Below are positions 1 to 64,000 of a DNA stretch of 64,000 nucleotides, one piece after another. Below the pieces are notes generated by a model that worked only from the letters and a program-made list of their open reading frames with translations, was not told the origin of the DNA and did no database searches. The DNA comes from Pseudomonas triticicola (GTDB lineage Bacteria; Pseudomonadota; Gammaproteobacteria; Pseudomonadales; Pseudomonadaceae). The first letter of the stretch is position 1. Every line of letters starts with the position of its first letter. Position numbers and translations under genes: made by a program. The stretch lies in NCBI RefSeq assembly GCF_019145375.1, contig NZ_JAHSTX010000002.1:686001-750000 (forward strand), written 5' to 3'.

Positions 1-61
1 TGCTCTGAAGCACACGCGTACCCGGCGCCCGGTGGCCATCGCTGTCCCCAACGGATTGTAA
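1..61 (+). CDS. 3' end of an upstream gene (partial, unknown)
   Basis: The first 61 bases read as an open frame (codons starting at base 2) that ends at TAA 59-61, giving a tail rich in Arg and Val and ending VAIAVPNGL. The stop lies 24 bases before the glutamine-kinase-like start, so the two genes could be in one operon. Too little remains to name a family. In Campylobacter the matching P-N cluster also has a CDP-amidate kinase and transferases, but nothing here shows that this tail belongs to one of them. Confidence 0.4.
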   Translation, partial: ALKHTRTRRPVAIAVPNGL

Positions 62-85
62 TCACCTCTATCAATGGAAGACGAC

Positions 86-2446
86 ATGCAGTCGATGACT
101 TTAGCCAGTCCCTTCGAGTTTTCCGGTAAGGCCGGAACGCTGGAAAGCCTTGCCCCGTTTCTGAAAACCGGCCGGGTGCTGCCATTGCACCGGTTCACTG
201 TTGCCAATTGGCGCAACAAGCCGCAGGCGATTCTGGATTACTGCGCTCGGCGCTTTGCCGATCAGCCGATGATCGTGCGGTCGAGCAGTCTCACCGAAGA
301 CCAGGACGGCACGTCTGGCGCCGGCATGTATGACTCGATTGGCAACGTGCGTGGGGTAGCGGCGCTGAAGCAGGCCATTGAACAGGTGATTGCTTCCTAC
401 GGAGAGGCCCGGGACTTCGACGAAGTGCTGATTCAGAGCATGGCCACCGGCGTGCTGGCCTCCGGGGTAGCGATGACGCGTGATCCGGAAACCGGCCTGC
501 CGTATTACGTCGTCGATTATGTTCCCGGCGAGGGCACTGACGGCGTCACGGCCGGGACCGGCACCGTGCATTCGTTTGTCGCCATCAAGTCGCAATGTGG
601 CGTAGAACCTGCGGCACTCAAAGGTTTGTTTGCATTGCTCGCTGAAGTCGAGGAACTGACCGAGCGCGATGCGCTGGACATCGAATTTGCCATCACTGCC
701 GAGGGACCGTTGTTGTTCCAGGTGCGCCCGATGACCGGCGCCGGTGTTGAAAATATCGACACCCAAGCCGATTCAGCCTTGCGTGCGGTGCTCGACAGCG
801 AAGTGGTGTTGCTTGAAGGCCTGGCGCGCAAGACTCGTCAGCCCGAGCTTGGCTTGAATGCCTTTCTGGGCTTGATGCCGGACTGGAATCCGGCCGAGAT
901 GATCGGTGTCAAACCAAGGCCGCTGGCCTATTCGCTGTACAAGGAATTGATCACCGATGTGAACTGGGCTTCGGCGCGGTTCCGTTATGGCTACCGTGAC
1001 ATGCGCAACAAACCGCTGATGTATCAGTTCAGCGGCTCACCGTACATTTGCATTCCCTACAGCGTCGAGTCGTTCATTCCGGCGACGTTGCCGCTGTCGA
1101 TCGTCAACTCGGTGGTCAGCCACTGCTCTGAACACCTGGCAGCCCATCAGTCGCTGCATGACAAGATCGAGTTTTCCATCATCCCCACATGCTTTACCCC
1201 GCAACTGGCAGCGACACCGATCGAATCGATACCAGCGTTCAAGGGTTTGAACGCCACGCAGTGCGAGCTCTATCTGGGGGAATTGAGAAACGTCACCGAA
1301 CACATTATCAGCGCCGACGGTCCGTTTTTCTCGGACCTGACCCGACTGCCGCGCATCGAGCAGAAAGCCGAACGGCTCGATCGCTACCATGAAAATGACG
1401 ATCCGCTCCAGCGCCTGCGCCACGCGCTGGCGGACGCCAAGGTTGTCGGCGAAGTGTTTTCCGGCGTCGCGCGGGCGGCCTTCGTTGCCACCGCAGTGAT
1501 CAAATCACTGGAAACCCAGCAGCGAATCCCGACGGGTTTCACCGACTGGATGATTGGCGGGGTAAACACCGTCGGCCGCAAGATGGCCGATGATTTCCGC
1601 ATCCTTCACAAAGAAGCGTTCCTGCGTCTGCACGGCCATGTACGGCCAGGCACCTACGATGTGCGCGTGGCCCGCTACGACGAAAGCCCTGACGCTTATT
1701 TCGACTGGAACACCCCGTTGCAACGCGCTCACCGTGATGATGGGCCAAGGGTGATCAGCCGGGACATCCGTCAAGCCGTGCAACAGGCGTTCGACGAGTG
1801 CCAGTTCCGTGTGTCGGCGGAGCAGTTCTTCAAGTTTCTCGACGCTGCTGTCGCGGCCCGGGAAAAGGTCAAATACCTCTACGGAGCATTCGTCTCGCAG
1901 GCACTCAAGGCGCTGGCCGGGTGGGGTCAACAGCATCAACTGAGCCTTGATGAACTGAGTTTCGCCAAGCTGAGCGATTTCATCGGCAATCCGGAAGAGA
2001 TCCGTCTGGAAACGGTGCGCGACAAGATCGCCAGCAACCGCGCGCGCTGGCAATTGACTCAGGGTATCCGTACCCCGGTGATCGTCTGCAAGCCGCAGGA
2101 CCTGCTGTCCCATGCAATCGAGTCGTGTAATCCGAACTTCATCACCCGCAGTGCCACAGAAGCGCCGGTCGCGGTGCTGCGGGCAGAGGAAACCAGCAAG
2201 CGCGATATCGAAGGCTGCATCGTCCTGATCGAGAATGCCGACCCCGGCTTCGACTGGATTTTCACCCACCGGATCGCCGGTTTCATCACCGCCTACGGCG
2301 GGGAAAACTCGCACATGTCGATCCGCGCCCGGGAGTTCGCCATTCCTGCCGCCATCGGCGTCGGTGACGTCAAGTTCCGCATTCTGCTGTCGAGTTCGCG
2401 GCTGATTCTCGACTGTGCCGAGCGACGCATCCAGGTGCTGTCGTGA
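86..2446 (+). CDS. Glutamine kinase-like enzyme (ATP-grasp/PEP-utiliser fold)
   Basis: The protein is about 786 residues. The N-terminal third is a PPDK/PEP-synthase type ATP-binding domain (VRSSSLTEDQDGTSGAGMYDSI near residues 67-88, and FQVRPMTG near 210). The C-terminus is a swivelling phosphohistidine domain with GGENSHMSIRARE, the His being about residue 743. Length, domain order and neighbours fit Campylobacter Cj1418, which uses ATP to phosphorylate the amide nitrogen of L-glutamine (known for that family; inferred here). ATG 86 is preferred over ATG 74 because GGAAG lies 5 bases before it. The next gene overlaps by 4 bases. A generic PEP-utilising enzyme of other specificity is the alternative. 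Confidence 0.7.
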   Translation: MQSMTLASPFEFSGKAGTLESLAPFLKTGRVLPLHRFTVANWRNKPQAILDYCARRFADQPMIVRSSSLTEDQDGTSGAGMYDSIGNVRGVAALKQAIEQVIASYGEARDFDEVLIQSMATGVLASGVAMTRDPETGLPYYVVDYVPGEGTDGVTAGTGTVHSFVAIKSQCGVEPAALKGLFALLAEVEELTERDALDIEFAITAEGPLLFQVRPMTGAGVENIDTQADSALRAVLDSEVVLLEGLARKTRQPELGLNAFLGLMPDWNPAEMIGVKPRPLAYSLYKELITDVNWASARFRYGYRDMRNKPLMYQFSGSPYICIPYSVESFIPATLPLSIVNSVVSHCSEHLAAHQSLHDKIEFSIIPTCFTPQLAATPIESIPAFKGLNATQCELYLGELRNVTEHIISADGPFFSDLTRLPRIEQKAERLDRYHENDDPLQRLRHALADAKVVGEVFSGVARAAFVATAVIKSLETQQRIPTGFTDWMIGGVNTVGRKMADDFRILHKEAFLRLHGHVRPGTYDVRVARYDESPDAYFDWNTPLQRAHRDDGPRVISRDIRQAVQQAFDECQFRVSAEQFFKFLDAAVAAREKVKYLYGAFVSQALKALAGWGQQHQLSLDELSFAKLSDFIGNPEEIRLETVRDKIASNRARWQLTQGIRTPVIVCKPQDLLSHAIESCNPNFITRSATEAPVAVLRAEETSKRDIEGCIVLIENADPGFDWIFTHRIAGFITAYGGENSHMSIRAREFAIPAAIGVGDVKFRILLSSSRLILDCAERRIQVLS

Positions 2447-3045
2447 CGTTGATTGCCGTGACCATGCTGCGCCTGTTCGACGCCTCGCGTGATGAATGGC
2501 GCGATGCGATTGATCAACGCTGGGCGAAGTTTCTCGCGCATTGCGCGCTACTGCCGTTGTACCTGCCGAACGATCCGCAGGTCAGTCAAGAGTTGCTGGA
2601 ACGCCTGCAACCGGAAGGTGTGCTGTTGACCGGCGGTGGCAGTTGTCAGGCCCTGTCGGGCAGCGTTGATTGCCGGGATCAAACCGAAGCGATGTTGCTT
2701 GCATGGGCGCAACACAAGCAGTTGCCGGTACTCGGTGTGTGCCGCGGCATGCAAGTCATGCTGGCCGCTGCCGGGGGCATGCTGGAACGGGTTGCCGGCC
2801 ATGTCGGCAGCCACGAAATCACATTTCGCGGTGTGAATCGGCGGGTCAATTCATTCCACGATTACGGTTTTTTGTCCGTAACGGCAGGCTACGAAATCGA
2901 GGCGCTGAGCGCGGACGGAGTGATCGAAGCGGTCAGCCATCCGGGCAAGCGCCATAGCGCAGTGATGTGGCACCCCGAACGTAATCCCCATTTTGACGAT
3001 GCCGACATATCCCTGGTGCGGCAGGTTTTTGGAGTTTCACCATGA
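2443..3045 (+). CDS. Class I glutamine amidotransferase-like hydrolase (gamma-glutamyl-CDP-amidate hydrolase-like)
   Basis: This 200-residue protein has the peptidase C26/class I GATase fold: a nucleophile elbow GVCRGMQ with Cys100, and MWHPERNP with His177 and Glu179 completing the triad. It starts on GTG overlapping the preceding stop (GTGA), so translation is coupled. In C. jejuni the enzyme at this position (Cj1417) removes glutamate from gamma-glutamyl-CDP-amidate to free cytidine diphosphoramidate. The same role is inferred from family and order. A gamma-glutamyl-GABA hydrolase (PuuD-like) would share the motifs, but puu neighbours are absent. Confidence 0.72.
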   Translation: MTLIAVTMLRLFDASRDEWRDAIDQRWAKFLAHCALLPLYLPNDPQVSQELLERLQPEGVLLTGGGSCQALSGSVDCRDQTEAMLLAWAQHKQLPVLGVCRGMQVMLAAAGGMLERVAGHVGSHEITFRGVNRRVNSFHDYGFLSVTAGYEIEALSADGVIEAVSHPGKRHSAVMWHPERNPHFDDADISLVRQVFGVSP

Positions 3046-3767
3046 AGGCAATCATTCTCGCTGCGGGACGTGGCAGCCGCCTGGGATCGCTCACCGATCA
3101 GCGTCCCAAGGCTTTGGTCGAGTTCAACCAGACCCCGTTGATCGAGCGCACCGTGCGCACTTTGCGTGCCGCTGGCATCAGTGAAATCGGGATAGTCGCC
3201 GGTTATCGCAGCGAAATGCTTGCGCCGTATGCCGATCGACTGTTCATCAACCCACTGTGGAGCACTACGGGTATTCGCCAATCGCTGAGCGCGGCGCAGG
3301 AATGGCTCGAGTCGCAACCGTGCGTGGTCAGCTACGGCGATATCTTTTATTCACCGTCGCTGGTGCGCGACCTGATGCACAAGGACGAGGATATCGACCT
3401 CGGATACGACCCGCAGGCCGTCAAATTGTGGCAGCAGCGATTCGACAATCCGCTGGAGGATATGGAACGCTTCGTCATCGATAACGGACGTATTTGCCAG
3501 ATCGGTCATCGTGCCGAGTCGCTGGAGCAGATTCAGGGCCAATACATGGGCTTGTTCAAACTCACCCCCGCCGGCTGGCAGGCGCTGAGTGCGCAATTGG
3601 CCGGGCTGACTGCCGAGCAGCGCGATCAGGTCGATATGACCTCACTGTTTTCGCGGGCGATCGAAGCAGGCGTGCGCGTTGCCGGGACACCGACACTGGC
3701 GCCGTGGGGCGAAATCGATTGCCCGTCCGATGTGCAGTTGTACCAGCGGATTTATCCACAGCTGTGA
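3042..3767 (+). CDS. Sugar-nucleotidyltransferase fold cytidylyltransferase (phosphoglutamine cytidylyltransferase-like)
   Basis: A 241-residue NTP-transferase with the N-terminal nucleotide loop LAAGRGSRLGSLTDQRPKAL, a metal-binding SYGDI segment near residue 101, and the usual C-terminal GEIDCPSDVQLYQ. It resembles LicC/AEP-type CTP transferases. It overlaps the amidotransferase by ATGA and is last in the operon, just before a strong terminator. By synteny with Cj1418-Cj1417-Cj1416 it should join CTP to phosphoglutamine (inference). A choline-phosphate or other cytidylyltransferase remains possible. Confidence 0.7.
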   Translation: MKAIILAAGRGSRLGSLTDQRPKALVEFNQTPLIERTVRTLRAAGISEIGIVAGYRSEMLAPYADRLFINPLWSTTGIRQSLSAAQEWLESQPCVVSYGDIFYSPSLVRDLMHKDEDIDLGYDPQAVKLWQQRFDNPLEDMERFVIDNGRICQIGHRAESLEQIQGQYMGLFKLTPAGWQALSAQLAGLTAEQRDQVDMTSLFSRAIEAGVRVAGTPTLAPWGEIDCPSDVQLYQRIYPQL

Positions 3768-3781
3768 TTCCCGCTGTCGGC

Positions 3782-3819
3782 AAAAAGCCCCATGTTGCAT
3801 GACAGCATGGGGCTTTTTT
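3782..3819. terminator. Bidirectional rho-independent terminator
   Basis: A 13-bp stem (AAAAAGCCCCATG paired with CATGGGGCTTTTT) closes an 11-base loop, with T runs in both directions. It separates the P-N operon from the convergent gene at 3836-4537. Confidence 0.9.
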
Positions 3820-3835
3820 CGTCTGGCGTGCCGGT

Positions 3836-4537
3836 TTACTGCGCGGCGATGCTGTAGCCATCAAACGCCGTCTGCGATTGCAGAGCGGTGATGATGTTCT
3901 TGCGGTTGACCGCGTGTTCGGTGCCGGCATTGTCGACGAAGGTTTCGCTGTCGAGCTCGGCTTCATCGCCTTCACCCACGAAAGTAAAACCGAGAAACTC
4001 CAGCGCCTCACGATCAATGCTCAGTCGCGAACGCGGCGTGCGCATTGGCAGGGTCACACTGGCGCCGTCCTTGCTGATGGTGAAGATTTCCACTTCTTTC
4101 TTTTTTGCAGCCTTGCTCTTGCCACCGCCCGGATTGCTGATCGCCTGATGGGTCTGATTCAGCACTTTCAGCGCCAGACCATAAACGATTTCCTGAAACG
4201 CCGGATCGTCCTTGAAGCTGGACAGAATGCGCCCGATCGAGAACTTGCTGCTCAGGTCTTCCAGCGCGGCGATGTCCGCTGCCTCGGCGTCTTTCAGGCG
4301 CTTGAGTTCGCCCATCAGCTCGTACGCCTTGTCGTCATCAAAGCTGTCATGCGCCTGACGGATCGCCGCACGCAATTCGCGGATCTGGTCGCTCTCGCGG
4401 GTCGACTGGAACGCGTCCAGGACCATCTCGCTGATGATTTTGGCTTGAGGCAGGTGTTGTGAAAGATTGATGGAGTTTTCGTATTCCGCTTTGGACGACT
4501 GGGTGACTACGGATTCAGCGGTGTTGAAATCGGACAT
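3836..4537 (-). CDS. Hypothetical protein with coiled-coil middle
   Basis: 233 residues, cytoplasmic (no signal or membrane segment). Residues about 45-95 are charged and heptad-like (RELRAAIRQAHDSFDDDKAYELMGELKRLKD), suggesting a coiled coil. A Lys-rich linker (GGGKSKAAKKK) near 140 leads to a compact acidic C-terminal domain. I do not recognise the family. It is monocistronic, convergent with the P-N operon, and has its own start ATG at 4537. Confidence 0.6.
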   Translation of the reverse strand: MSDFNTAESVVTQSSKAEYENSINLSQHLPQAKIISEMVLDAFQSTRESDQIRELRAAIRQAHDSFDDDKAYELMGELKRLKDAEAADIAALEDLSSKFSIGRILSSFKDDPAFQEIVYGLALKVLNQTHQAISNPGGGKSKAAKKKEVEIFTISKDGASVTLPMRTPRSRLSIDREALEFLGFTFVGEGDEAELDSETFVDNAGTEHAVNRKNIITALQSQTAFDGYSIAAQ

Positions 4538-4670
4538 TGAAATTTCACTACTTTTTAACTTGAGTTGAGACGAGAAAGCACGAGGTCTTTTTCAGGCCGA
4601 CTAATTTAGGGGAGCGGGGCGGCGTTGTCACGGAGCAACGGTCTGGTGGTCGGGATTTTTCCACCGTGCG

Positions 4671-5075
4671 CTATTTGCGGCGCTGACGTTCCATGGCAAT
4701 CACTGACGTCTCAAAACCCAGACTGGCAAAAAAAGCTTCAGCACCCTCGCGTCCAGCGCGTAGTACCCAAGTGATATCCGGGTTATCGCCCATGACGTGC
4801 TTGACCAATGCACGGCCGATTCCCTTGCGCCGATGCTGGTCATCGACCACCACCATCGACAGATAGCCGTTGGAGACCTCATCGGTAATTGCTCGAGCGA
4901 AACCGACGATTTGCTCGCCTAAGAGCGCAACAGCTGTACGCTGCGAATTGTGAATCAAGCGAGCAAAAGATTCGGCATCGCCAATGCGATGGCCCCAGCC
5001 ATGCTGGCTGAGAAACAGCCTTGCCGATTCTGTTTCGCCGGGATGCAAGTCGCGCACGGTAAGGCTGTCGTTCAT
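4671..5075 (-). CDS. GNAT-family N-acetyltransferase
   Basis: 134 residues with the acetyl-CoA loop QHRRKGIGRALVKHV (motif A, R/Q-x-x-G-x-G/A) around residues 82-95 and a C-terminal AFFASLGFE typical of GNAT motif B. The acceptor is unknown. It lies downstream of the LysR gene on the same strand, 38 bases away, and could be co-transcribed with it. Confidence 0.85.
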   Translation of the reverse strand: MNDSLTVRDLHPGETESARLFLSQHGWGHRIGDAESFARLIHNSQRTAVALLGEQIVGFARAITDEVSNGYLSMVVVDDQHRRKGIGRALVKHVMGDNPDITWVLRAGREGAEAFFASLGFETSVIAMERQRRK

Positions 5076-5113
5076 GGGATATTCAAGTCCTTATCAATTT
5101 CCATCGTGATCGA

Positions 5114-6034
5114 TTACGGCCGGCCGACGTCAGGTTTTCCCCACGTACGCATCGCAAACTCGACAAACCGTCTCAGCTTCGGCAATCGGTAGCGATCCTG
5201 CGCATACAACAGATGCATCGGCCTGCTCGGCGGTTGGTAGTCCGTCATTACCCTGACCAGTTTGCCGTCGCGCAGATCCTGCTCCACCAGCGCGTCGGGC
5301 AGCATCATGATGCCCATGCCGTTGCGCGCTGCCTGGTGCAGACCGGCGGAGCTGTTGATCAGCATCGGCCCGCTGACGTCGACGAGGACTTCACCTTCCG
5401 GACCGCTCAGACGCCAGCGTTTTTCCACCGATTGCCAGTCATCCCCAGCCGGGTAGGCGAAGGACAGGCAATCGTGTTGCTGCAAATCCTGTGGCGTGTG
5501 CGGCATGCCGCGCCGCGCGATGTAGTCGGGGGAGGCGCAGACCGTCAGGGTGTAGTCGATCAGGGGGCGGGCGATCAGGTTGGATTGGTCGAAATTGCCC
5601 AGGCGGAATGCGACATCGAGGCCGTTCTCCAGCAGATCCGGACGGCTGTTGGTCAGTACCACGTCGAGCTTCACTTGCGGATACAGCAAGGAGTATTCGC
5701 TGAGGGCCGGGGTCAGTCGTTCGACGCCGAAGGTCAGTGGCGCAGTGATACGCAGCAAACCGCGCGGCTCGTCCGACGCTTGTTCGGCAAGGCGTTCGGA
5801 GTCGGCCACCAGGCCCAGCACTTCCAGGCAGCGCTGATAATAGACGCTGCCGAATTCGGTCAGGCGCTGGCGGCGCGTGGTGCGTTGCAGCAGTTGCACG
5901 CCGAGCCGTTGCTCCAGCGCGCGCAGATGATTGCCTACCATCGTCGTCGACATTTCGCACTTCGCAGCGGCGGCCGTCATGCTCCCGGTTTCCACCACTT
6001 TGACGTAGACGCCCATCGACTGAAACAAATCCAT
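5114..6034 (-). CDS. LysR-family transcriptional regulator
   Basis: 306 residues. The N-terminal winged helix (MDLFQSMGVYVKVVETGSMTAAAAKCEMSTTMVGNHLRALE, residues 1-41 in part) has the LysR pattern, followed by the effector domain (LLRITAPLTFGVERLTPAL). It belongs to the CrgA-like LysR group by its start. The ATG at 6034 is used; a TTG two codons upstream is less likely. It is divergent from the aminotransferase at 6137, so it probably controls that gene (inference). Confidence 0.9.
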   Translation of the reverse strand: MDLFQSMGVYVKVVETGSMTAAAAKCEMSTTMVGNHLRALEQRLGVQLLQRTTRRQRLTEFGSVYYQRCLEVLGLVADSERLAEQASDEPRGLLRITAPLTFGVERLTPALSEYSLLYPQVKLDVVLTNSRPDLLENGLDVAFRLGNFDQSNLIARPLIDYTLTVCASPDYIARRGMPHTPQDLQQHDCLSFAYPAGDDWQSVEKRWRLSGPEGEVLVDVSGPMLINSSAGLHQAARNGMGIMMLPDALVEQDLRDGKLVRVMTDYQPPSRPMHLLYAQDRYRLPKLRRFVEFAMRTWGKPDVGRP

Positions 6035-6136
6035 TATCAAGCTCGGCTTTTAAATGATTGAAGTTTTTCCGGGTTTATCCAGCTGAGGTGGCTAACCATA
6101 CTGCAAAAACACCGACCTGCAATGGAGTTTCACGTC

Positions 6137-7318
6137 ATGACCGCCGCCCTGATGAACACCTACCAACCACTGGCCCTGAGTTTCACCAAGGGCCTGGGCA
6201 CGCGCCTGTGGGATCAGGCGGGGCGCGAATATCTGGACGCTGTTGCCGGTGTGGCAGTGACCAATGTCGGCCACTCGCATCCGCGCATTGTCTCGGCGAT
6301 CAGCGAGCAGGCGGGATTGCTGCTGCACACCTCCAACCTGTACAGCATCGACTGGCAACTACAGCTGGCCAAACGGCTGACGGCGTTGTCGGGGATGGAG
6401 CGCGCGTTTTTCAACAACTCCGGCGCCGAAGCGAACGAGACGGCACTGAAACTGGCGCGCCTGTACGGCTGGCGCAAAGGCATCGAGCAGCCGCTGGTGG
6501 TGGTCATGGCCAACGCGTTTCATGGCCGCACCCTCGGCACGCTGTCTGCCAGCGATGGCCCGGCGGTGCGCCTGGGCTTCAACGAACTACCGGGGGATTT
6601 CGTCAAAGTGCCGTTCGGCGATCTCCCGGCGCTGGAGCAAATACAGCGCAAACACGGCGCGCGCATCGTGGCGATTCTGGTCGAACCGATCCAGGGCGAA
6701 AGCGGCGTACAAGTCGCACCGCCGGGTTATCTCAAAGCCCTGCGCGACCTGTGCAGTCGCCACGCTTGGCTGCTGATGCTCGATGAAATCCAGACCGGCA
6801 TCGGCCGCACCGGGCAGTGGTTCGCCTTTCAGCACGAAGGCATCGTGCCCGATGTCATGACCCTTGCCAAAGGCTTGGGCAATGGCGTGCCGATCGGCGC
6901 CTGCCTGGCCCGTGGCCGCGCGGCGGATTTGTTCACCCCGGGCAGCCACGGCAGCACCTTCGGTGGCAATCCGCTGGCCTGCCGGGTCGGCTGCACGGTG
7001 CTGGACATCATCGAAGAACAAGGTTTGCTGGAGAATGCGCGGGTGCAGGGCGCACGGCTGCTGGAACGCTTGCGCGCCGAATTGGCAGACAACCCGAACG
7101 TGCTGGCAATCCGGGGGCAGGGCCTGATGATCGGCATCGAGCTGAAACAACCGGTGCGCGACCTGACGCTGATCGCCGCACGGGATCACGGCTTGTTGAT
7201 CAACGTGACTCGTGGCAAGACCATCAGGTTGCTCCCGCCGTTGACGATTGATGAGCGCGAGGTAGGGATGATTGTCAGAGGGGTTGGACGGGCGTTGTCG
7301 TCAGCCCTATCTGCATAA
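6137..7318 (+). CDS. Class III PLP aminotransferase (acetylornithine aminotransferase-like)
   Basis: 393 residues, close to ArgD/ornithine-type aminotransferases: [21 protein letters not shown] near the start, the cofactor contact [31 protein letters not shown], and the PLP lysine in [13 protein letters not shown]. The ATG at 6137 has GGAG 9 bases upstream; an in-frame ATG at 6122 lacks this. It stands outside an arg operon and is divergent from a LysR gene, so it may be a catabolic or paralogous aminotransferase rather than the biosynthetic ArgD. Confidence 0.88.
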
Positions 7319-7510
7319 TCACTGCTGCGGAGTGTCTGGTAAGGACAGCGAATTGACTGTCCGCAAAAGTGACTCATAGTCAGTCAGGCCTATCATCACA
7401 ACCGGTTCGGCACCGCGCCTGGTAATCAGCAACGGTTCGCGATCATTGGTTGCTTGGTCCATCGACAAGGCCAGGTGAGCTGTGGTTTTGCTGAAGGTGA
7501 TGATTTGCAT
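7319..7510 (-). CDS. Orphan, short YefM/Phd-type antitoxin
   Basis: 63 residues matching the N-terminal DNA-binding half of YefM/Phd antitoxins (TFSKTTAHLALSMDQ, then REPLLITRRGAEPVVMIGLTDYESL). Full YefM proteins are about 80-90 residues; the C-terminal arm that binds the toxin is missing. The stop abuts the stop of the convergent aminotransferase gene with no gap, and no RelE/YoeB-type toxin is encoded on either side. Likely a DNA-binding relic of a toxin-antitoxin pair. Confidence 0.72.
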   Translation of the reverse strand: MQIITFSKTTAHLALSMDQATNDREPLLITRRGAEPVVMIGLTDYESLLRTVNSLSLPDTPQQ

Positions 7511-7567
7511 GATGTGGGCCTGCGAGTGGTTGGCACACAGCGAGGTCGACTGTGATTGCGCCCAGTA

Positions 7568-7633
7568 TCACTTAAGCACTTCGGAGACGTTTCCGAGAGG
7601 CTTGTAATCCTTATCTGCTGTAATTGTCAGCAG
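7568..7633 (-). pseudogene. Possible PIN-domain protein tail (remnant)
   Basis: The minus-strand frame ending at 7568 finishes LLTITADKDYKPLGNVSEVL, which resembles the last beta strand of PIN/VapC-like toxins (T-x-D-K-D-Y/F). There is no plausible start or upstream PIN body; the frame runs into the hairpin and the end of the PhoD-like gene. A chance resemblance is quite possible. Confidence 0.25.
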
Positions 7634-7663
7634 GTGGAGTGCCCGTTGCCGGGCCCTCCACCT
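7632..7663. other. Long hairpin downstream of the PhoD-like gene
   Basis: AGGTGGAG and CTCCACCT (8 bp), then one T/C mismatch, then GCCCG/CGGGC (5 bp) close a 4-base loop. There is no T run in either direction. It lies 17 bases past the PhoD-like stop codon and may protect or terminate that transcript. Confidence 0.6.
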
Positions 7664-7679
7664 ATGCTCAGATCTGGTT

Positions 7680-9599
7680 TCAGTCTGGCCCATCTCCCAA
7701 CTCCGGCGCCAGCATCCTCGTCCTCTCCGCCCCATTCGAGTTGTGCTGAACAATCTCGCTCGGCTGCCCCTGTTCATTGAAAAACACCTGTCCGATCCCC
7801 GCCGAATTCCACAGCCGTTCCCCGGCCTCGGCATGTTCCGGCGTATACGGGACGATGCGCATCAAGCGGCGTTTGGTGAACCAGTTCAATGGCGAGCGCG
7901 GAGAGTAGAGCCAGCGGTTGAGGCGGTCGAACCATTCCAGCAGCGTTGGCGGGAATTCGTTCTTGATGCCGCTGCTGGTGATCTGCCAGATCCGTGGGCC
8001 GGCCTTGCGGTGGCGGATCAGGACTTCGTAGACGAAGGAATAATGCACATCGCCGGACAGTACCACGTAGTTTCCGGGTGTGCGCGAGTGTCGGAAAATG
8101 TTCAGGATCACCTGTGCCGCGCCGCGATGGGCCATCCAGTTTTCTGCGTCGACCAGCAGCGGATAACCGCACCAGCTGAACACCTTCTGCACGGTTTCAA
8201 TCAGCTTCACGCCGAAGATCGGCGCCGGCGACACGATGATCGCCGAAGGGTGATCGAGCAGTTCCTGTTGCAGTTCGCTCAAGGCCTCCCAGTCGAGCAG
8301 GCCCGATGGTTGCTTGAGCGCCATCTCGCTGCGCCAGCGCCTGGTGCGCGTGTCGATCACCACCAGTGCCGGAGTGCTCGGCAGCACGAAATGCCACTGC
8401 TGAAAACGCAGCAACTGATCAATCAGATCGTCCTGCACCGGCATGTCCAGATAGCCGTCATCACCGCTGGCGCTCAGTTGCGCGGTCTGCTCCAGTACGT
8501 CCTTGAAGGCATCCGGATTGTTGCCCCAGCCCTGACACAACAGATAAGCAATCAGCGCGTTGCCGATGATGCGCTTGGAGAACGGATGGCCGTAGGCGGT
8601 TTCCTCCCACTGCGCAGAAAGATTCCAGTCATCGGTGATGTCGTGGTCATCGAAAATCATCAGGCTCGGTAGATGCACCAGCGCCCGCGCGACGTTGCCC
8701 AAGCCCGCCTTGAAGGTATCGATGCGCGTCTGCTCGAGGTTGTAGCGCTTGCGGCGTTCCGGCGTCAGCGTCGGCGCGCTCGGATTGATCAGCGACCACG
8801 GCGTCGGCGACCACACCAGCATGTACATGGCCATGACTTCGGCGAATGTCACCAGGTGATTGTCGGCGCTGCTGCTGGTGAAAATCGGCTTACGCGCGCC
8901 ACCGAAAAATCGCTCGCGCAAGGTCTCGTTGCTCTCCAGCGCCGGTAACAAATCCGCACGGTGGTAGTAGCTGGCCGGGTGCTCATAGAGCTTGGCGCTG
9001 TCGCTGACCACGGCACCGTCAAGGTGCTCATCGAACAGACCCAGACGCTCGATCAAGGCATGAATCGCCCGCAGCATCGGCCCGGCGACGTCGTCGGCAT
9101 AGACCTGATCACCACTCATCATCAGCAGCGCCGGGCGCCGTTGCGCATCGGTTTCGTCGGCCAGCAATTGATCGACGCAGAGCAAACCATCGGTTGCCGG
9201 ATGATGCGGCTTGCGGCAGGAACCGTGGAGCAATTGCTCGATCCGCGAACGCACGACGAGGTTCGCGCAGGTGGCACCGGGATAAAGCAGGTGCGGTGCC
9301 CACTCAGCCATACCGATGGCGTCATCGATCAGCAGGTCGTAATCGATAAACGTGTCGCAGGGCAGGGTGCTTTCGAGTTGAACGTCGATCAGATGCACGA
9401 ACGCATGACGGCCTACGGCAATGACCGTGCATTTCTCTGAGTCGAGCGGAATATCTCCTACACCTTGCAGGCGCAAGGTCAGCGTCAGTTCACGCGAGCC
9501 CACCAGCCACAGCACCACGCGCGTCGGCTCCAGCCGCCGCAGCAACGGGCCGGCCAGTACAGGAGGCAGCGAGTTAAGGTCATCGGGTGTTGAAAACAT
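7680..9599 (-). CDS. PhoD-like metallophosphatase
   Basis: About 639 residues. The metal-site motifs of the PhoD/purple-acid-like phosphatase group are in order: LLMMSGDQVYADDV (near 160), IFDDHDITDDW (near 315) and VVLSGDVHYSFVYE (near 540). No Tat or Sec signal is visible, unlike classic secreted PhoD, so it is probably cytoplasmic. The N-terminal 100 residues form the extra beta domain common in these large bacterial versions. ATG 9599 is used instead of a TTG three codons upstream. Substrate unknown; phosphodiester or phosphomonoester hydrolysis is expected. Confidence 0.85.
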   Translation of the reverse strand: MFSTPDDLNSLPPVLAGPLLRRLEPTRVVLWLVGSRELTLTLRLQGVGDIPLDSEKCTVIAVGRHAFVHLIDVQLESTLPCDTFIDYDLLIDDAIGMAEWAPHLLYPGATCANLVVRSRIEQLLHGSCRKPHHPATDGLLCVDQLLADETDAQRRPALLMMSGDQVYADDVAGPMLRAIHALIERLGLFDEHLDGAVVSDSAKLYEHPASYYHRADLLPALESNETLRERFFGGARKPIFTSSSADNHLVTFAEVMAMYMLVWSPTPWSLINPSAPTLTPERRKRYNLEQTRIDTFKAGLGNVARALVHLPSLMIFDDHDITDDWNLSAQWEETAYGHPFSKRIIGNALIAYLLCQGWGNNPDAFKDVLEQTAQLSASGDDGYLDMPVQDDLIDQLLRFQQWHFVLPSTPALVVIDTRTRRWRSEMALKQPSGLLDWEALSELQQELLDHPSAIIVSPAPIFGVKLIETVQKVFSWCGYPLLVDAENWMAHRGAAQVILNIFRHSRTPGNYVVLSGDVHYSFVYEVLIRHRKAGPRIWQITSSGIKNEFPPTLLEWFDRLNRWLYSPRSPLNWFTKRRLMRIVPYTPEHAEAGERLWNSAGIGQVFFNEQGQPSEIVQHNSNGAERTRMLAPELGDGPD

Positions 9600-9670
9600 C
9601 GAGGGCAAAGCTCAAGGCGCACAGGCCGGCGATGATAGCGCAGCCGGCGCCTTGATCCCTTAAATCAGCC

Positions 9671-10408
9671 TTAAGAGTCGGCTTTTTGCAGTTTCAGCGC
9701 CAGCAAACGCCATTCACCGGCCGTTGCATCAACCCGTGGCAGCTCTTGTACAGAACAATCGAAACGGTAGGTGACATCGTCGCCATTCATGTTGCGCGCA
9801 GTGACGCTGTTGCTGAAGCTGTAGACCTGATCCTTGAAGCGATGGCTGACCAGCGCTTTGCTGTCGGCAAAACGCGCCGACGCGGGATAGCGCAGGGTGC
9901 TGGTGACAAACGGGCTGCACATGACATACGCGATCATCGACTTGTCGGCCTGTGCGTCGCCGCGCAACTTCTTGTTCAGTGCAGCCAGGGCCATGCGACC
10001 CTCGTAGTCGCTTTGATTCAGCACGGTCTGTACCGGCATCGATTTCGGCGACCGGCTGGCGTAATTCGGCAGCAGTGCGGAGTCGGCGGGAGAAGGCTTG
10101 TCGTCCGCCTCGATGGCAGCAAAAGCCGGCGCATCTTTCAGCTCGGTGACGGGCGTGACTGCCTCGGCTTCAGGCAACACAGAGGTCGACTCGACGACTG
10201 GCGTGTTTTCCGCCTGCGCCGCCTCGCGATCGAACGACGAAGGAAACAGCGAAAAGGTGATCGACAACATCACCAGCCCGACAATGAACCCACCCGCCGC
10301 GCCAACGATGTTGCCGTAGAAAATATTCCAGCTGCCGCGGTTCTTCACCACCCAGCGCCACATGAAACCCCAGACAGCGACGAACGCCAGAAAACGCAGA
10401 AACTCCAT
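9671..10408 (-). CDS. Two-helix membrane protein with soluble C-terminal domain
   Basis: 245 residues. Two hydrophobic helices (about 3-18 and 33-54) flank a conserved loop WRWVVKNRGSWNIFYGNIVGA. A Pro/Thr/Ala-rich linker (80-130) leads to a domain of about 100 residues (KSMIAYVMCSPFVTSTLRYPASARFAD). Function unknown. The N-terminal 55 residues are clearly paralogous to those of the next gene (10509-10874), and a 19-bp repeat lies upstream of both. Confidence 0.7.
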   Translation of the reverse strand: MEFLRFLAFVAVWGFMWRWVVKNRGSWNIFYGNIVGAAGGFIVGLVMLSITFSLFPSSFDREAAQAENTPVVESTSVLPEAEAVTPVTELKDAPAFAAIEADDKPSPADSALLPNYASRSPKSMPVQTVLNQSDYEGRMALAALNKKLRGDAQADKSMIAYVMCSPFVTSTLRYPASARFADSKALVSHRFKDQVYSFSNSVTARNMNGDDVTYRFDCSVQELPRVDATAGEWRLLALKLQKADS

Positions 10409-10476
10409 TTGATCCTTTCCTTACCTTTCAACAATCCAAGCGCGGCGCGAGACGATCAGCAAGCCCCGACGATGCG

Positions 10477-10495
10477 CGGCAAGATAGCAAAATAG
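10477..10495 (-). repeat. 19-bp direct repeat, copy 1 (upstream element)
   Basis: CGGCAAGATAGCAAAATAG on the plus strand. The identical 19 bases recur at 10934-10952. This copy ends 69 bases before the start of the gene at 10408. Read on the minus strand it contains TATTTT and TATCTT, which could be -10 elements. Confidence 0.75.
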
Positions 10496-10508
10496 ACGCG
10501 CCGTCCGG

Positions 10509-10874
10509 CTACGGTTGCGGAAAATAATTCGCCGCCAGAAAAATCAACGTGATCATCCCGGCGGCAAAGCCACAGGCGCCCGCGAGCAGTTGACGTGCAA
10601 CCGGATGCGCCGGCTGACGACGCTTGGCGATCCACAACCACACACCCGCCAGAACGCCCGCGCTGGTCATGAACACCACCAGGCTGTTATGCAGCCCCGG
10701 CGCTGCCATGGTGGTGCCGAACAGCCCGTCATAAAGCAGTGTGAAGACAATGCCCGCGACCACAGCGCTGCCCGCTCCGGCAAGGTTCGCCATCAACAAA
10801 TTCCACTGCCCGCGCTGTCGCACTACCCAGAACCACATTGCAGCCATGACTACTAAACACAACACAGCATCCAT
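10509..10874 (-). CDS. Small membrane protein, paralogue of the neighbouring gene
   Basis: 121 residues, three to four hydrophobic segments (2-15, 32-50, 60-80, 95-118). The opening WFWVVRQRGQWNLLMANLAGAGSAVVAG aligns with the start of the protein encoded at 9671-10408, keeping W-V-V-x-x-R-G-x-W-N and G-A. The ATG at 10874 is chosen because AGGAAAG precedes it; a longer upstream frame has no such site. Role unknown. Confidence 0.7.
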   Translation of the reverse strand: MDAVLCLVVMAAMWFWVVRQRGQWNLLMANLAGAGSAVVAGIVFTLLYDGLFGTTMAAPGLHNSLVVFMTSAGVLAGVWLWIAKRRQPAHPVARQLLAGACGFAAGMITLIFLAANYFPQP

Positions 10875-10933
10875 CGGATTTCTTTCCTGGCTACGAGACA
10901 GAGGCGGCAACTTGCTCGCCTGTAGAGAGTGGA

Positions 10934-10952
10934 CGGCAAGATAGCAAAATAG
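10934..10952 (-). repeat. 19-bp direct repeat, copy 2 (upstream element)
   Basis: The same 19 bases as at 10477-10495, located 60 bases upstream of the second paralogous membrane protein start. Conservation beyond the coding region suggests a shared promoter or operator. Confidence 0.75.
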
Positions 10953-10989
10953 TAGCGTCGCGCCATGCCTTCTCTGTAATGGACTACCC

Positions 10990-11739
10990 ATGTTTTCCAC
11001 AACCCGTTTGCTGCAACTGCTCGGCGCTCTCACCCTTGCCGTCTCCATTACCCCAGCCTTCTGCTTCGCAAAAGAACACCCGCAAGCCAGCTGGAATTAC
11101 TACCTCGCCAATTGCCAGCGGATGCAGGAGACAATCGCCGACGTCCAGAGCGGTCGCGTTTCCGCTGCCTATGCACTAACGTCCGGCCTGCAAGACAGCC
11201 TCGCCTCCATGAACGAGCGCCGCCTTAACCTGCTCCCGCAACACCTCGACTCCAGCGAGTACGCCCACTGCGAAAACGTCGCCGCCCACGCCGAGGCAAC
11301 CCTGGCCCAAGGCAAAGCCGAGTTCGCCGCGCAAATGCAACGCGGTGTGGAGGAGGGCAGAATTGCGCACCAGAACTCCCTCGCCTACCAACGCGCCCGT
11401 TCCCTCGGCTACAGCGACGTCGGCGACATCTCTTTCCTGAAACTGCACGAAGACACCGACGGCGAAGCCCGCCTGAAAACCATGCTCATCACCGTCGACG
11501 AAATCTGCGGCCAATACTTCCGCGCCACGCAATATGTGAAGCCGTATGTGATCTACACCGTGCGCCCGTCGGATGGCGGCTGTGGCGAAGTGAAGCGTGT
11601 GGCGATAGTTGGCGGAGGGCAACCAGAGAAGGGCGACTACATTGATCCCAATGGCGAATTTCAATACATGGGCTGGAAACAACTGGTTGGCGCTGACGGC
11701 TTCCCAACGGATATTCGAGTACTGAAAGCGCGTCGCTGA
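10990..11739 (+). CDS. Exported protein of unknown function
   Basis: 249 residues with a Sec signal peptide (MFSTTRLLQLLGALTLAVSITPAFC, cut near residue 25-27). The mature part has a helical, charged region (QASWNYYLANCQRMQETI through VEEGRIAHQNSL), then a beta-rich C-terminal half with several Cys and an FQYMGWKQLVGADGFPTD segment. I do not recognise the family. It is divergent from the membrane-protein pair, and the 19-bp repeat lies in the shared upstream region. Confidence 0.65.
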   Translation: MFSTTRLLQLLGALTLAVSITPAFCFAKEHPQASWNYYLANCQRMQETIADVQSGRVSAAYALTSGLQDSLASMNERRLNLLPQHLDSSEYAHCENVAAHAEATLAQGKAEFAAQMQRGVEEGRIAHQNSLAYQRARSLGYSDVGDISFLKLHEDTDGEARLKTMLITVDEICGQYFRATQYVKPYVIYTVRPSDGGCGEVKRVAIVGGGQPEKGDYIDPNGEFQYMGWKQLVGADGFPTDIRVLKARR

Positions 11740-11774
11740 TCGGACGAGATAGCGGCATGGCTGTAGCGCGGCAC

Positions 11775-12104
11775 TCAAAGAATGTCGCGCAAATACCCCT
11801 TCAGCGCGAGCAGCGGCTGACCCAGTTGCTCCACCGATCGCGCCTGAGCCAACTCCGCCGACAACTTGCGCAACTCCCGCCCCAACGGCTTCTCGACCCC
11901 GCCCAAAGCATCCAGCGCCAGGTTCAGGCATTCGTTCATCTTGAACTGAATGGCCTCGACATCGCCGCGTTTCACCAGTAACTCGAAGACGTCTTTCTGA
12001 TAATCGCCCATGACCATGTCATCGCGCAGGATCGGGCTCAGGCCTTCTTCTTCGTAGGCAAGTTTGAGGGAGAAGAGGGCGACGGTTTCCAGTGAGGTTT
12101 CCAT
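11775..12104 (-). CDS. Small acidic protein of unknown function
   Basis: 109 residues from ATG 12104; the longer frame to 12143 would need a TTG start. It is helical, soluble and acidic at the start (METSLETVALFSLKLAYEEEGL), with a repeated Leu pattern in the C-terminal half (LRKLSAELAQARSVEQLGQPLLALKG in part). No motif recognised. It is convergent with the exported protein gene. Confidence 0.55.
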   Translation of the reverse strand: METSLETVALFSLKLAYEEEGLSPILRDDMVMGDYQKDVFELLVKRGDVEAIQFKMNECLNLALDALGGVEKPLGRELRKLSAELAQARSVEQLGQPLLALKGYLRDIL

Positions 12105-12313
12105 GGGGATGTCTGTCAGTGAAGGTGGAAGGTTTGAAACCAATGCGCGAAACGCCAGAGGAGCTTTGCCGTGCGGGCGTGATTATACGGGCGGGGATCG
12201 CAGTCGAGGCAACCAGCAATCGGGCATCTAAACCCAAGAGCTCGCGCCGCATTGACATCCACTTTGATACGACGCTTTGATTACAAACACTGAACATCAG
12301 CGGAGTGACCATC

Positions 12314-12544
12314 ATGGAATACGACATGAAACTGATCGACGACGCCGTCCTTGCTCTCCTGGCAGCCTATAGCTCCGACGCCGGCAATGCGTGGAAGGGC
12401 TATGACTTCGAGATCATGAACCGCTTGCACGAACAGGGTTTGATCAGTAATCCGGTGAACCGGAACAAATCGATATGGTTGACGGAGGAAGGGTTGGAGC
12501 GGGGGCGGGAGATTGCTGGGCGGATGTTTGGGGCTAAGGAATAG
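12314..12544 (+). CDS. DUF6429-like small protein
   Basis: 76 residues from ATG 12314, which has GGAG 8 bases upstream (a GTG at 12305 is in frame). The pattern MEYD...IDDAVLALL...AWKGYDFEIMNRLHEQGLI...NKSIWLTEEGLERG fits the DUF6429 family: a compact winged-helix-like fold with no assigned role. Confidence 0.65.
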   Translation: MEYDMKLIDDAVLALLAAYSSDAGNAWKGYDFEIMNRLHEQGLISNPVNRNKSIWLTEEGLERGREIAGRMFGAKE

Positions 12545-12589
12545 GTTGGGCAAGCGCCCGATTCTGGACTTGAGCTGTTGCTCGGTAAG

Positions 12590-13072
12590 ATGACATCAGT
12601 TTTGGCCATGACTCGCCATGGCGATATGCATACGATTGTCGTCGGTGCGGTTACATGCAGATCTGCAGACGAAACGGTAGCGAGTTACTGGATAAGGAAT
12701 CGGAGGATTTTTGCATTGGGACATCTTCTGAGTGAACCACAACTGACCAAGGTCAGAGATGCCTTATCAGAGCCTTTCAATCATTTCCCCACTGATTACG
12801 ACTACGTCGTTCGACAGCTCGAGGGCCTTGAGCCAGCGGTGCTCTACAAGATTTTTTACTCAGAAGTAGCACCAGTTTGCTTCACAAACATTGCTGCAGT
12901 TCTGCCCACTGTATGGACTGGGTTCGACCCTGATTGGCTCAGATCCGAGATAGAGGAGAGGCTCGCGGCGCGACGGCGCAATTGGTTTCGCAGGCAGTAC
13001 GACAGATTATTGGTGCGTTGGTTGGAGTACAACTATGACTACATGTGGAAAGAGATAGCGTCCAGGCTATAA
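12590..13072 (+). CDS. DUF7079-like protein
   Basis: About 160 residues. The core KVRDALSEPFNHFPTDYDYVVRQL and IFYSEVAPVCFTNIAAVLPTVWTGFDPDWL follows the pattern I associate with DUF7079 proteins (ALSxxFxxxxxDY...EVAPVxxxN...GFDxDWL). The start is uncertain: ATGs at 12590 and 12608 and a TTG at 12578 are possible. Codons such as ATA and AGG and the AT-rich third positions differ from the core genes. It lies just before the PAAR cluster. Family assignment is from memory. Confidence 0.55.
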   Translation: MTSVLAMTRHGDMHTIVVGAVTCRSADETVASYWIRNRRIFALGHLLSEPQLTKVRDALSEPFNHFPTDYDYVVRQLEGLEPAVLYKIFYSEVAPVCFTNIAAVLPTVWTGFDPDWLRSEIEERLAARRRNWFRRQYDRLLVRWLEYNYDYMWKEIASRL

Positions 13073-13238
13073 GGCCGGATTTACGAGTTAGGTGGAACAC
13101 ATTTGGTGTCCCGCGATTGGTGATCTGGCTAGAGTATCTTTGGTGTCAGCGATCCGGTGATTCCTACCTAGGTCGAGACTGAGATGGCCGAGTCTGATAA
13201 GTTCTGCGTTCCCAGGCGATCATGACAAGGAGTCAATA

Positions 13239-13778
13239 ATGCCAAAGCCCGCAGCACGTTTAACCGATCCCACCAGTTGCCCAATGCCAGGACATGGCGC
13301 CAAAGCCATCGCTTCAGGCTCTGCTGATGTTTTCTTCGATGGACTTGCTGCCGCTCGTAAAGGTGATACCTGCACATGCGGCAGCGCATTGGTTTCAGGT
13401 GTATCAGCGACCGTTTTTATCAATGGTAAAAACGCAGCTCTGGTTGATTCCGTTGGTACGCACGGTGACGTAGTAGTCGGCGGCTCCGGCACCGTAATCA
13501 TCGGGGATTCGCATACGCCTGTTCCGTTCGAGCCTCCACTTCCTCTTGCGATCCAGAAGACCTACGGCCAGGCCTTCAGCATCACCGACAGCGAAACGGG
13601 CACTCCGTTGGCTTTCCGTGACTTTGTGGCGACAGTCAACGGTGTAGAAACCACGGGCGTAACCGATGCCAATGGAATTGCTCACGTAAAAACACCGACT
13701 CCCGATGCGAAGATTTCACTGCACGTCATGTTCAGCGCTCCGGCTCGGACGCTCCATGAGCTGGCGGAGGGGGCTTGA
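13239..13778 (+). CDS. PAAR-domain T6SS spike protein with C-terminal extension
   Basis: 179 residues. Residues 1-95 carry the PAAR repeats and the Cys/His metal site (ARLTDPTSCPMPGHG, ARKGDTCTCGSALVSG, THGDVVVGGSGTVIIGDS). Residues 105-165 look like a small beta-sandwich or transthyretin-like extension (SDSETGTPLAFRDFVATVNG-type repeat). PAAR proteins cap the VgrG spike and load effectors. AAGGAG lies 7 bases before the ATG. The next gene starts inside its stop codon (TGATG), so the cargo is translated with it. No other T6SS gene is in the window. Confidence 0.88.
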   Translation: MPKPAARLTDPTSCPMPGHGAKAIASGSADVFFDGLAAARKGDTCTCGSALVSGVSATVFINGKNAALVDSVGTHGDVVVGGSGTVIIGDSHTPVPFEPPLPLAIQKTYGQAFSITDSETGTPLAFRDFVATVNGVETTGVTDANGIAHVKTPTPDAKISLHVMFSAPARTLHELAEGA

Positions 13779-14500
13779 TGACCAATCTATTCGCAACTCA
13801 AGCGACCGCCCAAGAAATCAAGCCCGGCGAGTTCATGTGTCCGATACCGATTACCGTCAATGATCGAGCGGCAACGCGTGAAGCGATCATCAAGAAGGTC
13901 CGTTCACTAAACACCACGTTCGTAGAGCGATCCTCGTGGGGAGCGGTGAAAGGCAAGCCGGATATGGTGATGGATTGGGATTACACCATGATCGCCCTGC
14001 ATCACGCCGGTCGAAGCCACAGCTGTACACCCGGTGTAGAGCAGATGCAGGAAATCCAGAAGGGGCACCTAAGCCAGAAATACGACGATATCGGCTACCA
14101 CTTCGGTATTGATTGCACCGGGCAAGTTTATGAGGGGCGCGACATACGCCTTCAAGGTTCGAGTGTCCTGAAATTCAATACAGGCCTGATTGGCATTGTT
14201 TTATTGGAAAACCTGACGACACCGGAGGAGGGCGGGGATTGGGTCGCCAAGGGCCGTGTTGCGCTTGATAGCCTCGGATACAGCACGACCAACGTGATAC
14301 CTGCTGCCCAAATCACTGCGCTGATGCATCTGATCGATGCGCTGAAGAGTGTGTTTGTGATCAAGCATTTTGGCGGGCATCGGGAATACCCAGGCCAAGC
14401 CTCTGAAGGCAAGATCTGTCCCGGAAACATCGGCATGGAGTTGGTCAGGAATCTCAGAGCAAAAACTCAACTACTCCCACCTCCGGCACCGCAAGAATGA
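13778..14500 (+). CDS. Peptidoglycan amidase T6SS effector (amidase_2/PGRP fold)
   Basis: 240 residues, no signal peptide. The T7-lysozyme/PGRP zinc amidase signature is complete: ALHHAG (His75/76), DIGYHFGIDCTGQVYEGRD (103-122), and GGHREYPGQASEGKICPGN with His201 and Cys214. It should cut the N-acetylmuramoyl-L-alanine bond of peptidoglycan in a rival's periplasm. Coupling to the PAAR gene (TGATG) and to a membrane-anchored downstream gene (ATGA) supports an effector role. The start is placed at ATG 13778, not the preceding TTG. Confidence 0.85.
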   Translation: MTNLFATQATAQEIKPGEFMCPIPITVNDRAATREAIIKKVRSLNTTFVERSSWGAVKGKPDMVMDWDYTMIALHHAGRSHSCTPGVEQMQEIQKGHLSQKYDDIGYHFGIDCTGQVYEGRDIRLQGSSVLKFNTGLIGIVLLENLTTPEEGGDWVAKGRVALDSLGYSTTNVIPAAQITALMHLIDALKSVFVIKHFGGHREYPGQASEGKICPGNIGMELVRNLRAKTQLLPPPAPQE

Positions 14501-14784
14501 AGAAGCTGATTGCCCTGATTGTTTTGGCTTTGGTGACTGTGCTTTACGTTGGGTATTACGAAGCGCTAGAAGACGGAGACATCGAAACCATCCTATTCAT
14601 CAAGAAGCATCCGACGTTTCAGATGGAGTTTTACAACATCCACGCCAATGACGGGGAGATTCGACAAGTCGAGCGACTCACGGAGCAGGAGCGTAAATGG
14701 ATCATTGACTACTGCAGGTATCGGCTTGGCATCGACACCGATCTGAAAACACAAAACGATGTTGAGATCTGCAGGAAAAAATAG
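14497..14784 (+). CDS. Candidate immunity protein for the amidase effector
   Basis: 95 residues. A Lys-Lys start and a hydrophobic helix (residues 3-21) place it in the inner membrane with a short, acidic periplasmic domain (EALEDGDIETILFIKK...). Overlap by four bases with the effector gene, export to the compartment where the amidase acts, and lack of any known enzyme motif all suggest an immunity protein. It is recognised by position only, not by family. Confidence 0.65.
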   Translation: MKKLIALIVLALVTVLYVGYYEALEDGDIETILFIKKHPTFQMEFYNIHANDGEIRQVERLTEQERKWIIDYCRYRLGIDTDLKTQNDVEICRKK

Positions 14785-14801
14785 CTTGTTGGGATAAAGA
14801 G

Positions 14802-14825
14802 AGGGCCTCTTCGCAGGCCTTTTCT
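14802..14825 (+). terminator. Rho-independent terminator of the PAAR-effector operon
   Basis: AGGGCCT and AGGCCTT pair (7 bp, one G-T) around a 6-base loop, followed by TTTCTC. It sits 17 bases after the immunity-like stop. Confidence 0.7.
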
Positions 14826-14829
14826 CATC

Positions 14830-14960
14830 GAGCGCTAATTGCTCAGCCTTATGCTTGGTTATCCATGCTTCCAGCGTCTCGGGATTGGCCTCCTTGGTGA
14901 GCCCAAGCCTAAGCGCCTCACATTGGCAAAAGCCGACCTCCACTTTCCTACGGACGAAAA
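14830..14960 (-). pseudogene. Protein-coding remnant beside tRNA-Leu
   Basis: The minus-strand frame encodes RRKVEVGFCQCEALRLG and TKEANPETLEAWITKHKAEQL, which reads like the end of a real, possibly phage-related protein. It has no proper start: upstream it runs into the terminator and tRNA gene, and downstream into sequence antisense to the immunity gene. I cannot name the parent gene. The position next to a tRNA is typical for mobile-element debris. Confidence 0.35.
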
Positions 14961-14989
14961 AAAAGGCCCTGCTTTCGCAAGACCTTTTT
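14957..14989 (-). terminator. Terminator of tRNA-Leu
   Basis: An imperfect inverted repeat (AAAAAGG...CCTTTTT with TGC/GCA at the top) follows the tRNA 3' end on the minus strand and ends in a run of eight T. Confidence 0.65.
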
Positions 14990-14997
14990 CTCTGTGT

Positions 14998-15082
14998 TGG
15001 TGCCCCGAGGGAGACTCGAACTCCCACTCCTTTCGAAAACGGATTTTGAATCCGCCGCGTCTACCAATTCCGCCATCAGGGC
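14998..15082 (-). tRNA. tRNA-Leu (anticodon CAA)
   Basis: An 85-nt tRNA with a 7-bp acceptor stem (GCCCTGA with TCGGGGC), discriminator A and an encoded CCA, D arm AATTGGTAGACG, anticodon loop TTCAAAA on a 5-bp stem, a long class II variable arm and TTCGAGT in the T loop. The anticodon is CAA (reads UUG). Confidence 0.95.
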
Positions 15083-15095
15083 TCAATGGCGGCGA

Positions 15096-15124
15096 AGTAT
15101 AGAGAGGTGATTACCGTTGGTCAA
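15096..15124 (-). promoter_or_regulatory. Sigma-70 promoter of tRNA-Leu
   Basis: On the minus strand, TTGACC (15119-15124), a 17-base spacer, and TATACT (15096-15101), 13 bases before the tRNA 5' end. Confidence 0.8.
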
Positions 15125-15134
15125 TCACGTTTCA

Positions 15135-15163
15135 TGGTCAATTTTCGATATTTCCGCTAGACT
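15135..15163 (+). promoter_or_regulatory. Possible sigma-70 promoter of queA
   Basis: TGGTCA (15135-15140), 17 bases, TAGACT (15158-15163), 27 bases before the queA ATG. Four of six -35 bases match the consensus. Confidence 0.4.
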
Positions 15164-15190
15164 TTCCGGCCCTGCTAGACGAACCCCATC

Positions 15191-17385
<2,195 letters not shown>

Positions 17386-17428
17386 GTTTTCTGACCCCAA
17401 GATTCAACATTTGCAACTGGAGTGCTAA

Positions 17429-17767
17429 ATGAGCTTTTTTATCTCTAACGCCATGGCTGACGCAGCTGCACCGGCTGCTGCAAGTCCAATGGGCGGCGGC
17501 TTCGAGTGGATTTTCCTGGTCGGCTTCCTGGTCATCTTCTACCTGATGATCTGGCGTCCACAGGCCAAGCGCGCCAAAGAGCAGAAGAACCTGCTGAGCA
17601 GCCTGCAGAAGGGCGACGAAGTCGTGACCACTGGCGGCATCGCCGGCAAGATCACCAAGGTTGCCGATGACTTCGTGGTTCTGGAAGTGTCCGACACCGT
17701 GGAAATGAAGTTCCAGAAAGGCGCCATCGCCGCCACGCTGCCAAAAGGCACGCTGAAAGCGATCTAA
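17429..17767 (+). CDS. yajC: Sec translocase accessory subunit YajC
   Basis: 112 residues with one membrane helix (FEWIFLVGFLVIFYLMIW, about 29-47) followed by RPQAKRAKEQ and the cytoplasmic beta domain LQKGDEVVTTGGIAGKITKV. It forms the SecDF-YajC complex that assists SecYEG; secD and secF follow directly. Confidence 0.96.
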   Translation: MSFFISNAMADAAAPAAASPMGGGFEWIFLVGFLVIFYLMIWRPQAKRAKEQKNLLSSLQKGDEVVTTGGIAGKITKVADDFVVLEVSDTVEMKFQKGAIAATLPKGTLKAI

Positions 17768-17791
17768 GAGCAACAACTTCTACTCAATCGA

Positions 17792-17812
17792 CGGGGCGCG
17801 CAAGGCGCCCCG
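17792..17812 (+). other. GC-rich hairpin between yajC and secD
   Basis: CGGGGCGC and GCGCCCCG form a perfect 8-bp stem with a 5-base loop. No T run follows, so it is more likely a processing or stability element than a terminator within the operon. Confidence 0.5.
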
Positions 17813-17832
17813 CGTTCATAACGGGCGGCGTG

Positions 17833-19701
17833 ATGCTGAACAAATACCCTCTGTGGAAATACATTCTGATCCTGGCGGTGCTGGCGATCGGTCTGATTTA
17901 TTCCGCTCCCAATCTTTATCCTGATGACCCGGCCATTCAGATCAGCGGCGCCAGCACGGCTCTGCAGGTCAATGACGCCGATCTGGCTCGCGTCAGCACA
18001 GCGCTGAAAGAGTCCGGCATCAACGTCAAGGCGGCCACGCTGACGGCAGGCGGCAAGGGCGGTCTGATCCGTCTGAGCAAGGCTGAAGACCAGCTGCCGG
18101 CCAAGGACGTTGTACGCAAGGCATTGGGTGATGACTACGTCGTCGCGCTGAACCTGGCACAGACCACCCCGCAATGGCTGCGCAACCTCGGTGCGCACCC
18201 GATGAAGCTGGGTCTGGACTTGTCCGGTGGTGTGCACTTCCTGCTCGAAGTGGACATGGACAAAGCCCTCGATGCGCGCCTGAAAGTCTACGAAGGCGAC
18301 GTCAAGAGCCTGCTGCGCAAAGAGAAGCTGCGCTATCGCAGCCTGCCGCAACTGGGCGGTGCCATTCAGTTGGGCTTCAGCGATGAAGACTCCCGCGAAC
18401 AGGCCCGTGCGCTGATCCGCAAGAACTTCAACGATTTCGACATTGTTCCGGCCGACCTCAACGGTCAACCGGTGCTGCGTCTGGCGATGACCCCGGCCAA
18501 GCTGGCGGAAATCCGTGAATACTCCATCAAGCAGAACCTGACCACGGTACGTAACCGCGTCAACGAGCTGGGTGTTGCCGAACCGATCGTGCAGCGCCAG
18601 GGCGCCAACCGCATCGTGGTTGAGCTGCCGGGCGTGCAGGACACTGCCGAAGCCAAGCGTATTCTCGGCAAGACGGCCAACCTCGAGTTCCGTCTGGCCG
18701 CCGAGCCGGGCGCTTCGAAAGCCACTTCCGAATCGTTCGAATTCCGCGAAGGCAACCGTCCGCCAGCGCAGATCGAGCGTGGCCTGATCATCACCGGTGA
18801 CCAGGTCACCGACGCCAAGGCCGGTTTCGGCGAACACGGCACGCCTGAAGTGAACATCCGTCTGGATGGCCACGGTGGCGAGCTGATGAGCCGCGCGACC
18901 CGTTCCAACGTCGGTCGCAGCATGGCGGTGATCTTCATCGAACAGCGTCCGGTCACCACTTACACCAAGCAAGTGGTTGATGGCGTCGAGAAAGACGTTG
19001 CGGTGCAGACGTTCAAGGAAGAGAAGAAGATCATCAGCCTGGCGACCATTCAGTCGCCGCTGGGTGCGCAATTCCGCATCACTGGCCTGAACGGTCAGGG
19101 CGAGTCGTCTGAACTGGCGCTGCTGCTGCGTGCCGGTGGTCTGGCTGCACCGATGTACTTCGCTGAAGAGCGCACAATCGGTCCGAGCCTGGGTGCTGAC
19201 AACATCACCAAAGGTATCGATGCTTCCCTGTGGGGCATGCTGTTCGTGTCGCTGTTCATCATCGCCATCTACCGCTTCTTCGGCGTCATCGCCACCGTCG
19301 CGCTGGCGGTGAACATGGTGCTGCTGCTGGCGTTGATGTCGTTGCTGGGCGCCACGCTGACCCTGCCGGGTATCGCCGGTATCGTCTTGACGATGGGTAT
19401 GGCGGTTGACGCCAACGTACTGATCTTCTCGCGGATTCGTGAAGAGATCGCCGCCGGCATGACTGTGCAGCGGGCAATCAACGAAGGCTTCGGCCGGGCA
19501 TTCACCGCGATTCTCGACGCCAACCTGACCACGTTGCTGGTCGGCGGCATTCTCTTCGCCATGGGCACCGGCCCGGTGAAGGGTTTCGCAGTGACGATGT
19601 CCCTCGGGATCTTTACCTCGATGTTCACGGCCATCATGGTGACCCGCGCAATGGTCAACCTGATCTTTGGCGGACGTGACTTCAAGAAGTTGTGGATTTA
19701 A
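17833..19701 (+). CDS. secD: Protein translocase subunit SecD
   Basis: 622 residues from ATG 17833 (the GTG at 17830 is directly before it). An N-terminal helix (YPLWKYILILAVLAIGLIYSAP in part) leads to the P1 periplasmic domain (LGLDLSGGVHFLLEVD near residue 125) and five further helices from about 455 on (GIVLTMGMAVDANVLIFSRIREE, the conserved D4 motif). Uses proton motive force to pull preproteins out of SecYEG. Forms one operon with yajC and secF. Confidence 0.97.
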   Translation: MLNKYPLWKYILILAVLAIGLIYSAPNLYPDDPAIQISGASTALQVNDADLARVSTALKESGINVKAATLTAGGKGGLIRLSKAEDQLPAKDVVRKALGDDYVVALNLAQTTPQWLRNLGAHPMKLGLDLSGGVHFLLEVDMDKALDARLKVYEGDVKSLLRKEKLRYRSLPQLGGAIQLGFSDEDSREQARALIRKNFNDFDIVPADLNGQPVLRLAMTPAKLAEIREYSIKQNLTTVRNRVNELGVAEPIVQRQGANRIVVELPGVQDTAEAKRILGKTANLEFRLAAEPGASKATSESFEFREGNRPPAQIERGLIITGDQVTDAKAGFGEHGTPEVNIRLDGHGGELMSRATRSNVGRSMAVIFIEQRPVTTYTKQVVDGVEKDVAVQTFKEEKKIISLATIQSPLGAQFRITGLNGQGESSELALLLRAGGLAAPMYFAEERTIGPSLGADNITKGIDASLWGMLFVSLFIIAIYRFFGVIATVALAVNMVLLLALMSLLGATLTLPGIAGIVLTMGMAVDANVLIFSRIREEIAAGMTVQRAINEGFGRAFTAILDANLTTLLVGGILFAMGTGPVKGFAVTMSLGIFTSMFTAIMVTRAMVNLIFGGRDFKKLWI

Positions 19702-19710
19702 GGGGCTGCC

Positions 19711-20625
19711 ATGTTACGTACAATCAACTTCATGGGCGTTCGCAACTTCGCGTTCGGCGTCACCGTGTTGCTTACCGTCATTGCCTTGTTCAGTGTCGCC
19801 ACCAAGGGCATGAACTGGGGTCTGGACTTCACCGGCGGTACGCTCATCGAGCTGACCTACGAGCGCCCGGCCGACGTCACCAAGGTGCGCGAGCAACTGG
19901 CGACTTCCGGTTATCACGAAGCCGTGGTGCAGAACTTCGGTGCGACGACCGACCTGCTGGTGCGCATGCCGGGTGAAGACCCGCAGCTGGGCCATCAAGT
20001 AGCGGAAGCGCTTCAAAAGGTCGGCGGTGACAACCCGGCGACGGTCAAGCGTGTCGAGTTCGTCGGCCCGCAGGTCGGTGAAGAACTGCGCGACCAGGGC
20101 GGCCTCGGCATGCTGCTGGCGCTCGGCGGCATCCTGATCTACCTGGCGTTCCGCTTTCAGTGGAAGTTCGCGGTCGGCGCCATTGTCTCGCTGATCCACG
20201 ACGTGATCGTGACCGTGGGTATCCTCTCGTACTTCCAGATCACCTTCGATCTGACAGTGCTGGCGGCGGTGCTGGCGATCATCGGTTACTCGCTGAACGA
20301 CACCATCGTGGTTTTCGACCGGGTACGTGAGAACTTCCGCGTGCTGCGCAAGGCGACGCTGATCGAGAACATCAACATCTCGACCACCCAGACCCTGCTG
20401 CGCACCATGGCGACCTCGATCTCCACTCTGCTGGCGATCGCGGCGCTGCTGTTCTTCGGTGGCGACAACCTGTTCGGTTTCTCCATCGCACTGTTCATCG
20501 GTGTACTGGCGGGTACCTACTCGTCGATCTACATCGCCAACGTGGTGCTGATCTGGCTGAACCTGACCACCGAGGATCTGATTCCTCCGGCCAACACCGA
20601 CAAGGAAGTCGACGACCGTCCATAA
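19711..20625 (+). CDS. secF: Protein translocase subunit SecF
   Basis: 304 residues, six predicted helices. Signature pieces are MNWGLDFTGGTLIELTYERPADV, VGPQVGEELRDQGGLG, and GYSLNDTIVVFDRVRENFR. Starts nine bases after secD and ends before a strong terminator. Confidence 0.97.
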   Translation: MLRTINFMGVRNFAFGVTVLLTVIALFSVATKGMNWGLDFTGGTLIELTYERPADVTKVREQLATSGYHEAVVQNFGATTDLLVRMPGEDPQLGHQVAEALQKVGGDNPATVKRVEFVGPQVGEELRDQGGLGMLLALGGILIYLAFRFQWKFAVGAIVSLIHDVIVTVGILSYFQITFDLTVLAAVLAIIGYSLNDTIVVFDRVRENFRVLRKATLIENINISTTQTLLRTMATSISTLLAIAALLFFGGDNLFGFSIALFIGVLAGTYSSIYIANVVLIWLNLTTEDLIPPANTDKEVDDRP

Positions 20626-20655
20626 CGGTCAGCGATTTCCCGGCTGTCAGCCAAC

Positions 20656-20687
20656 AAAAGGCGCGAGTTGAACTCGCGCCTTTTTTT
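20656..20687 (+). terminator. Terminator after secF
   Basis: AAAAGGCGCGAGTT pairs with AACTCGCGCCTTTT around a 1-3 base loop, with seven T. Ends the queA-to-secF operon. Confidence 0.92.
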
Positions 20688-20746
20688 GTGCTCCAAGGCT
20701 GGGAGAAGCGCGGGCGCGTCCCGCATGTGATGGTCAGGAGGTTCAT

Positions 20747-21295
20747 GTGAACAAGTCGTTGCTGGTTGGTGCGGTATTGGGTGCTGTCGGTGTCACAGCC
20801 GGGGGTGCTGTTGCCACCTACAGCCTGGTTAAAAGCGGCCCTGAGTATGCGCAAGTATTAGCCGTTGAGCCGGTCAAGACACAGATCAAGACTCCACGTG
20901 AAGTATGCAAGGATGTAACGGTGACTCGTCAGGCACCGGTAAAAGATCAACACCAGATCGCCGGGACCGTGGTCGGTGCGCTGGCCGGTGGTTTGCTGGG
21001 CAACCAGATTGGCGGCGGTACCGGCAAGAAGATTGCCACGGTGGCCGGTGCGGTCGGTGGCGGTTATGCGGGCAACAAGGTGCAGGAGGGCATGCAGGAG
21101 CGTGACACCTACACCACCACGCAAACCCGCTGCAACACGGTCAATGACATCAGCGACAAGGTCGTCGGCTACGACGTGCGTTACTCGCTCGATGGCAAGG
21201 AAGGCAAGGTGCGGATGGATCGCGATCCGGGTAACCAGATTCCGGTCGACAAGGAAGGCAAGCTGATCCTTTCGCAGAATGAGCCGGCTCAGTAA
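20747..21295 (+). CDS. Glycine-zipper 2TM outer-membrane-type lipoprotein-like protein
   Basis: 182 residues. An N-terminal hydrophobic segment (SLLVGAVLGAVGVTAGGAVA) is a signal or anchor; no lipobox Cys is seen. Residues 68-115 are a glycine zipper (GTVVGALAGGLLGNQIGGGTGKK, then AGAVGGGYAGNKVQEGM), as in 17-kDa surface antigens and SlyB-like proteins. The C-terminal half is a beta domain (YDVRYSLDGKEGKVRMDRDPG). Starts on GTG with AGGAGG upstream. Probably an envelope-stability protein. Confidence 0.85.
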   Translation: MNKSLLVGAVLGAVGVTAGGAVATYSLVKSGPEYAQVLAVEPVKTQIKTPREVCKDVTVTRQAPVKDQHQIAGTVVGALAGGLLGNQIGGGTGKKIATVAGAVGGGYAGNKVQEGMQERDTYTTTQTRCNTVNDISDKVVGYDVRYSLDGKEGKVRMDRDPGNQIPVDKEGKLILSQNEPAQ

Positions 21296-21315
21296 GGATT
21301 TACGGTTGTGAAAAG

Positions 21316-21340
21316 AAGCACCCTGCGGGGTGCTTTTTTT
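21316..21340 (+). terminator. Terminator after the glycine-zipper gene
   Basis: AGCACCC/GGGTGCT stem, 3-4 base loop, seven T. Confidence 0.88.
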
Positions 21341-21407
21341 ATACCCGCGATTTAGGGCTGAACGCGGTTCTCCCACAGGGAATTGTGCTGTTTGGAATTG
21401 CAGGCAT

Positions 21408-21435
21408 AAAAAAAGCACCCCGGAGGGTGCTTTTT
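21408..21435 (-). terminator. Terminator of suhB
   Basis: GCACCC and GGGTGC with a 4-base loop, flanked by A and T runs; on the minus strand seven T follow. Its stem sequence is almost the same as that of the terminator at 21316-21340. Confidence 0.85.
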
Positions 21436-21450
21436 GGTTCCGCGTGAAGC

Positions 21451-22269
21451 TTAGCGCTTCAGCGAGGCCGGCAGGTGCGGCTGGATCGCCGTCAGCACTG
21501 CCTTGAAGCATTTGGTGTTGCCGGCAACGATGTGGCCTTTTTCCAGGAAGTCGTGACCGCCGGTGAAATCGCTCACCAGGCCGCCGGCTTCTTGAATCAG
21601 CAGGGCGCCTGCAGCCATGTCCCACTCGGACAGGCCCGATTCCCAGAACGCATCGAAACGACCGGCAGCTACGTAAGCCAGGTCCAGGCTCGCCGAGCCT
21701 GCACGGCGAATACCGGCGGTCTGGCCAACCAGGGCGCGGAACATGCCGAGGTAGTTGTCGAGGTTGTCCATCTGGTCGTCACGGAACGGGAAGCCGGTAC
21801 CCAGCAGTGCACCGTCGAGGCTGGTACGACCGCTGACGCGCAGACGACGACCGTTCAGTTGAGCGCCGCGACCACGGCTGGCGGTGAATTCTTCCTGGCG
21901 AACCGGGTCCAGAACCACTGCGTGTTCCAGGCGACCACGATATTTGCAGGCAATGCTCACTGCAAAGTGCGGAATGCCACGGAGGAAATTGGTGGTGCCG
22001 TCCAGCGGATCGATGATCCACAGGTACTCTTCGCCTTCGATGCCGGTGCCAGCGTGCAGGCCGGTTTCTTCACCCTGAATCGAGTGATTCGGGTAAGCCT
22101 TGCGCAGGGCATCGATGATTTTCTGTTCAGCGGCGCGATCGACCTCGGATACGTAATCCTTGGCGTCTTTTTCGTCGACCTTGATGGTATCCAGGCGCTC
22201 GATGGAGCGGAAGATCAGTTCACTGGCGCTGCGGGCGGCGCGCAGCGCGATATTCAGCATGGGCTGCAT
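21451..22269 (-). CDS. suhB: Inositol-1-monophosphatase / rRNA maturation factor SuhB
   Basis: 272 residues. Lithium-sensitive phosphatase motifs: the metal site GEETG (about 70), DPLDGTTNFLRGIPHFAVSIA (85-105) and SEWDMAAGALLIQEAGG (about 215). Besides inositol phosphate hydrolysis, SuhB takes part in rRNA antitermination in gamma-proteobacteria (known). Divergent from trmJ, as usual in Pseudomonas. Confidence 0.95.
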   Translation of the reverse strand: MQPMLNIALRAARSASELIFRSIERLDTIKVDEKDAKDYVSEVDRAAEQKIIDALRKAYPNHSIQGEETGLHAGTGIEGEEYLWIIDPLDGTTNFLRGIPHFAVSIACKYRGRLEHAVVLDPVRQEEFTASRGRGAQLNGRRLRVSGRTSLDGALLGTGFPFRDDQMDNLDNYLGMFRALVGQTAGIRRAGSASLDLAYVAAGRFDAFWESGLSEWDMAAGALLIQEAGGLVSDFTGGHDFLEKGHIVAGNTKCFKAVLTAIQPHLPASLKR

Positions 22270-22414
22270 GGATGTGTCACCTAAGGTTGTTAAAGAAAGC
22301 CGCGCATTCTATCAGAACTTTTCTTCAGGTGAAGGACGCTGTTCGCTTTCATAGCTTAACGGTAGGCTGTTCTGTAAGATTTGCCCCCCTTTCCTGTGTC
22401 CGAGAGCGCCTCCC

Positions 22415-23185
22415 TTGCTGCAGAACATTCGTGTCGTCCTGGTCAACACCAGCCACCCCGGCAACATCGGCGGGGTCGCGCGCGCCATGAAAAACATGGG
22501 TCTGTCGCGACTGGTGCTGGTCGAACCGCGGGTCTTCCCGCACCACGAGGCCGATGCTCGCGCCTCCGGTGCCGGTGACATCCTTGAAAACGCCCAGGTC
22601 GTCGCCACCTTGGAAGACGCTTTGGTCGGTTGCAATCTGGTGCTCGGCACCAGCGCCCGCGACCGGCGTATTCCCTGGCCGCTGCTCGACCCGCGCGAAT
22701 GTGGCAACAAGGTGGTCGAGGAAGCCGGGCAGGGCGCCGAGATTGCTTTGGTGTTCGGCCGTGAAGATTCCGGCCTGACCAATGAAGAGCTGCAGCGATG
22801 TCACTTCCATGTGCACATCCCTTCTGACCCGACGTTCAGTTCGCTGAACCTTGGGGCGGCGGTGCAGGTGTTGAGTTATGAGGTGCGCATGGCGTGGCTG
22901 GCCGCACAGGGTCAGCCGAGCAAGGTCGAGAAAGAAGAAGTGGCCTCGGTGAAAAGCGCCGAGCTGGCGACCATGGATGAGCTGGAGCGATTCTATGAGC
23001 ACCTGGAACAGACGCTGGTTGCCATCGAATTCCTCGACCCGGAAAAGCCTCGGCACTTGATGGCGCGCCTGCGCCGGTTGTACGGACGCAGCTCGGTCAG
23101 CCGGGCGGAAATGAATATTTTGCGTGGCATCCTCACGGAAACCCAGAAAGCGGCCCGTGGCGAGCTTCTAAAGCGGAAGGATTAA
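22415..23185 (+). CDS. trmJ: tRNA (cytidine/uridine-32-2'-O)-methyltransferase TrmJ
   Basis: 256 residues, SPOUT knot fold: NTSHPGNIGGVARAMKNMGL near the N-terminus binds tRNA and SAM, with LVFGREDSGLTNEEL and SDPTFSSLNLGAAVQVLSYE forming the knot. The start is TTG 22415, giving MLQNIRVVLV, which matches the family start. Its stop is followed at once by the cysE ATG. Confidence 0.95.
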   Translation: MLQNIRVVLVNTSHPGNIGGVARAMKNMGLSRLVLVEPRVFPHHEADARASGAGDILENAQVVATLEDALVGCNLVLGTSARDRRIPWPLLDPRECGNKVVEEAGQGAEIALVFGREDSGLTNEELQRCHFHVHIPSDPTFSSLNLGAAVQVLSYEVRMAWLAAQGQPSKVEKEEVASVKSAELATMDELERFYEHLEQTLVAIEFLDPEKPRHLMARLRRLYGRSSVSRAEMNILRGILTETQKAARGELLKRKD

Positions 23186-23965
23186 ATGATGTTTGAGCGT
23201 TTGCGTGAAGATATCCAAAGCGTATTCCATCGAGACCCGGCGGCGCGTAACGCTTTTGAAGTCCTGACCTGCTACCCCGGCATGCATGCGATCTGGATTC
23301 ATCGTCTGGCCGGCATGCTCTGGCGCAACGAATTGAAGTGGCTGGCGCGGCTGGTGTCGAACTTCGGTCGCTGGCTGACCGGGATCGAGATTCATCCGGG
23401 CGCCAAGGTCGGTCGGCGTTTCTTCATCGACCACGGCATGGGCATCGTCATTGGTGAAACCGCCGAGATCGGCGACGACGTCACCATCTATCAAGGTGTG
23501 ACCCTCGGCGGCACCAGCTGGAACAAAGGCAAGCGCCACCCGACGCTGGGTGATGGCGTGGTGGTAGGTGCCGGGGCCAAGGTTCTCGGTCCGTTCACGG
23601 TGGGTGCCGGCGCCAAAGTCGGCTCCAACGCTGTGGTCACCAAGGAAGTGCCGCCGGGCGCAACGGTGGTGGGGATTCCGGGGCGGATCATCATCAAGAC
23701 CGACGAAGAGCAGGACGCCAAGCGCAAAGCCATGGCGGAAAAGATCGGTTTCGACGCCTACGGTGTCAGCGAAGACATGCCCGACCCGGTGGCCCGCGCC
23801 ATCGGCCAATTGCTCGATCACCTGCAAGCGGTGGACGGGCGTCTGGAAGGCATGTGCGGCGCGCTGAAGGATCTGGGCAGCAATTACTGTGCGAAAGATC
23901 TGCCTTCGCTGCGCGAAGAAGACTTCGCTTGCGTCAAGGGCAAGGACGAATCGAAAGCCGGCTGA
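23186..23965 (+). CDS. cysE: Serine O-acetyltransferase
   Basis: 259 residues. It acetylates L-serine with acetyl-CoA, the first step of cysteine synthesis. Left-handed beta-helix hexapeptides ([41 protein letters not shown] in part, [22 protein letters not shown]) are clear. The position next to the isc genes is common in Pseudomonas and links sulfur supply to cluster assembly. MM start: either ATG could be used. Confidence 0.96.
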
Positions 23966-23980
23966 ACCGCGGCGCTGCTT

Positions 23981-24045
23981 TTCGCGAGCAGGCTCGCTCC
24001 CACAAGAGCAATGCATTCCAATGTGGGAGCGAGCCTGCTCGCGAA
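23981..24045. repeat. REP pair (inverted)
   Basis: TTCGCGAGCAGGCTCGCTCC... (23981-24004) and its exact 24-bp reverse complement (24022-24045) enclose 17 bases. This is the standard Pseudomonas REP doublet, placed between cysE and the iscR promoter. Confidence 0.93.
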
Positions 24046-24140
24046 GAACGATCACGCGGTTGCGCTGGCTGTCCGCGCCCCGTCTTTGCTATAGTGCGCG
24101 CGCTCTTTTGCGGGTAAACCCGACTAAAGCACTAGGTCTT

Positions 24141-24173
24141 ATAGTTGACTTAAATGCTCGGGAATTGCATACT
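24141..24173 (+). promoter_or_regulatory. iscR promoter with IscR type 1 half-site
   Basis: TTGACT (24145-24150), 17 bases, CATACT (24168-24173). The first ten bases ATAGTTGACT match the left half of the E. coli type 1 site (ATASYYGACT) exactly and overlap the -35; the right half is degenerate. Holo-IscR should bind here and repress its own operon (inference from E. coli). Confidence 0.75.
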
Positions 24174-24205
24174 CCCGCCCATTCCGAACTCCGTGGTAAC
24201 TGTCC

Positions 24206-24697
24206 ATGCGACTGACTACAAAAGGCCGATACGCCGTGACCGCCATGCTTGACCTGGCGTTGCACGCGCAGCACGGGCCGGTGTCTCTGGCCGATATCTC
24301 CGAGCGCCAAGGCATCTCCCTGTCCTACCTCGAACAGCTGTTCGCCAAGCTGCGCCGCAGCAACCTGGTTTCCAGCGTTCGCGGTCCGGGTGGTGGCTAC
24401 CAGTTGTCCCGCGACATGCAGGGCATCCAGGTCGCCCAGGTGATCGATGCGGTGAACGAATCGGTCGATGCCACCAAGTGCCAGGGCCAGGGCGATTGCC
24501 ATTCCGGTGATACCTGCCTGACCCATCACCTGTGGTGCGACTTGAGCCTGCAGATTCACGAATTTCTGAGCGGTATCAGCTTGGCCGACCTTGTGACTCG
24601 CCGTGAGGTACAAGAAGTAGCCCAGCGTCAGGACCAGCGCCGTTGCAGCAGCAAGGCGCCACGCCTGGACAAGATTGAAGCGTCCGCCGTCGAATGA
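24206..24697 (+). CDS. iscR: Iron-sulfur cluster-sensing regulator IscR
   Basis: 163 residues, Rrf2 family. Winged helix [20 protein letters not shown] to about 65, then the [2Fe-2S] ligands Cys92, Cys98, Cys104 and His107, all at the E. coli positions. Represses the isc operon when loaded with a cluster. First gene of iscRSUA-hscBA-fdx-iscX. Confidence 0.97.
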
Positions 24698-24747
24698 CAG
24701 CCGAAGAGCTACCCGCGGCACGCCAGCCCTGATTTAGGAGATAGTCC

Positions 24748-25962
24748 ATGAAATTGCCGATTTACCTTGATTACTCTGCAACCACCCCGGTTGATCCGCG
24801 CGTTGCGCAGAAAATGAGTGAATGCCTGCTGGTCGACGGAAACTTCGGTAACCCGGCGTCCCGCTCCCACGTGTTCGGCTGGAAGGCTGAAGAGTCCGTC
24901 GAAAACGCTCGTCGTCAGGTGGCCGATCTGGTCAACGCCGACCCGCGCGAAATCGTCTGGACCTCCGGTGCCACTGAATCCGACAACCTGGCGATCAAGG
25001 GCGCGGCACATTTCTACGCTTCCAAGGGCAAGCACCTGATCACCAGCAAGATCGAGCACAAGGCTGTCCTCGACACCATGCGCCAGCTGGAGCGTGAAGG
25101 TTTCGAAGTGACCTACCTCGAGCCGACCGAAGACGGTCTGATCACCCCGGCAATGATTGATGCGGCCCTGCGCGAAGACACCATTCTGGTGTCGGTGATG
25201 CACGTCAACAACGAAATCGGCACCATCAACGACATCGCCGCCATCGGCGAGATGCTGCGCGCCAAGGGCGTGCTGTTCCATGTCGACGCTGCTCAGTCCA
25301 CCGGCAAGGTCGAAATCGATCTGCAGAAGCTGAAAGTCGACATGATGTCGTTCTCCGCCCACAAGACTTATGGCCCTAAAGGCATCGGCGCGCTGTACGT
25401 CAGCCGCAAGCCGCGTGTGCGCATCGAAGCGACCATGCACGGCGGCGGTCACGAGCGCGGCATGCGTTCCGGCACCCTGGCGACCCACCAGATCGTCGGT
25501 ATGGGCGAAGCGTTCCGCGTAGCCAAGGAAGACATGGCCGCTGAAAACGTGCGCATCAAAGCCTTGAGCGATCGCTTCTACAAGCAGGTCGAGCACCTGG
25601 AAGAGCTGTACGTCAACGGCAGCCTGACCGCCCGCGTTCCGCACAACCTGAACCTGAGCTTCAACTACGTTGAAGGCGAGTCGCTGATCATGGCGCTCAA
25701 GGATCTGGCGGTATCGTCCGGTTCGGCATGCACCTCGGCGTCGCTGGAGCCTTCGTACGTACTGCGCGCCCTGGGCCGCAACGACGAACTGGCACACAGC
25801 TCGATCCGCTTTACCTTCGGCCGTTTCACCACCGAAGAAGAAATCGACTACGCCGCGCAGAAAGTCTGCGAGGCCGTTACCAAGCTGCGCGCTCTGTCGC
25901 CGCTGTGGGACATGTACAAAGACGGCGTCGATATCTCGAAAATCGAGTGGGCGGCACACTAA
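24748..25962 (+). CDS. iscS: Cysteine desulfurase IscS
   Basis: 404 residues. PLP enzyme that takes sulfur from cysteine as a persulfide. PLP lysine in [17 protein letters not shown], mobile-loop cysteine in [21 protein letters not shown], and the C-terminal tail [19 protein letters not shown] that binds IscU. Strong AGGAG-like site before the ATG. Confidence 0.98.
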
Positions 25963-26063
25963 CTATAGAAGCCGCCGGATACAGATCCTGTAGCGACGCG
26001 GCGGTTCACGCAGCGCAGTTGCAGGGTCTCAAGAGCGGCCCTGATGAGTGAGGATTGAGAATC

Positions 26064-26450
26064 ATGGCTTACAGCGAAAAGGTCATCGACCACTACGAAA
26101 ACCCGCGCAACGTCGGCAAGATGAACGCGGAAGATCCTGATGTCGGCACCGGCATGGTCGGCGCTCCGGCGTGCGGCGACGTGATGCGTCTGCAGATCAA
26201 GGTCAACGATCAGGGCGTTATCGAAGACGCCAAGTTCAAGACCTACGGTTGCGGTTCGGCAATCGCCTCCAGCTCCCTCGCCACCGAGTGGATGAAGGGC
26301 AAGACCCTGGACGAAGCCGAAACCATCAAGAACACTCAGCTGGCCGAAGAACTGGCCCTGCCGCCAGTGAAAATCCACTGCTCCGTGCTCGCAGAAGACG
26401 CTATCAAAGCGGCAGTTCGCGACTACAAGCAGAAGAAAGGCTTGATCTGA
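26064..26450 (+). CDS. iscU: Iron-sulfur scaffold IscU
   Basis: 128 residues. Cluster ligands Cys37 (GAPACGD), Cys63 (YGCGSA) and Cys106 ([11 protein letters not shown]), and the HscA-binding LPPVK (residues 99-103), are all in place. ATG 26064 is the family start; an in-frame TTG three codons upstream is ignored. Confidence 0.98.
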
Positions 26451-26484
26451 ATTTCAAGATTCGGCGACGAGTAAGGAGTCAACG

Positions 26485-26808
26485 ATGGCTATCAGCATGA
26501 CAGAAGCGGCTGCTCGACACGTGCGGCGCTCCCTCGACGGGCGCGGCAAAGGTGAAGGGATTCGTCTGGGTGTTCGCACCACAGGCTGTTCCGGCCTTGC
26601 CTACGTGCTGGAGTTTGTCGACGAGGTAGTGGCGGAAGATCAGGTGTTCGAGAGTCACGGCGAAAAAGTGATCATCGACCCGAAGAGCCTGGCCTACCTG
26701 GACGGCACCGAGCTCGACTTCGTCAAGGAAGGGTTGAACGAAGGCTTCAAGTTCAACAACCCCAACGTGCGCGGTGAATGTGGCTGCGGCGAAAGCTTCA
26801 ACATCTGA
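26485..26808 (+). CDS. iscA: A-type iron-sulfur carrier IscA
   Basis: 107 residues with Cys35 (TGCSGLAY), Cys99 and Cys101 (GECGCGESF), the three ligands of IscA. Accepts or transfers clusters made on IscU. Confidence 0.97.
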
Positions 26809-26816
26809 GGCTGGTC

Positions 26817-27338
26817 GTGGGTATTCCTTGTCATTTCGCTTTATTCGAGCTGCAACCGAGCTTCCGCCTGGATCTCGAGCAGTTGGCCACGCGCTACCGT
26901 GAGTTGGCGCGCGGCGTCCATCCTGACCGTTTTGCCGATGCATCCGAACGCGAGCAGCGCTCGGCACTCGAGCAATCGGCGCGGCTCAACGACGCCTACC
27001 AGACGCTCAAGAGTCCGGCCCAGCGCGCACGCTACCTGCTGAAAATCAGCGGGCATGAAGTGCCGATGGAAGTCACTGTCCACGATCCCGAGTTTCTTTT
27101 GCAGCAGATGCAATGGCGCGAAGAGCTCGAAGATCTGCAGGACAGTGCCGACCTCGACGGTGTCGCGGTATTCAAGCGTCGCTTGAAGGCGGCTCAGGAG
27201 CAGCTCAACGAAAGCTTCGCAGCCTGTTGGGATGATGCAGCGCAACGCGAGCAGGCCGAACGCCTGATGCGGCGCATGCAGTTCCTCGACAAGCTCACCT
27301 ACGAAGTGCGCCAGCTGGAAGAGCGCCTCGACGATTAA
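26817..27338 (+). CDS. hscB: Co-chaperone HscB (Hsc20)
   Basis: 173 residues from GTG 26817, giving [16 protein letters not shown], the usual start. J domain with the HPD motif (RGVHPDRF) in residues 1-75; the C-terminal helical bundle binds IscU. Recruits IscU to HscA. Confidence 0.95.
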
Positions 27339-27388
27339 CCCAGTGCTGCCCTGATTGCACGCTGACAGACAGACAAGACCTGATCACC

Positions 27389-29254
27389 ATGGCTCTACTG
27401 CAGATCGCCGAACCCGGCCAAAGTCCTCAACCGCACCAGCGTCGCCTGGCTGTGGGCATCGACTTGGGTACTACCAATTCGCTGGTCGCTGCGCTGCGCA
27501 GTGGTCTTTCCGAACCGCTGGCCGACGCGAGCGGGCAGGTCATCCTGCCCTCCGCCGTGCGTTATCACGCCGACCGCGTCGAAGTTGGTGAGTCCGCCAA
27601 GCTGGCGGCAGCCTCCGATCCTCTGAACACTGTGCTCTCGGTCAAACGCTTGATGGGTCGTGGTCTGTCCGACGTCAAGCAATTGGGCGAGCAGTTGCCG
27701 TACCGCTTTGTCGGCGGCGAATCGCACATGCCGTTCATCGATACTGTGCAAGGCCCGAAAAGCCCGGTCGAAGTTTCCGCCGATATCCTCAAGGTCCTGC
27801 GTCAGCGCGCTGAAGCGACCTTGGGCGGCGAACTGGTTGGCGCGGTGATCACCGTTCCTGCCTACTTCGACGATGCGCAGCGTCAGGCCACCAAAGACGC
27901 GGCCAAACTCGCCGGTCTGAACGTGTTGCGTCTGCTCAACGAGCCGACCGCTGCTGCGGTGGCTTATGGTTTGGATCAGCACGCTGAAGGTCTGGTGGCG
28001 ATTTATGACCTCGGTGGTGGTACCTTCGATATTTCGATTCTGCGTCTGACTGGCGGCGTCTTTGAAGTTCTGGCCACTGGCGGCGACAGCGCGCTGGGCG
28101 GCGATGACTTCGATCACGCGATTGCCGGCTGGATCATCGAGAGCGCTGGCCTGTCCGCCGATCTCGACCCGGGTGCACAACGCAATCTGCTGCAAATCGC
28201 CTGTGCGGCCAAAGAAGCTTTGACCGACGCTGCCAGCGTTGAAGTGGCTTACGGCGACTGGAAAGCACAACTGACCCGCGAAGCCTTCGATGCGCTGATA
28301 GAGCCGATGGTCGCGCGCAGCCTGAAAGCCTGCCGCCGCGCCGTCCGCGATTCCGGTATTGAACTGGAAGACGTCCACGCCGTGGTCATGGTCGGCGGTT
28401 CGACCCGCGTTCCACGTGTGCGTGAAGCCGTTGCCGAAGCGTTCGGTCGTCAGCCATTGACGGAAATCGACCCGGATCAAGTGGTGGCCATCGGGGCCGC
28501 GATCCAGGCCGACACCCTGGCTGGCAACAAGCGCGATGGCGGCGAACTGCTGCTGCTCGATGTGATTCCGCTGTCCCTGGGGCTGGAAACCATGGGCGGT
28601 CTGATGGAGAAGGTGATTCCGCGCAACACCACCATCCCCGTCGCGCGCGCCCAGGACTTCACCACTTATAAAGACGGCCAGTCGGCCATGGCGATCCACG
28701 TGTTGCAGGGTGAGCGCGAGCTGATCAGCGACTGCCGCTCTCTGGCGCGTTTCGAATTGCGCGGCATTCCGGCGATGGTGGCCGGTGCAGCGAAAATTCG
28801 CGTGACCTTCCAGGTCGATGCCGACGGTCTGCTCAGCGTGTCTGCCCGTGAATTGGGCTCGGGCGTTGAAGCGAGCATTCAGGTCAAACCTTCCTATGGT
28901 CTGACCGATGGCGAAATCGCCAAGATGCTCAAAGATTCGTTCCAGCATGCCAATGACGACAAGGTCGCCCGCGTTCTGCGTGAGCAGCAAGTCGATGCCC
29001 AACGCCTGCTCGAAGCGGTGCAGGGCGCTCTGGAGGCCGATGGCGAGCGTTTGCTCGACGCCGAAGAGCGCATGGTCATCGAACTGCAAATGCAGGAACT
29101 GGCCGAACTGATGAAAGGTACCGATGGCTACGCCATCGAGCAGCAGACCAAACGTCTGTCGCAAGTGACCGATGCTTTTGCTGCCCGCCGCATGGATCTG
29201 ACGGTGAAAGCCGCTCTGTCGGGGCGCAACCTGAATGAAATCGAGGATATCTGA
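27389..29254 (+). CDS. hscA: Hsp70-type chaperone HscA
   Basis: 621 residues. ATPase motifs [38 protein letters not shown] (in part), [15 protein letters not shown] and [14 protein letters not shown]; substrate domain from about 390. Drives cluster release from IscU by binding its LPPVK loop. Stop overlaps the fdx start (TGATG). Confidence 0.98.
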
Positions 29255-29595
29255 TGCCGCAGGTCATTTTTCTGCCCCACGAGAAGTTCTGCCCTGAAGG
29301 CATGGTGGTCGAGGCTGCGCCCGGCACATCGATTCTCGAACTGGCCCACGAACACCATATCGAGATGGAAAGCGCGTGCGGCGGCGTCTGCGCCTGCACC
29401 ACGTGCCACTGCATCATCCGCGAGGGTTTTGACTCGCTGGAAGAGGCCGACGAGCTGGAGGAAGACTTCCTCGATCGTGCCTGGGGCCTTGAGGCGCAAT
29501 CGCGTCTGGCTTGCCAGGCTATCGTTGGTGAAGAAGACCTCACCGTCGAAATTCCGAAATATTCGCTTAACCATGCGGCTGAAGCGCCGCACTGA
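29254..29595 (+). CDS. fdx: [2Fe-2S] ferredoxin of the ISC system
   Basis: 113 residues, adrenodoxin type. Four ligands in ESACGGVCACTTCHC and LACQAIVGEEDLTV. Supplies electrons for cluster formation on IscU. Coupled to hscA by the TGATG overlap. Confidence 0.97.
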   Translation: MPQVIFLPHEKFCPEGMVVEAAPGTSILELAHEHHIEMESACGGVCACTTCHCIIREGFDSLEEADELEEDFLDRAWGLEAQSRLACQAIVGEEDLTVEIPKYSLNHAAEAPH

Positions 29596-29609
29596 CTGGT
29601 AAGACTGTC

Positions 29610-29810
29610 ATGAGCTACGGTTGGAATGATGTTCAACGCATTGCAGAAGAGCTGGCCGAGGCCCATGAGGGACTCGACCCGTATTCTGTAGGTTTTGTCC
29701 GTTTGCAGCAGATGATTCTTGAACTGCCTGGCTTTGATGCTTCTTCTGGCCGGGTCGGCGAGAAGGTGCTGGAAGCGGTTCAGCAGCTCTGGGCTGAAGA
29801 ATTGGACTGA
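29610..29810 (+). CDS. iscX: IscX (YfhJ) iron-sulfur assembly modulator
   Basis: 66 residues, acidic. The family pattern WNDVQRIAEELAEAHEGLDPYSVGFVRLQ is clear. Binds IscS and regulates cluster assembly. Last gene before the hairpin shared with the ndk promoter. Confidence 0.95.
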   Translation: MSYGWNDVQRIAEELAEAHEGLDPYSVGFVRLQQMILELPGFDASSGRVGEKVLEAVQQLWAEELD

Positions 29811-29824
29811 TCGTCCTCGCAGGT

Positions 29825-29870
29825 TAGGCAATACCCAAGAACCCGCGTATAATTCGCGGGTTTAATTTTT
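29825..29870 (+). promoter_or_regulatory. ndk promoter nested in a terminator-like hairpin
   Basis: TAGGCA (29825-29830), 17 bases, TATAAT (29848-29853). The TATAAT is the loop of a perfect 8-bp hairpin, AACCCGCG (29840-29847) with CGCGGGTT (29855-29862), followed by TAATTTTT. The same bases can thus end isc transcripts and start ndk transcripts. Confidence 0.7.
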
Positions 29871-29898
29871 CGCAAATTACCGTTTCTGGAGTTACACC

Positions 29899-30324
29899 AT
29901 GGCTGTTCAACGTACTTTCTCCATCATCAAGCCTGACGCCGTTGCTAAAAACGTGATCGGCAAGATCACCACTCGCTTCGAAGACGCTGGCCTGCGCGTT
30001 GTAGCTTCGAAACTGAAGCAACTGTCCAAAGCCGAAGCCGAAGGCTTCTACGCTGAGCACAGCGAGCGCGGTTTCTTCGGTGACCTGGTTGCTTTCATGA
30101 CTTCCGGTCCGGTTGTCGTTCAGGTTCTGGAAGGTGAAAACGCTATCGCTCGCAACCGTGAGCTGATGGGCGCTACCAATCCTAAAGAAGCTGCTCCAGG
30201 CACCATCCGTGCTGACTTCGCTGAATCGATCGACGCCAACGCCGTTCACGGTTCGGACTCCGAAGCTGCTGCCGCTCGCGAAATCGCTTACTTCTTCGCA
30301 GCTACTGAAGTAACCACTCGCTAA
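29899..30324 (+). CDS. ndk: Nucleoside diphosphate kinase
   Basis: 141 residues, standard length. Phosphohistidine His117 in NAVHGSDS, and [13 protein letters not shown] at the N-terminus. Balances NTP and dNTP pools. Confidence 0.98.
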
Positions 30325-30352
30325 GCATTGCTTGCAGAGTGAAGGTGAATCC

Positions 30353-31501
30353 ATGACTACATCGACTGTTAAAACAAACCTGCTGGGTCTGACCCAGCCG
30401 GAAATGGAAAAATTCTTCGACTCAATCGGGGAGAAGCGTTTCCGTGCCGGTCAGGTAATGAAATGGATTCACCACTTTGGCGTCGATGATTTCGACGCCA
30501 TGACGAACGTCAGCAAAGCCTTGCGCGACAAGCTCAAGGCCATTGCTGAAGTGCGTGGTCCGGAAGTGGTCAGCGAGGACATCTCCAGCGACGGCACCCG
30601 TAAATGGGTGGTGCGCGTGGCGTCCGGCAGCTGCGTCGAGACCGTGTACATTCCCCAGGGCAAGCGCGGCACTCTGTGCGTTTCGTCCCAGGCAGGCTGT
30701 GCCCTGGATTGCAGTTTCTGCTCCACCGGCAAGCAAGGCTTCAACAGCAACCTCACCGCCGCCGAAGTCATCGGTCAGGTGTGGATTGCCAACAAATCTT
30801 TCGGCAGCGTCCCGGCCACCGTCGACCGCGCCATCACCAACGTGGTGATGATGGGCATGGGCGAGCCGTTGCTGAACTTCGACAACGTCGTCGCCGCCAT
30901 GCATCTGATGATGGATGACCTTGGCTACGGGATCTCCAAGCGCCGCGTGACCCTGTCCACCTCGGGTGTGGTGCCGATGATCGATGAGCTGGCCAAGCAC
31001 ATCGACGTGTCCCTGGCGTTGTCCCTGCACGCACCGAATGACGCATTGCGTAACCAATTGGTGCCGATCAACAAGAAATATCCGCTTAAGATGCTGCTCG
31101 AGTCGTGCCAGCGCTACATGTCCGCCCTTGGCGAGAAACGTGTGCTGACCATCGAGTACACCTTGCTCAAGGACGTCAACGACAAGCTTGAGCACGCGGT
31201 GGAAATGATCGAGTTGCTTAAAGATATCCCGTGCAAGATCAACCTGATTCCATTCAACCCGTTCCCGCACTCCGGGTACGAGCGGCCGAGCAACAACGCC
31301 ATCCGCCGCTTCCAGGATCAGTTGCATCAGGCCGGTTTCAACGTCACTGTGCGCACCACTCGTGGTGAAGACATCGACGCCGCATGTGGTCAATTGGTAG
31401 GGCAGGTGCTGGATCGCACCCGTCGCAGCGAACGTTACATCGCCGTGCGCGAGTTGAGCGCCGACAGCGATCTGGCACAGAACGCCGCGAACACTAACTA
31501 A
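30353..31501 (+). CDS. rlmN: 23S rRNA/tRNA adenine-C2 methyltransferase RlmN
   Basis: 382 residues from ATG 30353. Radical-SAM motif [15 protein letters not shown] (CxxxCxxC) and the methyl-carrying C-terminal Cys in DIDAACGQL. It methylates A2503 of 23S rRNA and A37 of some tRNAs; its cluster comes from the upstream isc system. Heads the run to bamB. Confidence 0.97.
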
Positions 31502-31513
31502 GAGAGGATCTCT

Positions 31514-32272
31514 ATGTCCCTGCGCTTTGCGCTGCTGTTGCTGTTGGCCAGCCTGTGTGCTGGTTGTGTCCTGTCGGGTGACTACAACCCGATGAAGACC
31601 AGCAAGGGCCGCGATGAAGCGCGGGCTGCCTACGTGCAGCTGGGCCTGGGCTACCTGCAGCAGGGCATGACCGAGCGCGCCAAGGTGCCTTTGAAAAAAG
31701 CACTGGAGCTGGACGGTTCCGACCCCGACGCCAATGCGGCCCTCGGTCTGGTGTTTCAGGCCGAGATGGAGCCGGCACTGGCCGACGAGCACTTTCGCAA
31801 GGCCTTGTCCTCACGTCCTGCCGATGCGCGCATCCTCAACAACTACGGCAGTTTTCTCTACGAAGAACAGCGCTACAAGGAAGCCTACGAGCGTTTTGAA
31901 CAAGCGGCCGCCGATACCCTGTATCCTGAGCGCTCGCGGGTCTTCGAAAACCTCGGCATGACCGCCGCCAAGCTTGGCCAGCGTGATCTGGCCCAGCAAC
32001 AGCTGGAAAAAGCCCTGCGCCTGAATCGCCAACAACCACGCGCATTGCTGGAAATGGCTGAGTTGTCCTTCGAAGACAGGCATTATGTGCCCGCGCGTGA
32101 CTATTACGACCGTTTCAGCCAGCTCACCGAACAAAATGCACGTAGTCTATTGCTCGGCGTTCGGCTGGCAAAAGTGTTTGAAGATCGCGACAAGGCAGCC
32201 AGTTACGGTCTGCAATTAAAACGACTCTATCCCGGTACGCCGGAATATCAGCAATACCTGTCGGAGCAATGA
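31514..32272 (+). CDS. pilW: Type IV pilus stability lipoprotein PilW/PilF
   Basis: 252 residues. Lipoprotein signal with LCAGC (Cys18), then TPR repeats (AYVQLGLGYLQQGM, DANAALGLVFQAEM, RILNNYGSFLYEEQRYKEAY and on). PilF-type pilotin needed for PilQ secretin localisation in Pseudomonas. Overlaps rodZ (ATGA). Confidence 0.93.
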   Translation: MSLRFALLLLLASLCAGCVLSGDYNPMKTSKGRDEARAAYVQLGLGYLQQGMTERAKVPLKKALELDGSDPDANAALGLVFQAEMEPALADEHFRKALSSRPADARILNNYGSFLYEEQRYKEAYERFEQAAADTLYPERSRVFENLGMTAAKLGQRDLAQQQLEKALRLNRQQPRALLEMAELSFEDRHYVPARDYYDRFSQLTEQNARSLLLGVRLAKVFEDRDKAASYGLQLKRLYPGTPEYQQYLSEQ

Positions 32273-33291
32273 TGAAAGCGGCGCATCCCGAAGTTGTAGC
32301 AGCGAATCGCGTAAATCCCGGTGAGACCCTGCGCCAGGCCCGCGAAAGCAATGGCTGGTCGCTGGCCGAAGTGGCCCTCAAGCTCAACCTCACCGTGACG
32401 TCCCTGAGCAATCTTGAAGCCGGCGCTTTCGACAAGCTGCCGGGGCATACCTTCGCTCGCGGTTACATTCGCGCCTATGCCAAATTGCTCGGCATGGACC
32501 AGACCGTTCTGGTTCAGCAATTCGACCAGTCCACCGGCACCGATTCCCAGGGCAGCAACGTTCACGCCCTCGGTCGTATCGAAGAGCCGGTGCGGGTTTC
32601 CCACACCATTTTGCGTATCGTCAGCCTGTTGCTGCTGATCGCGGTCATCGGCGGCGGATTCGTCTGGTGGCAGGATCAGACCTCCCAGCGCACCCGCGAT
32701 CTGACCAGCCTGGCGCCGGAGCACGTCGAAGTCGAAGGCGCTGACGGCACCACGCAGATCCACCCGATCGACGAGCCGGAAGACCAGGCTGTCGCCGAAA
32801 ATCAGGCTGACAATTCGACATCGCTGGCCTTGCCGCAGTCGGAAACCAGTGCTGAATCGACCGGCGCCGAATCTGCTGCGCCAGCGACCGAGCCAGCTGC
32901 CCCGGCACTTGCGCCAAGCGCTCCGGCACAGACGCCTGCACCAGTGGTGGCGGCTCCGGCCACTTCAGCGCCGAATGTCCCCGCGGCACCTGCCCCGACC
33001 GCGCCGGTCGCACAAGCGCCAAGCGCTGAAGCAGCTGCTCCGGTTGCCGGCGAAGGCCAGGTGCAATTGCAGTTCACCGGCGATTGCTGGGCACAGGTGA
33101 CCGATGGCCGTGGCAAAGTGATTTTCAGTGGTCTGAAGCATAAAGGCGACAGCGTGACCGTTTCCGGCAAACCGCCGCTCAATGTGCGTCTGGGCGTTGC
33201 CCGCGCAGCACAGGTCAGCTACAACGGCCAACCGGTCGACATCGCTCCGTTCACCAGTGGCGAGACTGCTCGCCTGAAGTTGGGTCAATAA
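32269..33291 (+). CDS. rodZ: RodZ-like cytoskeletal membrane protein
   Basis: 340 residues: an HTH_25 domain (about 17-80) facing the cytoplasm, one membrane helix (about 113-133), a Pro/Ala-rich linker (about 190-265) and a DUF4115 beta domain (VQLQFTGDCWAQVTDGRGKV). RodZ links MreB to the cell-wall elongation machinery. Order pilW-rodZ-ispG is conserved in gamma-proteobacteria. Confidence 0.92.
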   Translation: MMKAAHPEVVAANRVNPGETLRQARESNGWSLAEVALKLNLTVTSLSNLEAGAFDKLPGHTFARGYIRAYAKLLGMDQTVLVQQFDQSTGTDSQGSNVHALGRIEEPVRVSHTILRIVSLLLLIAVIGGGFVWWQDQTSQRTRDLTSLAPEHVEVEGADGTTQIHPIDEPEDQAVAENQADNSTSLALPQSETSAESTGAESAAPATEPAAPALAPSAPAQTPAPVVAAPATSAPNVPAAPAPTAPVAQAPSAEAAAPVAGEGQVQLQFTGDCWAQVTDGRGKVIFSGLKHKGDSVTVSGKPPLNVRLGVARAAQVSYNGQPVDIAPFTSGETARLKLGQ

Positions 33292-33294
33292 GTC

Positions 33295-34404
33295 ATGCAC
33301 GGCGAATCTCCAATCAAACGTCGCGAATCGCGCAAGATCTGGGTCGGCAACGTACCGGTGGGCGGCGATGCGCCGATCGCTGTGCAGAGCATGACCAACA
33401 GCGACACCAATGACGTCGCCGCGACCGTGGCGCAGATCAATCGTCTGGAAGCCGCCGGCGTCGACATCGTCCGCGTCTCGGTGCCGGACATGGACGCCGC
33501 CGAGGCGTTCGGCAAGATCAAGCAACTGGTCAAAGTGCCGTTGGTGGCCGATATCCACTTCGACTACAAAATCGCCTTGCGCGTGGCCGAACTGGGCGTG
33601 GACTGCCTACGCATCAACCCGGGCAACATCGGCCGTGAAGACCGCGTGCGTGCTGTGGTCGATGCTGCCCGTGATCGCGGTATTCCGATCCGCATCGGTG
33701 TCAACGCCGGTTCGCTGGAAAAAGACCTGCAAAAGAAATACGGCGAGCCGACCCCGGCGGCGCTGGTCGAATCCGCGCTGCGCCACGTTGAACACCTCGA
33801 ACGCCTGAATTTCCAGGACTTCAAGGTTAGCGTGAAAGCCTCCGACGTGTTCATGGCCGTCGAAGCCTACCGTTTGCTGGCGAAAGAAATCGTCCAGCCG
33901 CTGCACCTCGGCATCACTGAAGCTGGCGGTTTGCGCTCGGGCACAGTGAAATCCGCCGTAGGCCTAGGTATGCTGCTCGCCGAAGGGATTGGCGATACTA
34001 TCCGCATCTCGCTGGCGGCCGACCCGGTCGAGGAAGTGAAGGTCGGTTACGACATTCTCAAGTCTTTGCATCTGCGTTCCCGTGGCATCAACTTCATCGC
34101 CTGCCCGAGCTGCTCGCGGCAGAACTTCGATGTGGTCAAGACCATGAACGAGCTGGAAGGGCGCCTTGAAGACCTGCTGGTGCCGCTGGATGTCGCGGTC
34201 ATCGGTTGCGTGGTCAATGGTCCCGGCGAAGCCAAGGAAGCCCATATCGGCTTGACCGGCGGCACGCCCAACCTGATTTACATCGACGGCAAACCGTCGC
34301 AGAAGCTGACGAATGACAATCTGGTGGACGAGCTGGAAAAGCTGATCCGCCAGAAAGCGGCCGAGAAGGTCGAAGCTGACGCTGCCGTTATCGCGCGCGG
34401 CTGA
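33295..34404 (+). CDS. ispG: 4-hydroxy-3-methylbut-2-enyl diphosphate synthase
   Basis: 369 residues. TIM-barrel part with SVKASDVF and LGITEAGG, and the [4Fe-4S] ligands in [12 protein letters not shown] and [14 protein letters not shown]. Makes HMBPP in the MEP isoprenoid pathway. Confidence 0.97.
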
Positions 34405-34426
34405 TCGAACGAATTAAGGAAATTTT

Positions 34427-35716
34427 GTGAGCAAGTCTCTGCAAGCCATTCGTGGCATGAACGACATCCTGCCCGAACAGACCCCGCTGTGGCGTTATTT
34501 CGAAGGCACCGTGGCGCGTCTGCTGGATAACTACGGTTACAAGCAGATCCGCATGCCGATCGTCGAGTTCACCGAGCTGTTCAAGCGCTCGATCGGCGAA
34601 GTCACCGATATCGTCGAAAAAGAGATGTACACCTTCGAAGACCGCAACGGTGATTCGCTGACCCTGCGTCCGGAAGGCACCGCGGCCTGCGTGCGCGCAG
34701 TGCTCGAACACGGCATCACCGGCGGTGGTCAGGTGCAGAAACTCTGGTACATCGGCCCGATGTTCCGCCACGAGCGTCCGCAGAAAGGCCGTTATCGCCA
34801 GTTCCACCAGATCGGTCTGGAGGTGTTCAACCTCGACGGTCCGGACATCGACGCCGAGCTGATTATCATGACCTGGCGCCTGTGGGGCGAATTGGGCATT
34901 CGTGATGCGGTCAAGCTCGAGCTCAACAGCCTCGGCACTAGCGAATCCCGTGGTCGCTATCGTGAAGCGCTGGTCGAGTACCTCTCGGCGCACCACGACA
35001 AACTCGATGAAGACAGCCAGCGTCGCCTGAAAACCAACCCGCTGCGGGTGCTCGACACGAAAAATGCCGACACCCAGGCCGTGCTGGTCGATGCACCGAA
35101 AATGGCCGACTACCTCGACGACGAGTCCCGTACACACTTCGAAGGCCTGAAGGCGCGTCTGGATGCCGTCGGCATTCCTTACGTGCTTAACCCGAAACTG
35201 GTGCGCGGCCTCGATTACTACAGCAAAACCGTTTTCGAATGGGTCACCGACAAGCTCGGCGCCCAGGGCACCGTGTGCGCGGGCGGCCGTTACGACGGTC
35301 TGGTCGAGCAGATGGGCGGCAAGCCAACCCCGGGCGTCGGTTTCGCCATGGGCATCGAGCGTCTGGTGTTGATGCTCGAAACCCTCGAGCAGATCCCGCA
35401 GGAAATTTCCCGTCAGGTCGACGTCTACCTCTGCGCCTTCGGTGAAGAAGCCGAGCTGGCCGGTCTGGCCCTGGCCGAACGGGTCCGCGATGAACTTCCA
35501 AACCTGCGCCTGCAAGTCAATGCCGGCGCCGGCAGTTTCAAAAGCCAGTTCAAGAAGGCCGACAAGAGCGGTGCGCTGTACGCATTGATCCTCGGTGACG
35601 ACGAAATGGCCCAGCAAGTGGTAGGTTTCAAACCCCTGCGTGGCCAGGGCGAACAACAAAGCATTGCCTGGGATGAGCTCGCCGCTCACCTGGCCACCTG
35701 CGTCGTGCAGGGTTGA
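34427..35716 (+). CDS. hisS: Histidyl-tRNA synthetase
   Basis: 429 residues, class II: motif 2 ([21 protein letters not shown] in part), histidine A loop ([14 protein letters not shown]) and motif 3 ([11 protein letters not shown]). Starts on GTG 34427 with AAGGA upstream. Confidence 0.98.
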
Positions 35717-35757
35717 AGCTGTCTTAACAGCCGATTTAGCGATTAAGGAGTATTGGG

Positions 35758-36399
35758 GTGTCGAGTACCGAAGACGAACAGTTGGCGGATTTGAAGGACT
35801 GGTGGACACGCAACGGCAAACCTCTGGTCACCGGCGGCCTGTTGGCGCTGGTTATCGTGTTCGGCTGGCAGGCCTGGCACAAATACCAGAGCAACCAGTC
35901 GCAAGGCGCCTCGGTGCTCTATCAGCAATTGCTGGAAACCACGCTGACGCCTGACGGCAAGCCTGATGCCGCCCGCGTTGCGGATCTGGCCGGCAAGCTC
36001 AACAGCGAATACGGCGGTTCGGCCTACGCGCAGTACGGCAGCCTGTTCGTCGCCAAAGTAGCGGTCGACAGCGGCAAGCTGGACGACGCGGCAACCGAAC
36101 TCAAAGCCATCGTCGACAAACCGGCCAACCCGGCGCTGGGCGAAATCGCCCGTCAGCGTCTGGCGCAGGTGCTGGGCGCGCAGGACAAGGCCGAAGACGC
36201 CCTGAAACTGCTCGACGGCGATGCCGACAAAGCGTTCCTGGCCACTCGCGAAGAACTCAAGGGCGACCTGCTGGTGCGCTTGGGCCGTACCGATGACGCG
36301 AACAAGGCGTATCAAAAAGCCAAGGCGGCACTGTCGGATGAAGCGGCGGTCGGTGGCCTTCAAATCAAGCTCGACGACCTGGCCAAAGGGGATGCGTGA
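35758..36399 (+). CDS. yfgM: YfgM-like ancillary SecYEG chaperone (TPR)
   Basis: 213 residues; begins SSTEDEQLADLKDWWTRNGK (after a GTG start), then one membrane helix (about 21-40) and a periplasmic TPR-like helical domain. YfgM works with PpiD at the translocon. hisS-yfgM-bamB-der is a conserved order. Overlaps bamB by 8 bases. Confidence 0.92.
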   Translation: MSSTEDEQLADLKDWWTRNGKPLVTGGLLALVIVFGWQAWHKYQSNQSQGASVLYQQLLETTLTPDGKPDAARVADLAGKLNSEYGGSAYAQYGSLFVAKVAVDSGKLDDAATELKAIVDKPANPALGEIARQRLAQVLGAQDKAEDALKLLDGDADKAFLATREELKGDLLVRLGRTDDANKAYQKAKAALSDEAAVGGLQIKLDDLAKGDA

Positions 36400-37543
36400 C
36401 GTGATCCGTTGGAAGCATGCAGCATTGCTGGCTCTGGCCCTTCTGGCCGCGGGTTGCAGCAGCAACAGCAAGAAAGAATTGCCACCGGCCGAACTGACCG
36501 ACTTCAAAGAAGAAGTGGTTCTGCACAAGCAGTGGAGCCGCTCGATCGGTGACGGTCAGGGCGAAACCTACAACATGCTGGTGCCGGCGATCGACGGTGA
36601 CACCATCTACGCCGCCGATGTGACCGGTGTGGTGATGGCGCTGGATCGCAGCAACGGCGACGTGAAGTGGGACCAGGATCTGGAACTGCCTGTCTCCGGC
36701 GCCGTTGGCGTGGGTTACGGTCTGGTACTGATCGGTACACTGCGTGGCGAAGTCGTCGCTCTGGACACCAGCAACGGTGAAGAGAAGTGGCGTGCCCGCG
36801 TCAACAGTGAAGTGCTCGCGCCGCCAGCCAACAATGGCGACGTGGTCGTTGTGCAGACCCAGGACGATCGTCTGATCGGTCTGGACGCTGCCACCGGCAA
36901 CCAGCGCTGGGTGTATGACAGCACCCCGGCGGTCCTGACCCTGCGTGGCACCAGTGCTCCGCTGGTCACCAACCGTCTGGCGGTAGCTGGCCTGTCGACC
37001 GGTAAAGTGGTCGCGCTGGACATCTCCAACGGCGTGCCGGTGTGGGAACAACGCATCGCCATTCCACAGGGTCGTTCGGAACTGGAGCGCGTGGTCGACA
37101 TTGACGGCGGTCTGCTGCTGTCCGGCGGCACGCTGTACGTGGCCAGTTATCAGGGTCGCGTTGCGGCACTGGACCTGGAAAGCGGTCGTCAACTGTGGCA
37201 GCGCGATGCGTCGAGCTACGCCGGTATTGCTCAAGGTTTCGGCAGCGTCTACGTGAGCCTGTCCTCGGGCACCGTTGAAGGCGTCGACGAGCGTTCCACC
37301 ACCGCACTGTGGAGCAACGACTCGCTGGCTCGCCGTCAACTGTCGGCACCGGAAGTGTTCTCCAGCTACGTAGCTGTGGGTGACCTGGAAGGTTATCTGC
37401 ATCTGCTGAGTCAGGTCGACGGTCGTTTCGTCGGCCGTGAGCGCATCGACAGCGACGGCCTGCGTGCCCGTCCGCTGGTGGTGGGCGACACGATTTATGT
37501 GTATGGCAACAGCGGCAAACTGGAAGCCCTGACCATCAAGTAA
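36392..37543 (+). CDS. bamB: Outer membrane assembly lipoprotein BamB
   Basis: 383 residues from ATG 36392. Lipoprotein signal with LLAAGC (Cys21) and an eight-bladed propeller made of PQQ-like repeats (YAADVTGVVMALDRSNGDVKW, then GEVVALDTSNGEEKW and so on). Scaffold of the BAM complex for outer-membrane proteins. Confidence 0.95.
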   Translation: MRDVIRWKHAALLALALLAAGCSSNSKKELPPAELTDFKEEVVLHKQWSRSIGDGQGETYNMLVPAIDGDTIYAADVTGVVMALDRSNGDVKWDQDLELPVSGAVGVGYGLVLIGTLRGEVVALDTSNGEEKWRARVNSEVLAPPANNGDVVVVQTQDDRLIGLDAATGNQRWVYDSTPAVLTLRGTSAPLVTNRLAVAGLSTGKVVALDISNGVPVWEQRIAIPQGRSELERVVDIDGGLLLSGGTLYVASYQGRVAALDLESGRQLWQRDASSYAGIAQGFGSVYVSLSSGTVEGVDERSTTALWSNDSLARRQLSAPEVFSSYVAVGDLEGYLHLLSQVDGRFVGRERIDSDGLRARPLVVGDTIYVYGNSGKLEALTIK

Positions 37544-37550
37544 CAACTAT

Positions 37551-37653
37551 GCTTGGGGTTCATCCCCAAGCGGCCCTGCATCAGCAGGGTTTGCAGCGCC
37601 CCCGGGTGTTGCCCCGAGCACCAGCCGCTGCCTCGCAGCGGCTTTTGTATTTT
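37551..37653 (+). other. Three successive hairpins between bamB and der, the last terminator-like
   Basis: Hairpin 1: GCTTGGGG/CCCCAAGC (37551-37571). Hairpin 2: CCCTGC/GCAGGG (37574-37589). Hairpin 3: GCCGCTGC/GCAGCGGC (37624-37642) followed by TTTTGTATTTT, a good intrinsic terminator. It would end bamB messages, with der transcribed by readthrough or a separate promoter. Confidence 0.65.
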
Positions 37654-37678
37654 CTGAAATAACGAAGTGGAGAGCCGC

Positions 37679-39151
37679 ATGGTTCCCGTAATCGCCCTGG
37701 TGGGCCGACCGAACGTCGGCAAGTCCACCTTGTTCAACCGCCTGACCAGGACGCGTGACGCCATCGTCGGCGACCTGTCCGGTCTGACCCGTGATCGCCA
37801 GTACGGTGAGGCCAAGTGGCAAGGGCGTTCCTACATTCTGATCGACACCGGCGGTATCTCCGGTGACGAACATGGTATGGACGAAAAAATGGCCGAGCAG
37901 TCGCTGCTGGCCATCGAAGAAGCCGATGTGGTGCTGTTTCTGGTAGATGCCAAGGCCGGTTTTACCGCTGCCGACCAGATGATCGCCGAGCATTTGCGCA
38001 AACGTAACAAGCGTTCCCACGTGGTGGCCAACAAGGTCGACAACATCGACCCGGAAATGGCCCGCGCCGAATTCGCCCCGCTGGGCATGGGCCACGCGAT
38101 CCCGATCGCCGGCGCCCACGGCCGAGGCATCACGCAATTGCTGGAAGCCGCCCTGAGCGAATTCCCGCGCGATGATGACGAGCCGGCTGAAGGCGAAGAG
38201 GAAGAAGTCGTTGCCGAGGGCGAGGAAGCCAAGCGCATTCCTGGTCCGAGCGAAAAAGACGGGATCAAGATCGCCATCATCGGTCGTCCGAACGTCGGCA
38301 AGTCGACCCTGGTCAACCGCATGCTCGGTGAAGACCGCGTCATCGTGTATGACCAGCCGGGCACCACCCGCGACAGCATCTACATTCCGTTCGAGCGCAA
38401 TGAAGAGAAGTACACGCTGATCGACACCGCCGGTGTGCGCAAGCGCGGCAAGATCCACGAAGAAGTCGAAAAGTTTTCCGTGGTCAAAACCCTGCAGGCG
38501 ATCAAAGACGCCAACGTGGTGATCTTCGTCATGGACGCCCGCGAGGGTGTGGTCGATCACGACTTGAACCTGCTGGGCTTCGCGATCGAATCCGGTCGTG
38601 CGCTGGTCATCGCGATCAACAAGTGGGACGGCATGACGCCGAGCGAGCGCGACTTCGTCAAAGTCGAGCTGCAACGCCGACTGTTCTTCGTCGACTACGC
38701 CGACATTCACTTCATCTCGGCCCTGCACGGCACGGGCGTGGGCAACCTCTACGCCTCGGTGCAGAACTCGTTCAAGTCCGCTGTGACCCGCTGGCCGACC
38801 AACCGCCTCACCCAGATTCTCGAAGATGCGGTGGGCGAGCACGCGCCGCCAATGGTCAACAACCGCCGGATCAAGCTGCGTTACGCTCACTTGGGTGGTG
38901 CGAACCCGCCGATCATCGTGATCCACGGTAACCAGATCGAGAAAGTGCCGAAGTCGTATGTGCGCTATCTGGAAAACACTTACCGCCGTGTACTCAAGCT
39001 GGTCGGTACGCCGATCCGCATCGAGTTCAAGGGCGGCGAGAACCCGTACGAAGGCAACAAGAACACGCTGACCGACCGCCAGGTCAACAAGAAGCGTCGC
39101 TTGATGTCGCACAACAAGAAAGCCAGCAAGAAGCGCCGCGACAAGAAGTAG
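37679..39151 (+). CDS. der: Ribosome assembly GTPase Der (EngA)
   Basis: 490 residues from ATG 37679. Two tandem G domains, each with GRPNVGKST (residues about 8 and 203), DTGG/DTAG and NKxD boxes, separated by an acidic linker, and a C-terminal KH-like domain with a Lys/Arg tail ([11 protein letters not shown]). Needed for 50S assembly. Confidence 0.97.
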
Positions 39152-39155
39152 AAGC

Positions 39156-39185
39156 AGCTGCGAGTTTCAAGCTGCAAGCTGCAAG
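39156..39185 (+). repeat. 7-bp-unit repeat, left arm
   Basis: 30 bases built of AAGCTGC-type heptamers just after the der stop codon. It is the inverted match of the arm at 39247-39283; the two flank the terminator. Confidence 0.7.
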
Positions 39186-39204
39186 TAAAAGCGGTAAAGC
39201 AGAG

Positions 39205-39229
39205 AGGGCTTCGTATGAAGCCCTTTTTT
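39205..39229 (+). terminator. Terminator after der
   Basis: AGGGCTTC/GAAGCCCT stem with a 4-base loop and six T. Confidence 0.9.
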
Positions 39230-39246
39230 GTGGGCGCGGGTTTTTG

Positions 39247-39283
39247 CTTGCAGCTTGCAGCTTGACGCTTGAAACTTGCAGCT
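39247..39283 (-). repeat. 7-bp-unit repeat, right arm
   Basis: 37 bases that, reverse-complemented, match the left arm except for one base and one extra heptamer (GCGTCAA), showing slippage by one unit. Confidence 0.7.
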
Positions 39284-39302
39284 CACCTGCAAGGGGCCTC
39301 CG

Positions 39303-40451
39303 ATGATCACCAGCAAGCTGCCGAATGTCGGCATCACTATTTTCACGCAGATGTCTCAGCTCGCGGCGCAGACCGGCGCGATCAACCTGTCCCAGGGTTT
39401 CCCTGATTTCGACGGCCCGCAGTCGTTGCGTGATGCGGTCGGGCGGCATATCGCCAGTGGCCATAACCAGTATTCGCCGATGACCGGTTTGCCGGCGTTG
39501 CGTCAGCAGATCGCGGCCAAGATCGCGCGCAGCTATGGCGTGACTGTCGATGCCGATCATGAAGTGACGGTAACGCCCGGTGCGACTCAGGCGATCTTCT
39601 GCGCGATTCAGGCAGTGATTCACAGCGGCGATGAAGTCATCGTGTTCGATCCGTGCTACGACAGCTACGCCCCGGCGACGGAGTTGGCGGGCGGTCGTTG
39701 CGTGCATGTGCAGCTGAATCCGGACGATTTCTCCATCGACTTCGACCAGCTCGCTGCGGCCCTGAGCCCGCGGACGAAAATGATCGTCATCAACACCCCG
39801 CACAACCCTAGCGGCGCATTGATCAGCCGCGCCGAGCTCGATCAACTGGCGGCGTTGATCCGCGATCGCGACATCTATCTGATCAGCGACGAAGTCTACG
39901 AGCACCTGGTCTTCGACGGCGTGCCGCATGTCAGCGTGCTGGCCCATGAAGAGCTGTATCAGCGCGCGTTCGTGGTCAGTTCGTTCGGCAAGACGTACCA
40001 CGTCACCGGCTGGAAAACCGGCTACGTCGTCGCCCCGCCAGCGCTGACGGCCGAGCTGCGCAAGGTGCATCAGTACGTGAGTTTCTGTGGCGTCACACCG
40101 CTGCAATACGCGCTGGCCGATTACATGGCCGAGCACCCGGAGCACGTTGAAGAGCTGCCGGGTTTCTATCAGGCCAAGCGCGATCTGTTCTGCGATCTGC
40201 TCGCGCCGTCGCGCTTCAGTTTTACCCGGGTCACTGGCACCTATTTCCAATTGGTCGATTATTCGCAGATCCGTCCGGATCTGAACGATGTTGAGATGGC
40301 CATGTGGATGACTCGCGAGCACGGTGTCGCGAGCATTCCGGTGTCGGTGTTCTACCAGAATCCACCGCAGGGCCAGCGCCTGATACGCCTGTGCTTTGCC
40401 AAACGCGAGGAGACGCTGCGTGAAGCGGCGGCGAAACTATGCGTGATCTGA
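39303..40451 (+). CDS. Methionine/glutamine-type aminotransferase (YbdL-like)
   Basis: 382 residues, class I PLP aminotransferase. It follows E. coli YbdL closely: SKLPNVGITIFTQMSQLA, INLSQGFPDFDG, VTPGATQAIF, VINTPHNPSGA, and the PLP lysine in VSSFGKTYHVTGWKTGY. YbdL transaminates 2-oxo acids such as KMTB with Met, His or Gln. It overlaps the omega-amidase gene by 13 bases, which points to glutamine as donor. ATG 39303 is chosen because the upstream frame lies in the repeat. Confidence 0.9.
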   Translation: MITSKLPNVGITIFTQMSQLAAQTGAINLSQGFPDFDGPQSLRDAVGRHIASGHNQYSPMTGLPALRQQIAAKIARSYGVTVDADHEVTVTPGATQAIFCAIQAVIHSGDEVIVFDPCYDSYAPATELAGGRCVHVQLNPDDFSIDFDQLAAALSPRTKMIVINTPHNPSGALISRAELDQLAALIRDRDIYLISDEVYEHLVFDGVPHVSVLAHEELYQRAFVVSSFGKTYHVTGWKTGYVVAPPALTAELRKVHQYVSFCGVTPLQYALADYMAEHPEHVEELPGFYQAKRDLFCDLLAPSRFSFTRVTGTYFQLVDYSQIRPDLNDVEMAMWMTREHGVASIPVSVFYQNPPQGQRLIRLCFAKREETLREAAAKLCVI

Positions 40452-41230
40452 GTGCATTGCCAGACCTGACCCTGGCGCTGATCCAGACCAGCCTGGCCTG
40501 GCACGATCGCCAGGCCAACCTCGAGCATTTCGAGCTGCTGCTGGAGCAGGCCCGGGGCGCCGATCTGATCATCCTGCCGGAGATGTTCACCACCGGATTC
40601 TCAATGGAATCGGAAACCCTCGCTGAAGCCGAAAACGGCCCGACCAGCAAATGGCTGCGGGCGCAGGCGGCGAAGTTCGATGCGGTCATCACTGGCAGCG
40701 TGATCATTCAGGCGGCTGACGGCAGCCATCGCAACCGCTTGCTCTGGGCGCGGCCGGACGGCGAAGTGCTGCATTACGACAAGCGTCACCTGTTCCGCAT
40801 GGCCGGCGAGCACAACCATTACACGCCGGGCGAGCGGCAGGTGCAGTTCGAGCTCAAGGGTTGGCGGATTCGTCCGCTGATCTGCTACGACCTGCGCTTC
40901 CCGGTGTGGAGCCGCGACGCGCAGGACACCGATCTGCTGCTATACACCGCCAATTGGCCGGGCGCACGGCGTCTGCACTGGAACCGTCTGCTGCCGGCAC
41001 GAGCGATTGAAAATCTCTGCTACGTGGCAGCAGTCAATCGGGTGGGCAGCGATGGCAAAGGCTTCGCTTATACCGGCGACAGTCAGGTGCTGGATTTCCA
41101 GGGCGAGACGTTGCTGGCGGCGGGGGAGGCGGATGGCGTGTTCAAGGTAATTGTGGAAGCGGCGCCGTTGGCGGCGTATCGCGAGCGCTTTCCGGCGAAC
41201 CTGGATGCCGACACGTTTGAGTTCACCTGA
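40439..41230 (+). CDS. Omega-amidase (nitrilase family, YafV/NIT2-like)
   Basis: 263 residues. Catalytic Glu in LIILPEMFTTGF, Lys in YDKRHLFRMAGE, and Cys in IRPLICYDLRFPVW form the nitrilase triad. It hydrolyses 2-oxoglutaramate, the product of glutamine transamination, pulling the YbdL-like reaction forward in methionine salvage. Gene overlap with the aminotransferase supports joint action. Confidence 0.9.
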   Translation: MRDLSALPDLTLALIQTSLAWHDRQANLEHFELLLEQARGADLIILPEMFTTGFSMESETLAEAENGPTSKWLRAQAAKFDAVITGSVIIQAADGSHRNRLLWARPDGEVLHYDKRHLFRMAGEHNHYTPGERQVQFELKGWRIRPLICYDLRFPVWSRDAQDTDLLLYTANWPGARRLHWNRLLPARAIENLCYVAAVNRVGSDGKGFAYTGDSQVLDFQGETLLAAGEADGVFKVIVEAAPLAAYRERFPANLDADTFEFT

Positions 41231-41255
41231 TACTCCCAGCGCCTGTCAGGACGCC

Positions 41256-41320
41256 TTCGCGAGCAGGCTCGCTCCCACAGGGAAATGTGTTCCAAATGTG
41301 GGAGCGAGCCTGCTCGCGAA
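41256..41320. repeat. REP pair (inverted)
   Basis: 24-bp REP at 41256-41279 and its reverse complement at 41297-41320 after the omega-amidase gene. Confidence 0.93.
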
Positions 41321-41353
41321 AGGGCCATAAAAGTCAGCCAGAATCCTGTAGGC

Positions 41354-41389
41354 AAAAAAAGGCCCCGGAGCTCACACTCCGGGGCCTTT
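41354..41389 (-). terminator. Terminator of leuA
   Basis: GGCCCCGGAG and CTCCGGGGCC (10 bp) with a 6-base loop; on the minus strand seven T follow. Possibly also used weakly on the plus strand. Confidence 0.9.
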
Positions 41390-41406
41390 CGCATTTCAGC
41401 GGTCGA

Positions 41407-43086
41407 TTACGCCGCTTTTGCCTCTGGCTGGCTCAGCGAGCGGTTCAGTGCGCTGAACAATGCCTTGAAGCTGGCGGTGGTGATGTTTTCATCGATACCC
41501 ACGCCGTGCACCGCACGTTCACCGTTCACCCGCAGTTCGATATAAGCCGCTGCTTTGGCATTGGTGCCCGCGCCGATCGCGTGTTCGTTGTAGTCCATGA
41601 TTTCCACCGGAATCGGCAGGCCGGCGACCAGTGCTTCCAGCGCGCCGTTGCCCTTGCCGCGCCAGTGCAGGTTGGTTTCGCCCTGACCTTTGCTCGCCAC
41701 TTCGACTTCGACGGCGCTGTTGCCGTTCTCTTCCTGCAAACGATGGCTGACCAGCGCATAAGGAGTGTTGGCCTGCAGATATTCGCTGATCAACAGCGAG
41801 TGAATCTGCTTGGCCGTCATCTCCAGGCCCAGGCGATCGGTCTCACGCTGCACCACCTGGCTGAACTCGATCTGCATGCGGCGTGGCAGGCTGATGCCGT
41901 ATTCCTGTTCCAGCAAGTAAGCGATGCCGCCCTTGCCCGACTGGCTGTTGACGCGGATCACCGCCTCGTAGCTGCGACCGATGTCGGCCGGGTCGATCGG
42001 CAGGTACGGCACCTCCCACAAGGTGTCCGGTTTCTGCTGGGCGAAGCCCTTGCGGATTGCATCCTGGTGCGAGCCGGAGAATGCGGTGTGCACCAGATCG
42101 CCAACGTATGGGTGGCGCGGGTGCACCTGGATCTGGTTGCACTCTTCGACGACCTTGCGCACGCCGTCGATGTCGGAGAAGTCCAGCTCAGGGTCGACGC
42201 CCTGGGTGTACATGTTCAGCGCGACGGTGACGAGGTCAACGTTACCGGTGCGCTCGCCGTTGCCGAACAGGCAGCCTTCGACGCGATCGGCGCCGGCCAT
42301 CAGGCCCAGCTCGGTGGCCGCGACGCCGGTGCCACGGTCGTTGTGGGTGTGCAGGCTGATGATCACGCTGTCACGACGATTGATGTTGCGGCCGAACCAC
42401 TCGATCTGGTCGGCGTAAACGTTCGGCGTTGCGCATTCAACGGTGGCCGGCAGGTTGAGGATCATCTTGTGCTCAGGCGTCGGGTTCCACACCTCGATCA
42501 CGGCGTCACAGACTTCCTTGGCGAATTCCAGCTCGGTAGCGCTGAAGGTTTCCGGCGAGTATTCGAAGGTCCACTCGGTCTCTGGCTGCATGGCTGCGTA
42601 TTTGACGAACAGCTTGGCAGCGTTGACGGCGATGGCCTTGATACCGTCCTTGTCCTGGTTGAAGACGATGCGACGGAAAGAAGGCGAGGTGGCGTTGTAC
42701 AGGTGAACGATGGCTTTCTTCGCCCCGCGCAGGGATTCGAAGGTGCGCTCGATCAGGTCTTCACGGCCCTGGGTCAGCACCTGAATGGTGGTGTCGTCCG
42801 GGATGTGGCCTTCTTCGATCAGAGTACGCACGAAGTCGAAGTCGGTTTGCGACGCGGCCGGGAACGACGCTTCGATTTCCTTCACACCGACCTGCACCAG
42901 GGTTTTCCAGAAGCGCAGCTTCTTCGCCGCGTCCATTGGCTCGATCAGCGACTGGTTGCCGTCACGCAGGTCGGAGCTGCACCAGATCGGCGCGGCGTCG
43001 ATAGTCTTCGACGGCCAGGTGCGATCAGGCAGGTTGATGACGGGAAACGCGCGGTATTTCGAAGACGGGTCTTTGAGCATGCTCAT
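41407..43086 (-). CDS. leuA: 2-isopropylmalate synthase
   Basis: 559 residues from ATG 43086 ([14 protein letters not shown]). First committed step of leucine synthesis: acetyl-CoA plus 2-oxoisovalerate. Metal site [25 protein letters not shown], and a C-terminal LeuA allosteric domain from about 430 that binds leucine. Of the long class II type common in Pseudomonas. A leucine-rich leader peptide lies upstream. Confidence 0.96.
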
Positions 43087-43175
43087 CGGGAAATTCCTTG
43101 TTGTCTGGGCCGAAAAGAGGCGGCCTGCCGGTTGAACGAATGTTCTTGGAAAAGCGTGGGACGAGGCGCAGCGAT

Positions 43176-43253
43176 TCAGCCTGGCAGTCGTGCGCTGACG
43201 AGGCACAGGCTGCGGTGCTGGCGAAGCTGAATGAGGGTGTGAGAGGTTTTCAT
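43176..43253 (-). CDS. Candidate leuA leader peptide
   Basis: A 25-codon frame, ATG at 43253 and TGA at 43176-43178, ends 89 bases before leuA. The peptide begins [15 protein letters not shown] and contains five Leu (positions 7, 10, 16, 18, 23) plus one Ile and one Val. AGGG lies about 9 bases upstream. Small, basic and upstream of a leucine biosynthetic gene, it could sense charged tRNA-Leu. No clear terminator hairpin is seen between it and leuA, so control might be translational. Confidence 0.5.
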
Positions 43254-43449
43254 GGCTTCAACCCTAACCGCGAGGGGAAAGGATGGCAAGCAGTCGGAAA
43301 AAATTGAGAGAAATACCCGGAAAGCGGGATTTTGCGCGATTTTATTGTGCTTAAGTCAGTACATGTTGTTGATGTTTGCGTGAGGGTAGATTGAGGCGCA
43401 ATTGAGAGCGGTCGGGTGCCAGCGGTATTTGTAGGTTGGATAGGCCGCC

Positions 43450-43523
43450 TTCGCGAGCAAGCTCGCTCCCACATTGGATTGCATTCATAAACAAATCCCT
43501 GTGGGAGCGATCTTGCTCGCGAA
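43450..43523. repeat. REP pair (inverted, diverged)
   Basis: REP variants at 43450-43473 and 43500-43523. Each has a base change in the middle (GAGCAAGCTCG, GATCTTGCTCG), unlike the four perfect pairs. Together with the leader peptide region this fills most of the 463-base gap upstream of leuA; I see no other gene in it. Confidence 0.88.
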
Positions 43524-43549
43524 GAGGCCATCAGCCCTGTTGAATTTCT

Positions 43550-44371
43550 TTAAGGTTGGAAAGCACCAATGAAAATCGCCGGATCCACCCGCGCGTCATT
43601 CAGGCTGACATTCCAGTGCATATGCGGCCCGGTTGCCCGGCCAGTCGCGCCGACTTTGCCGACCACTGCGCCACGGGCCAGTTGCTGGCCGTTCTTCACG
43701 TCGATCTTCGACATGTGGCAGAACATGCTGATAAAGCCCTGGCCATGGTCAACAAACACCGTGTTGCCGTTGAAGAAGTAATTGCCGATCAGAATCACCT
43801 TGCCCGCCGCCGGGGTCTTGATCGGCGTGCCCGCGGGCACTGCGAAATCGAGACCGGCATGAGGATTACGTTCTTCGCCATTGAAGAAGCGACGCACGCC
43901 AAACTTGCTCGACAGCGGCCCGTTGACCGGTTTGTCCAGCAGCAGATTGCTCGGCGTGGTCGGGCTGAAACTGCGGTAAGCCGCGATCTGTTCCGCCAGT
44001 TCACCCTCGATGCGCTTGAGGTTGTCGGCGTTTGGATTGACCTGCTGTTTGTTCTTCAGGGTGATGTGCTGTTCCGGGTATTTCTTGCTGCCGACGGTGA
44101 AGGGCAGATTGCGCCCAGCGCTGCTGATCTGCTGCGCACCGGGCTTGACCGTCAGCGGCACGCCAACGATCGCCAGCCAGTTGTTCTGCTCCTTGACCAC
44201 CAGCACCGGTTTGCCCTGATAAGTGGCTTTCGGCGCCTGCGCGGCAGTGCCCAGATTCACCACGGCGACGCCGCCCGGCACCGGTTTGTTCAGCAGCCGG
44301 GTGATGTAACTGTCGGCGTGGGCGTTGAAGGTCAGGCAGAGCAACAGCAGCGGAGCGAGAAAACGCGGCAT
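43550..44371 (-). CDS. Secreted M23 (LytM-type) metallopeptidase
   Basis: 273 residues. Sec signal peptide (cut after AHA, about residue 19), an N-terminal beta domain, and the C-terminal M23 domain with zinc motifs NPHAGLDFAVP (HxxxD) and GPHMHWNV (HxH). Likely a periplasmic peptidoglycan endopeptidase. The gene ends just before xseA's start region; both are on the minus strand, xseA upstream by 3 bases. Confidence 0.92.
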   Translation of the reverse strand: MPRFLAPLLLLCLTFNAHADSYITRLLNKPVPGGVAVVNLGTAAQAPKATYQGKPVLVVKEQNNWLAIVGVPLTVKPGAQQISSAGRNLPFTVGSKKYPEQHITLKNKQQVNPNADNLKRIEGELAEQIAAYRSFSPTTPSNLLLDKPVNGPLSSKFGVRRFFNGEERNPHAGLDFAVPAGTPIKTPAAGKVILIGNYFFNGNTVFVDHGQGFISMFCHMSKIDVKNGQQLARGAVVGKVGATGRATGPHMHWNVSLNDARVDPAIFIGAFQP

Positions 44372-44374
44372 GGA

Positions 44375-45754
44375 TCAGTCCAGTAAAGAGAGGGTGACGG
44401 GCGTCAGGTGATTATCCTCGACGCGCACTTGCAGTTCGCCTTCGCCGAGCTTGGCTTTCAGGCGCTGGCCGGTGTGCGTCTGCGCAGCATTGCGGATCGC
44501 GTGGCCACGCTCGTCGAGGAGGATGCTGTAGCCACGACCGAGAGTCGCCAGCGGGCTGACCACGTGCAGGGTCTGCATCTGACTGTGCAATTGCTGCCGA
44601 CGCTGTTTCAGACCATCGCGCATGGCCCGGGGCAGACGTTCGGCGAGGCTGTCGAGGCGCTGGCGAAGCATCGCCAGTTGGCGCCCCGGATGTTGCCCGG
44701 CGAGACGGGTTTCCAGACGGATCAGGCGTTCGCGGCGGGTATTGAGGCTGCGCTCGAAAGCGCGGCGCATGCGCATGTCCAGATCGTCCAGACGTTGCGC
44801 CTGCTGGCGCAGACGTTCGCCGGGATGGCGCAACCGTCGCGCCATGCCTTCGAGACGCAGGCGATCACGCATCAAGCGATCACGCATGCGCATCAGCAGA
44901 CGCCGGTGCAGGCTCTCGACCTGACGGATCAGATGGCTGGAATCCGGGGCGAGCAGTTCGGCGGCGGCCGAGGGCGTCGGGGCGCGGACGTCGGCGACAA
45001 AATCGCTGATCGAAACATCGGTTTCATGGCCCACGGCGCTGACGATCGGTGTGACACAGGCATCGACCGCGCGCGCCACGGCTTCTTCGTTGAAGCACCA
45101 GAGGTCTTCCAGCGAGCCGCCGCCACGGGCGAGGATCAGCGCGTCGAAGCCGCGTGCGTCGGCCATTTTCAGCGCGCGGACGATTTGCGCGGTGGCCTCG
45201 CGGCCCTGCACGGCGGTCGGAATCAGGGTCAGTTGCACCTGCGGCGCACGGCGGCGGAATACGCTGATGATGTCGCGAATCACCGCGCCGGTCGGTGAAC
45301 TGATGATGCCGATGCGCTGTGGATGGGCGGGCAGCGGGACTTTGCGTTCGGCACTGAACAGGCCTTCGGCGCTGAGCTTTTCCTTCAGTGCTTCGAAGGC
45401 CAGACGCAGCGCGCCGTCACCGGCCGGCTCCACGGTGTCGAGGATCAGCTGATAGTCGCCACGGCCTTCGAACAGCGAAACCTTGCCGCGCACCTTGACC
45501 GCCAGACCGTCCTTCAACGCTTGGCGCACGCGGGCGGCGTTCTGCCGGAACAACGCGCAACGCACCTGCGCACCGCTGTCCTTGAGGGTGAAGTAGACGT
45601 GACCGGACGCCGGACGTGCGAGGTTGGAAATTTCGCCTTCGACCCAGATGTTGCTGAACACGTCTTCAAGCAACACCCGGGCGCGGCCGTTGAGCTGGCT
45701 GACGGTCAGGACTTCACGGTCCAGGCCAATTCTTGCAAAGGGATCTTTAATCAT
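44375..45754 (-). CDS. xseA: Exodeoxyribonuclease VII large subunit
   Basis: 459 residues from ATG 45754 (MIKDPFARIGLDREVLTVSQL). OB fold (VEGEISNLARPASGHVYFTLKD), catalytic part with ISSPTGAVIRDI and ILARGGGSLEDLWCFNEEAVARA, and an Arg-rich coiled-coil C-terminal half. Degrades single-stranded DNA with XseB. The longer upstream frame runs into a REP and is not used. Confidence 0.96.
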   Translation of the reverse strand: MIKDPFARIGLDREVLTVSQLNGRARVLLEDVFSNIWVEGEISNLARPASGHVYFTLKDSGAQVRCALFRQNAARVRQALKDGLAVKVRGKVSLFEGRGDYQLILDTVEPAGDGALRLAFEALKEKLSAEGLFSAERKVPLPAHPQRIGIISSPTGAVIRDIISVFRRRAPQVQLTLIPTAVQGREATAQIVRALKMADARGFDALILARGGGSLEDLWCFNEEAVARAVDACVTPIVSAVGHETDVSISDFVADVRAPTPSAAAELLAPDSSHLIRQVESLHRRLLMRMRDRLMRDRLRLEGMARRLRHPGERLRQQAQRLDDLDMRMRRAFERSLNTRRERLIRLETRLAGQHPGRQLAMLRQRLDSLAERLPRAMRDGLKQRRQQLHSQMQTLHVVSPLATLGRGYSILLDERGHAIRNAAQTHTGQRLKAKLGEGELQVRVEDNHLTPVTLSLLD

Positions 45755-45810
45755 GGGGCGCAGTTTAAAGGCATTTGCCCGCCAATCACCATGACACCCA
45801 CACAAAACCC

Positions 45811-45900
45811 TGTGGGAGCGAGCCTGCTCGCGAAAGCATTGTGTCAGCGGACAACAACGGGGGATGACACTCCGCCTTCGCGAGCAGGCTCGCTCCCACA
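45811..45900. repeat. REP pair (reverse arrangement)
   Basis: REP copies at 45811-45834 and 45877-45900, perfect 24-bp reverse complements, enclose 42 bases. The order is GTGGGAG first, the opposite of the other pairs. Confidence 0.93.
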
Positions 45901-45975
45901 TGGGATCAATTTGATATCTGGTCGTGCTGCCCGCTACTGGCTACAGTCAGCGCGGTCTTATAAAGGATGCGGACG

Positions 45976-46743
45976 ATGAGCATGATGGAGCTGTTGGGGG
46001 CGTGGTCGTGGGGCGCGGGCGGTTGGGCAGTCATCGGTTTGGCCATTGTCCTGGCCTACATCGTATTCGGCATCGCCGGTTTCGGCACGGCGCTGGTGGC
46101 GGGGCCGATGCTGATCCTGTTCATGCCGCTTTCGAAAATCGTGCCGTTGCTGGTGCTGCTGGATTTCGTCGCGGCATTCGGCAATCTGCTGCCCTCGCGC
46201 CGGGACGTCGCCAAGCCGGAATTGCTCAGGCTGCTGCCGTGCATGGCAATCGGCTGCACGCTGGGGGTGATCTTCCTGCTGAATCTCAAATCCGATCTGT
46301 TACTGCTTTTGATGGGGCTGTTTATCAGCGCCTATGCGGTTTACAGCCTGTGGGTGAAAGCGCGGCCGGCACAGTTGTCGGCGGCGTGGGCGGTGCCGAT
46401 GGGCACAGTGGGCGGGTTGTTCGGCGCATTGTTTGGCAGCGGCGGCTTTCTTTACGCGATCTATCTGAACAGCCGCCTGCCCAAGGACGCGGCGCGGGCC
46501 ACGCAAAGTGCGTTGATCAGTTGCAGCACCGTGGTGCGCTTGAGTCTGTTTGTCATCGCCGGTGTGTATGCCGAGCTACCCTTGTTGATGCTGGCGCTGT
46601 GTCTGTTGCCGGCCATGGCGCTGGGCTTGTGGATCGGCCGGCGGCTGAGCATGAAGTTGTCCCGCGAGGCATTTGTGCGGTTGGTGACGTGGCTGGTGCT
46701 GGCCAGCGGGATTGCGTTGATCGTGCGCTATTTCAGCACTTGA
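45976..46743 (+). CDS. TauE/SafE-family anion permease
   Basis: About 255 residues, seven to eight hydrophobic helices. Family signs: AYIVFGIAGFGTALVAGPML near the start and the second repeat VGGLFGALFGSGGFLYAIYL. Members move sulfite, sulfoacetate or related anions out of the cell. Start ATG 45976 preferred (AAAGGA 6-9 bases upstream); ATG 45967 also in frame. Substrate unknown. Confidence 0.88.
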   Translation: MSMMELLGAWSWGAGGWAVIGLAIVLAYIVFGIAGFGTALVAGPMLILFMPLSKIVPLLVLLDFVAAFGNLLPSRRDVAKPELLRLLPCMAIGCTLGVIFLLNLKSDLLLLLMGLFISAYAVYSLWVKARPAQLSAAWAVPMGTVGGLFGALFGSGGFLYAIYLNSRLPKDAARATQSALISCSTVVRLSLFVIAGVYAELPLLMLALCLLPAMALGLWIGRRLSMKLSREAFVRLVTWLVLASGIALIVRYFST

Positions 46744-46785
46744 CCGGATTTCTTCAGGGATTAAGCTGCCGGCCTTTAGAACGCC

Positions 46786-46849
46786 TTCGCGAGCAGGCTC
46801 GCTCCCACAGGAGATTGCATTCGAATGTGGGAGCGAGCCTGCTCGCGAA
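46786..46849. repeat. REP pair (inverted)
   Basis: 24-bp REP at 46786-46809 and its reverse complement at 46826-46849, between the permease and the zinc-knuckle gene. Confidence 0.93.
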
Positions 46850-46879
46850 GGCGTCAGAAGCCATACCGCAGGACTCTCC

Positions 46880-47428
46880 ATGAACTCGCAAAGCATCATC
46901 GTCCCGAAAATCTCCACCCTGCCGGTGCACGAGCCCCGGGCGCGGGCGATCGTGCGCTGGCTGGTGCGCAAGAACATCATCGAAGAACAGCTGACCACCT
47001 GCGGCCGCACCGGCAACCGTATGGCGCACGCCATCGCTGATGGTGCTCGCGCCGTGGTGCTGTACCCCGAAGCGCTGCCGTTCGGCGAGCCGATCAACGG
47101 CCTGGAGATCGTCACCAAACGCTGCATCTACACACCGGCCAAGGGCTTTCTCGAGGAGGCCGGTTGCGCGCAGTGCCGCCGCGAAGTGGGTGAGGCGCTG
47201 TTCGAAAGTCTTGAAGACTGGTTTCCAGGCCGAACCGACAATTTCACCTGCCCGGAATGCGGGCACGAGGACGACATCAACGGCTTCCTGTTTTTGCAGG
47301 AATGCGCGTTTTCCAACCTCGGCTTCATTTTCAACAATTGGCTGGAGGCGGGGTTCAAGCAGAGCTTTATCGACGAGTTCGCCGATTGGCTCGATCAACC
47401 TGTCTCTTGGGTCAAGGTGGAGCTGTAG
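46880..47428 (+). CDS. Unknown protein with two CxxC zinc knuckles
   Basis: 182 residues, soluble. Cys pairs GCAQCRRE (about 94-97) and FTCPECGHEDDINGF (about 123-130), 29 residues apart, can form a zinc ribbon. The N-terminal part has TTCGRTGNRMAHAIADGAR. I do not recognise the family. It is conserved-looking in codon use and lies alone before guaB. Confidence 0.65.
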   Translation: MNSQSIIVPKISTLPVHEPRARAIVRWLVRKNIIEEQLTTCGRTGNRMAHAIADGARAVVLYPEALPFGEPINGLEIVTKRCIYTPAKGFLEEAGCAQCRREVGEALFESLEDWFPGRTDNFTCPECGHEDDINGFLFLQECAFSNLGFIFNNWLEAGFKQSFIDEFADWLDQPVSWVKVEL

Positions 47429-47455
47429 GGCCGGGCTTTTCCATCTATCAATTAG

Positions 47456-49003
<1,548 letters not shown>

Positions 49004-49028
49004 GGCTTCCAGCAAAACGTTAAATCAC

Positions 49029-49050
49029 CGGGGCTGTTCATTCAGCCCCG
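49029..49050 (+). other. Hairpin between guaB and guaA
   Basis: CGGGGCTG/CAGCCCCG, 8 bp, 6-base loop, followed by AGTTGTTTC. A weak intercistronic terminator or processing site. Confidence 0.5.
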
Positions 49051-49083
49051 AGTTGTTTCTGATTCACTACATGAGAATGAGTC

Positions 49084-50661
49084 ATGGCCCTCGACATTCA
49101 CGCTCACCGCATCCTGATCCTCGACTTCGGTTCGCAATACACCCAGCTGATTGCCCGCCGCGTGCGCGAGATCGGCGTGTATTGCGAACTGCACCCGTTC
49201 GACATGGACGAAGATGCGATCCGCGAATTCGCCCCTAAAGGCGTCATCCTCGCCGGCGGCCCCGAGTCCGTGCACGAAGCCAACAGCCCGCGCTGCCCGC
49301 AGGCGGTGTTCGACCTGGGCGTTCCGGTGTTCGGTATCTGCTACGGCATGCAGACCATGGCCGAGCAATTGGGCGGCAAGGTGGAAGGTTCCGAACTGCG
49401 TGAGTTCGGTTACGCCCGCGTTGACGTGGTCGGCAAGAGCCGCCTGCTCGACGGCATCGAAGACCACATCGACGCCGACGGCCTGTTCGGCCTCGACGTG
49501 TGGATGAGCCACGGGGACAAAGTCACGAAGATGCCGGAAGACTTCCACATCCTCGCCAGCACCCCAAGCTGCCCGATCGCCGGTATGTTCAACGACGACC
49601 GCGCTTACTACGGCGTGCAGTTCCACCCGGAAGTGACCCACACCAAGCAGGGCGGTCGCATCCTGTCGCGCTTCGTGCTCGACATCTGTGGCTGTGAAGC
49701 CCTGTGGACGCCGTCGAAGATCGCTGAAGACGCCATCGCCAACATCCGCGCCCAGGTCGGTACCGACAACGTGCTGCTGGGTCTGTCCGGCGGCGTTGAC
49801 TCCTCGGTGGTTGCCGCGCTGCTGCACAAGGCCATCGGCGACCAACTTACCTGCGTCTTCGTCGACAACGGCCTGCTGCGTCTGCACGAAGGCGAGCAAG
49901 TGATGGCCATGTTCGCCGAGAACATGGGCGTCAAGGTAATCCGCGCCAACGCTGAAGAGCAGTTCCTCAACAACCTGGCCGGCGAAGCCGACCCGGAGAA
50001 GAAGCGCAAGATCATCGGCCGCACCTTCATCGACGTGTTCGATGCCGAATCCTGCAAGCTGGACAACATCAAGTACCTCGCTCAGGGCACCATCTACCCG
50101 GACGTGATCGAGTCGGCTGGCGCGAAAAGCGGCAAGGCCCACGTGATCAAGTCGCACCACAACGTCGGTGGCCTGCCGGAAGAGATGAACCTGAAACTGG
50201 TCGAGCCCCTGCGCGAACTGTTCAAGGACGAAGTCCGTCGTCTCGGCCTGGAACTCGGCCTGCCGTACGACATGGTCTACCGTCACCCGTTCCCGGGTCC
50301 GGGCCTGGGCGTGCGCATCCTCGGTGAAGTGAAGAAGGAATACGCCGACCTGCTGCGTCGCGCCGACCACATCTTCATCGAAGAATTGCGCAAGGCCGAC
50401 TGGTACCACAAGGTCAGCCAGGCCTTCGTGGTGTTCCAGCCAGTCAAATCGGTCGGCGTGGTCGGCGATGGTCGTCGTTACGCCTGGGTCGTGGCCCTGC
50501 GTGCCGTAGAAACCATCGACTTCATGACCGCACGTTGGGCACACCTGCCTTACGAACTGCTGGAAACCGTTTCCGGCCGCATCATCAACGAAATCGAAGG
50601 CATCTCCCGCGTTACTTACGACGTGTCGAGCAAGCCGCCGGCGACGATTGAGTGGGAATGA
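49084..50661 (+). CDS. guaA: GMP synthase (glutamine-hydrolysing)
   Basis: 525 residues. GATase domain with Cys in [10 protein letters not shown] and the His-Glu pair in [10 protein letters not shown]; the ATP-PPase loop [15 protein letters not shown]-terminal dimer domain ending [15 protein letters not shown]. Turns XMP into GMP. Confidence 0.98.
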
Positions 50662-50683
50662 TCCTGCTGCGGTTCGAATAACG

Positions 50684-50715
50684 AAAAACCCTTGGCGTGA
50701 AGCCAAGGGTTTTTT
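50684..50715. terminator. Bidirectional terminator between guaA and the toxin-like gene
   Basis: AAAAACCCTTGGC and GCCAAGGGTTTTT (13 bp) with a 6-base loop, T run on both strands. Confidence 0.92.
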
Positions 50716-50738
50716 CGTTTCAGCACCCTGAAAACAGC

Positions 50739-53700
50739 TCAGGCGGGTAAACGACTTTGCAGGGTCATGCCGAGCTCGATCAGGCGCTCGGCTACTGCGG
50801 TGATGTCGCGGAAGACCATGCCGGTGATGCGGCGCATCGACGGGTCCCAGATATAGAACTGGCCATCTGCGGTGCAATGCACCCTTGTTTGCACGATGTT
50901 GCTGGCACTGTTGCGCCGCACGAGTGTGTATGTGTTGGGCTCTGTTTTGCGTATCACGAACATGCCATTGCGATGCAGAAGTTTTTCCAGCGTTGCGTCA
51001 TTCCATTGCGGCACAGGCGCCTTGACCTGCAACCGCAGGTCAGCGAACAGAGGATCGAAGGAGTTGCTTGTCGTCGCCCCGTTGTGAAACGGACCGCGAG
51101 CGACTTCCACTCCCGGGTCAATCCTGACGTCGGCTGCCTCGTCGGGCCAGACTTCTTCGATGCGCAAACCGATACCGCCCCTGAGTTCGCTTATGCCTGG
51201 CAGATCTCTGAACGTATTGGTATTCGTGGCATCGACCAGAGCCACCCACTTGCCGGGTCTGTTGAGCAGCATGTCGCGCTCCATGATCTGCGTTGCCAGG
51301 CGGGTCTTGATCATCTGCTCTTCGATCGAAGTGAGCGGGACTTTCAGCGTGCAGGTTTGTGCTGCGTCCAGTCCATGGACCCGGACGCCATTGGCCTGGG
51401 CAGACCTGATCAATTGGAGCATGTTGAACCGGTTCTCAGGGTCGGTACCCAGGCTGGACAAATAGGTAGTGAGGTCTTCTGACATGTCTCCCGACAGGTA
51501 GAAGTGGTTGAGGTCATCCTGGGCGAAATCACTCACCAATCCGCGCACGTAGAGCGTTCTGATATGCCGCGCGAACGTTGGCATGTTCTCGATCATGAAG
51601 CGCATGCTGGCGATGCGATCAAGGGTTTCACCGACCGCCAATCCATCGGTACTGGCAAACGTCAGATCTATCAGCTCTTCGGTCTGCATCACGGGATTGA
51701 TTTGCGGAATGAGCGGCCGTCCCGGCAGATTTGTCCATTTCAGCTCTCGAAAGAATTCTCCGGCATTGTTCAACAGTGCTGTTCGTTGTTCGCCGAAATG
51801 CGCCTGGTAACGGTCGGTAGCCAGCAAATAGCGGCGTCCGGCACTTGTTGACTCGGCAGAAGCGTTGGGCAAGTTCATTGCCCATCTCCTCATTCCGGGT
51901 TTTTCCGTCTCTGAGATACCTTTGAGCTTCGTAACCGGGCGTAGTGGACACGGAACGCCTGGAAGCGGTTCGACGTGTGGCAGGTCCACCGATGGCGTTG
52001 CCTCAATTGAACTCACATCAGACTCCGGCAAACACGCCTTGCCCACGCATTGACCGCCTCCGCGCAGCCGCAGCGCTGGCATGCGCTCCCACTTGCCGGC
52101 GCTTGCCAGGCGGACCGGCAACGAATAAGCGAACTGATTGGGGCGCTCGGGATTGATGATTGCCCAGTTGCCACCGTCCTGCGAGTCGGCGAAGTAGCGC
52201 ACGTAATAGGCGTCGCCATCCATTTCGATGGCATAACCTGGCTCTTTGTCGAGGCGGTAGATGCCTTCGTATTTCCCCGGTGTCGCCTCTACGGAATGTT
52301 GCGCAAGTAACTCGTTGCATCGATAGCCGGCAGGTACTGTTGGAAAAGTCGAACCTTGCCGTATAGCAGGCGTAATCAAGGGCTCAGTGGCGTCGCCGAA
52401 TGCCGCCCCGCCGGGGATCTCGTTTGCCAACTCGCTGCTTGCTTCTTCAGCCGCTGTGACGGGCGGCGGATCCACAGGTGGCAATAATCGCGTGTCAGCC
52501 GAGGCAAGCTCGACCAGCCCGCGCATCTCTTCAGCCTCGGCGTACTCGACCTGTGGTCCAACTTCCAGTTGCGCGCCGGTGCCAATCAGGAACGGCACAT
52601 TGAACACGGTTTCGATAGCGCTTAGCACTGCACCGATCACCCCGGCTCTACGCTCGCTCGCCGTAATGCCGTTGATCGCCTGATCGATGTTCAGCCCCAT
52701 GTTGGCGATGCCCGCGCCAATCAACGGCAAAGCTGCAGGCCAGCCCACGGCCGCCATCGGGCCGAACACCTTCAAGCCGGCGCTCAGATAGCCGGTCCAG
52801 AGTTTCTTGCGCAGAACACTATTGGACGTGAGCACCAGATGCGCCTCGGCAGCCATGCCCGCGCGAGTCGAATTGCTCAACCAGGTGAAGGCGTCACCGC
52901 TGATCGCAACGTTGCTGCGGTTGATCATCCGGTGATCGCTGTGGCCCCAGGTGCTCACCAGGCGGTTCATCAGATCAGTGAGGTTCTCGGTGATGTGATT
53001 GCTGTCAGCCAGCGAGAAGTGCTTGAGAAACAAAGGGCGTTTCTGCTCTGAATTCATCTGTTCGAGCAACCACCAGTGCAGATCCGCCGCAGTGTCCATC
53101 AGCCGAAAGGCCTGGGCTTGTCCCGGCAGGTAAAGGGTCTGCCGGCCACTGTCTTCGACCAGACGCAGCACGTTGGTGGCGACATGACCGTCCAGATCCA
53201 GCGTGCGCACCTGCGCGCCGACCGGGTACGTCGATCGGAGCATTTGCAGGGTTACCGGCCAGGTCACGGGGCCGATCAGCGAGGTGACGATGCGTTGAAA
53301 ATCATTGCCGTCAACGTCCCCTTGTTGCAGTGCCTGCAACACCTGACTGAGGAAGCTGCACTTGGCCAGGGCGCGGAAATCTTCCGACGAGGTTTGCCAG
53401 AATTTGGCCAATTGACCGCTGTAGCGTGCGCTGAAATCAACGGCCCAGAATGCCTTCAGCACATCGCTGCCAAGCAGTCGCACTTCGTTGCTCTGATTGA
53501 AATTCTCCGCGTCCGGGCCATCCGAGTAGAAGCCACAGTAAAGGCCCAGCAAATCTGCGTTGTCTTGATCGGTGGCGCGAAATCGATGAATGACCAGTTG
53601 CGTGAGGGTGAGCGTTTCATAAGGCTTTTCCAGCAAGTGTTCCCAACCGGTAAAGGTCAGCGTGCTGCTTTGCGCCGTTTTGAATCGATGGAAATAAACC

Positions 53701-53879
53701 TGATCGGGATCGAGGCCGGATAGCCCTTTGTCGGTCAGCAGTTCGATCGCAACTTGCCTGGCCTCATCGAGCAGACTTGGGCAGTTCTGCACAATGGTCG
53801 TGGCGATGGCTTTGAGGGCGGTTTTGTCCGCTGCGTTTGGCAGCAGACGACGTTCGGGAGCGGTCATGCGGGTGTTCAT
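50739..53879 (-). CDS. Large toxin-like protein (dermonecrotic-toxin N-terminus, Tiki/ChaN-like effector domain)
   Basis: 1046 residues. The first 350 residues match the N-terminal region of Pseudomonas dermonecrotic-toxin-like proteins. A hydrophobic stretch (about 366-432) follows, which may insert in membranes. Residues about 735-920 look like the membrane-targeted Tiki/ChaN-type effector of such toxins (GLAVGETLDRIASMRFMIENM, VRVHGLDA, KWVALVDATNTNTF). Known homologues, from memory, have GE(S/T)H in the first motif; here it is GETL (750-753), so activity may be lost. No signal peptide. Third positions are less GC-rich than in guaA. Confidence 0.72.
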   Translation of the reverse strand: MNTRMTAPERRLLPNAADKTALKAIATTIVQNCPSLLDEARQVAIELLTDKGLSGLDPDQVYFHRFKTAQSSTLTFTGWEHLLEKPYETLTLTQLVIHRFRATDQDNADLLGLYCGFYSDGPDAENFNQSNEVRLLGSDVLKAFWAVDFSARYSGQLAKFWQTSSEDFRALAKCSFLSQVLQALQQGDVDGNDFQRIVTSLIGPVTWPVTLQMLRSTYPVGAQVRTLDLDGHVATNVLRLVEDSGRQTLYLPGQAQAFRLMDTAADLHWWLLEQMNSEQKRPLFLKHFSLADSNHITENLTDLMNRLVSTWGHSDHRMINRSNVAISGDAFTWLSNSTRAGMAAEAHLVLTSNSVLRKKLWTGYLSAGLKVFGPMAAVGWPAALPLIGAGIANMGLNIDQAINGITASERRAGVIGAVLSAIETVFNVPFLIGTGAQLEVGPQVEYAEAEEMRGLVELASADTRLLPPVDPPPVTAAEEASSELANEIPGGAAFGDATEPLITPAIRQGSTFPTVPAGYRCNELLAQHSVEATPGKYEGIYRLDKEPGYAIEMDGDAYYVRYFADSQDGGNWAIINPERPNQFAYSLPVRLASAGKWERMPALRLRGGGQCVGKACLPESDVSSIEATPSVDLPHVEPLPGVPCPLRPVTKLKGISETEKPGMRRWAMNLPNASAESTSAGRRYLLATDRYQAHFGEQRTALLNNAGEFFRELKWTNLPGRPLIPQINPVMQTEELIDLTFASTDGLAVGETLDRIASMRFMIENMPTFARHIRTLYVRGLVSDFAQDDLNHFYLSGDMSEDLTTYLSSLGTDPENRFNMLQLIRSAQANGVRVHGLDAAQTCTLKVPLTSIEEQMIKTRLATQIMERDMLLNRPGKWVALVDATNTNTFRDLPGISELRGGIGLRIEEVWPDEAADVRIDPGVEVARGPFHNGATTSNSFDPLFADLRLQVKAPVPQWNDATLEKLLHRNGMFVIRKTEPNTYTLVRRNSASNIVQTRVHCTADGQFYIWDPSMRRITGMVFRDITAVAERLIELGMTLQSRLPA

Positions 53880-53966
53880 CCTTGAGGCAAAGGTCGAGGA
53901 TGACCGATGCGCTCAAGGGGAGGGTGTTACCCGGCTATCGCGTGTTGCGTATCGAAAGATATTGCC

Positions 53967-54671
53967 TCAGCGCCGCGCCACATCCGAAAAGTAGAACTTG
54001 TCCAGCGTATGCCGCGATTCGGTGTACTCGAACTGGCGGCCGTCCTGCAGGAAGGTCTGATTGCTGACCACGATGACATGGCTCTGGCCGTCGAGGTCCA
54101 GATGGTGGTGGTCGTCCTTGCTGCACGGTACGGCTTCGATGGTGCGCTGGGCGTAGGCGATCTGCAGTTGCAGGGTCTGTTCGATGTGGGCGTAGATCGA
54201 ATGTTCGGCGATGTCTGCTGACAGGTCGGGAATCACCTCGCTGACGAAGTGGTTGATGTCGAGGATGACGCGTTTGCCGTCGATGCGCCGCACCCGTTTG
54301 ATCCGGGTGATCGAGCTGCCGGGCTCGGCATTGATATGTTCAAGCAATCCACCTTCAAGCGGCACCTGACACATCTCGACCACTTCGGTGCTGACATCGT
54401 TGCCCAGTCGCGGGTGGGTCTCCTGAAAACTGACGATGCCGCCGAGCTGGAATTCGATCGGGTTGGTCGACAGCACGAACGCGCCTTTGCCGTGAATCTT
54501 CTGAGCGAAACCGCGCTCCTGCAATTGGTCGATAGCCTTGCGCACCGTGCCACGGCTGGCCTGATAGGTGTCCATCAGTTCGGTTTCGGAAGGCAGCCGG
54601 GCGCCGCGCTCCAGGCGCTGGGTGGTGATGCTGGCAAGCAAATCGCTGTAGATCTGGTTGTATTTGCTCAT
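53967..54671 (-). CDS. treR: Trehalose operon repressor TreR (GntR/UTRA)
   Basis: 234 residues. GntR winged helix (LPSETELMDTYQASRGTVRKAIDQL in part, about 27-53) and a UTRA effector domain binding trehalose-6-phosphate (inference; known for B. subtilis TreR). Divergent from the PTS operon, with two identical palindromes between them. Confidence 0.93.
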   Translation of the reverse strand: MSKYNQIYSDLLASITTQRLERGARLPSETELMDTYQASRGTVRKAIDQLQERGFAQKIHGKGAFVLSTNPIEFQLGGIVSFQETHPRLGNDVSTEVVEMCQVPLEGGLLEHINAEPGSSITRIKRVRRIDGKRVILDINHFVSEVIPDLSADIAEHSIYAHIEQTLQLQIAYAQRTIEAVPCSKDDHHHLDLDGQSHVIVVSNQTFLQDGRQFEYTESRHTLDKFYFSDVARR

Positions 54672-54809
54672 GGCTGGACTCTGTGCCGACGGTGCTCAAA
54701 ACCCCGAACCTTAAGGGCAGGGTAGGGGTTTGTCCATGCGGACGAAGGAAAACATCTTAGGTCAGAGTAGGAAGAATCCGCGTTTTTCTGACGTTCATCC
54801 ACGGATGCA

Positions 54810-54827
54810 AACTCGTACAGACGAGTT
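54810..54827 (+). promoter_or_regulatory. TreR operator 1
   Basis: AACTCGTACAGACGAGTT, a near-perfect palindrome of the GntR type. The second copy is centred 26 bases downstream. Confidence 0.85.
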
Positions 54828-54828
54828 G

Positions 54829-54857
54829 TTGCATTAACTCGTACAGACGAGTATTCT
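54829..54857 (+). promoter_or_regulatory. treB promoter overlapping the operators
   Basis: TTGCAT (54829-54834), 17 bases, TATTCT (54852-54857). Operator 1 ends just before the -35 and operator 2 fills the spacer, so a bound repressor blocks polymerase. Confidence 0.65.
54836..54853 (+). promoter_or_regulatory. TreR operator 2
   Basis: AACTCGTACAGACGAGTA, the same 17 bases as operator 1. Confidence 0.85.
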
Positions 54858-54906
54858 TCCTCTCGGCGTGCTGCCAATAACAACAATCCACGACGGAAGA
54901 ACAAGC

Positions 54907-56349
54907 ATGAGCCATGACTACCCGAACATCGCCAAGGAGCTGCTGGAAAGCCTCGGTGGCCGTGACAACATCGAGCAAGCGGCGCATTGCGTCACGCGTT
55001 TGCGCCTGGCGCTGAAGAACCCCGCGCTGGTGAATGTGGCCGCGCTCAACAGCGTCGATCTGGTCAAGGGTTCGTTTTTCACCGGCGGGTTGTATCAGGT
55101 GGTCATCGGCCCCGGTGATGTTGAAAAGGTTTACGCCGAACTGCGCCAGCAGACAGGCCTTGCGGCATCGACCATCGCCGACGTTAAACAGAAAAGCGCC
55201 GAGAAGATAAACGCCATGCAGCGGCTGGTGCGGGTGTTTTCCGATGTGTTCATGCCGATCCTGCCGGCGCTGATCATTGCCGGCCTGTTGATGGGCATCA
55301 ACAACCTGCTCGGCGCCAAGGGCATGTTCATTGAGGGCCAGACTCTGCTCGATGCCTATCCCAACCTCGACGGGTTGTGGAGCCTTATCAATCTGATGGC
55401 CAACACCTCGTTCGTGTTCCTGCCGGCGCTGGTGGGCTGGTCGGCAGCCAAGCGTTTCGGTGGCAGCGAAATCCTCGGCATCGTCCTCGGTTTGATGCTG
55501 GTGCACCCGGACCTGCTCAACGCCTGGAATTACGGCAAGGCGGTGGCCGGGCTGGATGGGCAGCAACTGCCGTACTTCGACATCCTCGGCCTGTTCCAGG
55601 TGGAAAAGGTCGGTTACCAAGGGCAGATCCTGCCGATCCTGCTGGCAGCCTATGTCATGAGCGTGATCGAAAAATGGCTGCGCGCACGCGTGCCCAACGC
55701 GGTGCAGTTGCTGGTGGTGCCAATCACTACCATCGTTGTCACTGGCGTGCTGGCGTTGGCGATCATCGGCCCGGTGACCCGGCATATCGGCATCTACATC
55801 ACCGAAGGGCTGGTGATGCTGTTCGATCTGGCGCCGTTGGTGGGCGGTCTGATTTTCGGCCTGCTATATGCGCCCCTGGTGATCACCGGCATGCACCACA
55901 TGTTCCTCGCCGTGGACCTGCAACTGATTTCCAGCCAGGGCGGCACATTCATCTGGCCGATGATTGTCATGTCCAATCTGGCGCAGGGCAGTGCGGCCCT
56001 GGCGGTGTTCTGGATGACGCGCAATGCGCGGGACAAGAGCATGGCCTCGACCTCGGCGATTTCTGCGTATTTCGGCATCACCGAGCCGGCGATGTTCGGC
56101 GTCAACCTGCGCTACAAGTTTCCGTTTTACGCCGCGCTGGCCGGTTCCGCGCTGGGTTGCATGTTCCTCTCGCTGAACAAGATCCAGGCCTCGGCCATCG
56201 GCGTCGGTGGCTTGCCCGGTTTCATCTCGATCGTTCCGCAATTCATCCCGATGTTCGTCATCGGGATGCTGATCGCCATGCTCGTGCCGTTTGCCCTGAC
56301 CTGCGTGCTGAGCATGAAGATCGTCCGTCCGGGTTACCGGGTTGCCTGA
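54907..56349 (+). CDS. treB: Trehalose PTS permease EIIBC
   Basis: 480 residues. EIIB domain (1-85) with the phosphocysteine Cys28 in AAHCVTRLRL, then an EIIC membrane domain of about ten helices (from about 110; LPALIIAGLLMGINN, TGMHHMFLAVDLQL, ISAYFGITEPAMFGVNLRYKFPF in part). It lacks an EIIA domain; the fused EIIA-HPr-EI protein of this locus should supply phosphate. Takes trehalose in as trehalose-6-phosphate. Confidence 0.94.
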   Translation: MSHDYPNIAKELLESLGGRDNIEQAAHCVTRLRLALKNPALVNVAALNSVDLVKGSFFTGGLYQVVIGPGDVEKVYAELRQQTGLAASTIADVKQKSAEKINAMQRLVRVFSDVFMPILPALIIAGLLMGINNLLGAKGMFIEGQTLLDAYPNLDGLWSLINLMANTSFVFLPALVGWSAAKRFGGSEILGIVLGLMLVHPDLLNAWNYGKAVAGLDGQQLPYFDILGLFQVEKVGYQGQILPILLAAYVMSVIEKWLRARVPNAVQLLVVPITTIVVTGVLALAIIGPVTRHIGIYITEGLVMLFDLAPLVGGLIFGLLYAPLVITGMHHMFLAVDLQLISSQGGTFIWPMIVMSNLAQGSAALAVFWMTRNARDKSMASTSAISAYFGITEPAMFGVNLRYKFPFYAALAGSALGCMFLSLNKIQASAIGVGGLPGFISIVPQFIPMFVIGMLIAMLVPFALTCVLSMKIVRPGYRVA

Positions 56350-56370
56350 AATCAATAAAGGAGTCGCGCC

Positions 56371-58017
56371 ATGCAAGACTGGCAACGTTCGGTGATCTAC
56401 CAGATCTACCCGAAGAGCTTTCACAGCCATGCGGGCAACGCCACTGGCGATCTGCTCGGCATCGTCGCCAAGCTCGATTACCTGCAATGGCTGGGGGTCG
56501 ATTACCTGTGGATCACGCCGTTCCTGCGCTCGCCGCAACGCGACAACGGCTACGACATCAGCGACTACTACGCGGTCGATCCGAGTTACGGCAGCATGGC
56601 CGACTGTGAACTGCTGATCGCCGAAGCGGGCAAACGCGGGATCAAGCTGATGCTCGACATCGTGGTCAACCACACCTCGATCGAGCACGTGTGGTTCCAG
56701 CAGGCCCGCAGCAGCCTCGACAACCCTTACCGCGACTTCTATATCTGGCGCGACCAGCCGAACAACTGGGAATCCAAATTCGGCGGCTCGGCCTGGGAGT
56801 ACGAAGCGCAGACCGGCCAGTATTACCTGCACCTGTTCGACCACACCCAGGCCGACCTCAATTGGGACAACCCCAAGGTCCGCGATGAAGTGTTCAAGAT
56901 GATGCGTTTCTGGCGCGACAAAGGCGTCGGTGGCTTTCGTCTGGACGTGATCAACCTGATCTCGAAGCCGGCGGAATTCCCCGAGGACGACAGCGATGGT
57001 CGGCGCTTCTACACCGACGGGCCGAACGTGCATGCGTACTTGCAGCAAATGCACCGCGAAGTCTTCCAAGGGCATGAGCTGATCAACGTCGGCGAAATGT
57101 CCTCGACCCGCCTCGAACACTGCATTCGTTACTCCAATCCGCAGTCGAAAGAACTGTCGATGACCTTCAACTTTCATCACCTGAAGGTCGATTACCCGAA
57201 TCTGCAGAAATGGGTGCGCGCCGATTTCGATTTCCTCCAGCTCAAGCAGATTCTCTCCGACTGGCAGACCGGCATGCAGGCGGGTGGTGGCTGGAATGCG
57301 CTGTTCTGGTGTAATCACGATCAGCCGCGCGTGGTCTCGCGATTCGGCAACGACGGCGAATACCGCGAGCTGTCGGCGAAGATGCTCGGCACTGCGCTGC
57401 ACTTTCTGCAGGGCACGCCCTTCGTTTATCAGGGCGAAGAATTGGGAATGACCAATCCGGGGTTCGAGAGCATCGAGCAATACCGTGACGTCGAAACCCT
57501 GAATATCTTTCGCCTCAAGCGTGAAGCCGGCACCAGCGACCTCGACAACATGGCGGCGATCATGCAGAAGTCCCGCGACAACGGGCGCACGCCGATGCAC
57601 TGGCACGCCGGGCACAACGCCGGCTTCACGCGCAGCGAACCATGGATTGGTGTGTCGGCCAATGCCGCCCAGATCAATGTCGCGCATCAACTGCACGACC
57701 CGGAATCGGTGCTGCATCACTATCGGCGCCTGATCGCTTTACGCCGCACTGAAGCGTTGATCTGCGATGGCATCTATCGCCAGTTGTTGCCGGAGCATCC
57801 ACAGGTCTGGGCGTACCTGCGCGAGGGGACGGGAGAACGCTTGTTAGTGGTGAACAACTTCTATGGCACCGCCTGTGAAGTCGAGCTACCGGCATTGACC
57901 GACGAAGCCCAGGAGCAGCGCCTGTTGATCAGCAACTACCCGGACTGCCCGCAACGCTCGCGTTTGCTGCAGTTGCGACCTTACGAATCCTTCGTGCTGC
58001 ACCTGACCGACCCCTGA
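56371..58017 (+). CDS. treC: Trehalose-6-phosphate hydrolase
   Basis: 548 residues, GH13. Barrel motifs DIVVNHTSIEHVW, GFRLDVINLISK (nucleophile Asp), INVGEMSS (acid Glu) and WCNHDQPRVVSRFG. Cleaves trehalose-6-phosphate to glucose and glucose-6-phosphate. 21 bases after treB, AAAGGAG before the ATG. Confidence 0.95.
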   Translation: MQDWQRSVIYQIYPKSFHSHAGNATGDLLGIVAKLDYLQWLGVDYLWITPFLRSPQRDNGYDISDYYAVDPSYGSMADCELLIAEAGKRGIKLMLDIVVNHTSIEHVWFQQARSSLDNPYRDFYIWRDQPNNWESKFGGSAWEYEAQTGQYYLHLFDHTQADLNWDNPKVRDEVFKMMRFWRDKGVGGFRLDVINLISKPAEFPEDDSDGRRFYTDGPNVHAYLQQMHREVFQGHELINVGEMSSTRLEHCIRYSNPQSKELSMTFNFHHLKVDYPNLQKWVRADFDFLQLKQILSDWQTGMQAGGGWNALFWCNHDQPRVVSRFGNDGEYRELSAKMLGTALHFLQGTPFVYQGEELGMTNPGFESIEQYRDVETLNIFRLKREAGTSDLDNMAAIMQKSRDNGRTPMHWHAGHNAGFTRSEPWIGVSANAAQINVAHQLHDPESVLHHYRRLIALRRTEALICDGIYRQLLPEHPQVWAYLREGTGERLLVVNNFYGTACEVELPALTDEAQEQRLLISNYPDCPQRSRLLQLRPYESFVLHLTDP

Positions 58018-58107
58018 TTCTTTAACTGAATAACAACCTTTGAAAAAAACACGCAGAACGCTGCGCGGGGGATCTGTGCGCGCTGAATTCCTGCAACCAC
58101 ACAATAA

Positions 58108-59349
<1,242 letters not shown>

Positions 59350-59399
59350 GCAAAGCGGCTGCGACCGCTCATTCAATGAATACAAGCTCAGGTGATGTC

Positions 59400-61928
59400 A
59401 TGGCCACACCCCAACAATTGCAGCTGCTGGCTCCTTTATCCGGCGTGCTGATGGCGCTGGACCAGGTGCCCGACCCGGTGTTTGCCGGGCGGATCATCGG
59501 CGACGGTCTGTGCATCGACCCGACTTCGTCAACGCTCTGCGCACCTCTGGCCGGTGTGGTCAGCGATGTGCAGGCCAGCGGGCACGCGCTCACTATCACC
59601 AGTGACGCGGGTGTTCAGGTGTTGATGCACATCGGCCTGGACACGGTGAATCTCGCCGGCAAAGGTTTCACCCGCCGCGTTGAAGCGGGGCAGCGGGTCG
59701 AAGCGGGGCAGGCGCTGATCGACTTCGATGCTGACTACATTGCCCTGCACGCGCGCAGTTTGTTGACCTTGATGCTGGTGGTCAGCGGCGAGCCGTTCGA
59801 TTCACTCGTTGGCTCAACCGGGTTGGTCGAGGTGGGCCAGCCAGTGCTGGACGTCTTGGTCGGCGCAGCCGTTGGCGAACATCCAGCGCCGGTGCCGGGC
59901 GATGCGGTGTTCTCGCAGCCGATCAACCTGCCCAATCCCAATGGACTGCACGCGCGGCCGGCGGCAGTATTCGCTCAAGCGGCCAAGGCATTTTCAGCGA
60001 CCATCCATTTGCACAAGCTGCAAGCTCAAGCCAACGGCAAATCTCTGGTGGCGATCATGGCGTTGCAAACGGCCCATGGCGACAGTGTGCAGGTCAGCGC
60101 CGAAGGTGAAGATGCCGAAGCAGCGGTCGCGGCGCTGACACGCTTGCTGAGCGAAGGCTGCGGCGAAGCGGTGACAACGCCCGCACCGGTCGAAGCCGAT
60201 GCAGCAGAAATGCCGGACATCCTGCGCGGTGTCTGCGCCTCGCCCGGTTCGGCGTTGGGACAAGTCATGCAGATCGTCGAAGCATCGCTTCTGGTCAACG
60301 AGTTCGGCGCCGAGCCGCCGATCGAGCTTGAGGCGTTGAGCCAGGCCCTGATCGAAGCCGACATGGCTCTGCAACATTTGCGTGACACCGCCAGCGGCCA
60401 GGCGCAGACGGAGATCTTCAAGGCGCATCAGGAACTGCTGGCCGACCCGAGCCTGCTGGATCAGGCCAGGGCGCTGATTGACGCGGGCAAAAGCGCAGCG
60501 TTTGCCTGGAAGACCAGCACCGATGCGACGGCGGCGATGTTTCGCTCGCTGGGCAATGCCTTGCTGGCTGAGCGCGCGGCGGATCTGGATGATGTCGGCC
60601 AGCGCGTGCTCAAGCTGATCCTCGGTGTTCACGAGCAGACGCTGGAGTTGCCGGACGACACCATTCTGATCGCCGATCAGCTGACCCCTTCCCAGACCGC
60701 CGGGCTCGATACGCGCAAGGTGCTCGGATTTGCCACCGTTGGCGGCGGCGCCACCAGCCATGTCGCGATCCTCGCGCGGGCCTGTGGCTTGCCGGCGATT
60801 TGCGGCATGCCGCTGCAAATGCTCGGGCTCGGCAACGGCACGCGGGTGCTGCTCGATGCCGACAAAGGCGAATTGCAGTTGCACCCGGACGCCGAGTCCA
60901 TCGATCAATTGCGCACGCGGCATGAGCGCCAGCGCAAGCGTCATCAGCAGGAACTGGCCCAGGCCAGCGAGGCGGCCTGCACCCGTGACGGTCAGCACAT
61001 CGAAGTCACCGCCAACGTTGCCTCGCAGGGCGAAACCGCCCAGGCCATGGAGCTGGGCGCGAATGGTGTGGGGCTGCTGCGTTCGGAGTTTCTCTACCTC
61101 GGCCGTCAGCAAGCGCCGAGCCATGACGAACAGCTGGCCACTTATAGCGCCATCGCGCGCACCATCGGGCCGGCACACAATCTGGTGGTGCGCACCCTCG
61201 ATGTCGGTGGCGACAAACCGCTGGCTTATGTGCCGATGGACAGCGAAACCAATCCTTTCCTCGGCTTGCGCGGCATTCGACTGTGTCTTGAACGACCGCA
61301 ACTGTTGCGCGAGCAGTTCCGTGCAATCCTCGCCTGCTCTGAACTGACGCGTCTGCACATCATGTTGCCGATGGTCACGAATCTGGCCGAGCTACGGCTG
61401 GCGCGGCAGATTCTCGAGCAGGAAACGCGGGTGCTGGGCTTGGCGCATATGCCGAAGCTGGGAATCATGATCGAAGTGCCTGCCGCTGCGCTGATGGCCG
61501 ATGTGCTGGCGCCGCACGTGGATTTCTTTTCCATCGGCACCAACGATCTCACCCAATACACGCTGGCCATGGATCGCGATCATCCGCGTCTGGCCAGCCA
61601 GGCGGACAGCTTTCATCCCTCGGTACTGCGCCTGATTGCCATGACGGTGAAGGCTGCGCATGCCCACGGCAAATGGGTCGGCGTCTGCGGTGCGATGGCG
61701 TCTGAACGCCTTGCCGTGCCGCTGCTGCTGGGGCTGGGTGTGGATGAGCTGTCGGTTAGCGTGCCGTTGATTCCGGCGATCAAGTCGGCGGTGCGCGAGG
61801 TGAATCTGGCCGACTGTCGAATCATCGCCGAACAGGTTTCGAATCTGGAAAGCGCCACTGATGTCCGCGAAGCCTTGCAGCGCTTTCATGAGGCGAACAT
61901 CGCTGCCTCGCCGGTTATGGAGAATTGA
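59400..61928 (+). CDS. Fused PTS protein EIIA-HPr-EI
   Basis: 842 residues. EIIA-Glc type domain (1-150; His62 and active His77 in VLMHIGLDTV), HPr (175-255; His184 in NPNGLHARPAAV) and EI (273-842; His454 in GGGATSHVAILARACGLPA, then GVGLLRSEFLYL and FFSIGTNDLTQYTLA). The one polypeptide passes phosphate from PEP to TreB. ATG 59400 with AGGTGAT upstream; ATG 59376 also in frame. Similar fused proteins serve fructose and GlcNAc systems in Pseudomonas. Confidence 0.93.
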   Translation: MATPQQLQLLAPLSGVLMALDQVPDPVFAGRIIGDGLCIDPTSSTLCAPLAGVVSDVQASGHALTITSDAGVQVLMHIGLDTVNLAGKGFTRRVEAGQRVEAGQALIDFDADYIALHARSLLTLMLVVSGEPFDSLVGSTGLVEVGQPVLDVLVGAAVGEHPAPVPGDAVFSQPINLPNPNGLHARPAAVFAQAAKAFSATIHLHKLQAQANGKSLVAIMALQTAHGDSVQVSAEGEDAEAAVAALTRLLSEGCGEAVTTPAPVEADAAEMPDILRGVCASPGSALGQVMQIVEASLLVNEFGAEPPIELEALSQALIEADMALQHLRDTASGQAQTEIFKAHQELLADPSLLDQARALIDAGKSAAFAWKTSTDATAAMFRSLGNALLAERAADLDDVGQRVLKLILGVHEQTLELPDDTILIADQLTPSQTAGLDTRKVLGFATVGGGATSHVAILARACGLPAICGMPLQMLGLGNGTRVLLDADKGELQLHPDAESIDQLRTRHERQRKRHQQELAQASEAACTRDGQHIEVTANVASQGETAQAMELGANGVGLLRSEFLYLGRQQAPSHDEQLATYSAIARTIGPAHNLVVRTLDVGGDKPLAYVPMDSETNPFLGLRGIRLCLERPQLLREQFRAILACSELTRLHIMLPMVTNLAELRLARQILEQETRVLGLAHMPKLGIMIEVPAAALMADVLAPHVDFFSIGTNDLTQYTLAMDRDHPRLASQADSFHPSVLRLIAMTVKAAHAHGKWVGVCGAMASERLAVPLLLGLGVDELSVSVPLIPAIKSAVREVNLADCRIIAEQVSNLESATDVREALQRFHEANIAASPVMEN

Positions 61929-61930
61929 AC

Positions 61931-62221
61931 ATGTTCGACAAATTGCAGCAGGCATTCTGGAAAGCACTGACGCCGGATCTGGTGCCGGAAGAGGTGAAAG
62001 CTGCCGCCGATGCGGTTGCCGGCCTGAGCGCCGAGATCGTGGCGGCGCTGGGGGGGGTGGATAACCTCAAGTCGCAGCAACCGCTGGCGCTGACCCGGGT
62101 GCGCGTGACGTTGCATGATGAGGCCCGTGTCGACCGTCAGGCCCTGAGTGTGGCCGGTGTGGCGGGCGTCATGCCGCTTGAGGGCGGCGTGCTGCACCTG
62201 ATTACCGGGCTGCGCGCATAA
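61931..62221 (+). CDS. EIIB-like PTS protein without the active cysteine
   Basis: 96 residues. The fold pattern of glucose-type EIIB is there (ALGGVDNLKSQQPLALTRVRVTLHDEARVD, in part, and GVAGVMPLEGGVLHLITG), but the whole protein has no cysteine. Where EIIB has C-x-T-R (Cys28 of TreB here), this one has ALTR. It cannot carry phosphate in the usual way. Two bases after the fused PTS gene, so same operon; perhaps regulatory. Confidence 0.85.
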   Translation: MFDKLQQAFWKALTPDLVPEEVKAAADAVAGLSAEIVAALGGVDNLKSQQPLALTRVRVTLHDEARVDRQALSVAGVAGVMPLEGGVLHLITGLRA

Positions 62222-62339
62222 GGCCGACAAGACGTGCGGCCGCAGGTCGCCCTTACTGTTTCTCAACTGCGGGTGTATCGTATTCGCCTTTTTGCGGATC
62301 CCTCGGGGTCTGTCGCTGATACGTGAGGTAGTTGAGTTC

Positions 62340-64000
<1,661 letters not shown>

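Follow-up and report, generated by a model that had tools for sequence, protein, structure and literature searches.

A six-gene Pseudomonas operon pairing a glutamine-kinase-type triad with a phosphatidylserine synthase-like enzyme is predicted to make and export a small phosphoramidate metabolite

Introduction

In Campylobacter jejuni, the genes Cj1418, Cj1417 and Cj1416 encode a glutamine kinase, a gamma-glutamyl-CDP-amidate hydrolase and a phosphoglutamine cytidylyltransferase, respectively. The MeOPN capsule pathway further comprises a CDP-amidate kinase of the Cj1415 type and MeOPN transferases of the Cj1421/Cj1422 type belonging to a capsule cluster. We take the order of Cj1418, Cj1417 and Cj1416 to match that of three genes, designated P1, P2 and P3 here, found at the beginning of a 64,000-nucleotide stretch of Pseudomonas triticicola DNA (the window). 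This locus raises the question of what such a triad would make in a pseudomonad, and to which acceptor the P–N group would be transferred. The original prediction named two possible outcomes, a phosphoramidate on a surface polysaccharide or a P–N natural product.

Organization and distribution of the operon

The open reading frames confirmed that three coupled genes of the predicted enzyme types overlap in the window. All three lie on the forward strand: P1, a glutamine-kinase-type enzyme of 786 aa (86..2446); P2, a class I amidotransferase-like hydrolase of the gamma-glutamyl-CDP-amidate-hydrolase type (2443..3045); and P3, a nucleotidyltransferase with the NTP-transferase fold and a putative phosphoglutamine cytidylyltransferase (3042..3767). 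P1/P2 and P2/P3 overlap by 4 bases each, and the GTG start codon of P2 overlaps the P1 stop codon. The P1 start at 86 is preferred because 786 aa is the length of most close relatives, while an alternative start at 74 (ORF 74-2446) is possible. The pN/pS values relative to locus L110 are 0.105 for P1 and 0.27 for P2, indicating purifying selection.

The triad forms the downstream half of a series of six co-directional genes, in the order MFS exporter, CDP-alcohol phosphotransferase, ATP-grasp ligase, P1, P2 and P3. In the locus L007, where each position equals the window position plus 16000, the MFS transporter gene (12798-14030, forward strand) and the CDP-alcohol phosphotransferase gene (14063-14680, forward) lie wholly before window base 1, and the ATP-grasp ligase gene (14698-16008, forward) ends with its last codons at window positions 1..8. 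The six-gene unit is also present in five other pseudomonads, with different flanks in three of them, and all eight window-type loci (six distinct) have their own CDP-type transferase, ATP-grasp and MFS genes. A role in anti-phage defence was considered and set aside, as PADLOC returned no match for any of the six operon proteins.

The kinase family itself is not rare in pseudomonads: of the 398 genomes of Pseudomonas searched, 36 passed the PRK05849 cut-off. In 31 of these, no member of the CDP-alcohol phosphotransferase subfamily is present; across the whole set, the subfamily is found in the five genomes whose kinases are of the window type and in no others. A search of a class sample of 369 genomes with the CDP protein gave 328 bits for the window genome and at most 100 bits for each of the 46 further genomes with a match. 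The top-scoring outsider (L145, genome G430) was rejected, since its gene lies beside two PEP-synthase-like genes, with a weak match to P1 and none to P2 or P3. Among plasmids, 14 records contain P1 relatives at an E value of 1e-30 or better and 29 contain CDP matches, all below 60% identity; the annotated ones among the 20 CDP matches listed are pssA.

The boundaries of the unit bear on a first alternative, in which a larger product is made jointly with an upstream cluster encoding a KamA-like radical SAM protein, an AurF-like oxygenase, an aminotransferase and a second ATP-grasp protein. This cluster adjoins the operon in the window genome, L108 and L110, and, according to PMC8473136, phaseolotoxin production in P. 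syringae needs a cluster that likewise has KamA-like, ATP-grasp and MFS genes. However, none of the upstream cluster's members was found in L028, L029 or L030 in the stretches examined, which extend to about 6.6-6.8 kb upstream of the MFS gene, and the ATP-grasp protein of the cluster has little similarity to that of the operon (22%). We therefore did not retain the cluster as part of the unit, and a joint product appears unlikely.

The CDP-alcohol phosphotransferase and its predicted acceptor

The membrane enzyme encoded by the second gene matches PF01066 with 59 bits (Pfam cut-off, 22), and the motif DxxDGxxAR(x8-12)GxxxDxxxD is present in all 21 rows of the subfamily. Its closest family is phosphatidylserine synthase (PSS). 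The serine-site residues D62/S63/D66/F105 of PSS, together with R101, are conserved in 21/21 rows, and S80 in 20 of the 21; of the 22 control rows in the comparison, L122 and L130 were left out because their reading frame was wrong. As the motif common to CDP-alcohol transferases includes D79 and D83, only S80, F122 and the overall similarity favour serine in particular. The NCBIfam models of serine-using synthases all scored under their cut-offs (98.6/200, 91.2/240, 84.1/107 and 73.9/200 bits). The tree includes 15 CDP rows, 9 of which are labelled indirectly. Serine is thus put forward as the most likely acceptor of the P–NH2 group, on the basis of these residue and family comparisons.

The operon enzyme belongs to the same CDP-alcohol phosphotransferase superfamily as MjPSS (7b1k/7pow), but differs from it in being tied to a P–N operon, in the replacement of R104 by a hydrophobic residue, and in the sequence GLPTTY, invariant in 21/21 rows, where MjPSS has GLPIPA. 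Its predicted donor also differs, being CDP-amidate rather than a lipid. We also considered whether Arg72, together with the loop of 12 residues that precedes GxxxDxxxD, could distinguish enzymes with a CDP-amidate donor, but both features recur in other CDP-alcohol transferases (L123, L132, L135 and L137), and the idea was discarded.

The best solved relative of this enzyme, examined again by VIA-align, uses CDP-diacylglycerol, which is consistent with a P–N lipid, formed either by transfer of the phosphoramidate onto a lipid alcohol or from CDP-diacylglycerol and a P–N head group. Nevertheless, the retention of the serine-site residues, the amino-acid-ligase-type protein and MFS gene that adjoin the transferase in every window-type locus, and the three further CDP-alcohol phosphotransferases encoded in the window genome make a lipid product improbable.

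Family evidence for P–N chemistry in the triad

The assignment of P1 draws on its open reading frame, model scores, conserved residues and tree. Pfam recognizes a PPDK_N domain and a PEP-utilizers swivel domain, and the best NCBIfam model is NF004508/PRK05849, with 782 bits against a cut-off of 501. A 52% relative, P0029, carries the source name 'glutamine kinase'. P2 is best matched by the gamma-glutamyl-CDP-amidate hydrolase model (NF045546), as are the P2 proteins of all nine other loci scanned; the scores, 92 bits for P2 and 78-129 bits for the others, are under the cut-off of 250, and P2 is accordingly classified as of this type rather than as an equivalog member. P3 was assigned with Pfam and NCBIfam, and its best solved relative is the CTP:phosphocholine cytidylyltransferase 1jyk (49 bits).

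All three proteins retain their catalytic residues, as originally predicted, and each of these positions is 100% identical across the aligned rows. They comprise H743, which we take to be the phosphohistidine of the swivel domain, and E200, Q212 and R214, presumably ATP-binding, in P1 (91 rows); C100, H177 and E179, presumably the catalytic Cys-His-Glu, in P2 (87 rows); and G9, G11, R13, K23, D100 and D226, to which we likewise ascribe catalytic roles, in P3 (82 rows).

These data were weighed against the possibility that no P–N chemistry is involved, so that P1 would be a common phosphotransferase, of the PEP-synthase type or another, and the triad would have an unrelated role. The generic nature of the Pfam domains and the below-cut-off score of P2 would fit such a view. 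However, the PEP synthase models give at most 43 bits with P1, compared to 782 for PRK05849, and the PuuD model gives 44 bits with P2, compared to 92 for NF045546. PEP synthase/PPDK and PuuD, which the original prediction had considered fatal if they were the best families, are thus outscored. Furthermore, NF045546 ranks first for P2 throughout the other loci scanned, and, of 80 named loci spread over many phyla, 70 have the order P1-P2-P3 (another order in 3, incomplete in 7). A triad without P–N chemistry therefore has little probability, and CDP-amidate biosynthesis by the three putative enzymes is supported.

The surface-polysaccharide branch of the original prediction is not supported. 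An APS-kinase-like gene, which would assume the role of Cj1415, is present in 62 of 77 named loci with other P1 proteins, but the eight window-type loci yielded no such match, and the search upstream of the triad found the MFS, CDP-alcohol phosphotransferase and ATP-grasp ligase genes in place of a Cj1415-like kinase. The sole APS-kinase domain of the window genome resides in a 651-aa, CysNC-sized frame on another contig. The flanking genes scanned (some of the neighbours, 3/10 of which matched nothing in one scan) contain no glycosyltransferase family. Decoration of a polysaccharide as in Campylobacter, with the kinase and transferases encoded elsewhere, is very unlikely in view of these results and of the transferase and MFS gene that each window-type locus has of its own, even though the triad is common to loci bearing the APS-kinase-like gene and PMC3907429 reports phosphoramidate without O-methyl on the lipopolysaccharides of Xanthomonas and Shewanella.

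A proposed pathway

The second branch, a P–N natural product, fits the six-gene context, and we consider it somewhat more probable than not that the operon serves the synthesis and export of a small phosphoramidate, with serine as the likeliest acceptor. By family relationship to the Campylobacter pathway, P1 would phosphorylate the amide nitrogen of L-glutamine, P3 would join the phosphorylated glutamine to CTP to form gamma-glutamyl-CDP-amidate, and P2 would remove glutamate to leave cytidine diphosphoramidate. The new step would follow here: in place of 3'-phosphorylation by a Cj1415-type kinase, the PSS-like membrane enzyme may transfer the P(O)(O-)NH2 moiety of CDP-amidate directly to a small alcohol with release of CMP, giving O-phosphoramidoyl-L-serine if the alcohol is serine. 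The ATP-grasp ligase, judged by homology, could then link this product to another amino acid as a peptide mask, and the MFS protein would export the masked compound. More tentatively, we suggest that the product is O-phosphoramidoyl-L-serine itself or a close amino-alcohol ester, peptide-masked and exported, which would be a P–N isostere of phosphinothricin and an antimetabolite of glutamine metabolism.

Relation to known systems

By family models, the Pseudomonas operon shares with C. jejuni the three enzyme types in consecutive genes; unlike C. jejuni, it lacks a Cj1415-type kinase, lacks capsule genes in the scanned flanks, and adds the CDP-alcohol phosphotransferase, the ATP-grasp ligase and the MFS protein. 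The best solved relatives of the ligase include the ATP-grasp dipeptide ligases BL00235 (3vot) and BacD, with low similarity (46 and 24 bits). In contrast to these, the operon-type ligase gene occurs alone with the MFS gene in the genome G345, so these two genes may serve resistance or another job.

Phosphinothricin/bialaphos is a C–P compound of another pathway. The predicted product would be isosteric with it and its predicted peptide masking analogous, but with P–N and P–O bonds. Phaseolotoxin of P. syringae is a pseudomonad peptide with P–N bonds as well, but carries a sulfodiaminophosphinyl group on ornithine. Its Pht cluster presumably has a dikinase-like gene. The article on Pbo uses neither 'dikinase' nor 'phosphatidyl' in its main text, and among the open-licence papers searched, in part by title or abstract, none linked a CDP-alcohol phosphotransferase or a phosphatidyltransferase to either phosphinothricin or phosphoramidate.

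Implications

The glutamine kinase has been described in a review as specific to C. jejuni (PMC9561416), whereas the triad occurs in many phyla, and in one clade a different transfer logic appears to be attached to it. If our proposal is correct, it would add a route by which nucleotide phosphoramidates are turned into small P–N natural products and in which an enzyme of lipid head-group synthesis has been repurposed for a soluble donor. The P1 clade and the CDP subfamily would together provide a handle for genome mining, and the specific compound class predicted would be traceable by 31P NMR. The product of the operon would then be a bacterial metabolite of a new type, similar to a known herbicide.

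Results

The triad comprises three plus-strand open reading frames, namely P1 (86-2446, alternative start at 74), P2 (2443-3045) and the NTP-transferase P3 (3042-3767), with P1/P2 and P2/P3 overlaps of four bases each. This type of triad is known from the Campylobacter capsule, the likeness of P1-P3 to the C. jejuni proteins being one of enzyme family and model. P1 scored 782 bits against NCBIfam PRK05849 (cut-off 501) and at most 43 bits against PEP synthases. The best model for P2 was gamma-glutamyl-CDP-amidate hydrolase, at 92 bits (cut-off 250), with PuuD at 44 bits; the same model was top, yet sub-cut-off (78-129 bits), for the P2s of nine other loci, some of them beside an APS-kinase-like gene. 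In the alignments, P1 H743 is conserved in 100% of 91 rows, and P2 C100/H177/E179 in 100% of 87.

The original prediction proposed a check upstream of base 1 for a Cj1415-like kinase and transferases. The home locus, L007 (G000:C2:670001-689999, the window being G000:C2:686001-750000; L007 position = window position + 16000), yielded no APS-kinase-like match, but it does carry a CDP-alcohol phosphotransferase gene (L007:14063-14680), between an MFS gene (L007:12798-14030) and an ATP-grasp ligase gene (L007:14698-16008). All three run in the direction of the triad, with gaps of 32 (MFS-CDP), 17 (CDP-ligase) and 77 bases (ligase-P1), and an opposite-strand regulator gene lies farther upstream. 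Compared with the related locus L110, pN/pS was 0.105 for P1, 0.27 for P2, 0.24 for the CDP gene and 0.066 for the ligase; selection on these four genes is purifying.

Adjoining the six genes is a second, uncharacterised small-molecule cluster (L007:1556-10861) with MFS, ATP-grasp, RidA, cupin, GST, KamA-like radical SAM, aminotransferase, TauD-like, AurF-like and metallo-hydrolase genes, some of these types being reminiscent of the Pbo cluster of P. syringae. Of 454 relatives found, 80 named ones were retained for a tblastn search, which recovered all six genes in Pseudomonas sp. 8O (L028; P1 identity 86%), P. endophytica (L029; 80%) and Pseudomonas sp. UBA6562 (L030; 55%). Because the six genes have flanks here that differ from those of L007, and the 6.6 to 6.8 kb of upstream sequence retrieved holds no second cluster, they constitute the smallest recurring unit. 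A joint product of both clusters is a less probable rival reading. Two further genomes (L108, L110) hold the six genes together with second-cluster members.

An APS-kinase-like match, anywhere in the fetched stretch and at variable distance from the triad, was present in 68 of the 91 loci examined and in 62 of the 77 non-window named loci, nine of the remaining 15 being contigs under 10 kb. None was found in the eight window-type loci (L007, L028-L030, L108-L111), among which L109 repeats L028 and L111 repeats L030. The window genome has a single APS-kinase domain, within a 651-aa frame of contig 1 that by length resembles CysNC. In a quick P1 tree of 106 rows (SH-aLRT support without bootstrap; duplicates and fragments left out), one branch (SH-aLRT 99) separated 68 APS-kinase rows from 15 CDP rows, the CDP gene having been seen directly in six of the latter and labelled indirectly in nine. 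The other 23 rows belong to neither group, and 13 of them fall on the CDP side, including L035 and L052, where no CDP homologue was found within reach.

Among 398 Pseudomonas genomes, 36 passed the PRK05849 cut-off, five window-type genomes at 772-782 bits and 31 at 890-1025. At E 1e-30 or better, the CDP subfamily was present in each of these five genomes and absent from the 393 others. The 20-kb surroundings retrieved for six of the 31 all contained an APS-kinase-like match. The ligase (E 1e-60 or better) was confined to the five and one further genome, G345, whose MFS and ligase genes (L156:8160-10841) are 75 and 86% identical to those of the operon; neither triad nor CDP gene was found in the 20 kb covered there.

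Flagellin genes lie near APS-kinase-type pseudomonad triads in six of 91 loci (L114, L054, L067, L068, L069, L085), which suggests phosphoramidate on flagellin glycans there. Three Patescibacteria-type loci (L055, L081, L095) have the order P1-P3-P2. No P2 or P3 match was found beside the P1 relatives in the stretches covered of L035, L063 and L052. A P1 relative on a Cupriavidus taiwanensis plasmid (L144) has nifK in its vicinity and genes for a TPP enzyme and an aminotransferase as its neighbours, and in G430 (L145:8132-14027) a GLPVTY-motif CDP-alcohol phosphotransferase adjoins two PEP-synthase-like proteins.

Discussion

From the observed genes, families, conserved residues, linkage and co-occurrence, we infer the following enzymatic steps. 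As in C. jejuni, and partly as the NCBIfam model name implies, cytidylylation and then deglutamylation of N-phosphorylated glutamine would give CDP-NH2. The initial N-phosphorylation would be catalysed by P1, again as in C. jejuni, whose glutamine kinase is described in PMC6429109 and PMC10971088. In the new step, the CDP-alcohol phosphotransferase would take CDP-NH2 as its donor, passing the P-NH2 group to an alcohol and releasing CMP. This would be the standard reaction of its superfamily with a new donor, donor and acceptor being assigned by homology. With serine as the acceptor, the product would be O-phosphoramidoyl-serine; where phosphinothricin has P-CH3 and P-CH2, this compound has P-NH2 and P-O.

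The best solved relative of the ATP-grasp protein is an L-amino acid ligase (3vot), which makes a peptide plausible as the product; the MFS protein would export it. A P-N lipid is a less probable rival product. Against the proposed mechanism, P2 and the CDP-alcohol phosphotransferase fall short of the curated thresholds for the families closest to each, and the G345 pair shows that ligase and exporter can occur without P-N genes. This pair resembles either orphaned resistance genes or what is left of a decayed locus; ligase and exporter may therefore serve in self-protection, capping the product and carrying it out of the cell.

Phosphoramidate without methyl has been reported on Xanthomonas and Shewanella lipopolysaccharide (PMC3907429). 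In the open-licence literature, searched by wording, no paper was found that joins phosphoramidate to a CDP-alcohol phosphatidyltransferase. The prediction that this Pseudomonas operon would make a phosphoramidate of serine, plausibly exported as a peptide, is bold and testable.
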